Positions 1 to 64,000 of a stretch of 64,000 bases of DNA are shown piece after piece. The stretch lies in contig JADGHX010000006.1 of NCBI GenBank assembly GCA_019683695.1, positions 1 to 64,000 of the forward strand, given 5' to 3'. This DNA is from Steroidobacteraceae bacterium (GTDB lineage Bacteria; Pseudomonadota; Gammaproteobacteria; Steroidobacterales; Steroidobacteraceae). A program made the translations under genes and the position numbers. The stretch's first letter is position 1. Each line of letters begins with the position of its first letter. Under the pieces are notes generated by a model. It was not told the origin of the DNA, did no database searches, and worked only from the letters and a program-made list of their open reading frames with translations.

Positions 1-258
1 GTGGGCGCGGATATGTTTATAACAGACACCCTGCCCATCAACCTGTTCGGCAGCAACATGAGCAACAGCGACCTGCACAACAACGATCCGTTGCCGAGCG
101 TGGTCGTGGGTCGGGGCGGCGGGCGGATCAAGGGCGGCCAGCACCTGCACTATCCGCAGGACACGCCGCACGCGAACCTGCTGCTGACCCTGCTCCAGCG
201 GGCGAATGTGCCGGTAGAAACGTTCGGCGACGCCACGGGCACGTTTGCGGAGGTCTGA
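1..258 (+). CDS. DUF1552 domain-containing protein, C-terminal fragment (5' end outside window)
   Basis: Ends in GGRIKGGQHLHYPQDTPHANLLLTLLQRANVPVETFGDATGTFAEV, the typical C-terminus of DUF1552 proteins; frame open to the window edge. Confidence 0.72.
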   Translation: MGADMFITDTLPINLFGSNMSNSDLHNNDPLPSVVVGRGGGRIKGGQHLHYPQDTPHANLLLTLLQRANVPVETFGDATGTFAEV

Positions 259-384
259 GATACCTGCGCCGTCCGCGCGTTTTGCGCTTGCGGCGCATTT
301 GCTTGCGGCCGGGCGTCCATCGACAATCCGGCTTGCCGGGGCGGCGCGCCGCCCGGCACCGATCATCACTGCACAGGTTTTTCC

Positions 385-1326
385 ATGAGCGTCTTGTCCC
401 GTCGCCTGTTTCTCGAGCGCACCCTCGGGAGCGCCGCGCTTGCCGCCGCCTCCGGTGCGGGCTCTTCCCTGCTTGCCGCACCCTCGCACGCGCGTGAGGC
501 GGCACACATCACCTCGACCTCGCTCGGCCCCAATCTCAGCCTCATCACGGGCGCGGGCTGCAACATCGTGGCGCTTGGTGCGCCGGAAGGCGCGCTGCTC
601 GTGGACGGCGGGCTTGCGCAGCATTCCTCCGCGCTGCTCAAAGAGGTGAAGCGCACGCTCAACACGTCGCGCGTGAAGGTGCTCTTCAACACGCACTGGC
701 ATCCGGAGCAGACGGGGCTCAACGAGCGCGCCGGCAAGATGGGCGCGACGCTCATCGCGCACGAGAACACGAAGCTCTGGCTCAGCCGCCCGATCCGCAC
801 CTCGTGGCTGCCGAAGCCCTACGGGCCGCTGCCGGAGAAGGCGCGTCCCAGCAAGACGACGTACACGACGGACTCGATCAGCTACGGCGGTGAGGAGATC
901 GAGTACGGCTACATGATCCAGGCGCACACCGATGGCGACATCTACGTGCACTTCAAGAATGCGAACGTGCTGGTCGCCGGGGGCGTGGTCTCCGGCGACG
1001 GCTGGCCGCGGCTCGACTATGAGACCGGCGGATGGATGGGCGGGCTCGTGGCCGGTTACGACCGCCTGCTGAAGGTGGCGGACGCGAACACGCGCGTGGT
1101 GCCCGCGGATGGCCCGATCCTGAGCCGCGGCGATCTCGAGGCGCACCGGAAGATGTACTTCACGCTCTATGAGCGGCTCGTCGCGCTGCTCAACAAGGGA
1201 CTGGGGCCGGACGAAGTCATTGCCGCCGCACCGGCGAAGGGTCTCGCGGACCAGTGGGGCAATCCGGACGCGTTCGTCGAAAGCGCCTTTCGCAGTCTCT
1301 GGGGACATTTCGCGCCCGACGCCTGA
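385..1326 (+). CDS. MBL-fold metallo-hydrolase with Tat-like signal
   Basis: SRRLFLERTLGSAALAAA signal; MBL-like LFNTHWHPEQTG, LVDGG and later AHTDGDIYV segments. Confidence 0.75.
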   Translation: MSVLSRRLFLERTLGSAALAAASGAGSSLLAAPSHAREAAHITSTSLGPNLSLITGAGCNIVALGAPEGALLVDGGLAQHSSALLKEVKRTLNTSRVKVLFNTHWHPEQTGLNERAGKMGATLIAHENTKLWLSRPIRTSWLPKPYGPLPEKARPSKTTYTTDSISYGGEEIEYGYMIQAHTDGDIYVHFKNANVLVAGGVVSGDGWPRLDYETGGWMGGLVAGYDRLLKVADANTRVVPADGPILSRGDLEAHRKMYFTLYERLVALLNKGLGPDEVIAAAPAKGLADQWGNPDAFVESAFRSLWGHFAPDA

Positions 1327-1419
1327 AGTCCGCTCGCGCGCGAGCAAGCACGGCCGTGGCGCACGCCACGGCACGAATACTGCTGTGATCGTCGGGATCC
1401 GCACACACCGGAGACCGAC

Positions 1420-1959
1420 ATGCCAGAGAAACGCACCATCGAAAGAGCCCGGCGCGACCGGCGCGAGGGCAAGGCCCCGACCACGCAGGCCGGAGAGTTC
1501 GTGCGCGAGGAGATGGAGCACATCCGGCGCGGCAAGCACGGCGCGCGCTCTTCGAAGCAGGCGATCGCCATCGGGTTGTCGAAGGCCCGACGCGCCGGCG
1601 TCGACCTGCCCCCGCCCGAGAAGGGTGCCGCTTCGGAAAGAACGCGCCGCAGCGCCACGCGTGACTACGCGCGTGGACATGGTTCCCAGCGGCGGCGCAA
1701 GGCGAGCGCCAAGCGCACGCGCGCGACTACACAGGCACTGAAGCGCGAAGGGCGAGGCGCGGCGTCCCATCGCTCCCTGTCGCGCCAGGCGCGTGCGGCT
1801 GCCCGACGTCGAAGCCGCACCGAAAGATCAGGCGCCGCACGGAAAGCCGCAGGCACTCGCGGCCGCACGCGCACCTCCGCGAGCACGAGCTCACGCGGCG
1901 GTTCACGCAGAACGGGTGCCCGTGGCCCGAGCGCGCGCAGTCCGAGCTTGCGCAGCTGA
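1420..1959 (+). CDS. DUF6496-like small protein with long Arg/Lys/Ala-rich tail
   Basis: N-terminus with EFVREEMEHIRRGKHGARSSKQAIAIGLSKARRAG; strongly basic low-complexity C-terminus; GGAG upstream of ATG. Confidence 0.6.
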   Translation: MPEKRTIERARRDRREGKAPTTQAGEFVREEMEHIRRGKHGARSSKQAIAIGLSKARRAGVDLPPPEKGAASERTRRSATRDYARGHGSQRRRKASAKRTRATTQALKREGRGAASHRSLSRQARAAARRRSRTERSGAARKAAGTRGRTRTSASTSSRGGSRRTGARGPSARSPSLRS

Positions 1960-1960
1960 A

Positions 1961-4183
1961 TCAGCGGCCCTGCGCCGCCGCACCGTTGAGCTCGTTGAGC
2001 AGCTTCGAGATGGTGCCGGCGTCCACGGGCTTGACGAGGTGCGCATCGATGCCGGCTTCGCGCGAGCGCACCTGATGAAACTCCTGCCCCCAGCCCGTGA
2101 GCGCCACGATCATGGGCCGCCGGGGCAGGGGGAGGCTGCGGATGCGCCGCGCGGCCTCGTGACCATCGAGCCCGGGCATGCCGATGTCCATGAAGATGAC
2201 GTCAGGCTCGAACACGCGCGCCGCATGCACCGCCTGGCGCCCATCGCGCGCCTCGTGCACCTCGTGGCCCATGAGGCCGAGCAGCGCCGCCATGGAGTCC
2301 GCCGAATCCACGTCATCGTCCACGACGAGCACGCGCCGGCGCTTGTTCGCCACAGGCGCCTGCTTCTCGGACGAGGGCTCGCCGGCAAGAAGGTCATGCG
2401 CCACGGGCAGCCATAACACGAACGTGCTGCCTTTCCCCACGCCCTCGCTCTCCGCGCTCACCGTGCCGCCGTGCATGGTCACGAGCGCGCGCGTCAGCGC
2501 GAGCCCGATGCCGAGGCCCGTGTCCGTGTGGCCGTTGTCGCGCCGGGCCTGCGCGAACATGTCGAACAGCTTCGAGAGCATCTGCGGCGCGATGCCGATG
2601 CCATTGTCGTGGACGCGGATCTCGACGCCGCCATTCATGCGCCGGGCAGAGAGCTCGATGCGGCCGCCGGCGGGTGTGTAGCGAGCGCTGTTGGCGAGCA
2701 CGTTGCCGATCGCCTGCGCGATGCGCACCGGGTCCACCTCCATCCACACGGGCTCGCTCGGCACATCGATCGTCAGGTCGTGCTGGGCCGCTTCGATCTG
2801 CGGCAGGATGGTCTCCACGGCGCTCTCGATCAGGCGCTGCAGGGTGACTCTTTCGCTTCTCAGAGAGAGCTTGCCTTGCGTCACGCGGCTGATGTCGAGC
2901 AGATCGTCCACGAGCCGCACCAGGTGCCTCAACTGACGGCCCATGACATCGCACGCGCGGCGCTGCGTCGGGTGAGTGAGGCCGGTCAGTGCAAGGATCT
3001 CGAGCCCATTGCGGATGGGTGTGAGCGGGTTGCGCAGCTCGTGCGCGAGTGTGGCCATGAACTCGTCCTTGAGACGGTTCTCGATGCCGAGCTCGGCGGC
3101 CGTGCGACGCAGCTCGGCCTCCTGCAGCTTGCGTTCCGTGATGTCAAGGACAATGCCGACCATGCACTGAGGCTCGCCCTGCGCATCGGGCAGCACCACG
3201 CCGCGCACATCGACCCACTTCGGAGGATTCGCGGCCGCCATCGTGCGGAACTCGCCGGCATAGATCCGATTGCCCTTCGGATCGAGCGAGGCGAGGATGC
3301 CCGCGGCCGCCGCTGTCCGATCTTCGGGATGAATGGACGCGAGGACCTCATCGAGTGTCGCGGAGCCGTTCGCATTCAGGCCGAACTGCCGTCTCACGTT
3401 GGGTGAGCACCGCAGCTGGTCCGGTCCGATGTCCCACTCGAACGTGCCCATCTCCGTCGCCTCCATGGCGAGACGCAGGCGCTGCTCGCTCCGCTGGAGT
3501 GCGTCGGCGATGCGCTTGCGCTCTTCCACTTCGAGCGACAGCTCCACGTTGCGCGTCTGCACTTCGTCGTGAATGCGCTCGAAGAGCGTGCGGTGGGCCT
3601 CGAAGGCGCGCAGTGCGGAGACGGTCCGGCACGTCGCTCCGGCGACGTCCGCGAGCGTCGTGATGAGGCGCGCGTCCTCGGAATCGAAGCGCTTGTGCGT
3701 ATCGTGCGTGAGCGCCCAGAGCGTGCCGATGGTCTTCATGCCCTCGTGCACCGGCACGAGCAGCGCCTCTTCGATGTGCGGGGAAACGTCGTTCAGGCAG
3801 GCGTAGAAGCGGGCGGGTCGGTCGAGGAGAACGAGGTGATCCTGCTCCACCACGAGTCCGCATGGGCTCTCGTCCGAAGGCTTGAGCTCAGGCGTATGGC
3901 CGACGACCGCGCCGGCAAGCGCACGCCAGCGGAACCTCAGGCCATCGTCGCTGTGCTCGAGGACACTGATACCGGCGGACCCGGCCTCACAGAGCTCGAG
4001 CACCGTGTCCGCAATGGCCTGCAACGTGTGCTCGGGGCGATCCGCGAGCACGCGCGTGAGGTGCGCCAGTGCGCGACTTTCCGCGTCGTATCGGGCGGGA
4101 CGATGGGCGCGCTTCTCGAGCTCCGCAGTCGCCGCAACGATGGGGGACTGCGGCGTTCGTTCGGCACGGGAAGCGCTTGTCAT
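1961..4183 (-). CDS. Hybrid sensor histidine kinase (GAF-PAS-HisKA-HATPase-REC)
   Basis: H-box FMATLAHELRNPLTPIRNGLEIL, N/G boxes, C-terminal REC (VLVVDDDVDSADS...VIFMDIGMPGLDG...HLVKP). Confidence 0.88.
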   Translation of the reverse strand: MTSASRAERTPQSPIVAATAELEKRAHRPARYDAESRALAHLTRVLADRPEHTLQAIADTVLELCEAGSAGISVLEHSDDGLRFRWRALAGAVVGHTPELKPSDESPCGLVVEQDHLVLLDRPARFYACLNDVSPHIEEALLVPVHEGMKTIGTLWALTHDTHKRFDSEDARLITTLADVAGATCRTVSALRAFEAHRTLFERIHDEVQTRNVELSLEVEERKRIADALQRSEQRLRLAMEATEMGTFEWDIGPDQLRCSPNVRRQFGLNANGSATLDEVLASIHPEDRTAAAAGILASLDPKGNRIYAGEFRTMAAANPPKWVDVRGVVLPDAQGEPQCMVGIVLDITERKLQEAELRRTAAELGIENRLKDEFMATLAHELRNPLTPIRNGLEILALTGLTHPTQRRACDVMGRQLRHLVRLVDDLLDISRVTQGKLSLRSERVTLQRLIESAVETILPQIEAAQHDLTIDVPSEPVWMEVDPVRIAQAIGNVLANSARYTPAGGRIELSARRMNGGVEIRVHDNGIGIAPQMLSKLFDMFAQARRDNGHTDTGLGIGLALTRALVTMHGGTVSAESEGVGKGSTFVLWLPVAHDLLAGEPSSEKQAPVANKRRRVLVVDDDVDSADSMAALLGLMGHEVHEARDGRQAVHAARVFEPDVIFMDIGMPGLDGHEAARRIRSLPLPRRPMIVALTGWGQEFHQVRSREAGIDAHLVKPVDAGTISKLLNELNGAAAQGR

Positions 4184-4274
4184 GGATGGGGCCCTCGGAC
4201 AGCTCGCCGGTCCCCCGTTTGACGGACCTGTTGTTCGTCGCCTTGACAGGCGCAATTCTCGTGCCGCGCGAGAA

Positions 4275-4460
4275 CTACGACGCGTCGGGTGTCTCCCGAA
4301 GCTCCGTGTCCTGCTTGCTCCACGTGTGGATGCGCCCGCACGCGGGGCACCGGAGCACGTTGGCCTCGAACACGGCGCTCTCGAACTCCGCCCGGTCCAT
4401 CACGATACCGGTGGGAACGCGGCGTCCCGTGGTCGGGCACACGATGGTCACCATGCCCAT
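4275..4460 (-). CDS. Small zinc-ribbon-like protein (61 aa)
   Basis: CPTTGR and CPACGRIH cysteine pairs; AGGAGG upstream of ATG; located between two kinase genes on the same strand. Confidence 0.6.
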   Translation of the reverse strand: MGMVTIVCPTTGRRVPTGIVMDRAEFESAVFEANVLRCPACGRIHTWSKQDTELRETPDAS

Positions 4461-4596
4461 CCTGTTGCAATCCTCCTGATCTCAGCCCATGCCAGGGTGC
4501 GGCACTACGCCACGGCGCGTGGCGCGGTGGCGTGATCGGAGTCTAGATGGCGGGCGCGCGGGAGGAGACCCGGCCCGAAAAAGGTGCGCAGGCGCG

Positions 4597-6171
4597 TTAT
4601 TGTGTGAAGCCGTTCCGCCTGCGGCCGAATACGCTCGCGATGAGGCGATTCACGACCTCCATGTCCGTGGGCTTCACGATCTGCTCGTCGAATGCGCTCA
4701 TGTCGAGGCGGCCCCGCAGCTCCGCGGGGTTCCACCCGGTGAGCGCGATGACGAGCACGCCGTCGCGCAGGGCCCACGCCCGCCGCCTGATCTCGCGCGC
4801 GACTTCGTGGCCTTCGCGGCCGGGCATGCCCACATCCAGCAGCGCGACCTGCGGATGAAGCCGGTCCGCGACGCGAAGGGCTTCCTCGCCATCCAGTGCG
4901 ACGGCGACTTCGTGGCCATACATGCGGAGCGTGAGTGCAATGGCTTCGGCAACGTCCGCATTGTCATCGGCGACGAGGATACGCAGCGGGCGATCCGTGG
5001 AGAGGGTGACGTCTGCTCTCGCGGGCGGTTCGGCAGCGCTGGAGGGTTGTTCCGCGAGCGGCAGGCGCACCACGAACTCGCTTCCGTGCCCCAGCCCTTC
5101 GCTGTACGCCTCGGCGGAGCCACCGTGCAGCTCCGCGATGCGCCGGACGAGCGCGAGACCGATGCCAAGCCCGCCGCGCGCATGAGCCAGTGACGCATCG
5201 ACCTGATAAAAGGCATCGAATACATGCGGCAGATCCGCCGCAGTGATGCCGATGCCCGAATCGCGCACGCGGATCACCGCCCATTGGCTGGAGCGCTCCA
5301 CCGCGATGGCAATGCTGCCGCGCTCGGGTGTGTACTTCGCCGCGTTCGTGAGGATGTTCGCGAACACCTGCGCGAGCCGGACCTTGTCGCCTTCCACTTC
5401 GAGGCGCTCGTGTGGCAGATGGATGTGAAGGTCGTGATGCTTGCTCGTGAAGGACGCGCGCACGGCATCCAGCGCACCCATCAGGCAGGCACACACATCC
5501 AGGCGCTCGCGCTGCAGCTCGAGCCGATCACGGATGATGCGGCTCACGTCGAGCAGATCGTCCACGAGACGCGCAAGGTGCGAGGCCTGGCGGCGAATCA
5601 TGTCCACGCACGCGCTCATCTGATTGCTCTCGAGATGGGCGTTGCGCAGCAGGTGCGCCGCAGTTCCGATCGCGGTGAGCGGGTTGCGCAACTCATGGGC
5701 GAGCGTTGCGAGGAAATCGTCCTTGCGGCGGTCCGCCGCCGCCAGGGCATCGACCGCCTGCTTGTGCGCGGTGATATCCACCACCGCGCCGGAGACGCGC
5801 ACGGGAACGCCGACGTCATCGCGCACCACCGTGCCGTGAAGCTCCACCCACAGCGGCTGCTGCGCCGTGCTGCACACCGCGCGGAAATGTTGGATGAAGG
5901 GCTCGCCGCGCCGAGTGGCCGCCCTCACGCGGGACAGCAGCGTGCGGCGATCTTCAGGATGCACGAGGCGCAATGCGCGCTTCAGCGGAAGCGGCGAGGG
6001 GATGGGGCCGTAAACTTCCGCGGGTGTGTGATGTGTGAGCAGGCCGGTTTGCGGTGCGTAGTCCCACGCGATGACGCGTGAGAGGCGCAGCGCGTGAGTC
6101 AGCGTGGAGAAGGTTCGGCAACCCGCCGCGCACGAGTTGCTGTTCGATTCCCGAGCATCAGCCTCATCCAT
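4597..6171 (-). CDS. Hybrid sensor histidine kinase (PAS-HisKA-HATPase-REC)
   Basis: FLATLAHELRNPLTAIGTAAHLL H-box; HATPase motifs; C-terminal REC domain (ILVADDNADVAEA...LLDVGMPG). Confidence 0.87.
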   Translation of the reverse strand: MDEADARESNSNSCAAGCRTFSTLTHALRLSRVIAWDYAPQTGLLTHHTPAEVYGPIPSPLPLKRALRLVHPEDRRTLLSRVRAATRRGEPFIQHFRAVCSTAQQPLWVELHGTVVRDDVGVPVRVSGAVVDITAHKQAVDALAAADRRKDDFLATLAHELRNPLTAIGTAAHLLRNAHLESNQMSACVDMIRRQASHLARLVDDLLDVSRIIRDRLELQRERLDVCACLMGALDAVRASFTSKHHDLHIHLPHERLEVEGDKVRLAQVFANILTNAAKYTPERGSIAIAVERSSQWAVIRVRDSGIGITAADLPHVFDAFYQVDASLAHARGGLGIGLALVRRIAELHGGSAEAYSEGLGHGSEFVVRLPLAEQPSSAAEPPARADVTLSTDRPLRILVADDNADVAEAIALTLRMYGHEVAVALDGEEALRVADRLHPQVALLDVGMPGREGHEVAREIRRRAWALRDGVLVIALTGWNPAELRGRLDMSAFDEQIVKPTDMEVVNRLIASVFGRRRNGFTQ

Positions 6172-6479
6172 AGCCGACTCCGAACACCCTTCTTCCCGCG
6201 CGGGCAGCGGACAGAGGCCGCACACGCAAGCGCGGCGGACGCACGCCACGATGCGCTCGACCGCTCAATGACAGGCTCGTTTCCCGAATGGCAGCCCGAA
6301 TCCGGGCAGCGCTAGCCTGCGAGAAGCGCTGCGGAGGTGTCAAGGTGCACGAATGGTCGTGATCTCTTCCGCAGACGATGGCGTCGCACGTACGCTGCCA
6401 CGGTGGGTGCGCAGAACCGCAAAGCTGTTCACGCGATGTATCACAGGTGAGTCGGCGGCATCGCCGCCACGGAACGGAC

Positions 6480-7259
6480 ATGAAAATCGCCACCTTCAAT
6501 GTCAACGGCATCGCGAGCCGTCTGCCCAATCTGCTCGAATGGCTCATGCAGGAGAGCCCCGATGTGGCCTGCCTGCAGGAGCTCAAGGCGCCGGATGACC
6601 GTTTCCCGGGCGTGACGCTCCGTGGTGTGGGTTACGGTGCCGTCTGGCACGGACAGCCCTCGTGGAATGGTGTCGCCATTCTTGCGAAAGGCGCCACGCC
6701 CGTGGAGATCCGGCGCGGGTTGCCCGGCGATCCGGATGACACGCACAGCCGGTATATCGAAGCGGATGTGCACGGCGTGCGGGTGGCGTGCCTGTATCTG
6801 CCGAACGGCAATCCGCAGCCCGGGCCGAAATTCGACTACAAGCTCGCTTGGTTCGAGCGGTTGATTGCGCACGCGCAGGGCCTGCATGCATTGAAGACGC
6901 CCGTCGTGCTGTGCGGTGACTTCAATGTCGTGCCCACGGACGAAGACATCTACAACCCGAAGTCCTGGCGCAAGGACGCGCTGCTGCAGCCCGCAACCCG
7001 CGCTGCATATCAGAAGCTTTTGTCACAAGGGTGGGTGGATGCGATTCGCGCGCGCCATCCGGGCGAGCGCATCTATACGTTCTGGGACTACTTCCGCGAT
7101 CACTGGCCGCGCAACGCCGGGCTGCGCATCGATCACCTGCTGCTGAATGACGCCGCCGCGCAGCTTCTCGTCGACGCGAACGTGCATACCTGGGTTCGAG
7201 GCCAGCCGCACGCGAGCGATCATGCGCCCGCATGGGTCGAGCTTCGCGACGTGACGTGA
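6480..7259 (+). CDS. xth: Exodeoxyribonuclease III
   Basis: MKIATFNVNGIASRLPNLLEWL, LQELKAPDD, CGDFNVVPTDEDIYNP, RIDHLLL and ASDHAPAWVEL motifs. Confidence 0.92.
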   Translation: MKIATFNVNGIASRLPNLLEWLMQESPDVACLQELKAPDDRFPGVTLRGVGYGAVWHGQPSWNGVAILAKGATPVEIRRGLPGDPDDTHSRYIEADVHGVRVACLYLPNGNPQPGPKFDYKLAWFERLIAHAQGLHALKTPVVLCGDFNVVPTDEDIYNPKSWRKDALLQPATRAAYQKLLSQGWVDAIRARHPGERIYTFWDYFRDHWPRNAGLRIDHLLLNDAAAQLLVDANVHTWVRGQPHASDHAPAWVELRDVT

Positions 7260-7343
7260 TCCCGCCACGGCTCGGACCACGCTCGCAAGGAATACGGGTT
7301 GCTCGCAATGCGGTATCGACACCCCTTTTTGAGGAGCGCGGAC

Positions 7344-7910
7344 ATGGATAACAGACTTTCGTCCTGGACGGCGGGACTCGCAGCGTTGTTGTGTGCTTCA
7401 GCGCTGGCGGCGGGCGCTGAGGAGCACGCCTCGCGATCGGCCAAATCCGATCCCCAGAGCTTTGTCCAGAACGCGGCGCAGGACGGCATGCTTGAAGTGG
7501 AGCTCGGCAAGATCGCGCAGCAGAAATCGCAAGACCCGCAGGTGCAGAAGTTCGGCGCCCGCATGGTGAAGGACCACGGCAAGGCCAATGCGGAGCTCGC
7601 CTCGATCGCGAAACAGCAGAATCTCGAGGTTCCGACGCAGCTCGACCGCAAGCATCAGAAGATGGTGCAGGAGATGCGCGACAAGTCCGGCACGGAATTC
7701 GATCTGGCTTATGCCGAGCACATGGCCAAGGACCACAGCAAGGCGGTCGATTTGTTCAAGGAGGCGAGCCGCAGCGACGATCCGCAGATCGCGGGCTTTG
7801 CGAAGAAGACGCTCCCGACGCTCGAGGAGCACAAGTCGATGGCGGACTCCATGGTTACGGAAACGCGCACTGCGGCTGCGAAGGATTCGGAGACGCCTGC
7901 GCGCAGGTAG
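7344..7910 (+). CDS. DUF4142 domain-containing protein (exported)
   Basis: Signal peptide followed by DUF4142-like FVQNAAQDGMLEVELGKIAQQKSQDPQVQKFGARMVKDHGKAN. Confidence 0.83.
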   Translation: MDNRLSSWTAGLAALLCASALAAGAEEHASRSAKSDPQSFVQNAAQDGMLEVELGKIAQQKSQDPQVQKFGARMVKDHGKANAELASIAKQQNLEVPTQLDRKHQKMVQEMRDKSGTEFDLAYAEHMAKDHSKAVDLFKEASRSDDPQIAGFAKKTLPTLEEHKSMADSMVTETRTAAAKDSETPARR

Positions 7911-7976
7911 CGTTTCGGAAGCGCTGCCGCGCATGCGGGCGGCGTGACGGCGGCGCCAGGATCATCGGGGCTGCGG

Positions 7977-8201
7977 CTAGGGCGATGTTGAATCGTGGGG
8001 CACGCCCTCGTTCGGTTCCTCGCCGGCGTCGCCGTGCTTTCCTTCGTCCGCGGGTCTGTCGCGGTAGCGCGCGCGAGTGGCCGCTTGCTCATCGTTTCCG
8101 GTGAACGGGGAGGGCGGCGCGTCGTCGGGTTGCTGCGGAGAGGGCACGGGCGTGTCGGGCGGAGGCGTCGGCACGGGTATCGGACGTTCGTTGCGAGCCA
8201 T
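7977..8201 (-). CDS. Small Pro/Asp-rich hypothetical protein
   Basis: 74-aa ORF with GGAG upstream of ATG; low complexity, no recognised family. Confidence 0.45.
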   Translation of the reverse strand: MARNERPIPVPTPPPDTPVPSPQQPDDAPPSPFTGNDEQAATRARYRDRPADEGKHGDAGEEPNEGVPHDSTSP

Positions 8202-8330
8202 GAGGTGCTCCGGTGGGACGTGTTCCCGTGTGTCGTAGCAAAGGTCGCGCCGAGCCCGATTGAGGCACTCGCGCTCGGTCGTCCTCTGAAAGGCGTGGTC
8301 TGCTCGCCTTGTGCCGCGTTGGGACGGGTT

Positions 8331-8643
8331 GGCTTCGTTCGTGAAGAGGCGTGGCTTCGGTGGGGCGGCGATCGGCCGCGAGAGGGTGTGCCGCTCGCAA
8401 CCGGCGCGCGGGAGCGGCTGGTGCAGTAGATGGCCGCCGCCCGGTGCTTGTCTGAAGGGGGGAGTGGGCGGGCGAGTTGTTCAAAAGCTTCGGTGACGAA
8501 ACGCGCGGGCGGCTGTGTGCCTGCGCGCCGGAAGCTCCCGTCACACCCTCGCACGTCCGCTCGCCTCGTGCCGCATTCTGGCGCTCTGGCTTCGTTCGCT
8601 AAGAGTCGTGCCGCGTTGGGGGTGTGGCTTCGTTCGCGAAGAG
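8331..8643. repeat. Dispersed repeat, copy A (~313 bp), bordered by ~40-bp units
   Basis: Collinear near-identity with 54388-54753, including a 57-bp exact match (8517-8573 = 54573-54629). Confidence 0.85.
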
Positions 8644-8733
8644 AAGCCCAAGCCCCCAAGCGAGCTCCGCCGCTGGTGGCTCACGGAGTCGTCGCTCACT
8701 CGCGTGAGCGCCATGTCTCACGTGTGCCGCGTG

Positions 8734-10266
8734 TCACTTCGGGCGGAGCAGGTGTTTCTGCACCTTGCCGGATGGCGTGCGGGGCAGGGAATCGACGATC
8801 TCGAAGCGCTTCGGGACCTTGAATTTGGCGAGGCGGCTGCGGCAGTGCTGCTCGAGCGTGGGCACATCCAGCGTGGCACCGGGCGCCACCACCACGAAGG
8901 CGCAGCCCACTTCGCCCCATTGCGCATCGGGAATACCGACCACCGCGACGTCGCCCACCTGAGGCAGCTCCACGATCACCGCTTCGATCTCGGCGGGATA
9001 CACGTTCTCGCCGCCGGAGATGAACATGTCCTTGATGCGGTCGATGATGGAATAGAAGCCATCGGCATCGCGCACGGCGACATCGCCCGTGCGGAACCAG
9101 CCGTCGCGGAATGCGGTTTCGTTGAGCTCCGGACGGCGCCAGTACCCGGGCGTGACATTCGCGCCGCGCACCCAGATCTCGCCCGGCTCGCCGACGCCGA
9201 CCTCGCGGCCGTTCGCGTCGACGAGCTTCATTTCCACTGTCAGGTGCGGCAAACCCACGGCGCTCGGATGCGCGCGGATGCGATCGATGTCGCCGACCGG
9301 CTGGGCGACGGCGGAACAGATCTCGCTCATGCCCCAGCCGTTCACCATCATCACGCCGTCATCGAGCCAGCGCAGGATGTGCGCTTCCGGGTTGGGCGCA
9401 CCGCCGGTGATGTAGGCGGTGAGGCGCGCGAGACGGCGGCCGTCGAAGTTCGGGAGCTGCCGCATCATCATCGCCATCTGCGTCACGGAGAAGTAGTGCG
9501 TGATGCCGAGCGCAGGGTCCGCCAATCGCTCGTACGTGACCTGCGCCTCGAACTTCTGGCTGATGAGCACCCGGCCGCCCATGAGCAGCGGCACGCGCGC
9601 GGCGGCGAACAGACCGGCCGTGTGGAACATCGGCATGTCGCAGAGGAACACGCAGTCCGGCGAGCACTTGGTGCCGAGCGCCAGGTTCAGCGCCCCGGCA
9701 AACGCATTCATCTGGGTGACGATGACGCCCTTGGGCTTGCCCGTGGTGCCGGAGCTGTAGAGCAGGGTGATGGGCGTGTCCGCCGCCACGGCGGCCCCTT
9801 GCCTGGGGCGGGCCGGCGGCGGCGCGGCGGCGAGCCGCGCGGCGAAGCCCGACGCGCTGTCATCGAACACGAGGCGCGGGATCGTGCGATCTTCCACCAG
9901 CTCCGCGAATCTCGGCTCGAGCACGATGAGTGACGGCTCGCAGTCGCGCAGCATGAACGTGATTTCCGCCGCCGCGAGACGCCAGTTGAGCGGAACGAAG
10001 ATCGCCCCCGAGCGCACGCAGGCGAAGTGGAGCACGAGCATGTCCGCCGAGTTGCGCGAGAGCACCGCCACCCGCGCGCCCTGCGGCGTGCCGAGCAGCC
10101 CGGTGAGCACAGTGGCTGCGCGATCGATGGCGTCATCCAGCTGGGCATAGGTCAGGCGCCGGTCGGCCGCGAGGTCGTGCACGGCAACCTTGTCCGGAGT
10201 CGTGCGCGCGAAATGCGCGACGAAGTCGAGCAGGAGGGGCTGGATGGCGGAAGCGGGAAACGACAT
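8734..10266 (-). CDS. Acyl-CoA synthetase / AMP-dependent ligase
   Basis: ITLLYSSGTTGKPKGVIVTQ, WGMSEIC, WFRTGDVAVRDADGFYSIIDRIKDMFISGGENVYPAEIE, LPRTPSGKVQK; ATG at 10266 rather than the longer ORF start. Confidence 0.9.
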   Translation of the reverse strand: MSFPASAIQPLLLDFVAHFARTTPDKVAVHDLAADRRLTYAQLDDAIDRAATVLTGLLGTPQGARVAVLSRNSADMLVLHFACVRSGAIFVPLNWRLAAAEITFMLRDCEPSLIVLEPRFAELVEDRTIPRLVFDDSASGFAARLAAAPPPARPRQGAAVAADTPITLLYSSGTTGKPKGVIVTQMNAFAGALNLALGTKCSPDCVFLCDMPMFHTAGLFAAARVPLLMGGRVLISQKFEAQVTYERLADPALGITHYFSVTQMAMMMRQLPNFDGRRLARLTAYITGGAPNPEAHILRWLDDGVMMVNGWGMSEICSAVAQPVGDIDRIRAHPSAVGLPHLTVEMKLVDANGREVGVGEPGEIWVRGANVTPGYWRRPELNETAFRDGWFRTGDVAVRDADGFYSIIDRIKDMFISGGENVYPAEIEAVIVELPQVGDVAVVGIPDAQWGEVGCAFVVVAPGATLDVPTLEQHCRSRLAKFKVPKRFEIVDSLPRTPSGKVQKHLLRPK

Positions 10267-10546
10267 GCGAAAACGATCCTCGGACTGACACAAACGCGCA
10301 AAACTACCACGCTCCGGCGGGTCGGACTTGCCCCATGCGGCAACCGGCTGTGGTGCGGCGGGTGAGGGTTCACCGGCAGCGGGTCGCCGGAATCCTTCCT
10401 GCGGGGTGAGTGCCACGGTTTGCCGGCGGGAAGGCGCCGATCGTTTGCGCGGACCCCGGCGGGCGACCGATGAGGATGGGTCTTGAGCCGTTCCGCCACG
10501 CATGCCGCCGCCCCTCATAGAAGAGGTATGCACCAGAATGGAACGG

Positions 10547-10866
10547 GCGCTCCGTCGCTGCGAGGTGCTCCGTTGAGGCGGCACGCTCACCAGCTTGCGC
10601 AGCCGCGCCTGCGAGAGTGCCCGTGGCTTCGGTGTCTTCCATGGACGCCCGCGCTCCGTCGATGGGAGGTGCTTCGTTGACCAGGCGCACGCACCGGGCC
10701 GGCGCGGCCGCGATTGCGAGAGTGGCTCGCAGATTCCCGCGGACGCCGGCGCTCCGTCGATGCCTGATGCGCCGTTGATGTCGGACACGCACCTGTCGGC
10801 GCCGTCGAGTGCGCGAGTGCGCAGCTTCCGGCGATTTCGCATGGACCCGGCGCACCGTCCACGGTG
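10547..10866. repeat. Degenerate tandem array, about 3 units of ~98-104 bp
   Basis: Phase marker GCGCTCCGTCG at 10547, 10651 and 10749, and diverged GCGCACCGTCC at 10850; secondary GCGAGAGTG-like and ATGGACSCC-like blocks also recur. Confidence 0.72.
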
Positions 10867-10940
10867 AACTGTCACCAATCGTTGTCCCCGCAAGCCTTCG
10901 TCACACTTGCTGACGACTTTGTGCAAAGTGCGCCGATAGA

Positions 10941-13349
10941 TTGCGCGCGGTGCGTAGAGTCCTCCTGTTCATTCTTGCCGCGTGCCCTGTCGCGGCGCCC
11001 GGTCAGTCGGTTCCGGATGATCGCGCGAGCTTCGTCGTCTCGGACATCCGCGTCGAGGGGCTGCAGCGAGTCTCCGAAGGCACGGTCTACAACTATCTCC
11101 CCGTGAACGTCGGGGACACGCTCAATACGCAGCGTGTCCGCGAGGCCATCCGGGCGCTGTTCGCCACCGGCTTCTTCCGCGACGTGCAGATGCGCCGGGA
11201 TGGCAACGCGTTGATCGTGGCCGTGCTCGAGCGCCCGTCGATCGAGAGCTTCGAGATCACGGGCAACAAGGACATCAAAACCGAGGACCTGCAGAAATCC
11301 CTGCGCAACGTGGGCCTCGCGACCGGCCGCATTCTCAACCGGGCCGTGCTCGATGAGGTGACGCAGTACCTCACGGACCAGTACTTCAGCCGCGGGAAGT
11401 ACGGCGTGCAGGTCAACACCGAAGTGACCGAGGTCAGCGGCAACCAGGTGCGCGTGCGCATCGACATCACGGAAGGCCGGCGCGCGAAGATTCGCCAGAT
11501 CAACGTCGTCGGCAATAAGGCGTTTCCTGACGACGTGCTGTTACGTGACTTCAAGCTCACCACCCCGAACTGGCTCTCGTGGTACACGCAGACGGACCGG
11601 TACTCGCGCGAGTCCCTGCAGGGCGACCTCGAGACGCTGCGCTCGTTCTACATGGATCGTGGGTACGCGAACTTCAGGATCGATTCGCAGCAGGTAACCA
11701 TTTCGCTGGAAAAGGACGACATCTTCATCACGGTGAACGTGGATGAAGGCCGGGTGTACACGATCTCGCAGGTGAAGCTCGCCGGCACGTTCGTGGTGCC
11801 CGAGGAGGAGCTGCGAAGACTGCTGCTCGTGGCGCCCGGACAGATCTTCTCGCGTCGCGCGATCACGGCAACGCAGACGCTCCTGCAGAACCGACTGGGC
11901 GCGGACGGATTCGCCTTCGCGAAGGTGGACCCGGTAACCACCACGAACGACGAGACCGGCGAAGTCGAGCTCACATTCTTCATCGATCCCGCCAACCGTG
12001 TGTATGTGCGGAACATCAGCTTCACGGGCGCGAGCGGTATCAATGACGAGGTCCTGCGTCGCGAGCTGCGCCAGCTCGAAGGCGGGTGGCTCTCGAATCT
12101 GGCGCTCGAGCGCTCCCGCCAGCGCATCCAGCGTCTCCCCTACGTCAAGGAGGTCACCTCCGAGACCACACCGGTGCCGGGCTCGCCCGATCTCGTCGAT
12201 GTGGAGTTCAAGGTGGAAGAGGGGCCTGCGCGACAGTTGAGCGGCGGTGTCGGCTACTCGGAGGCGCAGAACGTCTCGCTGTTCGGCAACCTGGTCGATG
12301 CCAACTTCTTCGGCAGCGGCCAGCGCGTTGCGCTCGAGCTGAGTACCGGGCGGTACAGCAAGCTGTACAGCCTCTCGCACACGCAGCCCTACATCACGCC
12401 GGACGGGGTGAGCCAGACCGTAAGTCTCTCGTACTCGGACGTGAGGCAGCTCACCCGAACGTACTCGGACTTCTCGACGAAAACCTACGCGGCCGGCATC
12501 GATTACGCGTACCCCGTGACGGAGCGGCAAACCGTGCGCATCGGCGCGTCCATGCTGCACGCCGATCTCGCAACGCTGCTCAGCAGCTCCGCGCAGCTTC
12601 GGGACTGGGTGAGGGAGAACGGCAACTCGTACTTCAGGAACATCGGTGGGGACTTCGTCCTCGGCACGCGCGCAGACATGGTCGAGCTGTCTGCCGGCTG
12701 GGGTTTCGATAGCCGTGATCGCCTGCTTTTCCCCACGAGGGGCGCCTCACACCGCTTCAATGTGAGCGCGACCGCGCCCGGAAGCCCGATCGAGTACGCG
12801 GTCGCGACGTATCAGTATCAACAGTATTTCCCGCTCTCGCTGCCCTTGCTGGGCTCATTGCCGATTCACGTCGGCGCACTGGCGGGCTACGCCACGGCGC
12901 TCGGCGAGACGACAGCCGTGCCCCCCAACCGGCACTTCTTCGTGGGGGGACCGGATTCGGTCCGCGGGTTCCGCGAGAACACGCTCGGGCCGCGCGATTC
13001 GCTCGGCAACCCGTTCGGCGGCGATGCCGCGCTCTCGGGCCAGATCGAGGCGATCCTGCCGCTGCCCGAGCGCGTGGCGAGCAGTGCGCGCCTCACGGTG
13101 TTCTTCGATTTCGGCCAGGCCTTCTATCTCGGCGACACCGCATTCCGCGACAAGTCCGGTGCACGCACGCAGTACCCGTTCGATCTGGGTGAGCTGCGCG
13201 CGTCCGCCGGAGTGGGCGTGCAGTGGCTCGCGCCGCTCGGTCTGTTCCGATTCAGCCTCGCATATCCGCTGCGCTATCAGCGCGACACCCGCAGGGAGTT
13301 CGGCGATGAAATCGAGCGCTTCCAGTTCTCCATCGGCAACGCATTCTGA
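10941..13349 (+). CDS. bamA: Outer-membrane protein assembly factor BamA-like (POTRA repeats + Omp85 barrel)
   Basis: FVVSDIRVEGLQRVSEGTVYNYLPVNVGD POTRA1, VGGPDSVRGFRENTLGPRD L6-like motif, C-terminal FQFSIGNAF. Confidence 0.9.
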   Translation: MRAVRRVLLFILAACPVAAPGQSVPDDRASFVVSDIRVEGLQRVSEGTVYNYLPVNVGDTLNTQRVREAIRALFATGFFRDVQMRRDGNALIVAVLERPSIESFEITGNKDIKTEDLQKSLRNVGLATGRILNRAVLDEVTQYLTDQYFSRGKYGVQVNTEVTEVSGNQVRVRIDITEGRRAKIRQINVVGNKAFPDDVLLRDFKLTTPNWLSWYTQTDRYSRESLQGDLETLRSFYMDRGYANFRIDSQQVTISLEKDDIFITVNVDEGRVYTISQVKLAGTFVVPEEELRRLLLVAPGQIFSRRAITATQTLLQNRLGADGFAFAKVDPVTTTNDETGEVELTFFIDPANRVYVRNISFTGASGINDEVLRRELRQLEGGWLSNLALERSRQRIQRLPYVKEVTSETTPVPGSPDLVDVEFKVEEGPARQLSGGVGYSEAQNVSLFGNLVDANFFGSGQRVALELSTGRYSKLYSLSHTQPYITPDGVSQTVSLSYSDVRQLTRTYSDFSTKTYAAGIDYAYPVTERQTVRIGASMLHADLATLLSSSAQLRDWVRENGNSYFRNIGGDFVLGTRADMVELSAGWGFDSRDRLLFPTRGASHRFNVSATAPGSPIEYAVATYQYQQYFPLSLPLLGSLPIHVGALAGYATALGETTAVPPNRHFFVGGPDSVRGFRENTLGPRDSLGNPFGGDAALSGQIEAILPLPERVASSARLTVFFDFGQAFYLGDTAFRDKSGARTQYPFDLGELRASAGVGVQWLAPLGLFRFSLAYPLRYQRDTRREFGDEIERFQFSIGNAF

Positions 13350-13356
13350 AGACTCC

Positions 13357-14757
13357 ATGCAACACGACGTCCAGCTCATGAAACCACTCGATACAGACGA
13401 TTTCTTCCGGCACGCGGCGCTCGCGGCGACCCACGGCCGGCGCATGCTCGCCCGCCTCACAGCGGCCGTCATCCTGGTGCCACTGCTTTTTCTGCTTCTG
13501 CTGCTCAGTGCATGTGATGGCGGCGGCGGTGACAGTCCGGCGGCACAGGTGCGCCTGCTCAACGTGAGCTCGGGCTACGACTCCCTCGACATGTACGTGA
13601 ACAATGACAACGACGATGCGGACAGCGACCAGCTTCAGGTGCAGGCCGTCGCCTTCGGCGCGCTGAGCGATTACGCGTCGCTGGACCCGGACACCTACTC
13701 GCTGAAGTTCCGCAGAAATGGCGTCTCCTCGACCTTGCGCACGCTGAGCGGGCAGCAGCTTGCGGAAGACACGCACGCCACGTACGTGGCATCCGGATCA
13801 AGCGGGCGTTTTCTCATCCAGCGAATCGATGAGGACGTCACCGAGCCTGATGCCGGCTATACGAGGGTGAACGTGGTGAATGCCGCGGAAGCGGGCTCCA
13901 TCGACGTGTATCTGACGGACCCGGGCGTCGCGCTGGACGATGCGACTCCGGAGCTCTCGGGCATCGTGTACGGGGGCTCCTCGGACACCACACTCGATAG
14001 CGGAACGTACCGCCTCCGCATCACAGGCGCCGGCGACAGCAACGACATTCGCCTGGACATTCCGGAACTGGAGCTCGGGAGCGCGCAAGTGCTTTCGATC
14101 GTCCTCACGGCGACGCCGGGCGGTGTGCTCGTGAACGCGATTCTCCTGCCTCAGCAGGGCTCGATCACCACTTACGCGAACACCAAGGCCCGTGTGCGCG
14201 CGGCGGCCGCGGTCGCGAATGGAACGACCGTCGGCGTCTCCATGGGTGGAGTCAAGCTGCTCTCGAGCACGATCACTGGTGTGATCGGCACCCGGTACGA
14301 GCAAGTCGAGGCCGGCACGGTGAGCGTTTCGGCAAACGTGGATGGTGTGCCCGTCACCGTGCCGAATCAGACCCTGCAAGCTGGCGTGGACTACACGTTC
14401 CTGGTCTATAGCGATGCCAGCGGCACGCGCACTGTGCTGTTTCAGGATGACAATCGCGTGCCGTCATCCGACAGCAGGACCAAGATCCGTGTGATGAATG
14501 GACTCTCCGCGATGGCCGTGCCCATTACGCTCTCGCTGGATTTCTTCCCGGTCTCGGAGGCGATTGCCGTGGGTCAGGTTTCCCCGTATTCGGAAGTGGA
14601 TCCGGGGGCGGACTACCAGCTCGACGTGTACAACTCCAATACCGCGGAGAATCTGCACAGCCGGGACGACGTCGATCTGGCTGCGGCCGGCGTGTACACC
14701 TTGTTCGTGTACGAATCCGGTGGCGGCGTGAAGAGCACGCTGCGAAAGGATCGATGA
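13357..14757 (+). CDS. DUF4397 domain-containing lipoprotein
   Basis: Hydrophobic leader ending LLLLSAC (lipobox-like); VRLLNVSSGYDSLDMYV and repeated VRVMNGLSA/VNVVNAAEAGSIDVYL modules; 7 bp after bamA stop. Confidence 0.78.
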   Translation: MQHDVQLMKPLDTDDFFRHAALAATHGRRMLARLTAAVILVPLLFLLLLLSACDGGGGDSPAAQVRLLNVSSGYDSLDMYVNNDNDDADSDQLQVQAVAFGALSDYASLDPDTYSLKFRRNGVSSTLRTLSGQQLAEDTHATYVASGSSGRFLIQRIDEDVTEPDAGYTRVNVVNAAEAGSIDVYLTDPGVALDDATPELSGIVYGGSSDTTLDSGTYRLRITGAGDSNDIRLDIPELELGSAQVLSIVLTATPGGVLVNAILLPQQGSITTYANTKARVRAAAAVANGTTVGVSMGGVKLLSSTITGVIGTRYEQVEAGTVSVSANVDGVPVTVPNQTLQAGVDYTFLVYSDASGTRTVLFQDDNRVPSSDSRTKIRVMNGLSAMAVPITLSLDFFPVSEAIAVGQVSPYSEVDPGADYQLDVYNSNTAENLHSRDDVDLAAAGVYTLFVYESGGGVKSTLRKDR

Positions 14758-14766
14758 GGGAGGAGT

Positions 14767-14801
14767 CGCGCTCGCGCCGGGCAGGCGCGAGCGCGTTCTT
14801 T
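14767..14801 (+). terminator. Rho-independent terminator
   Basis: Perfect 12-bp stem CGCGCTCGCGCC / GGCGCGAGCGCG, loop GGGCA, followed by TTCTTT. Confidence 0.85.
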
Positions 14802-14823
14802 CGAGTCAGGAACCCCGCAGCCG

Positions 14824-15633
14824 TCACGGGCGCACGTCGCCTGCGACGCGCCGCGCGACGTTGCGCCTGCCAACGGCCGCGCCCGCGATGGCGGCGGCCA
14901 GCGAGAGCACGAGGGCGATGAAAGTCACCCAGGCCGTCGTGGTCGCTTCGGGTTGCATCTGTGCAGCGCCCGAGGCGAGATTCTGGCGCGCTTGTGAAGC
15001 GAGCCCTGCGAGTCCGCTGCGCACCTCAGAGGCGGCACGCGCCGGGTCATTGCGAGCCGCTTCCACTCGTGCGCTCATGTCGCGAAACGTGTTTTCCACC
15101 TGCTCCCGCGGCAGGCCCAGCGCGGAAGCGACGGTCTGCGCGGTTTGCGGATCGCGCAAACGTCCGAGCATCTGATCCACGTTGCCGCTCGAGAGGTCCT
15201 GCATCACGCCTGTGCCTCCGACGGCCTGCGCGGCTTGCCCGGCCATGCTGAATGCGCCGCCTGCGATGAGGCCCACGCCATTCGCGGCGAGGTAGAGGAT
15301 CAGGATCATGCTCAGCACCCAGACCAGCGCGCCCTCGAACAGCGCGGTGGTGCGCTCCCACAGCATGCTGAGGCGCGTGGAGGCCCAGCCGCCCACGAAG
15401 AGGGCGATGAGCAGCGTCAGCGCAGTCCACACGGCTGCGCCCGTGCCGATCGCGGAGCCGTTGGGATTGCGCGGGTCGACCGCCGAGATGCCGACCGCGA
15501 TGCCCAGACTGGAGAGGAGCAGCAGCAGGCCGATGCCGGCCAGGACGCCGCCGAAGACACCACCCCAGGAGATCCTCATTCCCTCGAACGCATCGGCGGG
15601 CCGTTCGATCAACACTTCACGTTCGACAGCCAT
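14824..15633 (-). CDS. Multi-TM hypothetical membrane protein
   Basis: Several TM segments (GVFGGVLAGIGLLLLLSSLGIAVGIS, GAAVWTALTLLIALFVGGW, C-terminal FIALVLSLAAAIAGAAVG). Confidence 0.7.
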   Translation of the reverse strand: MAVEREVLIERPADAFEGMRISWGGVFGGVLAGIGLLLLLSSLGIAVGISAVDPRNPNGSAIGTGAAVWTALTLLIALFVGGWASTRLSMLWERTTALFEGALVWVLSMILILYLAANGVGLIAGGAFSMAGQAAQAVGGTGVMQDLSSGNVDQMLGRLRDPQTAQTVASALGLPREQVENTFRDMSARVEAARNDPARAASEVRSGLAGLASQARQNLASGAAQMQPEATTTAWVTFIALVLSLAAAIAGAAVGRRNVARRVAGDVRP

Positions 15634-15711
15634 GTGACTTCTCCTCGATAGAGGTGACACCTCGCAGCAATGCGCGTGCCGATTCTATTCGGGAGAAAAC
15701 GAGCGCGAGCG

Positions 15712-17151
15712 TCAGAGCGTGCGGGAGATGTCGAGGCGCAGGTTGCGGCCGTCGGCAGGAATGTAGGAGAGCAGACGGGCGCCGTTCACGTTGTCCTGCA
15801 CGTCGAAGACGTTGTGCATGCCGAGCGAGATGCGCGTGTCGCCAGCGAGCTTGCCACTTGCGAGCGTCACATTGCCGATGAGGTATTCGCCATCGTGGTT
15901 GCCGGCGAGGGCGCCCGTGACGTCGAGATACTTCAGCTCGAACGCGGTCGTGAAGCGATCCCGCAGCAATGGGATGCTCATGCTGAGCTTCGTGAGATGC
16001 TGCCCCAGGCTGCTCGCGCTGTCGCCCAGCAGCCAGTCCTTCGTCTTCTGCCAGGCGTAGCTGATGCGCGCGCGGGTGTGGTTCCCGTTGCGCTCCATGC
16101 CAACTTCGAATCCGGTCGTGTCGATGCTCGCGGCCAGAGGGCTGCCCGCGTCGGCCGCTTCGGCGAACAGGCCGTCCACATCGTATCGATAGGCGGACAG
16201 CAGGAGCTTGTGCTTGCTGGTCAGCCTGCGTTCGAGGGCGAGCTCGTAGTTGCGCACCCGGTCGGAGTCTTCATCCGCCGTGACCCAGGGATGCCAGGCG
16301 CGCTGCTCGGCAGGCGACGCACCCATCATCTGATCGAACCGCGCGCGAAGCGTCGTGTTCTCGCGGGGCTTGTAGAGCAGCTCGACGCGTGGATCGATCG
16401 AGCTGTGGTTCTGGGTGTCGTCCTGGTCGTAGCGCATCTTCACGTTCAGCGACAACTCGGGCGAGAGCGTGAACTGGTTGCGCGTGACGATGCCGACACG
16501 GCGCTCCGGCTCCGAGCTGCTCGCCGAGAGGGATCGCCCGAGCAGCTCGTTCAGCTCCACGGGCACGAGCGCGACGCGCTGGCCGTATTCGATGTCGGCG
16601 CTGAACACGTGATGCGGAGAAAGCCTGCTTTCCAGTCTCCAGTTGGAGCCCATCCAGCCGCCCGCCGCCGCGCTGCTCGCGCGCACCTCATCCGGCAGCG
16701 CCGTGCCGTCGTTCGCGCCGTCGTAGGTGCCTGCGCCGTAAAAGGTGCGACCCGTGAGACGCGTGTCGTCGCCGAGGGAGCGGCTGTAGCCGAAGCCGAG
16801 ATAGACGCGATAGTCCGCCGCATCGCTCGTCGCGCGCGAAGCCAGAAAGCCGAGCACGTTCAGATCGTCGTGCTCCACCTTGCGTACGAAGCTCAGGGCT
16901 TGTGGCGACTCCGACGGTGCCTCGAGCGAGGGCGGCGGCAGCACGGGCTCGGGAAGCGCAAAGAGGCTGTCGAGATCGAGGGTGTTCACCTGACGCAGGT
17001 GCGCGGGCTCCCCGCCGTGAGCGAGCGTGGCCAGTCCGCACAGCGCGAGCAGGGATCCTTTTCGTACGCGCAGCTTCGTGCCGCGCGGTTGCGACCTCGT
17101 TTGTCCCACCCCGGGATACCTTCGTCTGTTTTTCGATTCGCACGGGCCCAC
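15712..17151 (-). CDS. Outer-membrane beta-barrel protein resembling a TonB-receptor barrel without a recognisable plug (start uncertain)
   Basis: LLALCGLATLAHG leader; alternating amphipathic strands; C-terminal GDTRISLGMHNVFDVQDNVNGARLLSYIPADGRNLRLDISRTL. Confidence 0.65.
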   Translation of the reverse strand: MGPCESKNRRRYPGVGQTRSQPRGTKLRVRKGSLLALCGLATLAHGGEPAHLRQVNTLDLDSLFALPEPVLPPPSLEAPSESPQALSFVRKVEHDDLNVLGFLASRATSDAADYRVYLGFGYSRSLGDDTRLTGRTFYGAGTYDGANDGTALPDEVRASSAAAGGWMGSNWRLESRLSPHHVFSADIEYGQRVALVPVELNELLGRSLSASSSEPERRVGIVTRNQFTLSPELSLNVKMRYDQDDTQNHSSIDPRVELLYKPRENTTLRARFDQMMGASPAEQRAWHPWVTADEDSDRVRNYELALERRLTSKHKLLLSAYRYDVDGLFAEAADAGSPLAASIDTTGFEVGMERNGNHTRARISYAWQKTKDWLLGDSASSLGQHLTKLSMSIPLLRDRFTTAFELKYLDVTGALAGNHDGEYLIGNVTLASGKLAGDTRISLGMHNVFDVQDNVNGARLLSYIPADGRNLRLDISRTL

Positions 17152-17253
17152 GCGCCAGCGCGAAACGGCACAGCTCGAGGCACGGGTTGCGCGCGCCTCT
17201 CGCTTGCCGCGGCGAAGAATATGTTCAGGAGCGACGAATGTATAGCGAAAGGA

Positions 17254-18456
17254 TCACACGCATGCGCGCCTTGACCGATCCGCACTGCGAACAGCGCTTC
17301 GCAGCTTCGCGAGATCGTGGTGCCGCGTGTGGATATCGCGCCGATCCGCGGCCGTGCGCATGTCGCGGAGAATCTCGAGCGCCCGGAGCAGCACCGGCAG
17401 CGGGGGCCCGCTCGCGGTCACATCACGCAACTGGCTCTCCTTGAGCCGGGCCGCGGGCACTTCGATGAATCGTTTCACCAGCCCGTCGTGATGCTGGCGG
17501 GCAATCTCGCCGAAGAGATCGCACACCTCGAGATACGCGCTCGCATTCTGCTGAAACCAGTCCGTGTGCGCGTACTCATCCATCAAGGTGAGAAGCTCAT
17601 CGAGCAGGCTCGTGTGCGTCATGCACTCGCGCAGCCGTGCCTGATCCTGAGGAAGCATGAAGAGCATCTTGTCGACCAGCAGCTGCGCATAGTACGGATC
17701 GTTCGCCCGGCACAACCCGAGAAGCAGATCGAGCTCGTTGATGCCCGAGAAATCGCCGGCGTTCGCGCCGCGATACTCCTGCCGGCCCACGCGATACGGC
17801 TTGTAGTACGGCCGCACGGAATAGAAGAAGCGCTCCACATCCAGCTGCTCGAACAGCCGGCGGTTGATCTGCAGACACTCTTCGAGCGCCTGCTTTGCAG
17901 CCGCGAATGGCACATCCGCAACGGGGCTCGAAACGCCGAGATGCACGATGCTCGTGAGCGCGTCCGCGGCGCGCTGCAGGCAGAGAATCCCGCGCGTGTT
18001 CTCGTCGATGAACAGGAACTCGTCGCGGAGCGATGTGAAGCTCTTGCGCACGCCCGCTACGGCACGGTTGTGTGTGGCAAGGTGCCCTGTCGAGAACCGC
18101 GGCGCCATGCCAAGCGAGGCGCCCACGTGCAAGGCGAGGGAGGAGGCCTCCGTGAACGGCGAGCGTTCCTCGCGTGCGGGGTTCGTCAGCTCATGGCGGC
18201 GGAGCGCCCCGAGATACATCCCGACGTTTCCCAGCACGCCGAACGCACTTTCAAACCCATCCCCCGTGTTGCCTTCGGCAAGGAGCGCCGCCACGTGCAC
18301 GTGACCCTCATCGCGCAGAGCCGCCTTGATCGGATCGCCGAGGCCGATCACCTGTGCGCGGTCTTCCTGCGCGAAATAGAGGTTCTCGAGCTCCGTGTTC
18401 ATTTCCACGAAGGAGGTCCGGATCCAGTGGTCGAAAGCTTCTGCTTTGCGGCTCAT
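17254..18456 (-). CDS. PrnB / DUF1864 family protein (indoleamine 2,3-dioxygenase-like heme superfamily)
   Basis: Segment FFYSVRPYYKPYRVGRQEYRGANAGDFSGINELDLLLGLC plus overall all-helical ~400-aa architecture; ATGA overlap with the upstream gene. Confidence 0.72.
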   Translation of the reverse strand: MSRKAEAFDHWIRTSFVEMNTELENLYFAQEDRAQVIGLGDPIKAALRDEGHVHVAALLAEGNTGDGFESAFGVLGNVGMYLGALRRHELTNPAREERSPFTEASSLALHVGASLGMAPRFSTGHLATHNRAVAGVRKSFTSLRDEFLFIDENTRGILCLQRAADALTSIVHLGVSSPVADVPFAAAKQALEECLQINRRLFEQLDVERFFYSVRPYYKPYRVGRQEYRGANAGDFSGINELDLLLGLCRANDPYYAQLLVDKMLFMLPQDQARLRECMTHTSLLDELLTLMDEYAHTDWFQQNASAYLEVCDLFGEIARQHHDGLVKRFIEVPAARLKESQLRDVTASGPPLPVLLRALEILRDMRTAADRRDIHTRHHDLAKLRSAVRSADRSRRACV

Positions 18457-19601
18457 GGACGTTCACCTGGCCACGCGCGCGCGATACGCAGCGCATGCTC
18501 GGGGGTATTCACGATGTGGAATGACAAACGCACGATCTCGCCGCGGCAGTCGAATCTCACATCCGCTTCCTGCAGCCGGGCGCGGACGGCATCCAGCGCC
18601 GAGCCTGCGCGGATGCAGAGCGTGCCGCCTGTCTGCTCCGGAGCCGGTAAGCGCGCGCGCCACGCGCGAGGCATCTCCATTGCGAACACGTTCATCAGGG
18701 CGCGGTTGTGCGCAAAGATGGTTTGCACGCCAATCTCGTTCAGCACGTGAAGACTGGCGGCCGCGAGAACGAACGGCGCGACCGAAGGGGTGCCGCCCCA
18801 GAAGCGTCGGGCATCGTGCGCGTACTCGAACGAATGGATGTCGAACCGGAACGGGTCGGCATGCGAGAGCCAGCCGACGTCGGCCGGTTCGAGCTGCTCG
18901 ATGAGCCCCGGAGCGATCCACATGAACCCCGCTCCCGGGCCTCCACACAGCCACTTCACGCAGCTGCCGAGCACCACGTGCGCACCGAGCGTGTGAACGG
19001 CGAGCGGAAGTATGCCGGCGGACTGGGCGATATCGACGATGCAGAGAATCTCCCGATCCGCACAGAGCCGCGCAATCGCCTCCACGGGAGCCACTACGCC
19101 GGTTTGCGAGTGGACATGCGTGACGAGCACGGCGCGAACTTCGTCCGTCAACGCCTGCGACCACGTCTCGAGCAGAGCCGGCGAGCGCTCGTGCGGGATC
19201 AGCCTTGCCTCGAATCCGAAGCGTTCGGCTTGCTTCAGCACGAATCCCAGTGACGGGAAGGAGTCTTCCGCCGCGAGCAGGACGCGTCTGGAAGAGCCGT
19301 TGCGTGGAAGCGAAGCGAGCAGCTTCGAAAGGCCAGACGAGAGATTGGCCTGCGCGCAATACTCTTCGGGCATGCCGCCGAGCAGATCGGCAAGCGCCGA
19401 GCGAAACGCGTCATGGCGGGCGAGCCATTCCTGCCAGGCATCACCGCCCAGTTGCGACCAGGGCCGAAGGAAGCCCGCATGCAGCGCGTCCATACTCGCT
19501 TTCGGCAGGCAGCCCACGGAGTGCGTGAGTGCGTACGGGCCCGGGCCCGGCACGCAGAACCGCTCGGCAGTCTCGGGAGGCAAGGACGACGTCATTGGCA
19601 T
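18453..19601 (-). CDS. Kynureninase-like PLP-dependent aminotransferase class V enzyme
   Basis: SVGCLPKA N-terminus, VDIAQSAG, PLP-Lys region LGSCVKWLCGGPGAGFMW, RRFWGGTPSVAPFVLA. Confidence 0.78.
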   Translation of the reverse strand: MPMTSSLPPETAERFCVPGPGPYALTHSVGCLPKASMDALHAGFLRPWSQLGGDAWQEWLARHDAFRSALADLLGGMPEEYCAQANLSSGLSKLLASLPRNGSSRRVLLAAEDSFPSLGFVLKQAERFGFEARLIPHERSPALLETWSQALTDEVRAVLVTHVHSQTGVVAPVEAIARLCADREILCIVDIAQSAGILPLAVHTLGAHVVLGSCVKWLCGGPGAGFMWIAPGLIEQLEPADVGWLSHADPFRFDIHSFEYAHDARRFWGGTPSVAPFVLAAASLHVLNEIGVQTIFAHNRALMNVFAMEMPRAWRARLPAPEQTGGTLCIRAGSALDAVRARLQEADVRFDCRGEIVRLSFHIVNTPEHALRIARAWPGERP

Positions 19602-19641
19602 GGATGGAGTGGCACTTCCCGGCAGGCATTCTCCGCGTGTC

Positions 19642-19662
19642 GCGCAAGAACATTGTTCGCGC
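19642..19662. promoter_or_regulatory. Inverted repeat GAACA-T-TGTTC flanked by GCGC, candidate operator
   Basis: CGCGCAAGAACATTGTTCGCGC about 45 bp upstream of the kynureninase-like start. Confidence 0.4.
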
Positions 19663-19827
19663 AGAAGGCCGCTGCGTGGCGCTCGGCAGAACGTGCGGAC
19701 TCGAGCCCCGGGCCCCGGGGAGCAGAGCGTTCCGGCGGCGTGTCGGCCCTCAAGCAGCAGTAATGCCGGGAGGTCGCTCCAGTTCCAGGTGCGAGCGCGC
19801 GAGGAGCGGGCACCGATGCAGGGCGCG

Positions 19828-21414
19828 TCAGGCGAGGCTCGGCTCGGTGCGGTAGAAGTCCTGCATCGGGTAGCGCTTCGCATACAGCGCGAAAACGAGC
19901 GCCACGACCAGCGCGAACGCCGCGAAGAAGAACATCAGGAACGCCGTTTCGCTGAGCCCCGTTGCGCCGATGTGCGCGGTCACCGCCTCGTTGCGCACGC
20001 CGGCGTTCACCAGCAGCACCCACAGGTTGCCCACTGTGACGGAAAGGCTCCAGAACGCCATGATCACGCCCTTCATCGCGTGCGGCGCCTGGCTGTAGGC
20101 GAACTCGAGCCCCGTGGCCGACACCAGCACTTCGCCGAACGTGAGCAGCGCATAAGGCAACACCTGCCACGTGATCGAGACGGCGCTGCCGCCATCGAGC
20201 GCAAGCTGGATGCAGGCCGCCGCGATCCAGGCCAGCCCGGAGAAGGCGATACCGAATCCCATGCGACGCAGCGCCGTCGGCTCGATTCCGAAACGCCGCA
20301 GTACCGGATACAGGACCAGGTTGTTGAACGGGATGAGGATCATCACCAGCAGCGGATTGAGGGCCTGCATCTGCGCGGACTGGAACCACTCCGGTTTCGT
20401 CATGGCATCCGCCTGCAGGATCCACGTGGACGCCTTCTGATCGAAGAGCGACCAGAACGGGGTGACGAGCGCAAACACGATGAGCACGCGCAACACTGCC
20501 CGCACGCCCTCGACCGCTTCTGCCGGATGCGAGCGGCGCGCGCGCTCGAGCTGCATCCAGGCCCCGCCGCCACCAAACGCGAGAAGCAGCACGAGCGCGA
20601 GGCAGAGCGACGCGACGATTCCCAGCGAGCCCATCGCGCAGAGCGCCACTACCGCGAGCGCGACACCGATGCCGGCCACCACGAGCCCCGGGCGGCTCTC
20701 ACCGGGTGACTGCGCGAGCAGCGCCGTGCGCACCACGCGCAGGAAGGAATCAGGGTCCGCCTGGCGCTGCGGCGGCACGTGCACGTACTTGCGGCGGCCC
20801 GACCAGAAGACCACCGTGGCGATGAGCATCAGCAGCCCCGGTATGCCGAACGCGACGGCGCCGCCGTGCTCGCGCAGGAAGATCGGCATGAGGAGCGAGG
20901 CGAAGAACGACCCGAAATTGATGATCCAGTAGAAGGCGTCGAACACCGGCTTCGCCCGGTGCTTGTTCGACTGATCGAACTGATCGCCGACGAACGAGGA
21001 GACGAGCGGCTTGATGCCGCCCGAGCCCAGCGCGATCAGGAACAGCCCGGTGTAGAACCCCGTGCGGTTGTCCTCGAACGCCGCAAGGCACGCATGACCG
21101 GCCACATACACCAGCGAGAGCCAGAGGATGGTCGAGTACTTCCCGAAGAAGCGATCCGCCAGCCAGCCGCCGAGCAGCGGGAAGAAATACACGCCCAGCA
21201 CGAAGGTGTGGAACACATCCTTCGCGATTCCGGCGCGCTCGGCCTCCGGGGCGTACAGCAGCAACGTCGTGACGAGAAAGGGCGTCAGGATGTTGCGCAT
21301 CCCGTAAAAGCTGAAGCGCTCGCAGCCCTCATTGGCGATGATGTAGGGAATCTGGCGCGGCAGGCGGGCGCGGTGCGCGTCGAGCGTGACGTCGGCTGCG
21401 GTGACGGTGTTCAT
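19828..21414 (-). CDS. POT/PTR family oligopeptide:H+ symporter
   Basis: IIANEGCERFSFYGMRNILTPFL, GGWLADRFFGKYSTILWLSLVYVAGH, FYWIINFGSFFASLLMP; typical POT signatures. Confidence 0.9.
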   Translation of the reverse strand: MNTVTAADVTLDAHRARLPRQIPYIIANEGCERFSFYGMRNILTPFLVTTLLLYAPEAERAGIAKDVFHTFVLGVYFFPLLGGWLADRFFGKYSTILWLSLVYVAGHACLAAFEDNRTGFYTGLFLIALGSGGIKPLVSSFVGDQFDQSNKHRAKPVFDAFYWIINFGSFFASLLMPIFLREHGGAVAFGIPGLLMLIATVVFWSGRRKYVHVPPQRQADPDSFLRVVRTALLAQSPGESRPGLVVAGIGVALAVVALCAMGSLGIVASLCLALVLLLAFGGGGAWMQLERARRSHPAEAVEGVRAVLRVLIVFALVTPFWSLFDQKASTWILQADAMTKPEWFQSAQMQALNPLLVMILIPFNNLVLYPVLRRFGIEPTALRRMGFGIAFSGLAWIAAACIQLALDGGSAVSITWQVLPYALLTFGEVLVSATGLEFAYSQAPHAMKGVIMAFWSLSVTVGNLWVLLVNAGVRNEAVTAHIGATGLSETAFLMFFFAAFALVVALVFALYAKRYPMQDFYRTEPSLA

Positions 21415-21539
21415 TTTGTCCGGCTGGGTCCGCGGGCAAAGCGCGGACAGTGACAGAGTGGGGCGCTCCGTGCAAAGCCAACGCTCCGGTGAAGGGACGT
21501 CGCAGGGCGCTCGAATACCCAGGAAAAGGAGACGGAACG

Positions 21540-22208
21540 GTGCGTTCGCGAGTCGGACTGATCGCCCTCGCAGGCGTGTTCGTGGCCGCGGCAGTGCTGC
21601 TGTGGAACCACACACCGCTTGCGGAGATTGCGCGCCCGGAGCGGCTCGCGAAGTGGCTCGATGCGTTTGCGGCGGCGAGCTGGTCCCCCGGGGTGGTGGT
21701 CGCCGCGTATGTGGCGGGCGGATTCGTCATGCTGCCGCTCACCGTGCTCATCACGGCGACGGCCATGGTGTATCAGCCTCTGCTCGCCATCGGGCTCGCG
21801 TTCACGGGCTCGATGCTGAGCGCCGCGGCGCTCTACGCGGTTGGAGCGAAATTCTTCAGCGGGAGCCTGCGCGGGGTGTTCGGCCCTCAGGTCGAGCGCG
21901 TAAATCGTTCGCTGGCCCGGCGCGGCGTCATTGCGATCGCCACGGTGCGCATGCTGCCCGTGGCGCCGTTCGCGGTGGTGAACGTGGCCGCGGGATCGGT
22001 GCGCGTGCGCTTTTCCGATTACCTCCTGGGCACGGCGCTCGGGCTCGCGCCGGGCATCGTTGCGCTCTGCGTGTTCGCGAACGAAGTGAAATCGCTATGG
22101 GAGAACCCCACGCCACGCAGGGTCCTCACGGCGCTCGCGATTCTCCTTGCGTGGATCGCCGTTTCGCTCGGACTGCAGCGGTGGGTGAGCCGCCGGGCGC
22201 AACGCTGA
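21540..22208 (+). CDS. TVP38/TMEM64 (VTT domain) family membrane protein
   Basis: Hydrophobic protein with GGFVMLPLTVLITATAMVYQPLLAIGLAFTGSMLSAAALYAVG and RMLPVAPFAVVNVAAGSVRVRFSDYLLGTALGLAPG. Confidence 0.82.
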   Translation: MRSRVGLIALAGVFVAAAVLLWNHTPLAEIARPERLAKWLDAFAAASWSPGVVVAAYVAGGFVMLPLTVLITATAMVYQPLLAIGLAFTGSMLSAAALYAVGAKFFSGSLRGVFGPQVERVNRSLARRGVIAIATVRMLPVAPFAVVNVAAGSVRVRFSDYLLGTALGLAPGIVALCVFANEVKSLWENPTPRRVLTALAILLAWIAVSLGLQRWVSRRAQR

Positions 22209-22234
22209 TCCGGGCACCGCGGATCGAAAAACGG

Positions 22235-22564
22235 TCACTCGGGCCGGCTGCGGATGAAGGACGTGCCGGCTTCGCCATCGCCTTCCCCGGGCGCCACACA
22301 GGCGCCAGTCATGCGCTCGGTGTGATGCCCCATCCAGCCGGTGTCGCCTCCGCGCTCGACGTAGCTCACGTCGATGGCGTGACTCGACCACAGTGCGGTT
22401 GCCACTTCATCGAGATCGCGGCCGGACACGTCCACGTGCAGCACGCAGTGTGCGGAAATGCGCACGTGCCGGTCCGCGAGACCCAGCTGGTCGCGTACGC
22501 GCTCCAGGGCTTCCCGCGTGAGCGCGGGAGACTCGAAGACCGCAGTCAGTTCCTGGATTGCCAT
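22235..22564 (-). CDS. Hypothetical protein
   Basis: 109-aa ORF with ordered N-terminal half, no recognised family. Confidence 0.5.
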   Translation of the reverse strand: MAIQELTAVFESPALTREALERVRDQLGLADRHVRISAHCVLHVDVSGRDLDEVATALWSSHAIDVSYVERGGDTGWMGHHTERMTGACVAPGEGDGEAGTSFIRSRPE

Positions 22565-22687
22565 GTGAGTACCCCGACGGGTCGGGCCGATGGTGGGGGC
22601 GTAGCATCATTCGTGCGCCGGCGAGGGCGGGCGCCCGACCGCCGGCAGCCTCGCCTGCGACGCGAGGGGTCCCCGGGGAGCGGCGGC

Positions 22688-22722
22688 TTATCCACAGAAC
22701 CTGTGAATAACTCTGTGGATTA
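22688..22722. promoter_or_regulatory. Cluster of three DnaA boxes
   Basis: TTATCCACA (22688-22696, +), TGTGAATAA (22702-22710 = TTATTCACA on -), TGTGGATTA (22714-22722 = TAATCCACA on -). Confidence 0.7.
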
Positions 22723-22919
22723 TTGGAATTGTGACGCTCAGCGCTGCAGTGGCAGCGGCAGTTCTGCGGTTTGATCAATCACTGACCACCCTCGATGTCG
22801 CCCCCACCCCGGAGGCGCGCGCCACGCGTCGCGGCTTTACCGATGCCGTCCGCAGGAGTAGCGTCGCGGCCGGCGCAGAACGAAGGCGGTGGTCTGAGAA
22901 TCGCCGCAGGAGGGCACCC

Positions 22920-23564
22920 GTGACGCCGTGGGAGCTCCAGGGCCGCGAGTTCGTCAACTGCAACTGCTCGCATGCCTGCCCGTGCCAGTTCAACTCGCCG
23001 CCCTCGCGGGGCTTCTGTGAGGCGGTGGGCTCCTTTGCCATCGACCGGGGCCACCACGGCGGGGTGAGCCTCGATGGGCTCCGGTTCGCGATGCTCGCGC
23101 GCTGGCCCGGGGCCATCCACGAGGGCCGCGGCGTGTGTCAGCCGATTCTCGATGCCCGCGCGGACGACGCGCAGCGCAACGGCCTGCTGCGGATTCTCAC
23201 GGGCCAGGATACCGACCCGTTCGCGACGCTGTTCGCCGTTTTTTCAACCACGTTCGAAAAAGTGCTCGACCCGATCCTCGCGCCCATCGAGTTCGAGGTG
23301 GACGTCGACGCGCGGCGCGGCCACGTGCGCGTGCCCGGCGTGTTCGAGACGGTCGGCGAGCCGATCCGCAATCCCGTCACCGGTGCCGAGCACCGCGTGC
23401 GCATCGATCTGCCGCACGGGTTCGAGTACGAGATTGCCGAGATCGGCTCGGCCTCGAGCCGCACGCAGGGCGCCTTCGTGATCGACCTGCAGGGCACCTA
23501 TGGCCAGTTCGCGCGGCTGCACCTGAACAATCACGGCGTGGTCCGGCACCGCGCCATCGCCTGA
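22920..23564 (+). CDS. DUF1326 domain-containing protein
   Basis: WELQGREFVNCNCSHACPCQFNSPPSRGFCEA signature; GTG start. Confidence 0.85.
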   Translation: MTPWELQGREFVNCNCSHACPCQFNSPPSRGFCEAVGSFAIDRGHHGGVSLDGLRFAMLARWPGAIHEGRGVCQPILDARADDAQRNGLLRILTGQDTDPFATLFAVFSTTFEKVLDPILAPIEFEVDVDARRGHVRVPGVFETVGEPIRNPVTGAEHRVRIDLPHGFEYEIAEIGSASSRTQGAFVIDLQGTYGQFARLHLNNHGVVRHRAIA

Positions 23565-23567
23565 AAC

Positions 23568-24428
23568 ATGCTGGAGAAGATTCTGCGCAACGGGCGCGCG
23601 CTGGTGGGGGCCGCGCTCGCGGTGCTCATCGCTCTGGCGTGGAGCTATCTCTGGCAGGGCGCCGGCATGGGCATGTCGGCGCTCGAGATGACGATCCTCG
23701 CACTCTTTCCGCATGCGCAACCCGAGCCCATGCCGGGCATGGATGCGCCCGTCATTGCCTACAGCACCGCCGTCGCCATGTGGTGGGTGATGATGATCGC
23801 GATGATGGTGCCCGGCGCCACGCCACTGATCCTGCTCTATGAAAAAGTGGCCCGCTCGGCGCCGCGGCGCGCCGATGAGGGTTCCACGGCTGCCGCTACA
23901 GCGCCGTCAGGGGCCGTCTCCAATGCGCCTGACCTCGCCGGCACCGCCGTCCTGAATACGCTGCTGCTTGCGGCAGGCTATCTCGCGTGTTGGCTGGCGT
24001 TCGCCGTCGCTGCGGCAGGTCTTCAGTTCGCTTTCCAGCGACGGGGCCTCATCTCGCCGATGGTGCTGTGGTCGCGCAGCGCTGTGCTCTCGGCGGCCGT
24101 GCTGATCGGGGCCGGCCTCTGGCAGCTCTCTCCGCTGAAGCACGCCTGCCTCAGGCATTGCCGCGGGCCCATTCACTTCCTGACGCGCCGTTACCGGCCC
24201 GGCCCCACGGGCGCATTCGTCATGGGCCTCGAGCATGGCGCCTGGTGCGTTGGCTGCTGCTGGACGCTCATGGCCGTGTTGTTCGTGGCGGGTGTGATGA
24301 ATCTTGCGTGGATCGCCCTGCTCACGGTGCTCGTGCTGATCGAGAAGCTTGCTCCCGCAGGACCGATCGTCAGCCGCATCACGGGGGCGCTGCTCATCGC
24401 CTGGGGTGTGGCCACGCTTCTTGTGTGA
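23568..24428 (+). CDS. DUF2182 domain-containing integral membrane protein
   Basis: WWVMMIAMMVPGATPLILLYEKVAR, LSPLKHACLRHCRGP, GLEHGAWCVGCCWTLMAVLFVAGVMNLAWI. Confidence 0.88.
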   Translation: MLEKILRNGRALVGAALAVLIALAWSYLWQGAGMGMSALEMTILALFPHAQPEPMPGMDAPVIAYSTAVAMWWVMMIAMMVPGATPLILLYEKVARSAPRRADEGSTAAATAPSGAVSNAPDLAGTAVLNTLLLAAGYLACWLAFAVAAAGLQFAFQRRGLISPMVLWSRSAVLSAAVLIGAGLWQLSPLKHACLRHCRGPIHFLTRRYRPGPTGAFVMGLEHGAWCVGCCWTLMAVLFVAGVMNLAWIALLTVLVLIEKLAPAGPIVSRITGALLIAWGVATLLV

Positions 24429-24562
24429 GCGTCATGCGGCCGTAGCCTGCGCGCTGACGCCGAAGATCGCGCTTCCGCGTCGCCCGGAACCGGCCGCGGC
24501 AGCGGCGCGTTCCGCTGACTCACCGGAACAATCCCAATACAAGGCGCAGGCCGGGCGGCATC

Positions 24563-26155
<1,593 letters not shown>

Positions 26156-26237
26156 TGCTTCATGGCAGGCGGGAAGGCTGCAGCTGTGCGCAAAGGAGGG
26201 TCTGATCCCGCAGGCTGCCGGAACACCGGGCGCGCGC

Positions 26238-26702
26238 TCACGAGGGCTTCACCACCATGAGGAAGAACACAGCCACGAGCGCAACGAAGGCCACGACGCC
26301 GAGCGCAACCCAGCCGCGCAGAAAGCTCCAGTACCGATCGGGCAATCCGGAATAACTCTCTACCGCATGCGCGGCCATATCCCGCATGCGCACCTGCATC
26401 CAGACCACTGGCAGCCAAGCCGCGATGGCCACGGCGAACAGGATGATCGACCAGTAGAGCCACGGCAGCGTCAGGGAAAACCCCGCGAGATGCGCAAGGT
26501 AGAAGCCCGAAGCGGGCTGAAGAACGATCGTCGGCGTGGTGAAGAGCCAATCCGCGATCACGACATATCGAACGACGACCGCGACCACCCGGGGTTCCCG
26601 TGTGCGGCTGGCGAAGAACATGTAGAACGCCGAGCCCAGCCCCGTGCCGAACAGGAATGTGGAGGAAACGACGTGAACCCATTTCGCGACGAGATACTCC
26701 AT
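26238..26702 (-). CDS. DUF2269-like integral membrane protein
   Basis: Four predicted TM helices; VHVVSSTFLFGTGLGSAFYMFFASR; start overlaps upstream stop. Confidence 0.75.
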   Translation of the reverse strand: MEYLVAKWVHVVSSTFLFGTGLGSAFYMFFASRTREPRVVAVVVRYVVIADWLFTTPTIVLQPASGFYLAHLAGFSLTLPWLYWSIILFAVAIAAWLPVVWMQVRMRDMAAHAVESYSGLPDRYWSFLRGWVALGVVAFVALVAVFFLMVVKPS

Positions 26703-27982
26703 CAGCGCCGCTCCATGGAGTAGAGGAACGCGATCAGCGCCACGAGTGGCACGTTCTTGAGCAGCGGCCCGAACGGATGCACCCAGAACTCCGGCAACTT
26801 CACCGCGATGATCACCGAGTACGCGACGATGGCGGCGATCTGCGCCAGCCAGAGCCATCGCCGCTTCCGCAGCAGCAGTGTCGCGAGACCGAACGCGACA
26901 TCCATTCCGGCGGCGCCATAAAGAAGCACCGGCGCAAGCGTACCCGTTATGCCCACGCGGGCGAGCAACGCATAGCTCGACTCGACGGGATAGATTCCAA
27001 GCGAGACCACACCCGTCACGAGCCATACGGCGGCGACGCTCGAGCGCAGCAACGGCAATTGCCATGCAAGCCTTGCACTGGTGAACGCACTCATCGCTTC
27101 CCAAGGCGGAATGAAACTCGCCGGTGGCCGAGGTTCCCGGCCCAGCAAGCGCTGCATCGGAAGCGGATCGCCGATGTTCCCTCTGAGCAGCATTCGCAGG
27201 GTTTCCGGATCGAGCAGACTTCTGCGGGCGAGCGCGGCGAGCCGCGCGCCGATCCGCACCATCCAGAGCGGCACGCACACGAACCGGGCGCGACCGGGCG
27301 TCATCGAGGCGCGCAGATCGCCAAGCAGGTCCCTCAAGGTGAGAGGGCGCGCGCCGACGAATGGAATGCGCTCCCGCACCGGCGCGTCATGGCGCAGTAA
27401 CGCGAGCACGCCCTCGACCAGCTCCTCGACGTGCAGCGGCTGCACGCACTGATCGCCGCGGCCGGGAAGCGGGATCCAGGGCAGGCTCGCCAGGGCCGTC
27501 AGAAATCGCGCGCTGGTGCCTTCCGGCCCGTACACGAGCGAGGGCTGGATCACCACCCAGTCGAGCGGCAACGCCTGCAGGGCGACGTCGGCGCGTCTCT
27601 TGCTGACGTGATACGCACTGGACGCCTGATCATCCGCTCCGAGCGCGGAGACCTGGATCACCCGGCGCACGCCGGCCATCACGCAGGCGTGGAAGAGTGC
27701 ACGAGGGGCGAGAACATGAATTCGCTCGAACGTCTGCCGGCCATGTTCGCGAAGAATGCCCACTGCGTTGATCACGACGTCCACGCCCGCGAGGCGTGCG
27801 GTCCAGTGGTGCGGCTCGAGGTCCTGCGTGAAGTCCGCGGGGACGTGCCTTCGACAACCCGCGGCGCCGGCGCGGCGACCGGCGCAGAGGACTTCGTGGC
27901 CTGCGCGATCGAGCGCTTCGGCCAGGCGATGGCCGATGAAGCCCGAGGCGCCCGTCAGCAGCACGCGCACACGCACCGCCAC
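26702..27982 (-). CDS. NAD(P)-binding SDR/epimerase domain fused to C-terminal DoxX-like membrane domain
   Basis: VLLTGASGFIGHRLAEALDRAGHEVLCAGR Rossmann motif, YHVSKRRAD; ~150-aa four-TM C-terminus; GTG start inferred. Confidence 0.82.
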   Translation of the reverse strand: MAVRVRVLLTGASGFIGHRLAEALDRAGHEVLCAGRRAGAAGCRRHVPADFTQDLEPHHWTARLAGVDVVINAVGILREHGRQTFERIHVLAPRALFHACVMAGVRRVIQVSALGADDQASSAYHVSKRRADVALQALPLDWVVIQPSLVYGPEGTSARFLTALASLPWIPLPGRGDQCVQPLHVEELVEGVLALLRHDAPVRERIPFVGARPLTLRDLLGDLRASMTPGRARFVCVPLWMVRIGARLAALARRSLLDPETLRMLLRGNIGDPLPMQRLLGREPRPPASFIPPWEAMSAFTSARLAWQLPLLRSSVAAVWLVTGVVSLGIYPVESSYALLARVGITGTLAPVLLYGAAGMDVAFGLATLLLRKRRWLWLAQIAAIVAYSVIIAVKLPEFWVHPFGPLLKNVPLVALIAFLYSMERR

Positions 27983-27987
27983 CCGAG

Positions 27988-28605
27988 ATGAGCGCCCCGG
28001 CCGTGAACACCTGGCGAACCGCATTCCGGGACGCGTTGACGTCCGGCTCCGTTGCGAGCGTGCTGTCGGCCGTGGTGCTTGCCGATTGCGGACGACGCGA
28101 GCCGGGCACCGCGGCCGGACCGCTGAACGGCCCGAGCCAGTGGCTGTTCGGCTCGTGGGCTGCCCATCGCCGCGATGCAAGCCTGCGTCACACGGTTCTC
28201 GGGTACGCCATTCATCACGGGGTCTCGATCGGATGGGCCGCGGTTCACGAGAAGCACATTGCGCGCCTGTTCCCGGCGCATTCGGTCGCGGGGCAGCTCG
28301 CAGCAAGCGCGGTGACCGCGTCGCTCGCCTATCTCGTCGATTACGAAGTGGCGCCCCGGCGACTGCAGCCCGGATTCGACAAGCAGCTGAGCGGCACGTC
28401 CCTCGTGCTCGTGTACGCGTCCTTCGCGGTGGGACTGCTTCTCGGGGGCAGGGTGAAGCACCTGCGAAACGGCGCGCTTGCCGAATGGCCGGCGGAGCGG
28501 GTGCGCGCGCGCAGCGCGCGGGGCGGTCTATCGCCGCACCCGTCCGCGCGCCGATACTCGGGCCGCGCGCGCGAAGCGGCGCATTCGGGAGGTGCAGGCC
28601 CATGA
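27988..28605 (+). CDS. Hypothetical membrane protein
   Basis: 205-aa ORF with hydrophobic segments; overlaps the next CDS by ATGA. Confidence 0.6.
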   Translation: MSAPAVNTWRTAFRDALTSGSVASVLSAVVLADCGRREPGTAAGPLNGPSQWLFGSWAAHRRDASLRHTVLGYAIHHGVSIGWAAVHEKHIARLFPAHSVAGQLAASAVTASLAYLVDYEVAPRRLQPGFDKQLSGTSLVLVYASFAVGLLLGGRVKHLRNGALAEWPAERVRARSARGGLSPHPSARRYSGRAREAAHSGGAGP

Positions 28606-29087
28606 GTGCTCAGCAAACGGCTCATCACATCGGTGATCTCGGCAGACTCTGCAATCGTGACCCGATTTCCATCGAGCCCACGGCGGACATCGTCGCCGCC
28701 GCCGGGCTCATGCGCGAGAAGCACATCGGTTTTCTCGTCGTCGCGGAGATGCAGCCGGCGCGCGGCGGGAAGCGGGTGGTCGGCGTTCTCACGGACCGCG
28801 ACATCGTCGTTGCCGTGGTGGCCCGCGAAGTGGATCCGCGCGATCTGCGCGTCAGTGACGTCATGACCCCGAATCCGCTGATCGTCAGTGAGGAGTGTTC
28901 GATCGACGCCGCGCTCGGCTTCATGCGGGACGCCGGCGTTCGGCGCGTGCCGGTCGTGCGTGCCGACGGAAACCTTTGCGGTGTGCTTTCGCTGGATGAT
29001 GTGCTCGAGCGGCTCGCCGCCCAGCTGAGCAGCGTCGCGGGATGCATCCGCAGCGAACAGCGGGCGGAACGCATCGTCCGGCCGTGA
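28602..29087 (+). CDS. CBS-domain pair protein
   Basis: PISIEPTADIVAAAGLMREKHIGFLVV and VSDVMTPNPLIVSEECSIDAALGFMRDAGVRRVPVV tandem CBS motifs. Confidence 0.88.
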   Translation: MSAQQTAHHIGDLGRLCNRDPISIEPTADIVAAAGLMREKHIGFLVVAEMQPARGGKRVVGVLTDRDIVVAVVAREVDPRDLRVSDVMTPNPLIVSEECSIDAALGFMRDAGVRRVPVVRADGNLCGVLSLDDVLERLAAQLSSVAGCIRSEQRAERIVRP

Positions 29088-29091
29088 CGAA

Positions 29092-29115
29092 GGCGAGGCT
29101 TGCGCGAGCCTCGCC
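29092..29115 (+). terminator. Terminator-like hairpin
   Basis: Perfect 9-bp stem GGCGAGGCT / AGCCTCGCC, loop TGCGCG, just after the CBS gene; only a weak T tract. Confidence 0.45.
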
Positions 29116-29241
29116 GCAGCGTTCATCCCAGGCACTGAAGCGGACGCGAGCGCCTCAGGGGCCCGTCACGCGTTGTCGTGCATTGCATTCGGTACACGTC
29201 TCGCGAAAAGATCCGGGTGCGCTGCGGACCAGGCAGTCGTC

Positions 29242-30147
29242 GTGGACAAGCTCACTTCAATACTTGTGGTGATCGATCCGGCGGTCGATTGCCGCCACGC
29301 AATCACCCGGGCCGTGGAGCTGGCGCGTCTCTTCGCAGCCGAGCTGGAACTGTTCCTGTGCGACTCGGAGCATGCATATGCGCTTCGGCACACCTATGAC
29401 CTGAGCGGAGTGGAGAGGGCCGCGCGCGAGTGTCTCGAAAGCGGGCGGCGGCACCTCGAGGCTCTGCGCCCCCTGCTCGCGGAGGACGTCCTGTTCTCGA
29501 TGCACGTCGTATGCGACAGCCCGCTGTACGAAGCAATCGTGCGGCGTGTGATGCAGCTTCACCCGGGTCTCGTGGTGAAGGGTCCGGGTGAACGCGGAAC
29601 GCTCGACGCCCAGGACTGGGATCTCGTCAGGACCTGCCCGGTGCCGCTCATGTTCACGCGCGGGCGGCCGTGGAGCACTGGCACGCGGTTCGTTGTCGCT
29701 CTGGACGTGAGCGAGCCTGCTGCAGTCTTCGTCTCGCGCAGCATCTTGCAGACGGCGGGATTCCTTGCGGCCGGCTGTCAGGCGCGGCTCGATGTGGTGT
29801 ATAGCGACGCAGAGCCCGCGGATCGTGCTGGTCATCGCGGCCGCTACGACCAGCTGCGACGGCTCGCTTCCGAGTGCGAGATTCCTGCCGACCACCTCCA
29901 CGTCCTGCGGGGCGAGCCGGAGGAGACCCTGCCGGCGTTCAGCGCAGGCTACGACGTTCTCGTGCTGGGTGCGCTCGCGCGCCATGCCGCGGTGGCCGCG
30001 CACATGGGTACGCTCACGGCCCGGCTGGCAGACGCTCTGGATTGCGACGTCGTGCTTGTGAAATCCGATGCAGATGAGCGCACTGCCGGCGTGGAGCTGT
30101 TCGGCACCGAGTCCGACCACGCAGCCCCGCCGGGTGGCAGCACGTAG
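29242..30147 (+). CDS. Universal stress protein (tandem UspA-like)
   Basis: LTSILVVIDPAVDC N-terminus; two USP-like halves; YDVLVLGALARHAAVAAHMGTLTARLADALDCDVVLVK. Confidence 0.8.
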   Translation: MDKLTSILVVIDPAVDCRHAITRAVELARLFAAELELFLCDSEHAYALRHTYDLSGVERAARECLESGRRHLEALRPLLAEDVLFSMHVVCDSPLYEAIVRRVMQLHPGLVVKGPGERGTLDAQDWDLVRTCPVPLMFTRGRPWSTGTRFVVALDVSEPAAVFVSRSILQTAGFLAAGCQARLDVVYSDAEPADRAGHRGRYDQLRRLASECEIPADHLHVLRGEPEETLPAFSAGYDVLVLGALARHAAVAAHMGTLTARLADALDCDVVLVKSDADERTAGVELFGTESDHAAPPGGST

Positions 30148-30165
30148 CTCCTGTATCGATCCCGA

Positions 30166-30411
30166 TCAGGTCGCGGGTTTCTTGACACCACTCAAATCCC
30201 GTTCGCCGGTATCTGCGCAGTTTGCGGGGTCGCAGGGCGTGGAGGAATCCCAGCAGTCCTCAGCCTGGGACGTGATGAACGACACGGGATCGCTCGCCGG
30301 AAAACTATCCGCGAGGGCATCGTCGAGCAGCTGCTGCTGCCGCTCGTCACATGCGGGATCGTTGGCGGGGCGGCGGCGCTGATCGGGACCACCGAGTGCA
30401 TCTGAGGTCAT
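30166..30411 (-). CDS. Small acidic protein with SFPASDP motif
   Basis: QQLLDDALADSFPASDPVSFITSQ, a recurrent motif in small proteobacterial hypothetical proteins. Confidence 0.6.
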   Translation of the reverse strand: MTSDALGGPDQRRRPANDPACDERQQQLLDDALADSFPASDPVSFITSQAEDCWDSSTPCDPANCADTGERDLSGVKKPAT

Positions 30412-30576
30412 ATGGGGCGGCTGCAGCATCAGACGTGCCTGAAGTGTCCCGGCACCTGGCCGGCGTTCCGCGCGTTCACCACTTGAGCATTCGTTGCGGG
30501 CTCGAGAAGCTCGCGTCTTGCGGCGGTCTTGCAGACGCCCGGCTGCGCTCCGTCAGACACTCAGCAGGCCTCCACA

Positions 30577-33342
30577 ATGTCAGCCGTTCGGCCGGTGACG
30601 CGCGTGAAGGACTCCCGGTATCGCGTCGTGCTCGACGCGATCGACCAGGGCTTCTGCGTGCTGCAGGTCGAGGTCGATGCGTCGGGCCGCACGGTCGACT
30701 ACCGGATCCTCGAGTCCAATCCCGCGTGCGAGCGCATGACGGGATTCAAGGGGGTGCAGGGCCGCACGGTCGGAGAAGTGGCGCCTCAGTTCCTGCCGCT
30801 GCTCGAGATCTACGGCGAGGTGGCCCGAACCGGCGAGCCGCTGCGGTTCGAGACGCAAAGCCCGGCTCTGGGCGGGCGCTGGTTCGATGTGTATGCCGTC
30901 CGTATCGGCGAACCCGACGAGCGCCAGGTCGCCATTCTCTTCAAGGACATCACCTACCGGCGGGAGGCGGCGCGCGAGCGCGAGGCTGCGTTGCAGGGCG
31001 AACGCGACGTGCGGGCGCTGCTCGATGCCATCATGGAGAGTGCCTCGGTCGGCATGTGTTTCGCCGACCGCGACCTGCGCTACCAGCGTGTGAACCGGCG
31101 CTTCGCGGAGATTCACGGGCTGGCGGCGGCGGATCTCATCGGCAAGCGACCGGATGAAATCCTGCCCCGGCTGGGAGTGCGCAACGTCGACCTCATGCTG
31201 CGGTGCTGGCGCGAAGTGATCGAGACGGGCGAGCCGGTCGAGGTCGAGATGGAAGGTGAAACGCGCGCCGCGCCCGGAGAGCGACGCACGTGGCAGAAGC
31301 AGTTCTTTCCCGTGCGGCAGGGCGGCGTCATCGTCGGGCTCGGCGCCGTGATCAAGGACGTCACGGAGCGCAAGCGGACCGAAGAGGCGCTCGCGGCCAG
31401 TGAAGCGCGCTTTCGCAGTCTTTTCGAGCTGGGTCACGCGGGCATCGCCATCAGCGAATTCGGCGGCCGTGTCGTTCTCGCGAACGATGCCCTGCTCAGG
31501 ATGCTGGGGTTCTCGCGGGCGGAGGCGGATCAGCTCGACTGGCGGCGGCTGACGCCACCGGAGCACCTGCCGCGCGACGATGCGATGCTCGAGGAGCTGC
31601 GGGCGGGCGGAACGCCGCTTCCCTACGAAAAGGAATTCGTGCGGCGGGACGGCTCGCGCATCACCGTGCTCATTTCGGGACAGCTCCTGCCGGGCACGCG
31701 AGACCTCACGCTCGCTTATGCGCTCGACATCACCGAGCGCAAGCGTGCGCAGCGGGCGCTGCGCGAGAGCGAAGCACAGTTGCGCATGCTCATCGACAAC
31801 ATGGCCGCGTTCGTGGCGATGCTCGCTCCGGATGGCACGCTGCTCGAGGTGGGCGCGCCGATGCTCCGCATCGGCGGGCTGCGCCGCGAGGATGTCATCG
31901 GGCACAAGTTCTGGGAGTGCGCCTGGTGGCAGCACGATGCCGAGCAGCAGGCCTGTGTCGAACGCCTCGTCGGTGAGGCCGCTGCGGGCGCCGTGATCCG
32001 GCATGACGTGATCGTGCGAACCGCCCATGACGGCAGGCTCTCGGTCGATGCGATGCTCGTGCCGGTGTTCGACGAGGGCGGGCAGGTGACTCACGTCATC
32101 GCTTCGGGCGTGGACGTGTCCGCGCGCAAGCGCGTCGAAATGGCGCTGCGTGACAACGAGACACGGCTGCATCAGGCGGCCGAGGCACTGCGCGAAGCCG
32201 ACCGCCGCAAGGATGACTTCCTGGCGACGCTCGCTCACGAACTGCGCAATCCGCTGGCGCCCATCCGCAATGGCCTGCAGATCCTGCGGCTCGCAGCGGG
32301 CGGCGACGCCATGATGGAACGAACGATGGACATGATGGACCGGCAGATGCGCCACCTCGTGAGGCTGGTGGACGATCTGCTGGATGTGAGCCGCATTACC
32401 CGTGGCAAGGTGGCCTTGCGGCGCGAGCCTGTGCTGCTCAATCACGTGCTGCGTAACGCGCTGGAATCGAGCCGCGCGTTGGTGGAGCCGCATCGGCACG
32501 CGGTTCATGTACACATCACGACCGAGCCTCTGATGGTTCATGGTGATGTGGATCGGCTCACACAGGTGTTTTCGAACCTGCTTGCGAATGCAGCCAAGTT
32601 CACACCGCGCGAAGGCAACATCTGGCTCACCGCAACCCGCCAGGGGAATGAGGCGGTCGTGAGCGTAAGGGACAACGGCATCGGCATTCCGCCGGAGCGC
32701 ATCGGCAGGGTGTTCGAGATGTTTGCGCAGGCGCATGCGCCACGTGGGAGCGATGGGCTCGGCATCGGGCTCGCGCTGGTTCGTGAGCTCGTGCAGATGC
32801 ATGGCGGATCCGTGAACGTGAGCAGCCCGGGGCAGGATCAGGGGAGCGAGTTCACCGTGCGCCTCCCACTCGTTGCGGACGTGGAGGCAAGCATCCCGGA
32901 GCCCGCTGCGCCAGAGGCATCGCCTCTGGTGGAGCGCGCATTCGCTCCGCTCAACGGTTCCGGGCGACCGCGCGGCCGGCGTGTGCTGGTGGTCGACGAC
33001 AATGTGGACGCGGCGGAATCGCTCGGCCGGCTGCTCACGGTGCAAGGGCATCAGGTCGTGACGTGCAACAGCGGGCGCGACGCGGTGGCACTGGCCCGGA
33101 GCTACGCGCCCGAGGTCATCTTCATGGACATCGGCATGCCTGACATGGACGGCCTCACCGCCTCGCGGCTCATCCGGGAGCAACCCGGTGGTTCGGCCAT
33201 TCGCATCGTGGCGCTCACGGGATGGGGTCAGGCAGCGGACCGGCGTCGAACGCGTGAAGCCGGCATCGACGAACACCTCGTCAAGCCCGTGAGCACGGAG
33301 AGTCTCCGCAAGGTGCTCGCGTTCAGCGAAGCTCGTAGCTGA
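30577..33342 (+). CDS. Multi-PAS hybrid sensor histidine kinase with C-terminal REC
   Basis: Repeated PAS/PAC segments (e.g. ITERKRAQRALRESE), FLATLAHELRNPLAPIRNGLQIL, REC VLVVDDNVDAAES...VIFMDIGMPDMDG. Confidence 0.9.
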   Translation: MSAVRPVTRVKDSRYRVVLDAIDQGFCVLQVEVDASGRTVDYRILESNPACERMTGFKGVQGRTVGEVAPQFLPLLEIYGEVARTGEPLRFETQSPALGGRWFDVYAVRIGEPDERQVAILFKDITYRREAAREREAALQGERDVRALLDAIMESASVGMCFADRDLRYQRVNRRFAEIHGLAAADLIGKRPDEILPRLGVRNVDLMLRCWREVIETGEPVEVEMEGETRAAPGERRTWQKQFFPVRQGGVIVGLGAVIKDVTERKRTEEALAASEARFRSLFELGHAGIAISEFGGRVVLANDALLRMLGFSRAEADQLDWRRLTPPEHLPRDDAMLEELRAGGTPLPYEKEFVRRDGSRITVLISGQLLPGTRDLTLAYALDITERKRAQRALRESEAQLRMLIDNMAAFVAMLAPDGTLLEVGAPMLRIGGLRREDVIGHKFWECAWWQHDAEQQACVERLVGEAAAGAVIRHDVIVRTAHDGRLSVDAMLVPVFDEGGQVTHVIASGVDVSARKRVEMALRDNETRLHQAAEALREADRRKDDFLATLAHELRNPLAPIRNGLQILRLAAGGDAMMERTMDMMDRQMRHLVRLVDDLLDVSRITRGKVALRREPVLLNHVLRNALESSRALVEPHRHAVHVHITTEPLMVHGDVDRLTQVFSNLLANAAKFTPREGNIWLTATRQGNEAVVSVRDNGIGIPPERIGRVFEMFAQAHAPRGSDGLGIGLALVRELVQMHGGSVNVSSPGQDQGSEFTVRLPLVADVEASIPEPAAPEASPLVERAFAPLNGSGRPRGRRVLVVDDNVDAAESLGRLLTVQGHQVVTCNSGRDAVALARSYAPEVIFMDIGMPDMDGLTASRLIREQPGGSAIRIVALTGWGQAADRRRTREAGIDEHLVKPVSTESLRKVLAFSEARS

Positions 33343-33919
33343 GGCCGAGGAACAGCTCGTTCTGGAGCCTGCGCGTCTGGCGCTCGAGCAGATCGAGCTC
33401 GAACCAGCGATAGCCCGCGAAGCCCTCCACCCGCTTTCCCAGGCGAATCTCGGCGCGCACCATGAAATCCGTGAGATTGTCCGCAGAGCCGAAGGTGAGC
33501 ACATCGGGCGAATAGAACGCGTAGCCGGTGAGGGCGAGGTCGCGTTCGGGGATCAGGTTGAAGCGCAGCTGCGCGCCGATGGCGAGCGCGAACACGTCGT
33601 TGTTTTCATCTTGCAGCAATCCCGCATACGCCTGGGGCCCGAGCTTCACCTCGAGCGGGCCGAAATCGAGGTCCGTGTCCATCATGACGCCCGCGGAGCC
33701 GACCACGTCACGATCCTCACTCAGGAAGAGGGCATACGCGACTTCGCTGTTCGCCTGTCCGGCGATGGTGGTGCTGTCGAGATAGCGAATCTGCGCCGTC
33801 TCTTCACTGAGCGCGAGCTCGAGTGACCGAGGGGGTGCAGTTTTGCGCGCCTGCTGCGCGTGGAGAATGTTTGCGCACGTCAGAGCGAAGCCGAGAGCAA
33901 GGAGAGTGGGACCACGCAT
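33323..33919 (-). CDS. YfaZ-like outer membrane protein
   Basis: Signal peptide MRGPTLLALGFALTCANILHA; small barrel with FGPLEVKLGPQAYAGLLQDENNDVFALAIGAQLRF. Confidence 0.68.
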   Translation of the reverse strand: MRGPTLLALGFALTCANILHAQQARKTAPPRSLELALSEETAQIRYLDSTTIAGQANSEVAYALFLSEDRDVVGSAGVMMDTDLDFGPLEVKLGPQAYAGLLQDENNDVFALAIGAQLRFNLIPERDLALTGYAFYSPDVLTFGSADNLTDFMVRAEIRLGKRVEGFAGYRWFELDLLERQTRRLQNELFLGLSYELR

Positions 33920-34062
33920 GTTGCGTTCCCCCAACGATCGGATGGAAGGGACGCACGCAATCCGCGTGCCGCGCACCTGTCCGCATCGCGCGGCAACATT
34001 CAGAGTGGTACCGATGCGGCTCCGCTTCGAACGTTACGCCGACGGCGAGTGAAAAGTTGTCC

Positions 34063-34704
34063 TCAAAACAGTCCGTAGTTGCGGACGTCCTTGTGATAGC
34101 CGGTGAAGGTGAGCGTGATGGTCACCGGCTGCTCGCCGATGTTGAGCCAGAACCAGCCATGCTCGCCCGCGAAGGGCGCGACGAGCGAACCGTGACCTTC
34201 GGTGCCCGACTGTTGCTCTTCGTATCGCACGAACGCGTCGTCGCCCGTGTCGGGCTCGTGGCCGTGAAAGTCCGTGTACACGGGACCGCCTTCGGCCTTC
34301 CACGAGTACAGGATCACCTGTGCGGCATCCAGAACGGCCTTGATCTCGGTCTGCTGCCCAGGCTCCAGATGCACGGTGAAGGAATCGGTGCGCGCGGCGG
34401 CCGGCTTGATCTGCGCGACGGCGGGGTTGGGCAGCGGCACCGGTTGGCCGAAGCTCGGGACCGACACCTTCCGGTAGTTCTCGTTGCCGCCGATCACGTC
34501 CCGGATTTCGAGTGTGGACGCCGGTGCGTTCAGGGCCGTGAGCCCGAGTGCGCGACCCGCGCCGGTGGGATCGATGCCGTATTCGGCTGGAAGAACGATG
34601 GTCACCAGCACCAGGGCCGCACCCGCGAGCGCGGCGAGCACGCTGCGAATGAGCCGCCCACGGCTCGGTGGCTGGGCTTCGAACGGGGACAGCGAGGCGG
34701 ACAT
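34063..34704 (-). CDS. Transmembrane anchor-like protein (single TM, exposed beta domain)
   Basis: N-terminal TM SVLAALAGAALVLVTIVLPAEYGIDPTG; extracytoplasmic domain. Confidence 0.68.
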   Translation of the reverse strand: MSASLSPFEAQPPSRGRLIRSVLAALAGAALVLVTIVLPAEYGIDPTGAGRALGLTALNAPASTLEIRDVIGGNENYRKVSVPSFGQPVPLPNPAVAQIKPAAARTDSFTVHLEPGQQTEIKAVLDAAQVILYSWKAEGGPVYTDFHGHEPDTGDDAFVRYEEQQSGTEGHGSLVAPFAGEHGWFWLNIGEQPVTITLTFTGYHKDVRNYGLF

Positions 34705-34837
34705 CGGGTTGGCTTTCTGTGGCCCGGATCGGCCGGGCAGTATATCTCTCGCGCACGCCGCACGCAGATGCCTTGCGCGGACTCGCCTATACTCGCTGCC
34801 GCCGGGATCGTCCGGTCGTGCTCGCAGGCAGGTCCAC

Positions 34838-35527
34838 GTGTTCCGAAAGCGCTTTGCCGCGGCTCTCGCGATGCTGCTGCCACTCGTTGCCGGAGCGCCC
34901 CTGGCGCTCGCTCATGGCGTGGAGGGGCGCGATGCGGCGTTTCTGCAGTCCGTGTCGGGGGTGAGCTTCTTCCCGTACATGTATCTCGGCGCCAAGCACA
35001 TGGTGACGGGCTACGACCACCTGCTGTTCCTGGCGGGCGTGATCTTCTTCCTCTACCGCCTGAAAGACGTGGCGCTGTACGTGACCTTGTTCGCCATCGG
35101 GCACAGTCTCACGCTGCTGCTCGGCGTTCTGGGCGGCATCCACGCCAATGCGCATGTCGTGGACGCGATCATTGGCCTTTCCGTGGTCTACAAGGCGCTG
35201 GAGAACATCGGCGCGTTCGCGCGCATGGGTCTGCGCATCGATACGCGCGTGGCTGTGCTCGTTTTCGGGCTTGCCCACGGATTCGGCCTCGCGACCAAAC
35301 TGCAGGAGCTGAGCCTCTCTTCGGACGGCCTCGTGGGCAACATCATCGCATTCAACATCGGCGTGGAGCTGGGGCAGTTCGCCGCTCTGGCCCTCATGCT
35401 GATCGCATTCCAGTTGTGGCGCGGCACCGGCACGTTCAATCGCGGCGCCTACGCAGCGAACGTGGTGCTGATGGCCGCGGGGTTCGTGCTATTCGGATAT
35501 CAGGTGACGGGCTATGTGCTCACCTGA
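34838..35527 (+). CDS. HupE/UreJ family protein
   Basis: Signal peptide then YLGAKHMVTGYDHLLFLAGVIFFL and IGHSLTLLLGVLGG; GTG start. Confidence 0.82.
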   Translation: MFRKRFAAALAMLLPLVAGAPLALAHGVEGRDAAFLQSVSGVSFFPYMYLGAKHMVTGYDHLLFLAGVIFFLYRLKDVALYVTLFAIGHSLTLLLGVLGGIHANAHVVDAIIGLSVVYKALENIGAFARMGLRIDTRVAVLVFGLAHGFGLATKLQELSLSSDGLVGNIIAFNIGVELGQFAALALMLIAFQLWRGTGTFNRGAYAANVVLMAAGFVLFGYQVTGYVLT

Positions 35528-36857
35528 ACAGCACGAAGCGGCCTAGCAGCAGGCCCACGACGCCCGCGATGGAGGAGCCTGCCAGCACGGCAAATTTCGC
35601 CGCGCCCAGCAGCGCTGTATCGGGAAAGGCCAGATTCGCGATGAAGATGGACATCGTGAACCCGATGCCACCGAGGCACCCCACGAGCAGCACCCCGCGC
35701 CAGGGCAGCCCCGGCCCGAGCGCCCCGAGTCCGCTGCGAACGGTGAGCCAGGTGGAGGTGACAATGCCGAGCGGCTTGCCGAGCACGAGGGCGATGGCGA
35801 TCGCGAAGGTGACGAGCGTGGTAGCGCCTTCGCCGAAATGGAGCCCGTCGAGGCGCACACCTGCGTTGGCGAATGCGAACAGCGGCATGATGCCGTACGC
35901 CACCCAGGGGTGAAGCGCCATCTCCACGCGCACGACCGGTGGGATCAGCTCCCGCTGCGCCTCCTTCAGCCGTTGCACATGTGGCGCCAGCACGCGCGAT
36001 TCGTGCGTAGTGCGCGAGATGCGCTCGCGCACGTCTTCCAGCGCGCGGAAGGCCATGTCCAGAAGACGTTCACGCGTCGTGGGGACCATCACGGGCGTGA
36101 GCAACCCGAGCACCACGCCACCGAGCGTCGGGTGGATTCCGGCGCGGAGCAGGCCCATCCAGACCACTGCGCCGGGCAGGACGTATGCGAGAGCGGAACG
36201 CACTCCGAGCCATTGCCAGATGAACACTGCCGCGACCCCGGCGGCGGCAATCAGCAGCCCTGTGCCATCGATGCCGGCGGAGTAGAAGAACGCGATCACG
36301 AGAATCGCAATCACGTCATCGATCACCGCAAGTGCCAGCAGCAGCACACGCGCGGCGTGCGGCACCCGATTGCCCAGCACGGTGAGCACGCCCACCGCGA
36401 ACGCAATATCCGTTGCCGTAGGTATCGCCCACCCGCGGCCAAGCTCTTCGTTGCCGGCGAGGGCCAGATAGATGAGCGCGGGCGCGATCACGCCGCCCGT
36501 GGCCGCCATGAGCGGGATGATCGCCCGACGCACATCGGACAGCGCACCATCGTGCAACTCGCGCCGGATCTCGAGGCCCACGACGAGGAAGAACACGGTC
36601 ATGAGCCAATCGTTCACGATGAAGTGAAGCGTCACCTCCCACTCGTGGTCGCCGAAGCCGAAGCGCACCGGCAGATCCCACAGGGCCTCGTACGCCGCGC
36701 CCCATGGTGAGTTCGCCCAGATCAGCGCGAGGGCGGTGACGGCGAGCAGGACGACGCCGCTCGCCGCTTCGATCTGGACAAAGCGTTCCAGCGGCTGGCG
36801 AAGACGGCGGGAGAGTGGCGCGGGAGCGTTTGGCGAAGAATTCGGGATGTATTGCAC
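35520..36857 (-). CDS. nhaA: Na+/H+ antiporter NhaA
   Basis: WLMTVFFLVVGLEIRREL, GWAIPTATDIAFAVGVL, LALAVIDDVIAILVIAFFY, GCLGGIGFTMSIFIANLAF. Confidence 0.94.
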   Translation of the reverse strand: MQYIPNSSPNAPAPLSRRLRQPLERFVQIEAASGVVLLAVTALALIWANSPWGAAYEALWDLPVRFGFGDHEWEVTLHFIVNDWLMTVFFLVVGLEIRRELHDGALSDVRRAIIPLMAATGGVIAPALIYLALAGNEELGRGWAIPTATDIAFAVGVLTVLGNRVPHAARVLLLALAVIDDVIAILVIAFFYSAGIDGTGLLIAAAGVAAVFIWQWLGVRSALAYVLPGAVVWMGLLRAGIHPTLGGVVLGLLTPVMVPTTRERLLDMAFRALEDVRERISRTTHESRVLAPHVQRLKEAQRELIPPVVRVEMALHPWVAYGIMPLFAFANAGVRLDGLHFGEGATTLVTFAIAIALVLGKPLGIVTSTWLTVRSGLGALGPGLPWRGVLLVGCLGGIGFTMSIFIANLAFPDTALLGAAKFAVLAGSSIAGVVGLLLGRFVLFR

Positions 36858-37005
36858 CGGCAAAGACGGTTCGGCCCTGGCGGCCCGACCAGCGCATTGT
36901 CCTGTCCCGCGCGCCATGCGCCGGACACCCGCGCGTGATCAGACAACAGATTCAGAGCGCATGCAAGCCTCGGCGGCGACCCTGCGACGTGTGTCGCGGA
37001 CGTGA

Positions 37006-37710
37006 TCAGCTGCCGTGGGCCGTGGGGGAGCGCGTGAAGGGAAGCCGGTTCACGTGCGCGAGATGGCCGGTTTTCACCCACAGGGTGCATCCGTTGCGGC
37101 CTGCCCGGGCGTCGAGCGAACTTCCCGGCGGGAGCCGCAGCCATGAATGCGTTTCGAAGCGCTCTGCGGATTCCTCGAACGCACCGTCCAGCACGAGGAA
37201 CTCGCCACCCGCTGGCAGCGGCAGAGTGACGCTCGCATCCGGCTTCCAGCGCTCGAGCCGCACCTTCTCGGATGAGTCCTGATAAAGAGGCATGACCTCC
37301 ACGCCGGGCCGAACGCGCGAGGCGCGGAACGGGCGCTTCGAGGTATCCACGGACACTTGCGTGCGATCCTCCGGGGAGAACTGCCACAACTTCACGAAGA
37401 TGACGCAGCCGGTCCCGGAGCCGGGCGAGTGCGCCGAGGCGGGTGGGTTGCGAACGTAGCAGCCCGGGCCGTAATCGCCGTGCTCATCCTGGAACACGCC
37501 CTCGAGCACGAGGAACTCCTCGCCTCCACCATGCGTGTGCGCGGAGAAGTGACTTCCCGGCGCATAGCGGACGATCGAGGTCGCACGCGCCACTTCGCCG
37601 CCGATGCGGTCGAGCATGCGGCGCTCCACACCCTTCATCGGGGAAGGCACCCACGGACAGTGCGCGGCATGCACTGCCGCCCGCACTGAAAAGTCTGCGT
37701 TCAGTTCCAC
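37006..37710 (-). CDS. Double-cupin (ChrR-like) protein
   Basis: SIVRYAPGSHFSAHTHGGGEEFLVLEGVFQDEHGDYGPGCYVRNPPAS; second cupin half at C-terminus. Confidence 0.82.
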   Translation of the reverse strand: MELNADFSVRAAVHAAHCPWVPSPMKGVERRMLDRIGGEVARATSIVRYAPGSHFSAHTHGGGEEFLVLEGVFQDEHGDYGPGCYVRNPPASAHSPGSGTGCVIFVKLWQFSPEDRTQVSVDTSKRPFRASRVRPGVEVMPLYQDSSEKVRLERWKPDASVTLPLPAGGEFLVLDGAFEESAERFETHSWLRLPPGSSLDARAGRNGCTLWVKTGHLAHVNRLPFTRSPTAHGS

Positions 37711-37934
37711 GCGTCCCGTTCCTCTCAGAATGCGGGCGGACCAGCGCCTGCAGCCCGAACGCATTTTCCGCTGACGGCAATCCGGTGCAAAGCGAAGCCT
37801 GGCGCAGGTGACGCGTCACGCGGCGTGCTTCGTACAGGTCGCATCGATAATCCGCGCATCCGTTGGTGGAAGCACAGACCGTGCAGTCCGAAGCGGCATA
37901 ATGCTTGTCGCATTGCAGGCAAGACCGAGCACTC

Positions 37935-39125
37935 ATGCAACACGCTTCAGCTCGCAAGGCCGCGCTGCCCGCGGGGGTTTGGGCGCTCGGGTTTGTCAGC
38001 CTGTTCATGGACATTTCCTCCGAGCTGATCCACGCGCTACTGCCGGTTTTCGTGGTGGGCACGCTCGGCGCCGGCGCGGCATGGCTCGGACTCATCGAGG
38101 GTGTCGCGGAGGCCACTGCGAATATCGTGCGCGTGTTCTCCGGCGCTCTCTCGGACCGGTTGGGCCGGCGCAAGCCGCTCGCGCTGCTCGGCTATGGCCT
38201 CGCTGCCCTGACCAAGCCGCTGTTTCCGCTCGCGGGCAGCGTGGCCATGGTGTTTGCGGCCCGATTCATCGATCGCATCGGCAAGGGAATTCGCGGTTCG
38301 CCTCGTGATGCGCTGATCGCGGATTACACCACGCCCGAGCAACGCGGCGCGGCGTTCGGGTTGCGCCAATCGCTCGACACGGCGGGTGCGTTTGCCGGGC
38401 CCGTGCTCGCCGTCGTGCTCGCCACCGCGCTGGGCGGTGATGTGCGCGCGGTGTTCTGGGTGGCCGTGATTCCTGCGCTCGTCGCTGTGGCGATTCTCTG
38501 GCTCGCCGTGAAGGAGCCTGCGCACGTTGCGCCTTCCACGAAGGCGGTCATGCGTCTGCGTCCTCGTGATCTGCCGCGCTCGTTCTGGGTGCTCGCGAGC
38601 GTGTCGGCATTCTTCACGCTCGCGCGATTCTCGGAAGGCTTCCTGGTGTTGCGCGGGTCTGATGTCGGCTTGCCGGTCGCCTGGACGCCGCTCGTGCTCG
38701 TGGTGATGAACGCGGTCTACATGGCTTCGGCGTATCCGGCGGGATGGCTTGCGGATCGCGTGTCCCGCACGCACCTGCTGATGCTCGGATGCCTGTTCCT
38801 GATCGCCGGCAATCTCGTCCTCGCATGGGCGGGGTCGGTGGAGCGGGCGCTGATCGGTGTGGCGCTCTGGGGACTGCACATGGGATTCACCGAAGGCATC
38901 TTCGCCGCCATGGTGGCGGACTGCGCGCCCGCGCATCTGCGCGGAACGGCCTTTGGTGTCTTCAATCTCTTGCGCGGCGTGTTGCTTCTGGCGGCGAGCG
39001 TGCTCGCAGGCCTGCTGTGGGAATGGATGGGGCCCGCAGCAACGTTCTTCACCGCGGCCGCACTGGCCGCGATCTCCCTCGTGCTGCTGCGGGCGAGTGC
39101 CTCCTCGGGCACGCGCTCCGCGTGA
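37935..39125 (+). CDS. MFS transporter
   Basis: 12-TM pattern; FMDISSELIHALLPVFVVGTLGA, GALSDRLGRRKPLALLGYGLAALTKPLF, DRIGKGIRGSPRDALIAD. Confidence 0.88.
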   Translation: MQHASARKAALPAGVWALGFVSLFMDISSELIHALLPVFVVGTLGAGAAWLGLIEGVAEATANIVRVFSGALSDRLGRRKPLALLGYGLAALTKPLFPLAGSVAMVFAARFIDRIGKGIRGSPRDALIADYTTPEQRGAAFGLRQSLDTAGAFAGPVLAVVLATALGGDVRAVFWVAVIPALVAVAILWLAVKEPAHVAPSTKAVMRLRPRDLPRSFWVLASVSAFFTLARFSEGFLVLRGSDVGLPVAWTPLVLVVMNAVYMASAYPAGWLADRVSRTHLLMLGCLFLIAGNLVLAWAGSVERALIGVALWGLHMGFTEGIFAAMVADCAPAHLRGTAFGVFNLLRGVLLLAASVLAGLLWEWMGPAATFFTAAALAAISLVLLRASASSGTRSA

Positions 39126-39131
39126 GGGCTC

Positions 39132-40229
39132 TCACGCGGCGACGCGCTCCTTTTCTCCAACGGCATCCGCGCGCGCGAGCAGCAGCTTCTGCGTGGGATA
39201 CGCAAAGTTGATGCCGGAGCGCTGGAATTCCCGGTGAATGCGCAGATTGATGTTCTGCTGGATATCCATGTACCGGTTGTAGTCGGGGGAGAGCACGTAG
39301 TACACCGTCTCGTAATCGATGGACCCCGGCGAGTGGATCGCGAGATGGCTGCGGTCGAATCGCGTGCTCTCCTGCGATTCGATGATCTCGCGGATGAGCT
39401 TCGGGATCCGCTCGAGCTGCTCGACGGGCGTTTCGTACGTGACGCGAGTCTGGAATACCACGCGACGTTCCATCATCCGCCCGTAGTTGCGCACGCGGCT
39501 GCCGAGCAGGTCTGCGTTCGGCATGATGATCTGCTCACCGGAGAGACTTCGCAGGCGCGTGCTCTTGATGCCGATGTATTCCACGGTGCCCAGGAAATCG
39601 CCCACGACGAGAAAGTCTCCGACCACGAACGGCTTGTCGAAGGTGATGGAGAGCGATGCGCACAGGTCGCCGAGGATGTTCTGCACGGCCAGCGCCACCG
39701 CGATGCCGCCGATACCGAGGCCGGCGACGAGCGCCGTGACATCCACGCCGAGGTTCTCGAGCGTGAGCAGACCGACCAGCGCCCAGATCATCACGCGCAC
39801 GACGAAACCGATCACGCCGAGCGAGCCGACAGCAGCCCGATCTGTGACGAGGCTGCGACGCCGCCGCCTGTCGAGGTAGCCTGTCGCGGCTGCGGAGGCC
39901 CACACGCCCGCCTGCCAGAAGAGCGCGATCGTGAGCACGGAACGCAGCACGCGAGCCGTGCTCGGCGCCATCGTGAGCGTCTCCAGCCCCGTGAATACCG
40001 CGAGCACCACGAAGAACAGCGTCGTCGTGCGGCTCAGCACCTCCATCGGCACTTCTGCGAGCTGCGTGCCTTCCTGCTTCAGAAGCTTGTCGTAATACCG
40101 GCGCACGAAGCGGCGCCCGGTGACGAGCACGAAGAGCACACCGAGCATCACCGCGACCGCGAGCAGCAGGTCGGCGAGCGAGTTGCGGGTGATGATCGGC
40201 AGCTGCAGCAACGGATCGATGAGTTCCAC
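39132..40229 (-). CDS. Mechanosensitive ion channel (MscS family)
   Basis: VAGLGIGGIAVALAVQNILGDLCASLSITFDKPFVVGDFLVVGDFLGTVEYIGIKSTRLRSLSGEQIIMPN. Confidence 0.92.
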   Translation of the reverse strand: MELIDPLLQLPIITRNSLADLLLAVAVMLGVLFVLVTGRRFVRRYYDKLLKQEGTQLAEVPMEVLSRTTTLFFVVLAVFTGLETLTMAPSTARVLRSVLTIALFWQAGVWASAAATGYLDRRRRRSLVTDRAAVGSLGVIGFVVRVMIWALVGLLTLENLGVDVTALVAGLGIGGIAVALAVQNILGDLCASLSITFDKPFVVGDFLVVGDFLGTVEYIGIKSTRLRSLSGEQIIMPNADLLGSRVRNYGRMMERRVVFQTRVTYETPVEQLERIPKLIREIIESQESTRFDRSHLAIHSPGSIDYETVYYVLSPDYNRYMDIQQNINLRIHREFQRSGINFAYPTQKLLLARADAVGEKERVAA

Positions 40230-40349
40230 TCTTGAAAGCCCTTTTGATGTGTTTGCGCGCGAATGCGCGTGCGTGCGAGAAACGCTCTTGCGTGGCGAAA
40301 GGCAGTTGTGCGCCGGCCGCAAGGTTGCGTGAGCCAGCCGGAGTTTTTT

Positions 40350-40365
40350 ATATTGGTCCCAATAT
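40350..40365. promoter_or_regulatory. AT-rich inverted repeat ATATTGG-TC-CCAATAT upstream of otsB
   Basis: Perfect 7-bp arms, 2-nt spacer, ending ~25 bp before the otsB ATG. Confidence 0.45.
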
Positions 40366-40389
40366 TTCGGCAAGTGGAGAAGGGGAGGC

Positions 40390-41175
40390 ATGGGTTCGAG
40401 CGCCGCATCCCCGGGCCGGGCATTCGCGCTTCCGGAGCCACAGGGACCGGTCCACCCCGCGGAACACGCGTTCTTCCTGGATGTGGATGGCACGCTTCTC
40501 GAGCTTGCACCGTCGCCGGACGCGGTCGTCGTCGAACCTCACCTCATCGATCTGCTGCGTGCCCTCGCTGTGCGCGCCTACGGCGCTGTCGCGTTCGTGA
40601 GCGGGCGTTCCATCGCAACGCTCGATGCGCTCTTTCAGCCTTTGTTGCTGCCCGCAGCGGGCTTGCATGGTTTCGAGCGCCGCGACGCGAGCGGCACCTA
40701 TCGTCGGCACACGCTGCCGCCGGGCGAAGCGCTCGGGCACGCGCGGCTGAAATTGCGCGAGCTCGCCGCGCGCAACCCGGGGCTGCTGCTCGAGGACAAG
40801 CGCTTCGCGCTCGCGCTGCATTATCGGCAGGCGCCAAATCTGGAACCACTGGTGCTCGGTCACGTGGAAGACATCGCCGCTCACGTCGGCGAGTCGCTGA
40901 AGATTCAGCGCGGTCGCATGGTCGTCGAGCTGCGTCCTGCCAGTGCGAGCAAGGCCACGGCCATCGCGGAGTTCATGCGCGAGCCTCCGTTTGCGGGCCG
41001 CCGTCCCGTGTGTCTGGGCGACGATCTCACCGACGAATGCGCTTTCGAGTGGGTGAACGCGGCGGGCGGCGTCTCGATCGCGGTGGGTGTGGCGCGTGAT
41101 ACCGCGGCCACCGCACACTTGCATTCGGTGGCGGCGGCGCGGCTCTGGTTGAGTCGGATCGTCGAGCAACCGTAG
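40390..41175 (+). CDS. otsB: Trehalose-6-phosphate phosphatase
   Basis: HAFFLDVDGTLLELAPSPDAV, FVSGRSIATLD, AAGLHGFERRD, CLGDDLTDECAF. Confidence 0.93.
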   Translation: MGSSAASPGRAFALPEPQGPVHPAEHAFFLDVDGTLLELAPSPDAVVVEPHLIDLLRALAVRAYGAVAFVSGRSIATLDALFQPLLLPAAGLHGFERRDASGTYRRHTLPPGEALGHARLKLRELAARNPGLLLEDKRFALALHYRQAPNLEPLVLGHVEDIAAHVGESLKIQRGRMVVELRPASASKATAIAEFMREPPFAGRRPVCLGDDLTDECAFEWVNAAGGVSIAVGVARDTAATAHLHSVAAARLWLSRIVEQP

Positions 41176-41185
41176 GGCGAGGCGC

Positions 41186-42616
41186 ATGGCACCCTCCAAC
41201 CGTCTCGTGAATGTGTCCAATCGCGTGGCGCTGCCGAAGGCGGCAGGCGCACCCGGCGGGCTCGCCGTGGGTGTTCTGGCCGCCATGCGCGCGTCGGGCG
41301 GCATGTGGTTCGGGTGGAGCGGAGAAATCTCGCCCGACGACGCAGGCGTTTCCCCGCCGGAGATCACCTCGCGCGAGGGCATCACCTTCGCCACGCTGCG
41401 CATCCCGGCCACTCTGCACGAGCGCAGCTACAGCGGTTTCGCGAATGGCACGCTCTGGCCGCTGTTCCATTATTTCCTCGACGGATTCCGCTACGACGAC
41501 GAGGAGTACGAGGCGTACCAGGCCGTCAATGCCTTGTTCGCGCGTGAGCTCGTGCCGCTGCTGCGCGAGGGGGATCTCATCTGGGTTCACGACTATCACC
41601 TCATCCCGCTCGGGGAGAGGTTGCGTGAGCACGGCGTGCGTGCGCCGCTCGGTTTCTTCCTGCACATTCCGTTTCCGCACTACGAGGTGCTCCGCGCATT
41701 GCCCAAATGTGCGGACCTCATGCGCGCACTGCTTGCCTATGACGTCGTGGGGTTCCAGACGAACACCGATCGGCAGTCGTTCCTCGGTGCCGTGCAGGCG
41801 TTGTGGGGCAGGGATTGCATCAGTTCGTCCGGCGTGATCGAGCTGTGGGACCGCCGGGTTCAGACGGGCGTGTTCCCCATCGGCGTGGATGTCAGCGCCA
41901 TTTCCGCCAATGCCGCGCGCGCGGTGAGCTCCGCGCGCGTTCAGCGCATGAAGGAAGGCCTGCTCGGTCGCCGTCTCCTCATGGGCGTGGATCGGCTCGA
42001 CTACAGCAAGGGATTGCTGGAGCGTTTCGAGGCGTACCGGCGGTTCCTCGAGGAGTGCCCGGAGCATCACAATCGGGTCACCTATCTGCAGATCGCGCCG
42101 CTCGGCCGGCAGAACGTGAGCGCGTACGCACGCATTCGCGATGCGCTCGAGCAAAGCTCCGGCCGGACGAACGGCCAGTTCGCCGATGTCGACTGGACGC
42201 CGATCCGCTATCTGAACCGCAACTTCCCGCACGCCACGCTCATGGGGTTCCTGCGCCTGGCGCAAGTGTGTCTCGTCACGCCGGTGCGCGATGGCATGAA
42301 CCTCGTCGCCAAGGAATTCGTGGCCGCTCAGGACCCGGCCGATCCCGGCGTGCTGATCCTCTCCGATCGCACAGGCGCCGCCTGTGAGCTCACCGAGGCG
42401 CTGCTCGTGAATCCGTACGACACGCGCGGTATCGCGCGTGCCTTGAAACAGGCGCTCGAGATGCCGCTCGCCGAGCGCCGCGCCCGTCACGAGAAGCTGC
42501 TCGCGGCGCTCGCCCGCAACGACATCCATTCATGGCACGAGCGCTTCCTCGAAGCGCTTCGCCGCCCGCATGCGCGCGTGCCCGATGGGTGCGGGCTGAA
42601 TCTCACCGCAGCCTAG
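41186..42616 (+). CDS. otsA: Trehalose-6-phosphate synthase
   Basis: LVNVSNRVALPK, WVHDYHLIPLG, FFLHIPFPHYEVLRALP, GVDRLDYSKGLLERFEAY, RDGMNLVAKEFVAAQ. Confidence 0.94.
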   Translation: MAPSNRLVNVSNRVALPKAAGAPGGLAVGVLAAMRASGGMWFGWSGEISPDDAGVSPPEITSREGITFATLRIPATLHERSYSGFANGTLWPLFHYFLDGFRYDDEEYEAYQAVNALFARELVPLLREGDLIWVHDYHLIPLGERLREHGVRAPLGFFLHIPFPHYEVLRALPKCADLMRALLAYDVVGFQTNTDRQSFLGAVQALWGRDCISSSGVIELWDRRVQTGVFPIGVDVSAISANAARAVSSARVQRMKEGLLGRRLLMGVDRLDYSKGLLERFEAYRRFLEECPEHHNRVTYLQIAPLGRQNVSAYARIRDALEQSSGRTNGQFADVDWTPIRYLNRNFPHATLMGFLRLAQVCLVTPVRDGMNLVAKEFVAAQDPADPGVLILSDRTGAACELTEALLVNPYDTRGIARALKQALEMPLAERRARHEKLLAALARNDIHSWHERFLEALRRPHARVPDGCGLNLTAA

Positions 42617-42740
42617 CCGCGCGTCGCGCTCGCGGCGTCGCCCGTGATCGCGCGTTGGGTGGCAGCAGAAGCCAAACCGGCAACGGGGCCGGGTGCGTAT
42701 CCTGCTCCATGCCCGGCCTGTTTCCCTGTGAGGTGTAGTC

Positions 42741-43637
42741 ATGACTGCGGAAGTCTCGGCGGCCCGCTCCGGCACGTTCCGGATCGGCGGCGACATTGAA
42801 GTGAACCGGCTCGGATTCGGTGCCATGCGCATCACCGGCCCCGGTATCTGGGGCGAGCCGCCCGACCGCGCCGAGGCCCTGCGAACCTTGCGCCGCCTGC
42901 CGGAGCTCGGCGTCAACTTCATCGATACGGCGGATTCCTACGGTCCGGATGTCTCCGAGCGGCTGTTGCGCGAGGCGTTGCATCCCTGCAAGGGCCTGCT
43001 CATCGCCACCAAGGCGGGACTTGCGCGCACGGGACCGGACCGGTGGATCCCGCTCGGCCGGCCGGAGTATCTGATCCAGCAGGCTCACAAGAGCCTGCGT
43101 AACCTCGGCGTCGAGCAGATCGGCCTGTGGCAGCTGCACCGTATCGACCCGAAGGTGCCGGCGGATGAGCAGTTCGACGCCGTGAAGCAGCTCCTCGCCG
43201 ACGGCATCATCCGTCACGCCGGCCTGAGCCAGGTGTCCGTGCGCGAAATCGAAGCGGCCTCACGCTACTTCAGGGTCGCCACCGTGCAGAACCGCTACAA
43301 CCTCGTGGACCGCTCCAGCGAGGACGTGCTGGACTACTGCGCGCGGACCGGCATCGGCTTCATTCCCTGGTTTCCGCTCGCGGCGGGCGATCTGGCTGCG
43401 CCCGGCTCGGTGCTCGATGACCTGGCGAGGCGCCATAACGCCGCGCCCAGCCAGATCGCTCTCGCGTGGACCCTGAAACGCAGCCCCGTGATGCTGCCCA
43501 TTCCCGGCACGTCGAAGGTGGCGCACCTCGAGCAGAACGTGGCCGCGGTCGGGATCACGCTTTCCGATGCGGATTTTGCGGCCCTGGGCCGCGCCGGACG
43601 ACAGGCGAGCGCGGCAGCCCGCGGCGATGGTGATTGA
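42741..43637 (+). CDS. Aldo/keto reductase
   Basis: [67 protein letters not shown]. Confidence 0.92.
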
Positions 43638-43776
43638 TCTTCAGCGCGCCCGCGCCATTCGAGGATAATTCCCCCACCTTGAGGCCCGGCGCACCCGGGC
43701 GGTAACCGATCAAAATACGGGCGGCGTGCGGCGGCTACACTGCCACACTGCGGACACGAGCGATGGGGGGCATCTG

Positions 43777-46700
43777 ATGGCGTCGAGGCGTCGCGCACGC
43801 GCAGCTGCGTTGGCGCTGGCCGTGTGCGTTCTGGCGCTCGGAACGGCCCATGGGCAGCCCCTGCCGGACCGGCGTTTCGATATCGAGCCACAGCCTGTGG
43901 CAGGCGCGCTGCGCAGCTTTGCGGCGCAGGCGCAGATGCAGCTCATCTTCTCGGAACAGGATGTCGGCCCGTTCCAGTCGCATGGCGTGGCCGGCGTGCT
44001 GTCGCCCGAGGTTGCCCTGCGCGAGCTCCTGCGCGGCACGGGTCTGGAGTTCGAGTTCACCGCAAACAATGTCGTGGTCGTGCGGCGGCCGGCGGCGACC
44101 GTGGCCTCGACGCACGGAGGCAGAACCGGGTCCCCGGATGCGGAAGAGTCCGATTTGCCGGCCGCAGAGGCGGGGCGGGCCGGCGAGGAGGAACCGGGCC
44201 CGGCGGCAGGCCCGGGCGTCACGCGCGACAAGGCCTCGGGATTGCAGCTCGTCGTCATCACCGGCTCGCGCATCGTCCGTCGCGACCTCGAGGCCGCGAG
44301 CCCCGTGGTGACCGTGGAACGGCAGGCCTTCAACGAATCGAGCACACTCGCGGTCGAGAGTGTGCTGAACCAGCTGCCGCAGTTCGTGCCCGCGGGCACC
44401 CAGTTCGTCACGGGTGACATTTTCCCCACCGCCACGAACACACCGGGAACCTCGACGCTCAATCTGCGCGGCCTCGGCACCAACCGCACGCTCGTGCTCA
44501 TCGACGGGCGCCGGGCCCAGCCGGCCAACTCCACGCTCGTGATCGACGCCAATTCGATCCCCGCCTCCGCGATCGAGAGTGTCGAGATCATCAGCGGCGG
44601 CGCTTCGGCCATTTATGGCGCGGATGCGATGGGCGGCGTCACGAACTTCAAGCTCCGCAAGAACTTCCAGGGCGCGAGCCTCGAAGCGCGCACTGGCGTC
44701 ACCGAAGCCGGAGATGGCGAGGAGAGCCGCCTGAGTGCGCTGTTCGGCGCCAGCATGGGCGAGGGCCGGGGCAACGTGATGCTCGGTGTGGAATGGATGA
44801 AGCGCGCCGCGGCCGGCATCCGCGGGCGCCCGTTCTTCGAGCAGGCGCTGACGGACACTGGCGCGCCCGCCACGGCCGTCCGCCTCGGCTACGTCGCCTA
44901 CGAGCCGAATGCGGAGGAGGGTGGGCTGCCCTCGCAGGAGGCGGCGGATGCCCTGTTTCCGGAACGCACGCACAGCGTCAATCGCGCCACGTCCTTCTTC
45001 GTGAATCCGGACAACACGACGCTGTTCAAGAGCGAGGGCGCACTCGGCTACACCGGCCCGTTCGACGAGCAATTCAAGATGCAACCGAGCGGTGTGCTTG
45101 GGCGAAACAATCTCGATGCCCGGGTCTCGAGCCCGCTCACGCGCTACTCCGCCTTCGCGCGCGCGCACTATGCGCTCGCGGATTGGGTGAACGCCTTCGC
45201 GCAAGCGAATTTCGTGAGCATGGACGTGAGCTCGCTGTCGCAGCCGGCAGGGGCCACGGGCGGCTTTGCAGCCAGCATTCCAAGGGATGCGGAACATCCC
45301 GTGCCGCCGGAGCTCGCAGCACTTCTCGACTCGCGCGGCGAGAACGTGCTCTCCGAAGACGAGTTCGACCCCGAGACCGGAAAGCCCATCGTCCTGCGCG
45401 GCCGGGATGCGAACTGGCGCCTCGGGCGCACGCTCGATTTCCTGCCCGCGAGGTCGATCCACAGCGCCACCGATCTGTACCAGATGCTCGCCGGTCTCGA
45501 CGGCACGCTGCCGGTTCGCGACTGGACGTGGGAGGCATACATCTCCCACGGCCAGACGCGCACGGACAGCGCCTACATCGGGTTCGCCTCGACCGAGCGC
45601 TACCGCATGATCGTCGAAGCGCCGTACTACGGCCGCGGCTTCACGCAGAGCGGCCCCGGCCGCACGAGCATCACGTGCACCACGGGCCTGCCCGTGTTCG
45701 AGCGTTTCGAGGTCTCGCAGGATTGCATCGACGCGATCGCGCTCAACGCATCCGACCGCACGCGGCTCACGCAGAATGTGGCGGAGGCCAACCTGCAGGG
45801 CGGTGTCGCCGACCTGTGGGCCGGTGAGCTGCGCGCGGCCGTCGGCGCCTCCTACCGCAAGAATACGTTCCAGTTCCTGCCGGATGCGATTCGCGCAACC
45901 AACTCCATCATCGATCTGCCCGTCGGCGCGTTTGCGAACGCGAATGTGCGCGGTGCAACGGATGTGCGCGAGATCTACGGTGAGATCCTCGTGCCGCTGC
46001 TCGCGGACAAGCCGTTTGCGCATACGCTGGAGCTCGAGCTCGGAGCGCGGTACTCGGACTACAACACCGCGGGCGGCGTGCCCACGTACAAGGCGCTGTT
46101 CAGCTGGGCGCCGAGCGAGAACGTGCGTTTCCGCGGCGGGTATCAGCTCGCCAACCGCGCGCCGAATATCAACGAGCTGTATCTTGAAAGAAGCAGCGTG
46201 CCGGTCACGCTCCGAGGGCCCGACCCCTGTCGCGCGGACACGCTCGACGTGAACGGCAATCACCCCTCGAACCCGCACCGCGCGCAGGTGCAGGCGCTGT
46301 GCTCGCAGATCATCGGCACGGGCACCTCGACCTTCGATGAGGACCCGGACCACTTCGTCGGCGATGGCCGCACGGATGGCGGCGAGATCGAAGCGCGCAG
46401 CGGCAACCTCGATCTGAAGAGCGAGACAGGCGAGACGTACACGCTCGGCGTCGTGCTCACCTCGCCATTCGAGGGCCTGTTGCGCGATGTGACGATCGCC
46501 ATCGACTACTACCGGGCGCGGATCACGGACGCCATCTCGCAGGTGAGCGCGCAGACCACATACGACCTGTGTTTCAACCGCGACGGCGTGAGCAATCCCA
46601 CGTACAGCATCGATGACCCGAACGGCATGTGTCGCAACATCGTTCGTGACGAGGCGACCGGCAACCGCCGCTACGTGGATTCCCGCTTCGAGAATCTCGG

Positions 46701-47226
46701 GCTCCTCGAGACCTCGGGGATTGACGTGCAGGCGAGCTGGCGGGCATCGCTCGCTGAGCTGGGTCTCCCACGCGTGCCGGGCTCGCTGGCGCTCAGCGTC
46801 TCGCTGAACCGGTTGCTGGAGTTCAGGTCGCAGGACTTTCCGACGGCCGAAGTGCTCGAGAACGCGGGCACCTTCGCGCGCGGCGGTCAGTTCGACTATC
46901 GCGCGCTGACCACGCTGCGCTATCAGTCCGGCACGGCCAGCATTGCGCTCAACTGGCGCCGGCTGCCCGCCATCCGCAGCCAGGCGTACGTCACGGACCC
47001 GAACACGCCGAATCCGGGCACCGAGTCGTACAGCGTCTACAACCTTTCCGCCGGGTGGCGCGTCACCCCGGCCATCTCGCTCACCGCAGGCATCGACAAC
47101 CTGTTCGATCGCGACCCGAATCGCGTGGGGATCAGCCCCACGAACAACGGCGCCGGCAGCACGGCGGCGGGGTACTACGACGTGCTGGGGCGGCGCTACT
47201 ACGGGAGCATCCGCATCGATTTCTGA
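43777..47226 (+). CDS. TonB-dependent receptor with N-terminal STN (secretin/TonB short) domain
   Basis: FDIEPQPVAGALRSFAAQAQMQLIFSEQDV STN; plug TLNLRGLGTNRTLVLIDGRR; barrel with terminal GSIRIDF. Confidence 0.9.
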   Translation: MASRRRARAAALALAVCVLALGTAHGQPLPDRRFDIEPQPVAGALRSFAAQAQMQLIFSEQDVGPFQSHGVAGVLSPEVALRELLRGTGLEFEFTANNVVVVRRPAATVASTHGGRTGSPDAEESDLPAAEAGRAGEEEPGPAAGPGVTRDKASGLQLVVITGSRIVRRDLEAASPVVTVERQAFNESSTLAVESVLNQLPQFVPAGTQFVTGDIFPTATNTPGTSTLNLRGLGTNRTLVLIDGRRAQPANSTLVIDANSIPASAIESVEIISGGASAIYGADAMGGVTNFKLRKNFQGASLEARTGVTEAGDGEESRLSALFGASMGEGRGNVMLGVEWMKRAAAGIRGRPFFEQALTDTGAPATAVRLGYVAYEPNAEEGGLPSQEAADALFPERTHSVNRATSFFVNPDNTTLFKSEGALGYTGPFDEQFKMQPSGVLGRNNLDARVSSPLTRYSAFARAHYALADWVNAFAQANFVSMDVSSLSQPAGATGGFAASIPRDAEHPVPPELAALLDSRGENVLSEDEFDPETGKPIVLRGRDANWRLGRTLDFLPARSIHSATDLYQMLAGLDGTLPVRDWTWEAYISHGQTRTDSAYIGFASTERYRMIVEAPYYGRGFTQSGPGRTSITCTTGLPVFERFEVSQDCIDAIALNASDRTRLTQNVAEANLQGGVADLWAGELRAAVGASYRKNTFQFLPDAIRATNSIIDLPVGAFANANVRGATDVREIYGEILVPLLADKPFAHTLELELGARYSDYNTAGGVPTYKALFSWAPSENVRFRGGYQLANRAPNINELYLERSSVPVTLRGPDPCRADTLDVNGNHPSNPHRAQVQALCSQIIGTGTSTFDEDPDHFVGDGRTDGGEIEARSGNLDLKSETGETYTLGVVLTSPFEGLLRDVTIAIDYYRARITDAISQVSAQTTYDLCFNRDGVSNPTYSIDDPNGMCRNIVRDEATGNRRYVDSRFENLGLLETSGIDVQASWRASLAELGLPRVPGSLALSVSLNRLLEFRSQDFPTAEVLENAGTFARGGQFDYRALTTLRYQSGTASIALNWRRLPAIRSQAYVTDPNTPNPGTESYSVYNLSAGWRVTPAISLTAGIDNLFDRDPNRVGISPTNNGAGSTAAGYYDVLGRRYYGSIRIDF

Positions 47227-50069
47227 GCGGCGCGCTTCACGAGCTTGCTCAGCTCGCGCAACCACAAGGCCGAGCTCGCCACAGCCGCGCAGATCAGCCA
47301 GTCGCGCGCGGTGAGGCTCACTGTGGAGAACGCGCGCTGCAAGAAGGGCACGTAAACCACCGCGAGCTGCAGCAGCAGGGAGAGCAGCACTGCGCCCCAG
47401 AGCCACCCGTTCGCGAACAGGTCCGTGAACGCGCTGCGCTCGTCCGACCGTGCATTGAAGACGGTGAACAGGGAGAAGAGCACCAGCGTGGTGAAGGCCA
47501 TGGTGTGTGCGCGAGCCATGTCGCCGCGACCGTCGATGAGCCCGCCGGGCAGGGCGGCATCCAGAACGAGCAAGGTTCCGGCGGCCATGATCGTGCCGAT
47601 GAATAAGATGCCGGCCCACATGCGGCGGGTGATCACGCCCTCGTGGCGCGGCCGCGGCGGCCGGCTCATCACGCGCGGGGCGGCCGGATCCACGCCGAGC
47701 GCGAGCGCCGGAGCGCCATCCGTGACGAGATTGATCCACAGGATCTGCGTGGCGAGCAATGGCAGCACGACGCCGTCATCGCCGGGCTGCTGCGTGAGGC
47801 CGAGCACCTCGGCGAGCGCGATCCCGAAGAACATCGTCATCACTTCTCCGATGTTCGATGAGAGCAGGTATCGCAGGAACTTGCGGATGTTCGCGAAGAT
47901 GGCACGACCCTGCTCGACGGCGGCCACGATGGTGGCGAAGTTGTCGTCGGCGAGCACGATGTCCGAGGCTTCCCGGGACACGTCCGTGCCGGTGAGGCCC
48001 ATGGCCACACCGATGTCCGCGGTCTTGAGCGCCGGCGCGTCGTTCACGCCGTCTCCGGTCATGGCGACGATGGCGCCCCGGCGTTGCAGGGCCTGCACGA
48101 TACGCAGCTTGTGCTGGGGGGTCACGCGCGCGTAAACGGAAACTTCCTCCACAGTGCGCTCACGCTCCGCATCGGACATGGCTTCCAGCTCGGGTCCCGT
48201 GACGGTGCGATCATCTTGCGCGATGCCCAGCTCGCGCGCGATAGCGCTGGCGGTGATCGGATGATCGCCGGTGATCATGATGGGGCGGATGCCTGCGCCC
48301 CGGGCACGCGCCACGGCGCGCTTCGCCTCCTCGCGCGGCGGATCGATCATGCCGATGAGGCCGGCAAAAGCCATTTCCTGTTCGAGGCTCGCGTCGGGCG
48401 TGACGCGCTCGAACCCATCTGCGGGCACGGCACGCACGGCCACCCCGAGCGTGCGCAACGCTTCGCCCGCCAGTTGCTCGTTCGTTTGCCGGATCTGCGC
48501 GCGCCGCGCCTCCGTGAGCGGCCGCGTGCCTTCGCCCACCACCTCGCGCGTACAGCGGGCGAGCAGCACATCCGGCGCACCCTTGCTGAAGACGAGCAGC
48601 TCGCCGGCGCGCTCGGCGTCCCGGTGAATCGTGGACATCAGCTTGCGCTCGGAGGAGAAGGGCACTTCCCCCACGCGTTCGAAGCGCGCATCGAGCGCCT
48701 CGTCTTCGAGACCGGCCTTGCGAGCCGCCACGATGAGCGCGCCCTCGGTCGGGTCTCCCCGGACGGACCAGCGTCCGTTCCTCTCCTGCAGAATGGCGTT
48801 GTTCGCCCGGTCACCCACCGCAAGCGCAATCCGCAGCTCGTGACGCAATGGGCCATCGATTGCAGGCACCGTCGGCCCGCCGGGCCCCTGCGATCGATGC
48901 AGGCTCACCTCGCCAACCGGCGCATAACCGGTGCCGCCGAGATGTACGCGTCCGCTGGCCGTCACGACGGTGCGCACGGTCATTTCGTTTCTCGTGAGCG
49001 TGCCCGTCTTGTCCGAGGCGATGACGTTCGCGGAGCCCAGGGTTTCCACCGCCGCAAGATGACGCACGATGGCGTTGCGCTTCGCCATCCGCTGCACGCC
49101 GATTGCGAGCACCGCCGTGACGACGGCGGGAAGCCCTTCCGGCACCGCGGCCACCGCGAGCGCAACGCCGAGAATCAGCACATCGAAAAGCGCCGAGACG
49201 TTACGCACGTCCTGCAGAACCAGAATCGTTGCGATCATCACGATGGCAATGCCTACCACCGTGACGCCGAGCAGCTTCCCGACGCGCGCCAGCTCTCGTT
49301 GCAGCGGGGTGGATTCCTGCGGGGCGGTCTTCAGCATGCCGGCGATGCGGCCCATCTCCGTCTGCATGCCAGTGGCGATCACAACGGCGGTGCCGTGGCC
49401 GTACGTGACCGCGGTTCCGCTGAATATCATGTTCGTGCGATCGCCCAGCGCCACGTCCTCCGCGAGCGGCTCGACACTCTTGCTTTCCGGCAGGCTCTCC
49501 CCGGTGAGCGCCGCTTCGGCGGTCTGTAGCGCCGTAGCCTCGATGAGGCGCGCGTCGGCGGGGACGGTGTCTCCTTCCTCGACGCGGATGATGTCGCCGG
49601 GAACGACTTCACTTGCGGCGATGCTTTGTCTTTCCCCGTCCCGTATCACGTTCGCGTGCGCGGCCGCCATCTGCCGCAGCGCCGCCACCGCTTTCTCGGC
49701 GCGCGCCTGCTGAACGTGGCCCATCACGGCATTCAGCAGGACGACAGCGAGGATCGCCAGGGCTTCGTAGGGCAGCTCCGTCTCGCGCTCGTAAAACCAG
49801 AGGATCGCTGAGACGAGCGTCGCCACGAGCAACAGCACGACCAGCGGGTCTTCGAACTGACGGAGAAACTTGCGCCAGCCCGGAACGGGCCGCTCGGCGG
49901 CAAGCTCGTTCGGCCCGTATTGCGCGCGGCGCTTGCGCGCTTCGGCGCTGCTCAGGCCTCGTTCCGCATCGGAGGCGAGCGCGCGCACCACGTCGGCGGC
50001 GCTCTGCCGCCAGGGCGTGTGCTCACGCGGCGGTGGCGAGCTGTCCGAAAGCCCGGGCAAGGAGCTCAT
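47199..50069 (-). CDS. Cation-translocating P-type ATPase (Ca2+-ATPase-like, P2 type)
   Basis: [80 protein letters not shown]. Confidence 0.93.
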
Positions 50070-51027
50070 ACGAGCGCAGCCGCGCGCCATGGTCGTAGAT
50101 GGCCGACACGACGATCACCTCATCCACGCGCGTCTGCTCGATGAACTGCTCGAGCCCGCGCCGCACCGTCTGCGCAGAGCCGACGAACGCGTATTTCAGC
50201 ATGGCGGAGGCCTGAGCCCGCTCGGCCGGTCGCCAGTAGGATTCGATGTCATCGATCGGCGGGGGCAGCATGCCGGGTGTGCCGCGGAACAGGTTCGTGA
50301 ACTGCTGCTGCACGGAGGTGAAGAGCCGCTGCGCCTCCTCATCTGTGTCCGCCGCAACCACGTTCACGCCCGCCATCGTGTACGGGCGATCGAGCTGCGC
50401 GGAGGGCTCGAAGGTGGTGCGGTACACGTGCAACGCCTCGAACAGCGCAGCCGGCGCGAAGTGCGAGGCGAACGCGTAGGGCAGGCCGTAGGCGGCCGCG
50501 AGCTGTGAGCCGAAGAGGCTCGACCCGAGAATCCACAGCGGCACATTGAGCCCTGCGCCGGGCACGGCTCGCACCGCCTGTCCCGGCTCGGCGGGAGCGA
50601 AGTACGCCTGTAGCTCGCGCACGTCCCGCGGAAACGTATCCGCGCTCGCGGGATTCCGACGCAGCGCCCGCACGGTCGTCTGATCGGTGCCCGGCGCGCG
50701 CCCGAGCCCCAGATCGATGCGCCCGGGGTACAGCGATTCCAGCGTGCCGAATTGCTCGGCGATCACGAGCGGCGCGTGGTTCGGCAGCATGATGCCGCCC
50801 GCGCCCACGCGAATGCGCTGCGTGCCGTTCGCCACATAGCCGATGACGACGGCGGTCGCGGCACTCGCGATGCCGGGCATGTTGTGATGCTCGGCCAGCC
50901 AGAAGCGGTGATAGCCCCAGCGCTCCGCGTGCTGGGCCAGATCCAGCGAGTGACGCAGCGCCTCAGCGGGCGTGGAGCCGGCAGGAACGAACGCGAGGTC
51001 CAGGATCGAAAGGGGAACGCGGGCCAT
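50023..51027 (-). CDS. LLM-class flavin-dependent oxidoreductase
   Basis: [64 protein letters not shown]. Confidence 0.9.
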
Positions 51028-51033
51028 GAACAA

Positions 51034-54000
51034 TCAGTCTCCGGCGATCTCGAACGTGCGGGTGGTGCCGCCCGTGAAATCGTATACCTGATCGCGCACG
51101 CCGAGGCGAATCGGCGCAACGCCCGGTTCCCGGCCACGTACTGTGAGCGTCTTGCGGGTGAAACGGAGATCGAGCGAGTGGCCGCGGTAGCGAATGCGCA
51201 TGTCGAGGCGCTCGAGCTCCGCGGGCAACCGAGGATTCAGGCGCAAGATGTCCGCAGTGACTTCGGCGCCGGTGGACACGCGCTGCACGAGGTCCATCGT
51301 GCCGGCCATTGCGCCGAGATGTATGCCTTCCGCAGTCGTTCCCTGCTGGATGTCGCTCACGTCGCTTTGCAGGGCCTCCGCGTAGTACCTCATCGCGCGT
51401 GGTCGATCCGAGCGCGCGAGCACCCAGGCATGCACGACCCGCGAAAGTGTCGAGCCGTGCGTGGAGCGGCAGTCGTAGTAGGCGATGTTGCGCGGAATGG
51501 TCTCGTACTCGAACGTGTAACCGAGCCGCTCGAAAAGCGCCCGCAGCTCCTCCGACGAGAAGAGATAAAACAGCATGAGCACGTCCGCCTGCTTGGAAAC
51601 CTTGTATCGGTTGGCGCTGTCATTCTCCGCTTCGAGGATCAGCTCCAGGCGCTGGATGTTGCCGTAGCGCTCGCGATAGCGCTGCCAATCGAGCTCCAGG
51701 AGCTGCTCGTAGCCTTCGAACTGGCTGATGATGCCGTCGTGAAAGGGGATGAACATCCGGCGGGTGATGTGATCCCAGAGTGCGATCTCCTGCTGCGTGA
51801 TGCCGAGGCGCGTCATGAGCTCGGCACGGCGGATGTCCGGAAGGTACTCGAGCACATCCTGCGCACGCAGCAGCACCCATACGGCCATCACATTCGTGTA
51901 CGCGTTGTTCCGGAGGCCCGGTGTGGTCGCGCCGGGGTAGGCATCGTGGAACTCGTCAGGCCCCATCACGCCGTGAATCTCGTAGCGCTGGCGCCCGGCG
52001 TTGAAGGTGGCGATGCTGGACCAGAATCGCGCCACCTCGAGAATCATCTCCGCGCCATAGAACTGCAGGAACTCGATATCACGCGTAATCTGAAAGTATT
52101 GCCACACGTTCCAGACGATGGCGCTGCCGACATGCCGCTGCAGATGGGTGTTGTCGGGCACCCATCGGCCCGAGCGGGAGTTGAAGTTCACCTTCTGCGT
52201 TTCTTCCTGCCCGTCACTGCCGCTCTGCCACGGGTACATCGCGCCCCGGTAGCCGGCTGCGCGCGCGGCGGCACGCGCTTCATCGAGCCGGCGATAGCGG
52301 TACATGAGCAGTGAGCGGGCGATCTCGGGCGTGCGGAAGGTGAGCGTCGGGAAGATGAAGATCTCGTCCCAGAAGATGTGGCCCTGATACGCCTCACCCG
52401 TCCAGCCGCGCGCGGGCACCCCGATATCGAGCCCGATGGAGTTGAGCGACGCGGCCTGCAGCAGGTGAAACATGTTGAGCCGCAGCAACATCGGAATGTT
52501 CAGCTTGAAGTCCGCCGCCGGCCGCAGGTGGATGTCGAACCGGCGCCAGAGATGTTTCCACGCGAGCACGTGAGCCTTGTGCTCCTCCTCGAACGTGCAC
52601 AGCCGGGCGAGGAACTTGCCGCACGCAAGGCCCGGCTCGGAGATCGCTGCATCTCGCGAGGTGTGCAGCACGGCGAGCTTCTCGAGCACGAGTGTGTCTC
52701 CTTGCGAGACGGAGCACTCGAGCTCCTGGCCGATGTAGCTCTGTTCGCGCAGCAGGCGGCGCGCCGGCGTGACCGGATCACCGTTGCGAAAGAGCCGTGT
52801 GCGTGCGGCCTGCGCGATGTGGAGATCGGATTGCGTAGTGCGCACCTCGAGCTGCACGCCGTCGTCACCGACGAGCTCGCTCAAGAGGCGCGTCAGGTGG
52901 CACTTGTTGAAATGCGCATACAAGCGCGCGCCGGCGTTGATGACGCGCCCGTCGATGCCGGAGCGCACGGTGATCGGTCCTGTCCAGTTTTCCGCCGTCA
53001 CGGCAACTTCCAGCGCCGCGAGATGCATGTTGGACATGGACACGAAGCGGCGCTCGCGGAGTGTGGTGCGACGCCCGGCGGGATCCTCGACGGTGAGAGT
53101 GCGAAGGAGGGTGCCGCACCGGAGATCGAGCTCCTGACGGTAACTCAATATGCGTACACGACGCAGATCCAGCCATTCCTGTGCGCCGAGCCGCAGCCCG
53201 ATGCTGAGGCAGTTCGGCAGGTTCACGAGGTCTTCCGTCTCGACTGTGCGGCCGGCGACCTCGGAGCGGAGCCGGTTGTAACCGCCGGCGAGATAGGTTC
53301 CGGGGTAGTGCACGTCATCCGCGTTGGCCCAGGGCAATGCGCCGCGTGTGGTGATGTAGCCGTTGCCGAGCGCGCATAGGGATTCGCGAATGCCTTCGCG
53401 CGCGGGATCGAATCCGTCATAGACGAGGGACCAGGTCGAAGGCGGTTCCACGGTCACCTGGATTTGCCCGAGGACATTGACCACCACATCGGCGCCCGCT
53501 TCGCGCAGCGCCTGAGAGCGGCCGCCGCGATCGACGCCGATCACATAGCCGAACCCGCCCGCGCGCCCCGCCTGCACGCCCACCGTCGCATCCTCCACCA
53601 CGACCGCGCGGGCGGGCTCGACGTGCAGACGACGCGCCGCTTCGAGAAATGCGTCGGGGGCGGGCTTGCCTGCGAGGTTCAGGGCCTGGAGATCGTTGCC
53701 ATCGACGCGCGTGTCGAACAGGTCTGCGATGCCTGCGGCCTTCAGGACGGCCTCGCAGTTGCGGCTCGACGAGACCACTGCCGTTTTCACTTCCTGTGCG
53801 CGCAACGCGCGCGTGAGCTCGATCGCGCCCTCGAATGGCTGCACGCCCTGTTCCTTCAGGCTGCGGAGGAAGTACGTGTCCTTGAGATGGCCGAGCGCGT
53901 GAACGGTGTCGTTGCCTGGCGGATCTTCCGGATGCCCGAGCGGCAATGTCATGCCGCGCGCCGCGAGGAATGCGAGCACGCCCTCCTGGCGCGGCTTGCC

Positions 54001-54210
54001 ATCGACGTATCGCGCATAGTCCGAGGCGATGTCGAATGGCACGAAGGGCTCGCCTGTGCGCTCGGATCGGGCGCGGAGAACGTCATCGAACAGCTTCTTC
54101 CATGCGGCGGCATGCACGCTCGCGGTGGGGGTGAGCACGCCGTCCAGGTCGAACAGCACTGCGTCGTAGTCGCGGGGGGAGAGTTGGGCGAGTGCGCCTG
54201 TGGCGCTCAT
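51034..54210 (-). CDS. Fusion protein: N-terminal beta-phosphoglucomutase (HAD) + GH65 disaccharide phosphorylase
   Basis: YDAVLFDLDGVLTPTASVHAAAWKKLFDD, VVEDATVGVQAGRAGGFGYVIGVDRGG; then GH65 GYITTRGALPWANADDVHYPGTYLAGGYNRL and HGVMGPDEFHDAYPGATTPGLRNNAYTNVMAVW. Confidence 0.92.
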   Translation of the reverse strand: MSATGALAQLSPRDYDAVLFDLDGVLTPTASVHAAAWKKLFDDVLRARSERTGEPFVPFDIASDYARYVDGKPRQEGVLAFLAARGMTLPLGHPEDPPGNDTVHALGHLKDTYFLRSLKEQGVQPFEGAIELTRALRAQEVKTAVVSSSRNCEAVLKAAGIADLFDTRVDGNDLQALNLAGKPAPDAFLEAARRLHVEPARAVVVEDATVGVQAGRAGGFGYVIGVDRGGRSQALREAGADVVVNVLGQIQVTVEPPSTWSLVYDGFDPAREGIRESLCALGNGYITTRGALPWANADDVHYPGTYLAGGYNRLRSEVAGRTVETEDLVNLPNCLSIGLRLGAQEWLDLRRVRILSYRQELDLRCGTLLRTLTVEDPAGRRTTLRERRFVSMSNMHLAALEVAVTAENWTGPITVRSGIDGRVINAGARLYAHFNKCHLTRLLSELVGDDGVQLEVRTTQSDLHIAQAARTRLFRNGDPVTPARRLLREQSYIGQELECSVSQGDTLVLEKLAVLHTSRDAAISEPGLACGKFLARLCTFEEEHKAHVLAWKHLWRRFDIHLRPAADFKLNIPMLLRLNMFHLLQAASLNSIGLDIGVPARGWTGEAYQGHIFWDEIFIFPTLTFRTPEIARSLLMYRYRRLDEARAAARAAGYRGAMYPWQSGSDGQEETQKVNFNSRSGRWVPDNTHLQRHVGSAIVWNVWQYFQITRDIEFLQFYGAEMILEVARFWSSIATFNAGRQRYEIHGVMGPDEFHDAYPGATTPGLRNNAYTNVMAVWVLLRAQDVLEYLPDIRRAELMTRLGITQQEIALWDHITRRMFIPFHDGIISQFEGYEQLLELDWQRYRERYGNIQRLELILEAENDSANRYKVSKQADVLMLFYLFSSEELRALFERLGYTFEYETIPRNIAYYDCRSTHGSTLSRVVHAWVLARSDRPRAMRYYAEALQSDVSDIQQGTTAEGIHLGAMAGTMDLVQRVSTGAEVTADILRLNPRLPAELERLDMRIRYRGHSLDLRFTRKTLTVRGREPGVAPIRLGVRDQVYDFTGGTTRTFEIAGD

Positions 54211-54387
54211 GCGCGGGTCCGATGTTTTTGCGTCACGCGCGGGGGGTGAGCGAAGTTTGTTCCTGCAATCGCTGAGGTGACGAGGCCGGTCGCGGCGTGC
54301 GGGTGCCTATCGCGGATTGCTGTGCCCAGGGCGAGGCGGTTTGCCTGGACTAGAGCTGCGGCTCAGGCGTGGGTTCGTTCGTGAAGT

Positions 54388-54753
54388 GGCTTCGTTCGTG
54401 AAGATGGCGGCTTCGGTAGGGTGGCGATCGGCCGCGCGAGGGTGTGCCGCTCGCAACCGGCGCGCGGGATCGGCTGATGCAGTAGAGGGCCGCCGCCCGG
54501 TGCTCGTCTGAATGAGGGAGTGGGTGGGCGAGTTGCGCAGAGGCTTCGGTTGGGAAACGCGCGGGCGGCTGCGTGCCTGCGCGCCGGAAGCTCCCGTCAC
54601 ACCCTCGCACGTCCGCTCGCCTCGTGCCGGGCTTGGGCGCTGTGGCTTCGTTTCCTGAGGGTCGTGCCGCGTTCGGGTGCTCTGGCTTCGTTCGCTGAGT
54701 GTCGTGTCGCGTTCGGGCGCTCTGGGTTCGCTCGCTGAGCGTCGCGCGCGTGG
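54388..54753. repeat. Dispersed repeat, copy B, with additional ~40-bp tandem units (54621-54740)
   Basis: Near-identical to 8331-8643; exact 40-bp periodicity at 54621, 54661, 54701 with a decayed unit from 54741. Confidence 0.85.
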
Positions 54754-55210
54754 CTTCTTTTCGGGGCGCGCGTGTTGGGCTTTGGTTTGTTCGTGGAGAG
54801 GAGGTGGCGGGGACGGCCGAAACCGGTTTGGAAGGGCCGGTTCGGCGGATCGGGCGTCGAGGGTACGGGTGGCGGGCACGTCCGGGTGTGCGCGAGTGCA
54901 GGGGTGCGTGCCTGCAGCATGGCAGACCCGGGCGTGGATGGTGCGACCCCCCGTTTGGCGTACCCGGATCAACGGCGATGGGGCAGCGGAGTTGCCGACA
55001 TCGCCTCGCGTGAACAAGAACCCAGACGTTACCCGCCAGCGCGACACACTCGACGCTTTCACCGGTGCGTCCCCATTTTGGTCACCGCCGGTGTCATCGC
55101 AGGCTCGGTGGCGGGAGTCTGGCGGCAATGTACTTACCTCTCAACACGTAGCCAGCCGGAGACGGTCGAGCGCCGTGCGCCGCAACGGCAACGTGGCGGC
55201 GGGGTTGCGC

Positions 55211-56317
55211 TCAATCTCCCCGTTGCAGCGTGGCGCGCAGCTCGATCTCCTCGCCATCACGCCAGACGGTGAGCTTCACGACGTCGCCGGGCCGGTAGTC
55301 GTCGAGCCGTGCGAGCAGGCGCGCGACACTGTCCACTTCCTTGCCATCCACCGCGGTGATGACGTCGCCGGGAATGATGGTGTCCCGCCGGCCGACGCGC
55401 GCGCCGCGCAACCCTGCGCGAGCGCCCGCGCTGTTCGGCGGAACGCGCAGCACGGCGGCGCCACGGACGCCGAGCTGCCGCGCGATCGCGCGGCTCAGGA
55501 GCTCATCGGTCTCGATGCCGAGCGCAGGGGGCGCGTAGTGCCCCGTGGCGATGATCTGCGGCACGACCCGGTTGATGGTATCGACCGGCACCGCGAAGCC
55601 CACACCGGCACTGGCGCCCGATGGGCTGTAGATCGCCGTGTTCATGCCGATGAGCCGGCCGGCGCTGTCGAGCAGCGGGCCGCCGGAGTTGCCGGGATTG
55701 ATCGCGGCGTCCGTCTGCACGAGATGCTGGATGACGACGCCGTTGTCGCCCGTGAGCGAGCGATCGAGCGCGGAGACGATGCCCGTCGTGAGCGACCAGT
55801 CGAGACCGAAGGGATTGCCGATGGCAAACACCTTCTGCCCCACCTGCAGATCGGCGCTCGTGCCGACCGGAATGGGCGCCGGCGGATTCGACGGGATGCG
55901 AATGCGCAGCACCGCGATGTCGTGCGCGGCGCTCGCGCCGATGAGCGTTGCGGGATAGTTGCGCCCATCGGCGAGCTTGATGTTCGCTTCGCCCGCGCCT
56001 TCGATCACATGCAGATTCGTGACGACGTGGCCCTGCTCGTCCCAGATGAATCCGGAGCCCGTGCCGCGCGGCACGGTGAGCACGTTGCGCGTCCAGATGT
56101 CCACGACGCGCTCGGCGGTGGAGATGAACACCACCGAGCCCTTCGCGGCCTCGAACATCGCGATGTTCGATTTTTCCTCTTCGGTGAGCTCGCCGCGCGG
56201 CACGACCGGGCGCGGCGCGGCCTCGACGCGCGCCACGTGCTCGACGATCTGTGGCAGGAAGTACCAGCCCGCTGCCGCAAGCACGCCGGCGGCGGCGATC
56301 ACACGTATCCGACTCAT
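55211..56317 (-). CDS. HtrA/DegP-like trypsin-PDZ serine protease
   Basis: GSGFIWDEQGHVVTNLHVIEGA, AHDIAVLRI, QTDAAINPGNSGGPLLDSAGRLIGMNTAI; C-terminal PDZ. Confidence 0.93.
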   Translation of the reverse strand: MSRIRVIAAAGVLAAAGWYFLPQIVEHVARVEAAPRPVVPRGELTEEEKSNIAMFEAAKGSVVFISTAERVVDIWTRNVLTVPRGTGSGFIWDEQGHVVTNLHVIEGAGEANIKLADGRNYPATLIGASAAHDIAVLRIRIPSNPPAPIPVGTSADLQVGQKVFAIGNPFGLDWSLTTGIVSALDRSLTGDNGVVIQHLVQTDAAINPGNSGGPLLDSAGRLIGMNTAIYSPSGASAGVGFAVPVDTINRVVPQIIATGHYAPPALGIETDELLSRAIARQLGVRGAAVLRVPPNSAGARAGLRGARVGRRDTIIPGDVITAVDGKEVDSVARLLARLDDYRPGDVVKLTVWRDGEEIELRATLQRGD

Positions 56318-56463
56318 GGCAATCCTCGTTCTCGTCCGGGACGACCCGCAACGTGGGGCGCAATTCTGCCGCAAGCCCGGTGGGGATTTGGATTGCCTGA
56401 CTGGCGGGTGCACCGCCTCAGCCCAAATTCAGTCCAGGAAAATGTGACGCGTGACGCTGCGGG

Positions 56464-58539
56464 CTACGCGCGGCGCAGGTCGGCGTTCGCGACGGTGCGC
56501 GGTGCGGTCTCGAGGGGCGGTGCGGGCGGAAGGCCCGTCACCTCGAGGATCTGCTGTTCGTCGAGCGTCTCGTGCTCGAGCAGCGCGTGCACGAGCGCAT
56601 CGAGCGCCTTGCGGTGTGTGGTGAGAAGCTTGCGCGCCTGTGACAGGCTGTCGTTGATGATCCCGCGGACTTCCGCATCGATGATGCGGGCCGTGTCCTC
56701 ACTGAAGGGCTTCGCGGCACCGTAGTCCATGCCGGGCAGGAACGGATTCTGCCGTGGCGCGAGGGACACCATGCCCACCTTGTCGCTCATGCCCCAGCGC
56801 GTCACCATGTTGCGCGCGAGCTGCGTCGCCTGCTCGATGTCGTTTTCGGCGCCGGTGGTGCGCGTGCCGTACACGATTTCCTCCGCGGCGCGTCCGCCCA
56901 GCATCCCGATGATGCGCGCCCGCAGATACGCCTCCGGATAGTTGTAGCGATCGCTCTCGGGCCGCTGATACGTGACGCCGAGCGCCTGCCCGCGCGGCAC
57001 GATGCTCACGCGATGCACCGGGTCCGCGCCCGGCACGAGCAGGGCGAGAATCGCATGGCCGCTCTCGTGGTAGGCGATGCGCTCCTTGTCTTCGCGGCTC
57101 AGGAGGATCGGCCGTTCCGGACCGAGCACGATTTTTTCGAGCGCGTCGAAGAAGTCCTTCGAGCGCACGTCGTTCTGCTCGCGTCGCGCAGCGAGCAGGG
57201 CCGCCTCGTTGACGAGGTTCCTCAGGTCCGCACCGGCCAGGCCCGGTGTCGCGGCGGCGATCTCGCCGAGATTCACGTCGGGGGCGAGCGGCACGTTGCG
57301 CGTGTGCACCTTGAGGATGGCTTCGCGACCGGTCTTGTCCGGCAGGTTCACGACGACGCGCCGGTCGAAGCGGCCCGGGCGCAGCAGCGCCTTGTCGAGC
57401 ACATCCGGCTGGTTGGTTGCGGCGAGCACGATGATGCCTTCACGGCTCGAGAAGCCGTCCATCTCGGTGAGGATCTGGTTGAGCGTCTGCTCCTGCTCGC
57501 TCGCGGCGCCCAACGCCACCTGGCCGCGCGCGCGGCCGATGGAATCGAGCTCGTCGATGAAGATGATCGCGGGCGCGTTCTCGCGCGCCTGCCGGAACAG
57601 ATCGCGCACGCGCGCCGCCCCCACTCCCACGATCATCTCGACGAACTCGGCCGCGCTCATCGAGAAGAAGGGCACGCCCGCTTCGCCGGCCACGGCCCGG
57701 GCGAGCAGCGTCTTGCCGGTGCCCGGCGCGCCCACGAGCAGCACACCCTTGGGCGCCGTGCCGCCGAGGCGCGTGTACTTCTCGGGGTTCTTCAGGAACT
57801 CGACGATCTCCACCAGCTCGTTCTCGGCTTCATCGATGCCGGCCACGTCGTCGAAGGTGACTTTCGTGTCCCGTTCCTTGTCATAGCGGCGCGCCTTGCT
57901 GCGGCCGATGCCCATGAGTGAGCCGCCGAGACCACCGCTCTTCTGGGCACGGCGGAAGAACCACACGTAGAAGCCGATGATGAGCAGCGCGGGGCCGAAG
58001 CCCAGCAGGAACGTGACCAGCGGATTGCCGCCGTTCTGCATGGGCGTGGCGCTGATCTCGACGTTGTGCGCGATCAGCAGCGCCTCGAGCCCCGGATCGA
58101 CGAACGCCGGCAGCGTGGTCTTGAAGGCGCGCGCCGTGCGCGGCTCGGGGCGCGGACCGAATGCGAGCTTGTCCTCCCGGGCCTCGCGCGAGCCGGGCGT
58201 GGGATACGTCACCGGCTTGATGAAACGCCCCTCGATCACCTCGCCGCGGCTGTAGATGGCCTCGACGTTGTTGCTCGTCACCTGCTGCTTGAACACCGTG
58301 TACGGCACGGTGATCGGGGTTTCCGCGCCGGGCGCGAAAAACCGCGTGATCGCGAAGTTCGCGAGCAGCACGAGCGCGAACACCAGCCACATGCGGCCGG
58401 ACGGCCAGCCTGTTTGCGGGCCGCCGTCCTTGCCCGGCGGCGTCGCGCCCGGCGGTTTGCCCTGCGGCGCGGGCGGCCGGCGCGCACCCGGGAACCCGAG
58501 CGGGGTTCGCGAGGAGCTGCCGCTGCCCGGCCACTTCAT
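56464..58539 (-). CDS. ftsH: ATP-dependent zinc metalloprotease FtsH (Pro/Gly-rich N-terminal extension)
   Basis: [57 protein letters not shown] zinc motif, second region of homology. Confidence 0.95.
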
Positions 58540-58545
58540 GACGCG

Positions 58546-59118
58546 TCAATGCCCCGTGGCGTCACCACGGCGGCTCGCCTCGTAAAGGAACCATGTGCGG
58601 CGTTCCGTCTCATCGATCCAGACCTCGATCAGGCTCGTGGTCGCGACATCGCCATGCTCCTCGCACACGTGGTGCGTCTGGCGCAGGTGCGATGTGAGGG
58701 TTTTGTTGTCTTCCGTCAACTCGGCAAGCATGTCGAGCGGCTGCACATACTCCGCGTCGTTGTCCGGGAGACGCTGCAGCCGGGCGATATGACCGACGGA
58801 CTTGATCGTGGTTCCGCCGAGCTTGCGTACACGCTCGGCGATCGGGTCCGTCATGGCGAAGATCTGGGACGCCTGCTCCTCGAGCAGCAGGTGATAATCG
58901 CGGAAGTGCGGGCCGCTCATGTGCCAGTGAAAATTCTTCGTCTTGAGGTAGAGCGAGAACACATCCGCAAGCATCGCGTTCAGGGCGCCGGAGATGTCCT
59001 TCACCGCCGCGGGCGACAGGTCGGTGGGCGGAATCAGCGGGGCCTTCTGACGGACGGCGAGCTCATCGGGGTTGCGGGCGGTCTTTTTCACGGCTCGTGC
59101 TCTCCTGTGCGGGCTCAA
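58546..59118 (-). CDS. dps: Dps-family ferritin-like DNA-protection protein
   Basis: KTKNFHWHMSGPHFRDYHLLLEEQASQIFAMTDPIAERVRKLGGTTIKS; length typical, basic N-terminus. Confidence 0.88.
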   Translation of the reverse strand: MSPHRRARAVKKTARNPDELAVRQKAPLIPPTDLSPAAVKDISGALNAMLADVFSLYLKTKNFHWHMSGPHFRDYHLLLEEQASQIFAMTDPIAERVRKLGGTTIKSVGHIARLQRLPDNDAEYVQPLDMLAELTEDNKTLTSHLRQTHHVCEEHGDVATTSLIEVWIDETERRTWFLYEASRRGDATGH

Positions 59119-59264
59119 TGCGTGGGCAGACGTGCCGCCCCAGCAAGTTTGGCGCCCCGCCGGTGCGGATCATTTCCCGCGCGGTGCGCATTTGTTGTCT
59201 TGCGCGCACCGATGGGAAGCGGCGTGGTCGGATGCGGTGACGCGTGACGAAAGCGGGGTGCGTG

Positions 59265-60383
59265 ATGAGCACGGCGCGGCAGAGAAATCCATTGCGAGCC
59301 CTGACGGAGCTCGGGCAGAGCCTGTGGCTGGACGATATCCGCAGAATCTGGCTGCGGGATGGCACCTTCCTCAGGCTCATCGACGAGGACGGACTTGCGG
59401 GCGTCACCTCGAACCCGGCGATCTTCGCGAAGGCCATCGAGTCGGGCGCCGAATACCGTTCCGACATCGAATCACTGGCCCGCAAGGGGGTGGGGTCTGG
59501 CGCGATCTACGAGTCGCTGGCGCTCGCCGACGTGCGCGCGGCGGCAGATCTGCTGCGCCCCGTCTATCAAAGCCGCGCTCACCACGACGGCTTCGTGAGC
59601 CTCGAGGTCTCGCCGCATCTTGCGGATGACACCGAGGCCACGTTGCGGGAAGCCCGGCGCCTGTGGGCCGCGTTCGATCGGCCGAACGCCATGATCAAGG
59701 TGCCCGCGACGCGGGCCGGGCTGCCCGCCATCCGCACGCTCATCGCGGAAGGCGTGAACGTCAATGTCACGCTGCTCTTCGGGCTCACCCGCTATCGCGA
59801 AGTCGTGGACGCGTTCCTGAGCGGGCTCGAGCAGCGTGCACGCGAGGGTGCGCCGCTCGATCGCGTGGCCTCCGTCGCGAGCTTCTTCGTGAGTCGCATC
59901 GATACGCTCGTGGATAAAAAGCTCGACGCGCTCGGCACACCCGAAGCACGCAGGTTACGTGGGCAGGCGGCGATCGCGTCCGCGCGCTGCGCGTACGGCG
60001 TGATGCAGGAATGGATGGCCAGCGAACGCTGGAGCAGGCTTGCGGATCGGGGCGCGCGCGTGCAGCGGCTGCTGTGGGCGTCTACTTCAACGAAGGACCC
60101 TGCATACCCCGACACGAAGTATGTCGAGCCGCTCATCGGGCCGCACACCGTGAACACCATGCCCCGGAGCACGCTCGATGCGTATCGGGATCATGGCCAG
60201 CCGGCGCTGCGCGTCACGGACGATCCCGACGGCGCGCGTGCGGTGCTGCGCGAGCTCGAGTCGCTCGGGATCGATCCGGAGGCGGTGAGGCATCAGCTCG
60301 AGCGCGAGGGCGTACGCAAGTTCATCGAGCCGTTCGACGAGCTGCACGCCGCGCTCGCGCGCTTTGCGCAGAAGGCCTCGTGA
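59265..60383 (+). CDS. tal: Transaldolase
   Basis: LGQSLWLDDIRR, GVTSNPAIFAKAI, SLEVSPHLADDT, NAMIKVPAT, NVNVTLLFGL, STSTKDPAYPDTKYVEPLIGPHTVNTMP. Confidence 0.93.
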   Translation: MSTARQRNPLRALTELGQSLWLDDIRRIWLRDGTFLRLIDEDGLAGVTSNPAIFAKAIESGAEYRSDIESLARKGVGSGAIYESLALADVRAAADLLRPVYQSRAHHDGFVSLEVSPHLADDTEATLREARRLWAAFDRPNAMIKVPATRAGLPAIRTLIAEGVNVNVTLLFGLTRYREVVDAFLSGLEQRAREGAPLDRVASVASFFVSRIDTLVDKKLDALGTPEARRLRGQAAIASARCAYGVMQEWMASERWSRLADRGARVQRLLWASTSTKDPAYPDTKYVEPLIGPHTVNTMPRSTLDAYRDHGQPALRVTDDPDGARAVLRELESLGIDPEAVRHQLEREGVRKFIEPFDELHAALARFAQKAS

Positions 60384-60404
60384 TCGCCGAGGCCCGCGCA
60401 CCCG

Positions 60405-60800
60405 TCAGGATGAGCGTTGCGGCATGGCCTCGAGCTTGCGCCCGTCCGGCAGGATGACGCGGACGTAGAACCCGCCCTTGCGCCCGTCGCGGAGCGGGTA
60501 ATAGACGATCTTCAGCGCGTCGCCCTGCTTGAGCGTGCGCGAGTTCCAGCCGCGGCGGCCGAGCCAGCTCGGGCTCATGCCCTCGAAGGCCCACTGCTCG
60601 GCCTTGCCGTTCTTGCCGGTGACGTTGAGCCAGATGAACGTGTGTGGCTGGGTCCACTCGTATTTGTCCACGACGCCCTCGAGCGTCATTTCCTTGCCCC
60701 ACTCGAACATCGCGGTGGAGTGGTGGGCCGCGCCCGGCGCGCTGGCGAGGACGGTCACGAGGCAGACGAGGGCTGCCCGCATCAGCATCTGGACGTTCAC
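60405..60800 (-). CDS. DUF6152-like exported protein
   Basis: Signal peptide; AHHSTAMFEWGKEMTLEGVVDKYEWTQPHTFIWLNVTGKNGKAEQWAFEG. Confidence 0.78.
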   Translation of the reverse strand: MNVQMLMRAALVCLVTVLASAPGAAHHSTAMFEWGKEMTLEGVVDKYEWTQPHTFIWLNVTGKNGKAEQWAFEGMSPSWLGRRGWNSRTLKQGDALKIVYYPLRDGRKGGFYVRVILPDGRKLEAMPQRSS

Positions 60801-60803
60801 GTT

Positions 60804-61619
60804 CTACTCTCCTGGCTTGCGCTCGATGTTGATACCGGGATTGCCATGCTCGTCCACGCTGTCCCGGTTATTCTGAGCGCAGATGTATTCCATCATCTTC
60901 CAGTCACGGTGGCGCTGGTAGCGTGCCGTGGTGGTGTAGGGCTCCACGAACACCTCGGGGTCCTCGCGCGTGGTGACGATCTCCAGCACGTCGGGCTCGA
61001 CGAGGCGGATGCGTTCGGTGATTCGGAGCTTGTCGCTGTGCCCGTTGATGCCGCTCAGCGGGCTGGTCTCGGGCAGGATGCCGATCGTCTCCACGACGAG
61101 CGTGTCACCTTCCCAGTGGCCGACCGAGGTGCCCTGGTAGGTGGGATCCGGATTCTCCGGCAGGGGGGATCCGTCCGTGTAAATGCGGCGCACGAGCGAA
61201 TACGTCTCGATGAGAATCGTCACGCGCCCCGGCGAGAACAGGAACTCGATCGGATACGGCTGCAGCATGCTCCCGGGAAGCCCCGGCGGCACGCAGTTCG
61301 CGACGTTGGAGATGAAGTTGATGCCGGGCGTGGTGCGGTTCTTCTCCTGGTACGCGGCGTACTGGGCCGCGTAGGCGGGCGTCACCTTGGGGGGTTCCGG
61401 CGGAGGGCCGCCACGACCCGGGCGAGCCACCGGCTCCCACACGCCGCTCCAGTCCGGAAGCTTCGCGATCTCGGCGTAGCCGTTCTGCGCGCCCGGGCCG
61501 GAGCCCGCTGCTGCTTGCCCCGCCGCTGAAGAATCCGCGTTGGAGCCGGTGCAACCGGCCAACGCTCCCAATGCAACTGCCGCCGCCGTCAGCGCGACGC
61601 GAATGCGGAGTCGCTCCAT
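60804..61619 (-). CDS. Exported lipoprotein of unknown function
   Basis: Lipobox-like ALGALAGCTGS; WSGVWEPVARPG; 3-bp gap to the DUF6152-like gene. Confidence 0.72.
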   Translation of the reverse strand: MERLRIRVALTAAAVALGALAGCTGSNADSSAAGQAAAGSGPGAQNGYAEIAKLPDWSGVWEPVARPGRGGPPPEPPKVTPAYAAQYAAYQEKNRTTPGINFISNVANCVPPGLPGSMLQPYPIEFLFSPGRVTILIETYSLVRRIYTDGSPLPENPDPTYQGTSVGHWEGDTLVVETIGILPETSPLSGINGHSDKLRITERIRLVEPDVLEIVTTREDPEVFVEPYTTTARYQRHRDWKMMEYICAQNNRDSVDEHGNPGINIERKPGE

Positions 61620-61823
61620 GGGCCCCCCTTTCTGACTGATCTGCTCGGTTCTCTGGACACGTCGCCGTATCCGCCGACGCGGATTCTAGGCGAGTAGACG
61701 GATTGCGTGCGTCGCGCGAGAGCGCGGCCGCTCTCGCGCTCCACGAGGCGAACGCGGGAATGCGGTTTGCGGCCGCGCCACGATCGGAGAATGGTTATCC
61801 GGGACACTTGAGGAGAGCGCATC

Positions 61824-62252
61824 ATGGCCACGAGACAAGCGCACGCGCGATGGGAAGGCACGCTCAGGGAAGGCAAGGGCACGGTCGATTTTGCGGGTGG
61901 GCATTTCAACGCGCCGTACTCGTTCCAGTCGCGGTTCGGCGAGGGCGCCGGCACCAATCCGGAAGAGCTGCTGGGCGCGGCTCACGCGAGCTGCTTCGCC
62001 ATGGCGCTCTCGTTGGCGTTGACGGAAGCGGGTCTCAAACCGCGGTACGTGGATGCCACGGCGCATGTGACGATCGCCCCGAAGGATGGCGGATTCGCGA
62101 TTACGCGCAGTCACCTCGTGTGCGAAGCGGATGTCCCCGGAACGGACAACGCCACGTTCGTGAAGCACGCGGAGTCGGCAAAAGCGAATTGCCCCGTATC
62201 GAAGGCCCTGGCGGGAACGGACATCACGCTCGAGGCCAAGCTTCGCGCGTGA
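61824..62252 (+). CDS. OsmC-family peroxiredoxin
   Basis: NPEELLGAAHASCFAMALSLAL and AESAKANCPVSKAL cysteine motifs. Confidence 0.92.
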   Translation: MATRQAHARWEGTLREGKGTVDFAGGHFNAPYSFQSRFGEGAGTNPEELLGAAHASCFAMALSLALTEAGLKPRYVDATAHVTIAPKDGGFAITRSHLVCEADVPGTDNATFVKHAESAKANCPVSKALAGTDITLEAKLRA

Positions 62253-62262
62253 GGCGTGCCGC

Positions 62263-62889
62263 TCACTCCGCGCGGGCGCGTGCTTTCTTGTGGCGGCCGG
62301 GTCGCGCGCGGCCCGTGGGGCGTACCGGTTTGCCCGCCGCCCTGACATCCGCCGGGCCCGCCACAGGCGCGCGCGCATTGGCAGAGTGGCCGGCACGAGC
62401 GCCTCTCACGGTGAGCTTGTCGACCGGGACCACGATTTCCTTGTGCTCGCTCGTGCCCAGAAGCGATGCAGCCACCTTGGGCGCCGAGATCGCCTCCTGC
62501 AGCGTCATCTTGTCCAGCTCGTAGAGGAAGGCATCCATCGCCCGGCGCAAGCCGCTGCGCAGGTTGCACGCGGGGAGGATTGCACAGAAGTACGGAGTGC
62601 GCGTGTCGTGGCATGCGACCACGGCGAAATCCTTCTCCGCCGCGCGCACGATCGTGCCCACCGAGATGTGCCCGGGAGGGCGCGCCAGCCGCGCGCCGCC
62701 GGCGCGGCCGCGCGTGGTCTCGATGAAGCCCTGTTGCGCCAGCTCGTGCACGATCTTCGTGAGGTGGTTGCGCGAGATGGAGTACGCGCGGGCCATTTCG
62801 TCGATGGTGGCGCCGCGGCCCTCCTGCCAGGTGAGGGCCAGATACATCATCACGCGAAGCGCGTAATCCGTGTACGTGGTCAGATGCAT
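62263..62889 (-). CDS. nsrR: Rrf2-family regulator, NsrR-like, with basic C-terminal extension
   Basis: MHLTTYTDYALRVMMYLA...YSISRNHLTKIVHELAQQGFIETTRGRAGGARL; Cys ligands ACHDTRTPYFCAILPACNLR. Confidence 0.85.
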   Translation of the reverse strand: MHLTTYTDYALRVMMYLALTWQEGRGATIDEMARAYSISRNHLTKIVHELAQQGFIETTRGRAGGARLARPPGHISVGTIVRAAEKDFAVVACHDTRTPYFCAILPACNLRSGLRRAMDAFLYELDKMTLQEAISAPKVAASLLGTSEHKEIVVPVDKLTVRGARAGHSANARAPVAGPADVRAAGKPVRPTGRARPGRHKKARARAE

Positions 62890-63184
62890 ATTCGTGGACG
62901 CCGGCGGCCGGCCCCCCGTAATAGATGCACGCACGATACAGCAAAGCACGGCCGAATGCCTGCGTGTCGACGTGCCAGGACGGGCCGCCGCGGGCAACTC
63001 GGGCAGCTCCCGTGAGCGGGGAGCGCAGCGTGATCTCCATCAATTTCCAGCGTAGAACTACGTAGCACTTTCAGCTCGGTTGCACAGCAGCTCACTCCCT
63101 GCGGAACAAGCTGCGAATGCGCGCGACCACGAGCCGGTGCAAGGCGCAATCGTCTCGAATCCGAGCGAACCACGGCATTGCAAA

Positions 63185-63207
63185 TAGATGCATGCGGTAT
63201 ATATCTT
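63185..63207. promoter_or_regulatory. Candidate NsrR operator
   Basis: TAGATGCAT-GCGGT-ATATATCTT compared with NsrR consensus AAGATGYATTTNAAATRCATCTT: same half-site length and 5-nt spacer. Confidence 0.6.
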
Positions 63208-63309
63208 TTCCGCCGCGACGACCGGAATTCCCCGGCGATTCGCGGCAAGCCTCCCGGAGCGCCGCGAGCTCGCGGCAGAGGATCGCGCAGCGTCGCAGGA
63301 GACGCTCTG

Positions 63310-64000
63310 ATGATGAAACGAGACACGCACGTCGGAAGCGGGGCACGCGCAGCAGCCCTTGCTCTCTTGAGCAGCGTGGCAGTCACAACGCTGTCGTCCG
63401 CGGAACCGGCGAGCATCTCCAGCGTGGAACGGGTTTCGCCATCGGCGGCCTCCAGTCGCAGTGTCCCGGCCCCGGCGCGCACCGCCTTGCGGTACGACTG
63501 GGATTACCCCGTGATCGATTACTCCGGCAAGGCCGTGCAGAACGACATCGCGCGCTTGCAGGAGCGCATCGATCGTGGAGAAGTGAAGCTCGAGTACCAC
63601 CCGCCGCGCGGGTATCTCGATTCCATTCTCAAGGCGCTCGGCATCGACCCCAGCTCGCAGACGCTCGTGCACTCCAAGACGAGCCTGCAGAAGGACGTGA
63701 TCGATCCCGACCACCCGCGGGCCATCTACTTCAATGACGAGACCTACGTGGCCTGGGTGCAGAACTCCGACCTGCTCGAGTTCGTCACCATGGATCGCGA
63801 CAAGGGGCCGGTGTTCTACAGCATGCATAACGTGGAAGGCGGCCCGCTGCACCTCGACCGTGAGATGCATCGCTGTCTCACCTGCCACGATACGTATTCC
63901 ATGTCCGGCGGCGGCGTGCCCCGGTTCCTCTTCGTCTCCACGCTCGTTGCGACGAATGGCGAGTTCCTCGTGCCGAATCTCTCCCGGGACACGACGGACG
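63310..64000 (+). CDS. Exported CxxCH (c-type heme) protein, N-terminal part; runs off window
   Basis: Open frame from ATGATGAAACGAGAC to the window end; leader AAALALLSSVAVTTLSSAEP; HRCLTCHDTYSMSGGGVPRFLF. Confidence 0.75.
   Translation, partial: MMKRDTHVGSGARAAALALLSSVAVTTLSSAEPASISSVERVSPSAASSRSVPAPARTALRYDWDYPVIDYSGKAVQNDIARLQERIDRGEVKLEYHPPRGYLDSILKALGIDPSSQTLVHSKTSLQKDVIDPDHPRAIYFNDETYVAWVQNSDLLEFVTMDRDKGPVFYSMHNVEGGPLHLDREMHRCLTCHDTYSMSGGGVPRFLFVSTLVATNGEFLVPNLSRDTTD

What the first reader, a model, noticed from the sequence alone, without database searches (positions are those of the whole stretch)
17254..19601. Translationally coupled kynureninase-like + PrnB/DUF1864 (IDO-superfamily) pair: candidate uncharacterised indole/tryptophan-cleaving module
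Seen: the kynureninase-like stop and the PrnB-like start share ATGA (18453-18456), so both are almost certainly co-translated. The PLP enzyme carries VKWLCGGPGAGFMW and RRFWGGTPSV, close to kynureninase active-site segments. The partner carries RPYYKPYRVGRQEYRGANAGDFSGINE, typical of PrnB/DUF1864. Known: PrnB belongs to the heme-dependent IDO/TDO superfamily; kynureninase normally acts two steps after IDO/TDO, with an arylformamidase between. No formamidase, classical TDO or prnA/C/D is present here. Inference: a two-enzyme route that oxidises an indole substrate and cleaves the product, distinct from both pyrrolnitrin synthesis and canonical kynurenine catabolism. From memory, a similar pair exists in Shewanella (structure of a DUF1864 protein known); this needs checking.
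Basis: partly seen in the sequence, partly recalled or inferred. Interest (0 to 1): 0.72.

Follow-up and report, generated by a model that had tools for sequence, protein, structure and literature searches.

The report
PrnB-like oxygenase plus kynureninase-like enzyme
Two overlapping bacterial genes most likely encode a second, unusual route that opens the ring of tryptophan (or a close relative) and cuts the product to an anthranilate-type compound, which would give a function to an enzyme family whose structure has been solved for twenty years without an assigned role.

Summary
In detail: a 382-aa PLP enzyme (18453-19601, -) and a 400-aa PF08933 protein (17254-18456, -) overlap at ATGA. The PF08933 protein is a close relative of Shewanella SO4414 (PDB 1zee/2nwb, heme-bound), not of pyrrolnitrin PrnB. 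The PLP enzyme falls with kynureninases, has the selectivity residues of kynurenine-preferring kynureninase (W/G/T), but lacks the kynureninase Tyr (Y226) and scores far below the kynureninase cut-off. The pair is conserved: in 200 genomes of the family, 37 of 42 with PF08933 also carry such a PLP enzyme, against 6 of 158 without. In Sphingomonadaceae the same PLP family, where PF08933 is missing beside it, sits next to a divergent tryptophan 2,3-dioxygenase instead (7 of 7 loci), usually with the same 4-base overlap and Lrp regulator. PF08933 thus stands in for TDO. In other relatives it lies in clusters with a formamidase-like cyclase and a salicylyl/anthraniloyl-CoA monooxygenase. Best reading: a second Trp dioxygenase-kynureninase route to anthranilate, beside the organism's canonical TDO and KynU. 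Both partners lack canonical substrate-loop or catalytic residues, so a Trp derivative as substrate is not excluded.

The parts
17254..18456 (-). PF08933 (PrnB/SO4414-type) heme-dependent aromatic oxygenase, 400 aa
   Evidence: PF08933 537 bits, full length; PDB 1zee/2nwb 470 bits; 52% identity and TM 0.93-0.98 to 2nwb_A in the structural alignment; AF2 model pLDDT 90
18453..19601 (-). Kynureninase-like fold-type I PLP enzyme ('group A'), 382 aa; start at ATG 19601 (not the longer ORF from 19883)
   Evidence: Aminotran_5 83 bits; group profile best PDB hit kynureninase 1qz9, 167 bits, E 4e-48; tree with canonical KynU; homologues begin close to this ATG
18453..18456 (-). ATGA overlap of stop and start (translational coupling)
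   Evidence: Sequence; 4-base overlaps also in L012, L013, L019, L027 and in six of seven TDO-PLP loci
17488..17493 (-). H322-H323, invariant; H323 is the presumed axial heme ligand
   Evidence: Invariant in 31 homologues; H323 aligns with the IDO1 His of ..SYHLQIV.. and with the His of PrnB RAPHL
17812..17814 (-). R215, invariant Arg of the VRPYYKPY motif (position of IDO1 R231, from memory)
   Evidence: Invariant; present in PrnB too, so it does not separate the two
17404..17418 (-). TASGP loop, at the position of the GTGGT loop of TDO/IDO
   Evidence: T347, S349, G350, P351 invariant in 31 homologues
18954..18956 (-). K216, PLP Schiff-base lysine
   Evidence: Aligns with K227 of P. fluorescens KynU; invariant
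18861..18875 (-). GWLSH motif (KynU W256/H259)
   Evidence: W and H invariant in group A and KynU, absent from the two outgroup proteins
18789..18794 (-). G270-T271; with W56, the triad of kynurenine-preferring KynU (Pf G281/T282/W64; human S332/N333/H102)
   Evidence: own canonical KynU carries the human-type triad
18528..18551 (-). DxR...R motif (KynU D367, R369, R375), substrate carboxylate side
   Evidence: Invariant in groups A and B and KynU
19828..21414 (-). POT/PTR2 peptide transporter directly upstream; not found next to the pair in relatives, so not shown to belong to the module
   Evidence: PF00854 258 bits; no POT hit in other loci in the neighbour scan

Best explanation
The two genes encode the first and the cleaving step of a second kynurenine-type route. 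The PF08933 protein uses a His-ligated heme and O2 to open the pyrrole ring of L-tryptophan (or a close Trp derivative), giving an N-formylkynurenine-type product (inferred). A formamidase encoded elsewhere, or tolerance of the formyl group, follows (unknown). The PLP enzyme then cleaves the side chain to alanine and an anthranilate-type acid (inferred from kinship and pocket residues). Co-translation keeps the two in step. In this organism the module runs beside a canonical TDO and a 3-hydroxykynurenine-type KynU, which more probably serve NAD synthesis. Shown here: family, fold and residue assignments, conservation of the pair, and replacement by TDO next to the same PLP family. Not shown: any catalytic activity.
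For: Presence-absence link in 200 family genomes: 37/42 vs 6/158, Fisher p 1.5e-28; all six group-A genes there adjoin PF08933. Sphingomonadaceae: 6/7 vs 14/294, p 3e-7. Genomes in both sets are related, so the p-values overstate independence. Partner swap: seven group-A genes without an adjacent PF08933 gene (L134, L186/L224, L209-L213) all adjoin a divergent TDO (PF03301 92-104 bits in the four scored), six of seven with a 4-base overlap, mostly with a divergent Lrp/AsnC gene as at PF08933 pairs; the TDO-paired genes are nested among PF08933-paired ones in the tree. Group A + B + KynU form a clade (0.987) apart from SufS and a VC1184-type protein; pocket triad W/G/T as in P. fluorescens KynU. 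Heme His, Arg and loop invariant. Clusters: PF08933 with group-B PLP and a PF04199 cyclase in L042; with a salicylyl/anthraniloyl-CoA monooxygenase (1236 bits, cut-off 1078, in L233), RidA, acyl-CoA dehydrogenases, enoyl-CoA hydratase, cyclase, amino-acid permease and group-C PLP in G144 and G197 (L233/L234, L236/L237), similar in G162. f145 genomes have KynU and an alpha/beta hydrolase but no TDO (0/3), and do have the pair. Published: TyrR controls tryptophan 'tdo-kyn' in Shewanellaceae (PMC5343134).
Against: No activity data. The PLP enzyme is far below the kynureninase cut-off (53 vs 246 bits) and replaces Y226 by V, H204 by Q and N230 by C. Both oxygenase types that pair with it lack the GTGGT loop of canonical TDO (TASGPP; GSASLKG or close variants). 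Most members of the host family that carry PF08933 also have TDO (39/42), so it is no simple TDO replacement there. No anthranilate catabolic gene was found in the window or in about 0.7 Mb of the 5.2 Mb genome.
Confidence: 0.68

Rival explanations
1. Same chemistry (ring dioxygenation, then kynureninase-type cleavage) but on a tryptophan derivative rather than L-Trp: ring-hydroxylated, methylated or otherwise modified Trp, possibly released from peptides.
For: Both oxygenase families that pair with group A lack the GTGGT substrate loop, while TDOs paired with canonical KynU (D. deserti, Marinovum) and the organism's own TDO keep it; group A lost Y226 in parallel; the host already has canonical TDO and KynU; a peptide transporter lies upstream here and an oligopeptidase B-like gene beside the pair in L129/L131.
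Against: Loop change need not alter substrate; pocket triad matches plain kynurenine; anthraniloyl-CoA-type genes in relatives fit unsubstituted anthranilate; the transporter is not a conserved neighbour.
Confidence: 0.22
2. PrnB-like chemistry: rearrangement of Trp to an aminophenylpyrrole for a natural product, with the PLP enzyme as a tailoring step.
For: The Pfam family is named after PrnB; fold matches PrnB.
Against: Only 47 bits to PrnB vs 634 to SO4414 with the family profile; no prnA/C/D-type neighbours seen, whereas true PrnB sits between halogenase genes and a Rieske oxygenase gene; the PLP partner and catabolic neighbours do not fit.
Confidence: 0.05
3. The PLP enzyme is a C-S lyase, desulfurase or other class-V enzyme and the pairing reflects some non-tryptophan pathway.
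For: Single-sequence NCBIfam ranks EgtE (72 bits) and SufS (68) above kynureninase (53), all far below cut-offs.
Against: Group profile prefers kynureninase by 75 bits; structure search ranks 1qz9 first, though only narrowly; tree and W256/H259/D367/R369 residues; partner swap with TDO.
Confidence: 0.05

Closest known systems
Shewanella oneidensis SO4414 (PDB 1zee, 2nwb; 'putative 2,3-dioxygenase')
   Same: Full-length orthologue-like match, 470 bits, same fold, heme-bound in 2nwb
   Different: No reaction is given in the records seen; the neighbouring kynureninase gene in Shewanella is remembered, not tested
PrnB, monodechloroaminopyrrolnitrin synthase (PDB 2v7i, 9dfg)
   Same: Pfam PF08933, IDO-like fold, axial His and the Arg of RPxYxPxRVG
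   Different: 13-20% identity in the structural alignments; prn cluster absent; PLP partner present
Kynureninase (TIGR01814; PDB 1qz9, 3e9k)
   Same: Fold, PLP Lys, W256, H259, D367, R369, R375, bacterial W64/G281/T282 triad
   Different: Y226 to V, H204 to Q, N230 to C; 53 bits against a cut-off of 246
Tryptophan 2,3-dioxygenase - kynureninase pairs (e.g. Deinococcus deserti kynU-kynA, Marinovum pMaD4)
   Same: Heme oxygenase gene next to a kynureninase gene
   Different: Here the oxygenase is PF08933 and the PLP enzyme is a sister group of KynU
Aerobic anthraniloyl-CoA pathway (2-aminobenzoyl-CoA monooxygenase type, from memory)
   Same: NF006101-type monooxygenase/reductase, enoyl-CoA hydratase, acyl-CoA dehydrogenases and RidA beside PF08933 in relatives
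   Different: Not found near the pair in this window

Membership tests
PF08933 (PrnB family) | Match over the curated cut-off, full length | tested here: met
   537 bits vs 27, positions 2-386 of 387
His-ligated heme-dependent aromatic oxygenases (IDO/TDO/PrnB) | IDO-like helical fold | tested here: met
   AF2 pLDDT 90; 2nwb, PrnB and IDO1 are the best PDB matches
His-ligated heme-dependent aromatic oxygenases (IDO/TDO/PrnB) | Conserved axial His | tested here: met
   H323 invariant, aligned with the IDO1 and PrnB His
His-ligated heme-dependent aromatic oxygenases (IDO/TDO/PrnB) | Heme binding and oxygenase activity | not testable with these tools
   Only the relative 2nwb is solved with ferric heme (title)
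Tryptophan/indoleamine 2,3-dioxygenase | GTGGT substrate loop | tested here: not met
   TASGPP at that position
Pyrrolnitrin PrnB | Close sequence match and prn context (prnA, prnC, prnD) | tested here: not met
   47 bits vs 634 for SO4414; neighbours differ from those of a true prnB
Kynureninase (TIGR01814 equivalog) | Score over the equivalog cut-off | tested here: not met
   53.4 vs 246.4
Kynureninase | PLP Lys, W256, H259, D367/R369/R375 | tested here: met
   K216, W244, H247, D351, R353, R358
Kynureninase | Tyr before the PLP Lys (Y226) | tested here: not met
   V/I/L in groups A and B; Y in all 21 KynU sequences
Kynureninase | Phylogenetic grouping with KynU rather than desulfurases | tested here: met
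   A+B+KynU clade, support 0.987, two outgroup sequences only
Kynureninase | Cleavage of kynurenine | not testable with these tools
   No assay
Canonical kynurenine route to anthranilate | Formamidase gene with the module | tested here: inconclusive
   None recognised in the window; PF04199 absent from the genome though canonical TDO/KynU are present; cyclase present in relatives L042, L088, L233, L235, L236

The most novel reading that the evidence does not exclude
Group-A PLP enzymes and their two alternative, unrelated-in-sequence heme partners (PF08933 type and loop-altered TDO type) form a separate pathway for a tryptophan derivative, in which loss of the GTGGT loop in the oxygenase and of Tyr226 in the kynureninase are matched changes; the product may be a substituted anthranilate, or the formyl group may be retained through cleavage.
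Probability: 0.25. Interest if true: 0.78.

Novelty: new variant of a known kind. Interest (0 to 1): 0.55.

Why it matters
PF08933 proteins of the SO4414 type have had crystal structures since 2005 and are still named after a pyrrolnitrin enzyme they barely resemble. The genomic linkage and the partner swap with TDO give a specific, cheap-to-test function for these proteins and for a PLP family that curated models do not name. It also shows two unrelated-in-sequence heme oxygenases being exchanged beside one lyase, and two parallel kynurenine-type routes in one organism, with residues suggesting 3-hydroxykynurenine and kynurenine specificity respectively.

Tried and rejected
POT peptide transporter as part of the module: not found next to the pair in other loci. 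PF08933 as a plain TDO replacement in the host family: rejected, 39 of 42 PF08933 genomes also have TDO. Pyrrolnitrin-like cluster: rejected on sequence and context. The CoA ligase at window 8734-10926 as part of an anthranilate cluster: no supporting neighbours; the panel found no anthraniloyl-CoA-type gene in the window, and about 0.7 Mb of the genome sampled gave only weak SDR and OYE-domain hits, so the genome is not settled. Literature searches for SO4414/SO_4413, 1ZEE/2NWB and PrnB with kynureninase gave no functional paper; the structure paper remembered for SO4414 and the HDAO superfamily paper are not held. Sampled f145 genomes were at first thought to be Shewanella, but their PF08933 protein looked too far from SO4414, so they are left unnamed. 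The indolepyruvate oxidoreductase in the large relatives' clusters raised an indole-pyruvate/indoleacetate alternative; not followed because a kynureninase-type enzyme needs an alpha-amino acid. Failed calls: whole genome as file, 'of' with a locus.

Full report
OBSERVATION. The two ORFs exist as described. On the minus strand, 18453-19601 encodes a 382-aa protein (P0001) and 17254-18456 a 400-aa protein (P0002); stop and start share ATGA at 18453-18456. The alternative start of the first ORF at 19883 is not needed: homologues begin close to the ATG at 19601. A POT/PTR2 transporter lies upstream on the same strand.

WHAT THE OXYGENASE IS. P0002 matches PF08933 over its whole length with 537 bits. 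Its close solved relative is Shewanella SO4414, 470 bits; with a 31-sequence profile SO4414 scores 634 bits, PrnB 47 and IDO1 21. The AF2 model (pLDDT 90) superposes on 2nwb with TM 0.93-0.98, on PrnB with about 0.6-0.8 and on IDO1 with about 0.6-0.7. H322 and H323 are invariant; H323 aligns with the IDO1 His in SYHLQIV and with the PrnB His in RAPHL, so it is the likely axial ligand. R215 is invariant and shared with PrnB. The loop TASGPP stands where TDO and IDO have GTGGT. So the family and fold are established, but the canonical substrate loop is not.

WHAT THE PLP ENZYME IS. Alone, P0001 is ambiguous: EgtE 72 bits, SufS 68, kynureninase 53, all far below cut-offs. With 16 relatives ('group A') the profile prefers P. 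fluorescens kynureninase 1qz9 (167 bits, E 4e-48) over the next family (92 bits); its model's best PDB match is 1qz9 (TM 0.86), narrowly ahead of SufS. In a tree, group A and a smaller group B form the sister clade of canonical KynU (clade support 0.987), apart from SufS and a VC1184-type protein; a third group C branches outside (two outgroup sequences only). Group A keeps the PLP Lys, W256, H259, D367, R369 and R375 of KynU, and the triad W64/G281/T282. The contrasting triad H102/S332/N333 marks 3-hydroxykynurenine-preferring enzymes (established knowledge, from memory). It lacks Y226, H204 and N230.

CONSERVATION OF THE PAIR. In 200 genomes of the host family, PF08933 occurs in 42 and a group A/B/C PLP gene (200 bits or more with the group-A profile) in 43; 37 have both (Fisher p 1.5e-28). 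All six group-A genes there adjoin PF08933. In 301 Sphingomonadaceae the figures are 6 of 7 against 14 of 294 (p 3e-7). These genomes are related, so the p-values are indicative. In 29 further PF08933 genomes, 20 carry a hit of 200 bits or more, 18 of them over 420, including eight Parvularcula-type genomes where the two genes are apart. Three arrangements occur: PLP then oxygenase, oxygenase then PLP, and divergent, with 4-base overlaps in both co-directional orders.

THE SWAP. Seven group-A genes without a neighbouring PF08933 gene (L134, L186, L209-L213) all lie next to a divergent TDO, PF03301 at 92-104 bits in the four scored and about 25% identical to the host's canonical TDO. Six of seven overlap by four bases, and six of seven have an Lrp/AsnC gene like those beside PF08933 pairs. 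The TDO-paired genes nest among PF08933-paired ones in a clade of support 0.998, so the heme partner has been exchanged at least once while the PLP gene stayed. This is the strongest sign that PF08933 proteins of this type supply a TDO-like product. One caution: these TDOs also lack the GTGGT loop (GSASLKG or close variants), while TDOs paired with true KynU in D. deserti and Marinovum keep it.

WIDER CLUSTERS. In L042 the order is PF08933, group-B PLP, PF04199 cyclase (a family that includes KynB; TIGR03035 only 33 bits). In G144, G162 and G197 the neighbourhood of PF08933 holds an acyl-CoA dehydrogenase, RidA, enoyl-CoA hydratase, an NF006101-type monooxygenase/reductase (1236 bits in L233, cut-off 1078), a cyclase, an amino-acid permease and a group-C PLP gene; an indolepyruvate oxidoreductase was scored in G197 and looks present in the other two. 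The NF006101 family is named for salicylyl-CoA; that it stands for anthraniloyl-CoA here is an inference from the kynureninase-like genes. Genomes of another family (f145) have KynU preceded by an overlapping or adjoining alpha/beta hydrolase (formamidase by position only) and no PF03301 gene (0/3), while they hold the PF08933 pair.

HOST CONTEXT. The host genome has a canonical TDO (contig C80) and a KynU of 424 bits with the human-type triad, next to a FAD monooxygenase that I read as KMO-like (its best NCBIfam match was VioC, below cut-off). So this module is a second route, not a replacement; a division of labour between NAD synthesis and anthranilate formation is inferred. PF04199 is absent from the genome, so even the canonical route there must use another formamidase.

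KNOWN OR NEW. A published regulon study lists tryptophan degradation 'tdo-kyn' under TyrR in Shewanellaceae (PMC5343134), which probably means SO4414 and its neighbour (inference). The structures are old. I found no paper in the held library that assigns a reaction. The module is therefore a new variant of a known kind: kynurenine-type cleavage by a PF08933 oxygenase and a divergent kynureninase.

VERDICT. Observation confirmed; interpretation partly supported. Best explanation 0.68; a Trp-derivative substrate 0.22; pyrrolnitrin-like 0.05; unrelated PLP chemistry 0.05.

Noticed in passing
L209-L213, L134, L186, L216-L220, L224: A divergent TDO subfamily (PF03301 about 92-104 bits where scored) with GSASLKG-type sequence instead of GTGGT, always beside the group-A PLP gene.
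   Followed up: partly
L128:4275-6883 and L127:5790-6566 (host contigs C138, C80): Host also encodes canonical TDO, a 3-hydroxykynurenine-type KynU and an adjacent FAD monooxygenase (KMO-like by my reading).
   Followed up: partly
L233-L237: Large clusters in relatives joining PF08933 and group-C PLP with an NF006101-type monooxygenase, cyclase, indolepyruvate oxidoreductase alpha/beta, a CDGSH-cupin protein, TonB receptor and amino-acid permease; role of the indolepyruvate oxidoreductase and CDGSH-cupin unexplained.
   Followed up: partly
L184-L192 (Parvularcula-type genomes): Group-A PLP gene not next to PF08933 but, in the four loci read, overlapping or adjoining a universal-stress-like gene; both occur in the same genomes (8 of 8).
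   Followed up: no
L231 (Paraburkholderia sabiae plasmid), L232 (Sulfitobacter plasmid): Group-B PLP enzymes without PF08933 beside them; L231 has M20 peptidase, MFS transporter and cupin neighbours.
   Followed up: no
window 22731-24428: Adjacent pair that looks like a DUF1326-type protein and a DUF2182-type membrane protein (from memory, not scanned).
   Followed up: no
window 8734-10926 (-): Acyl/aryl-CoA ligase-like ORF downstream of the pair, separated by other genes; substrate unknown.
   Followed up: no
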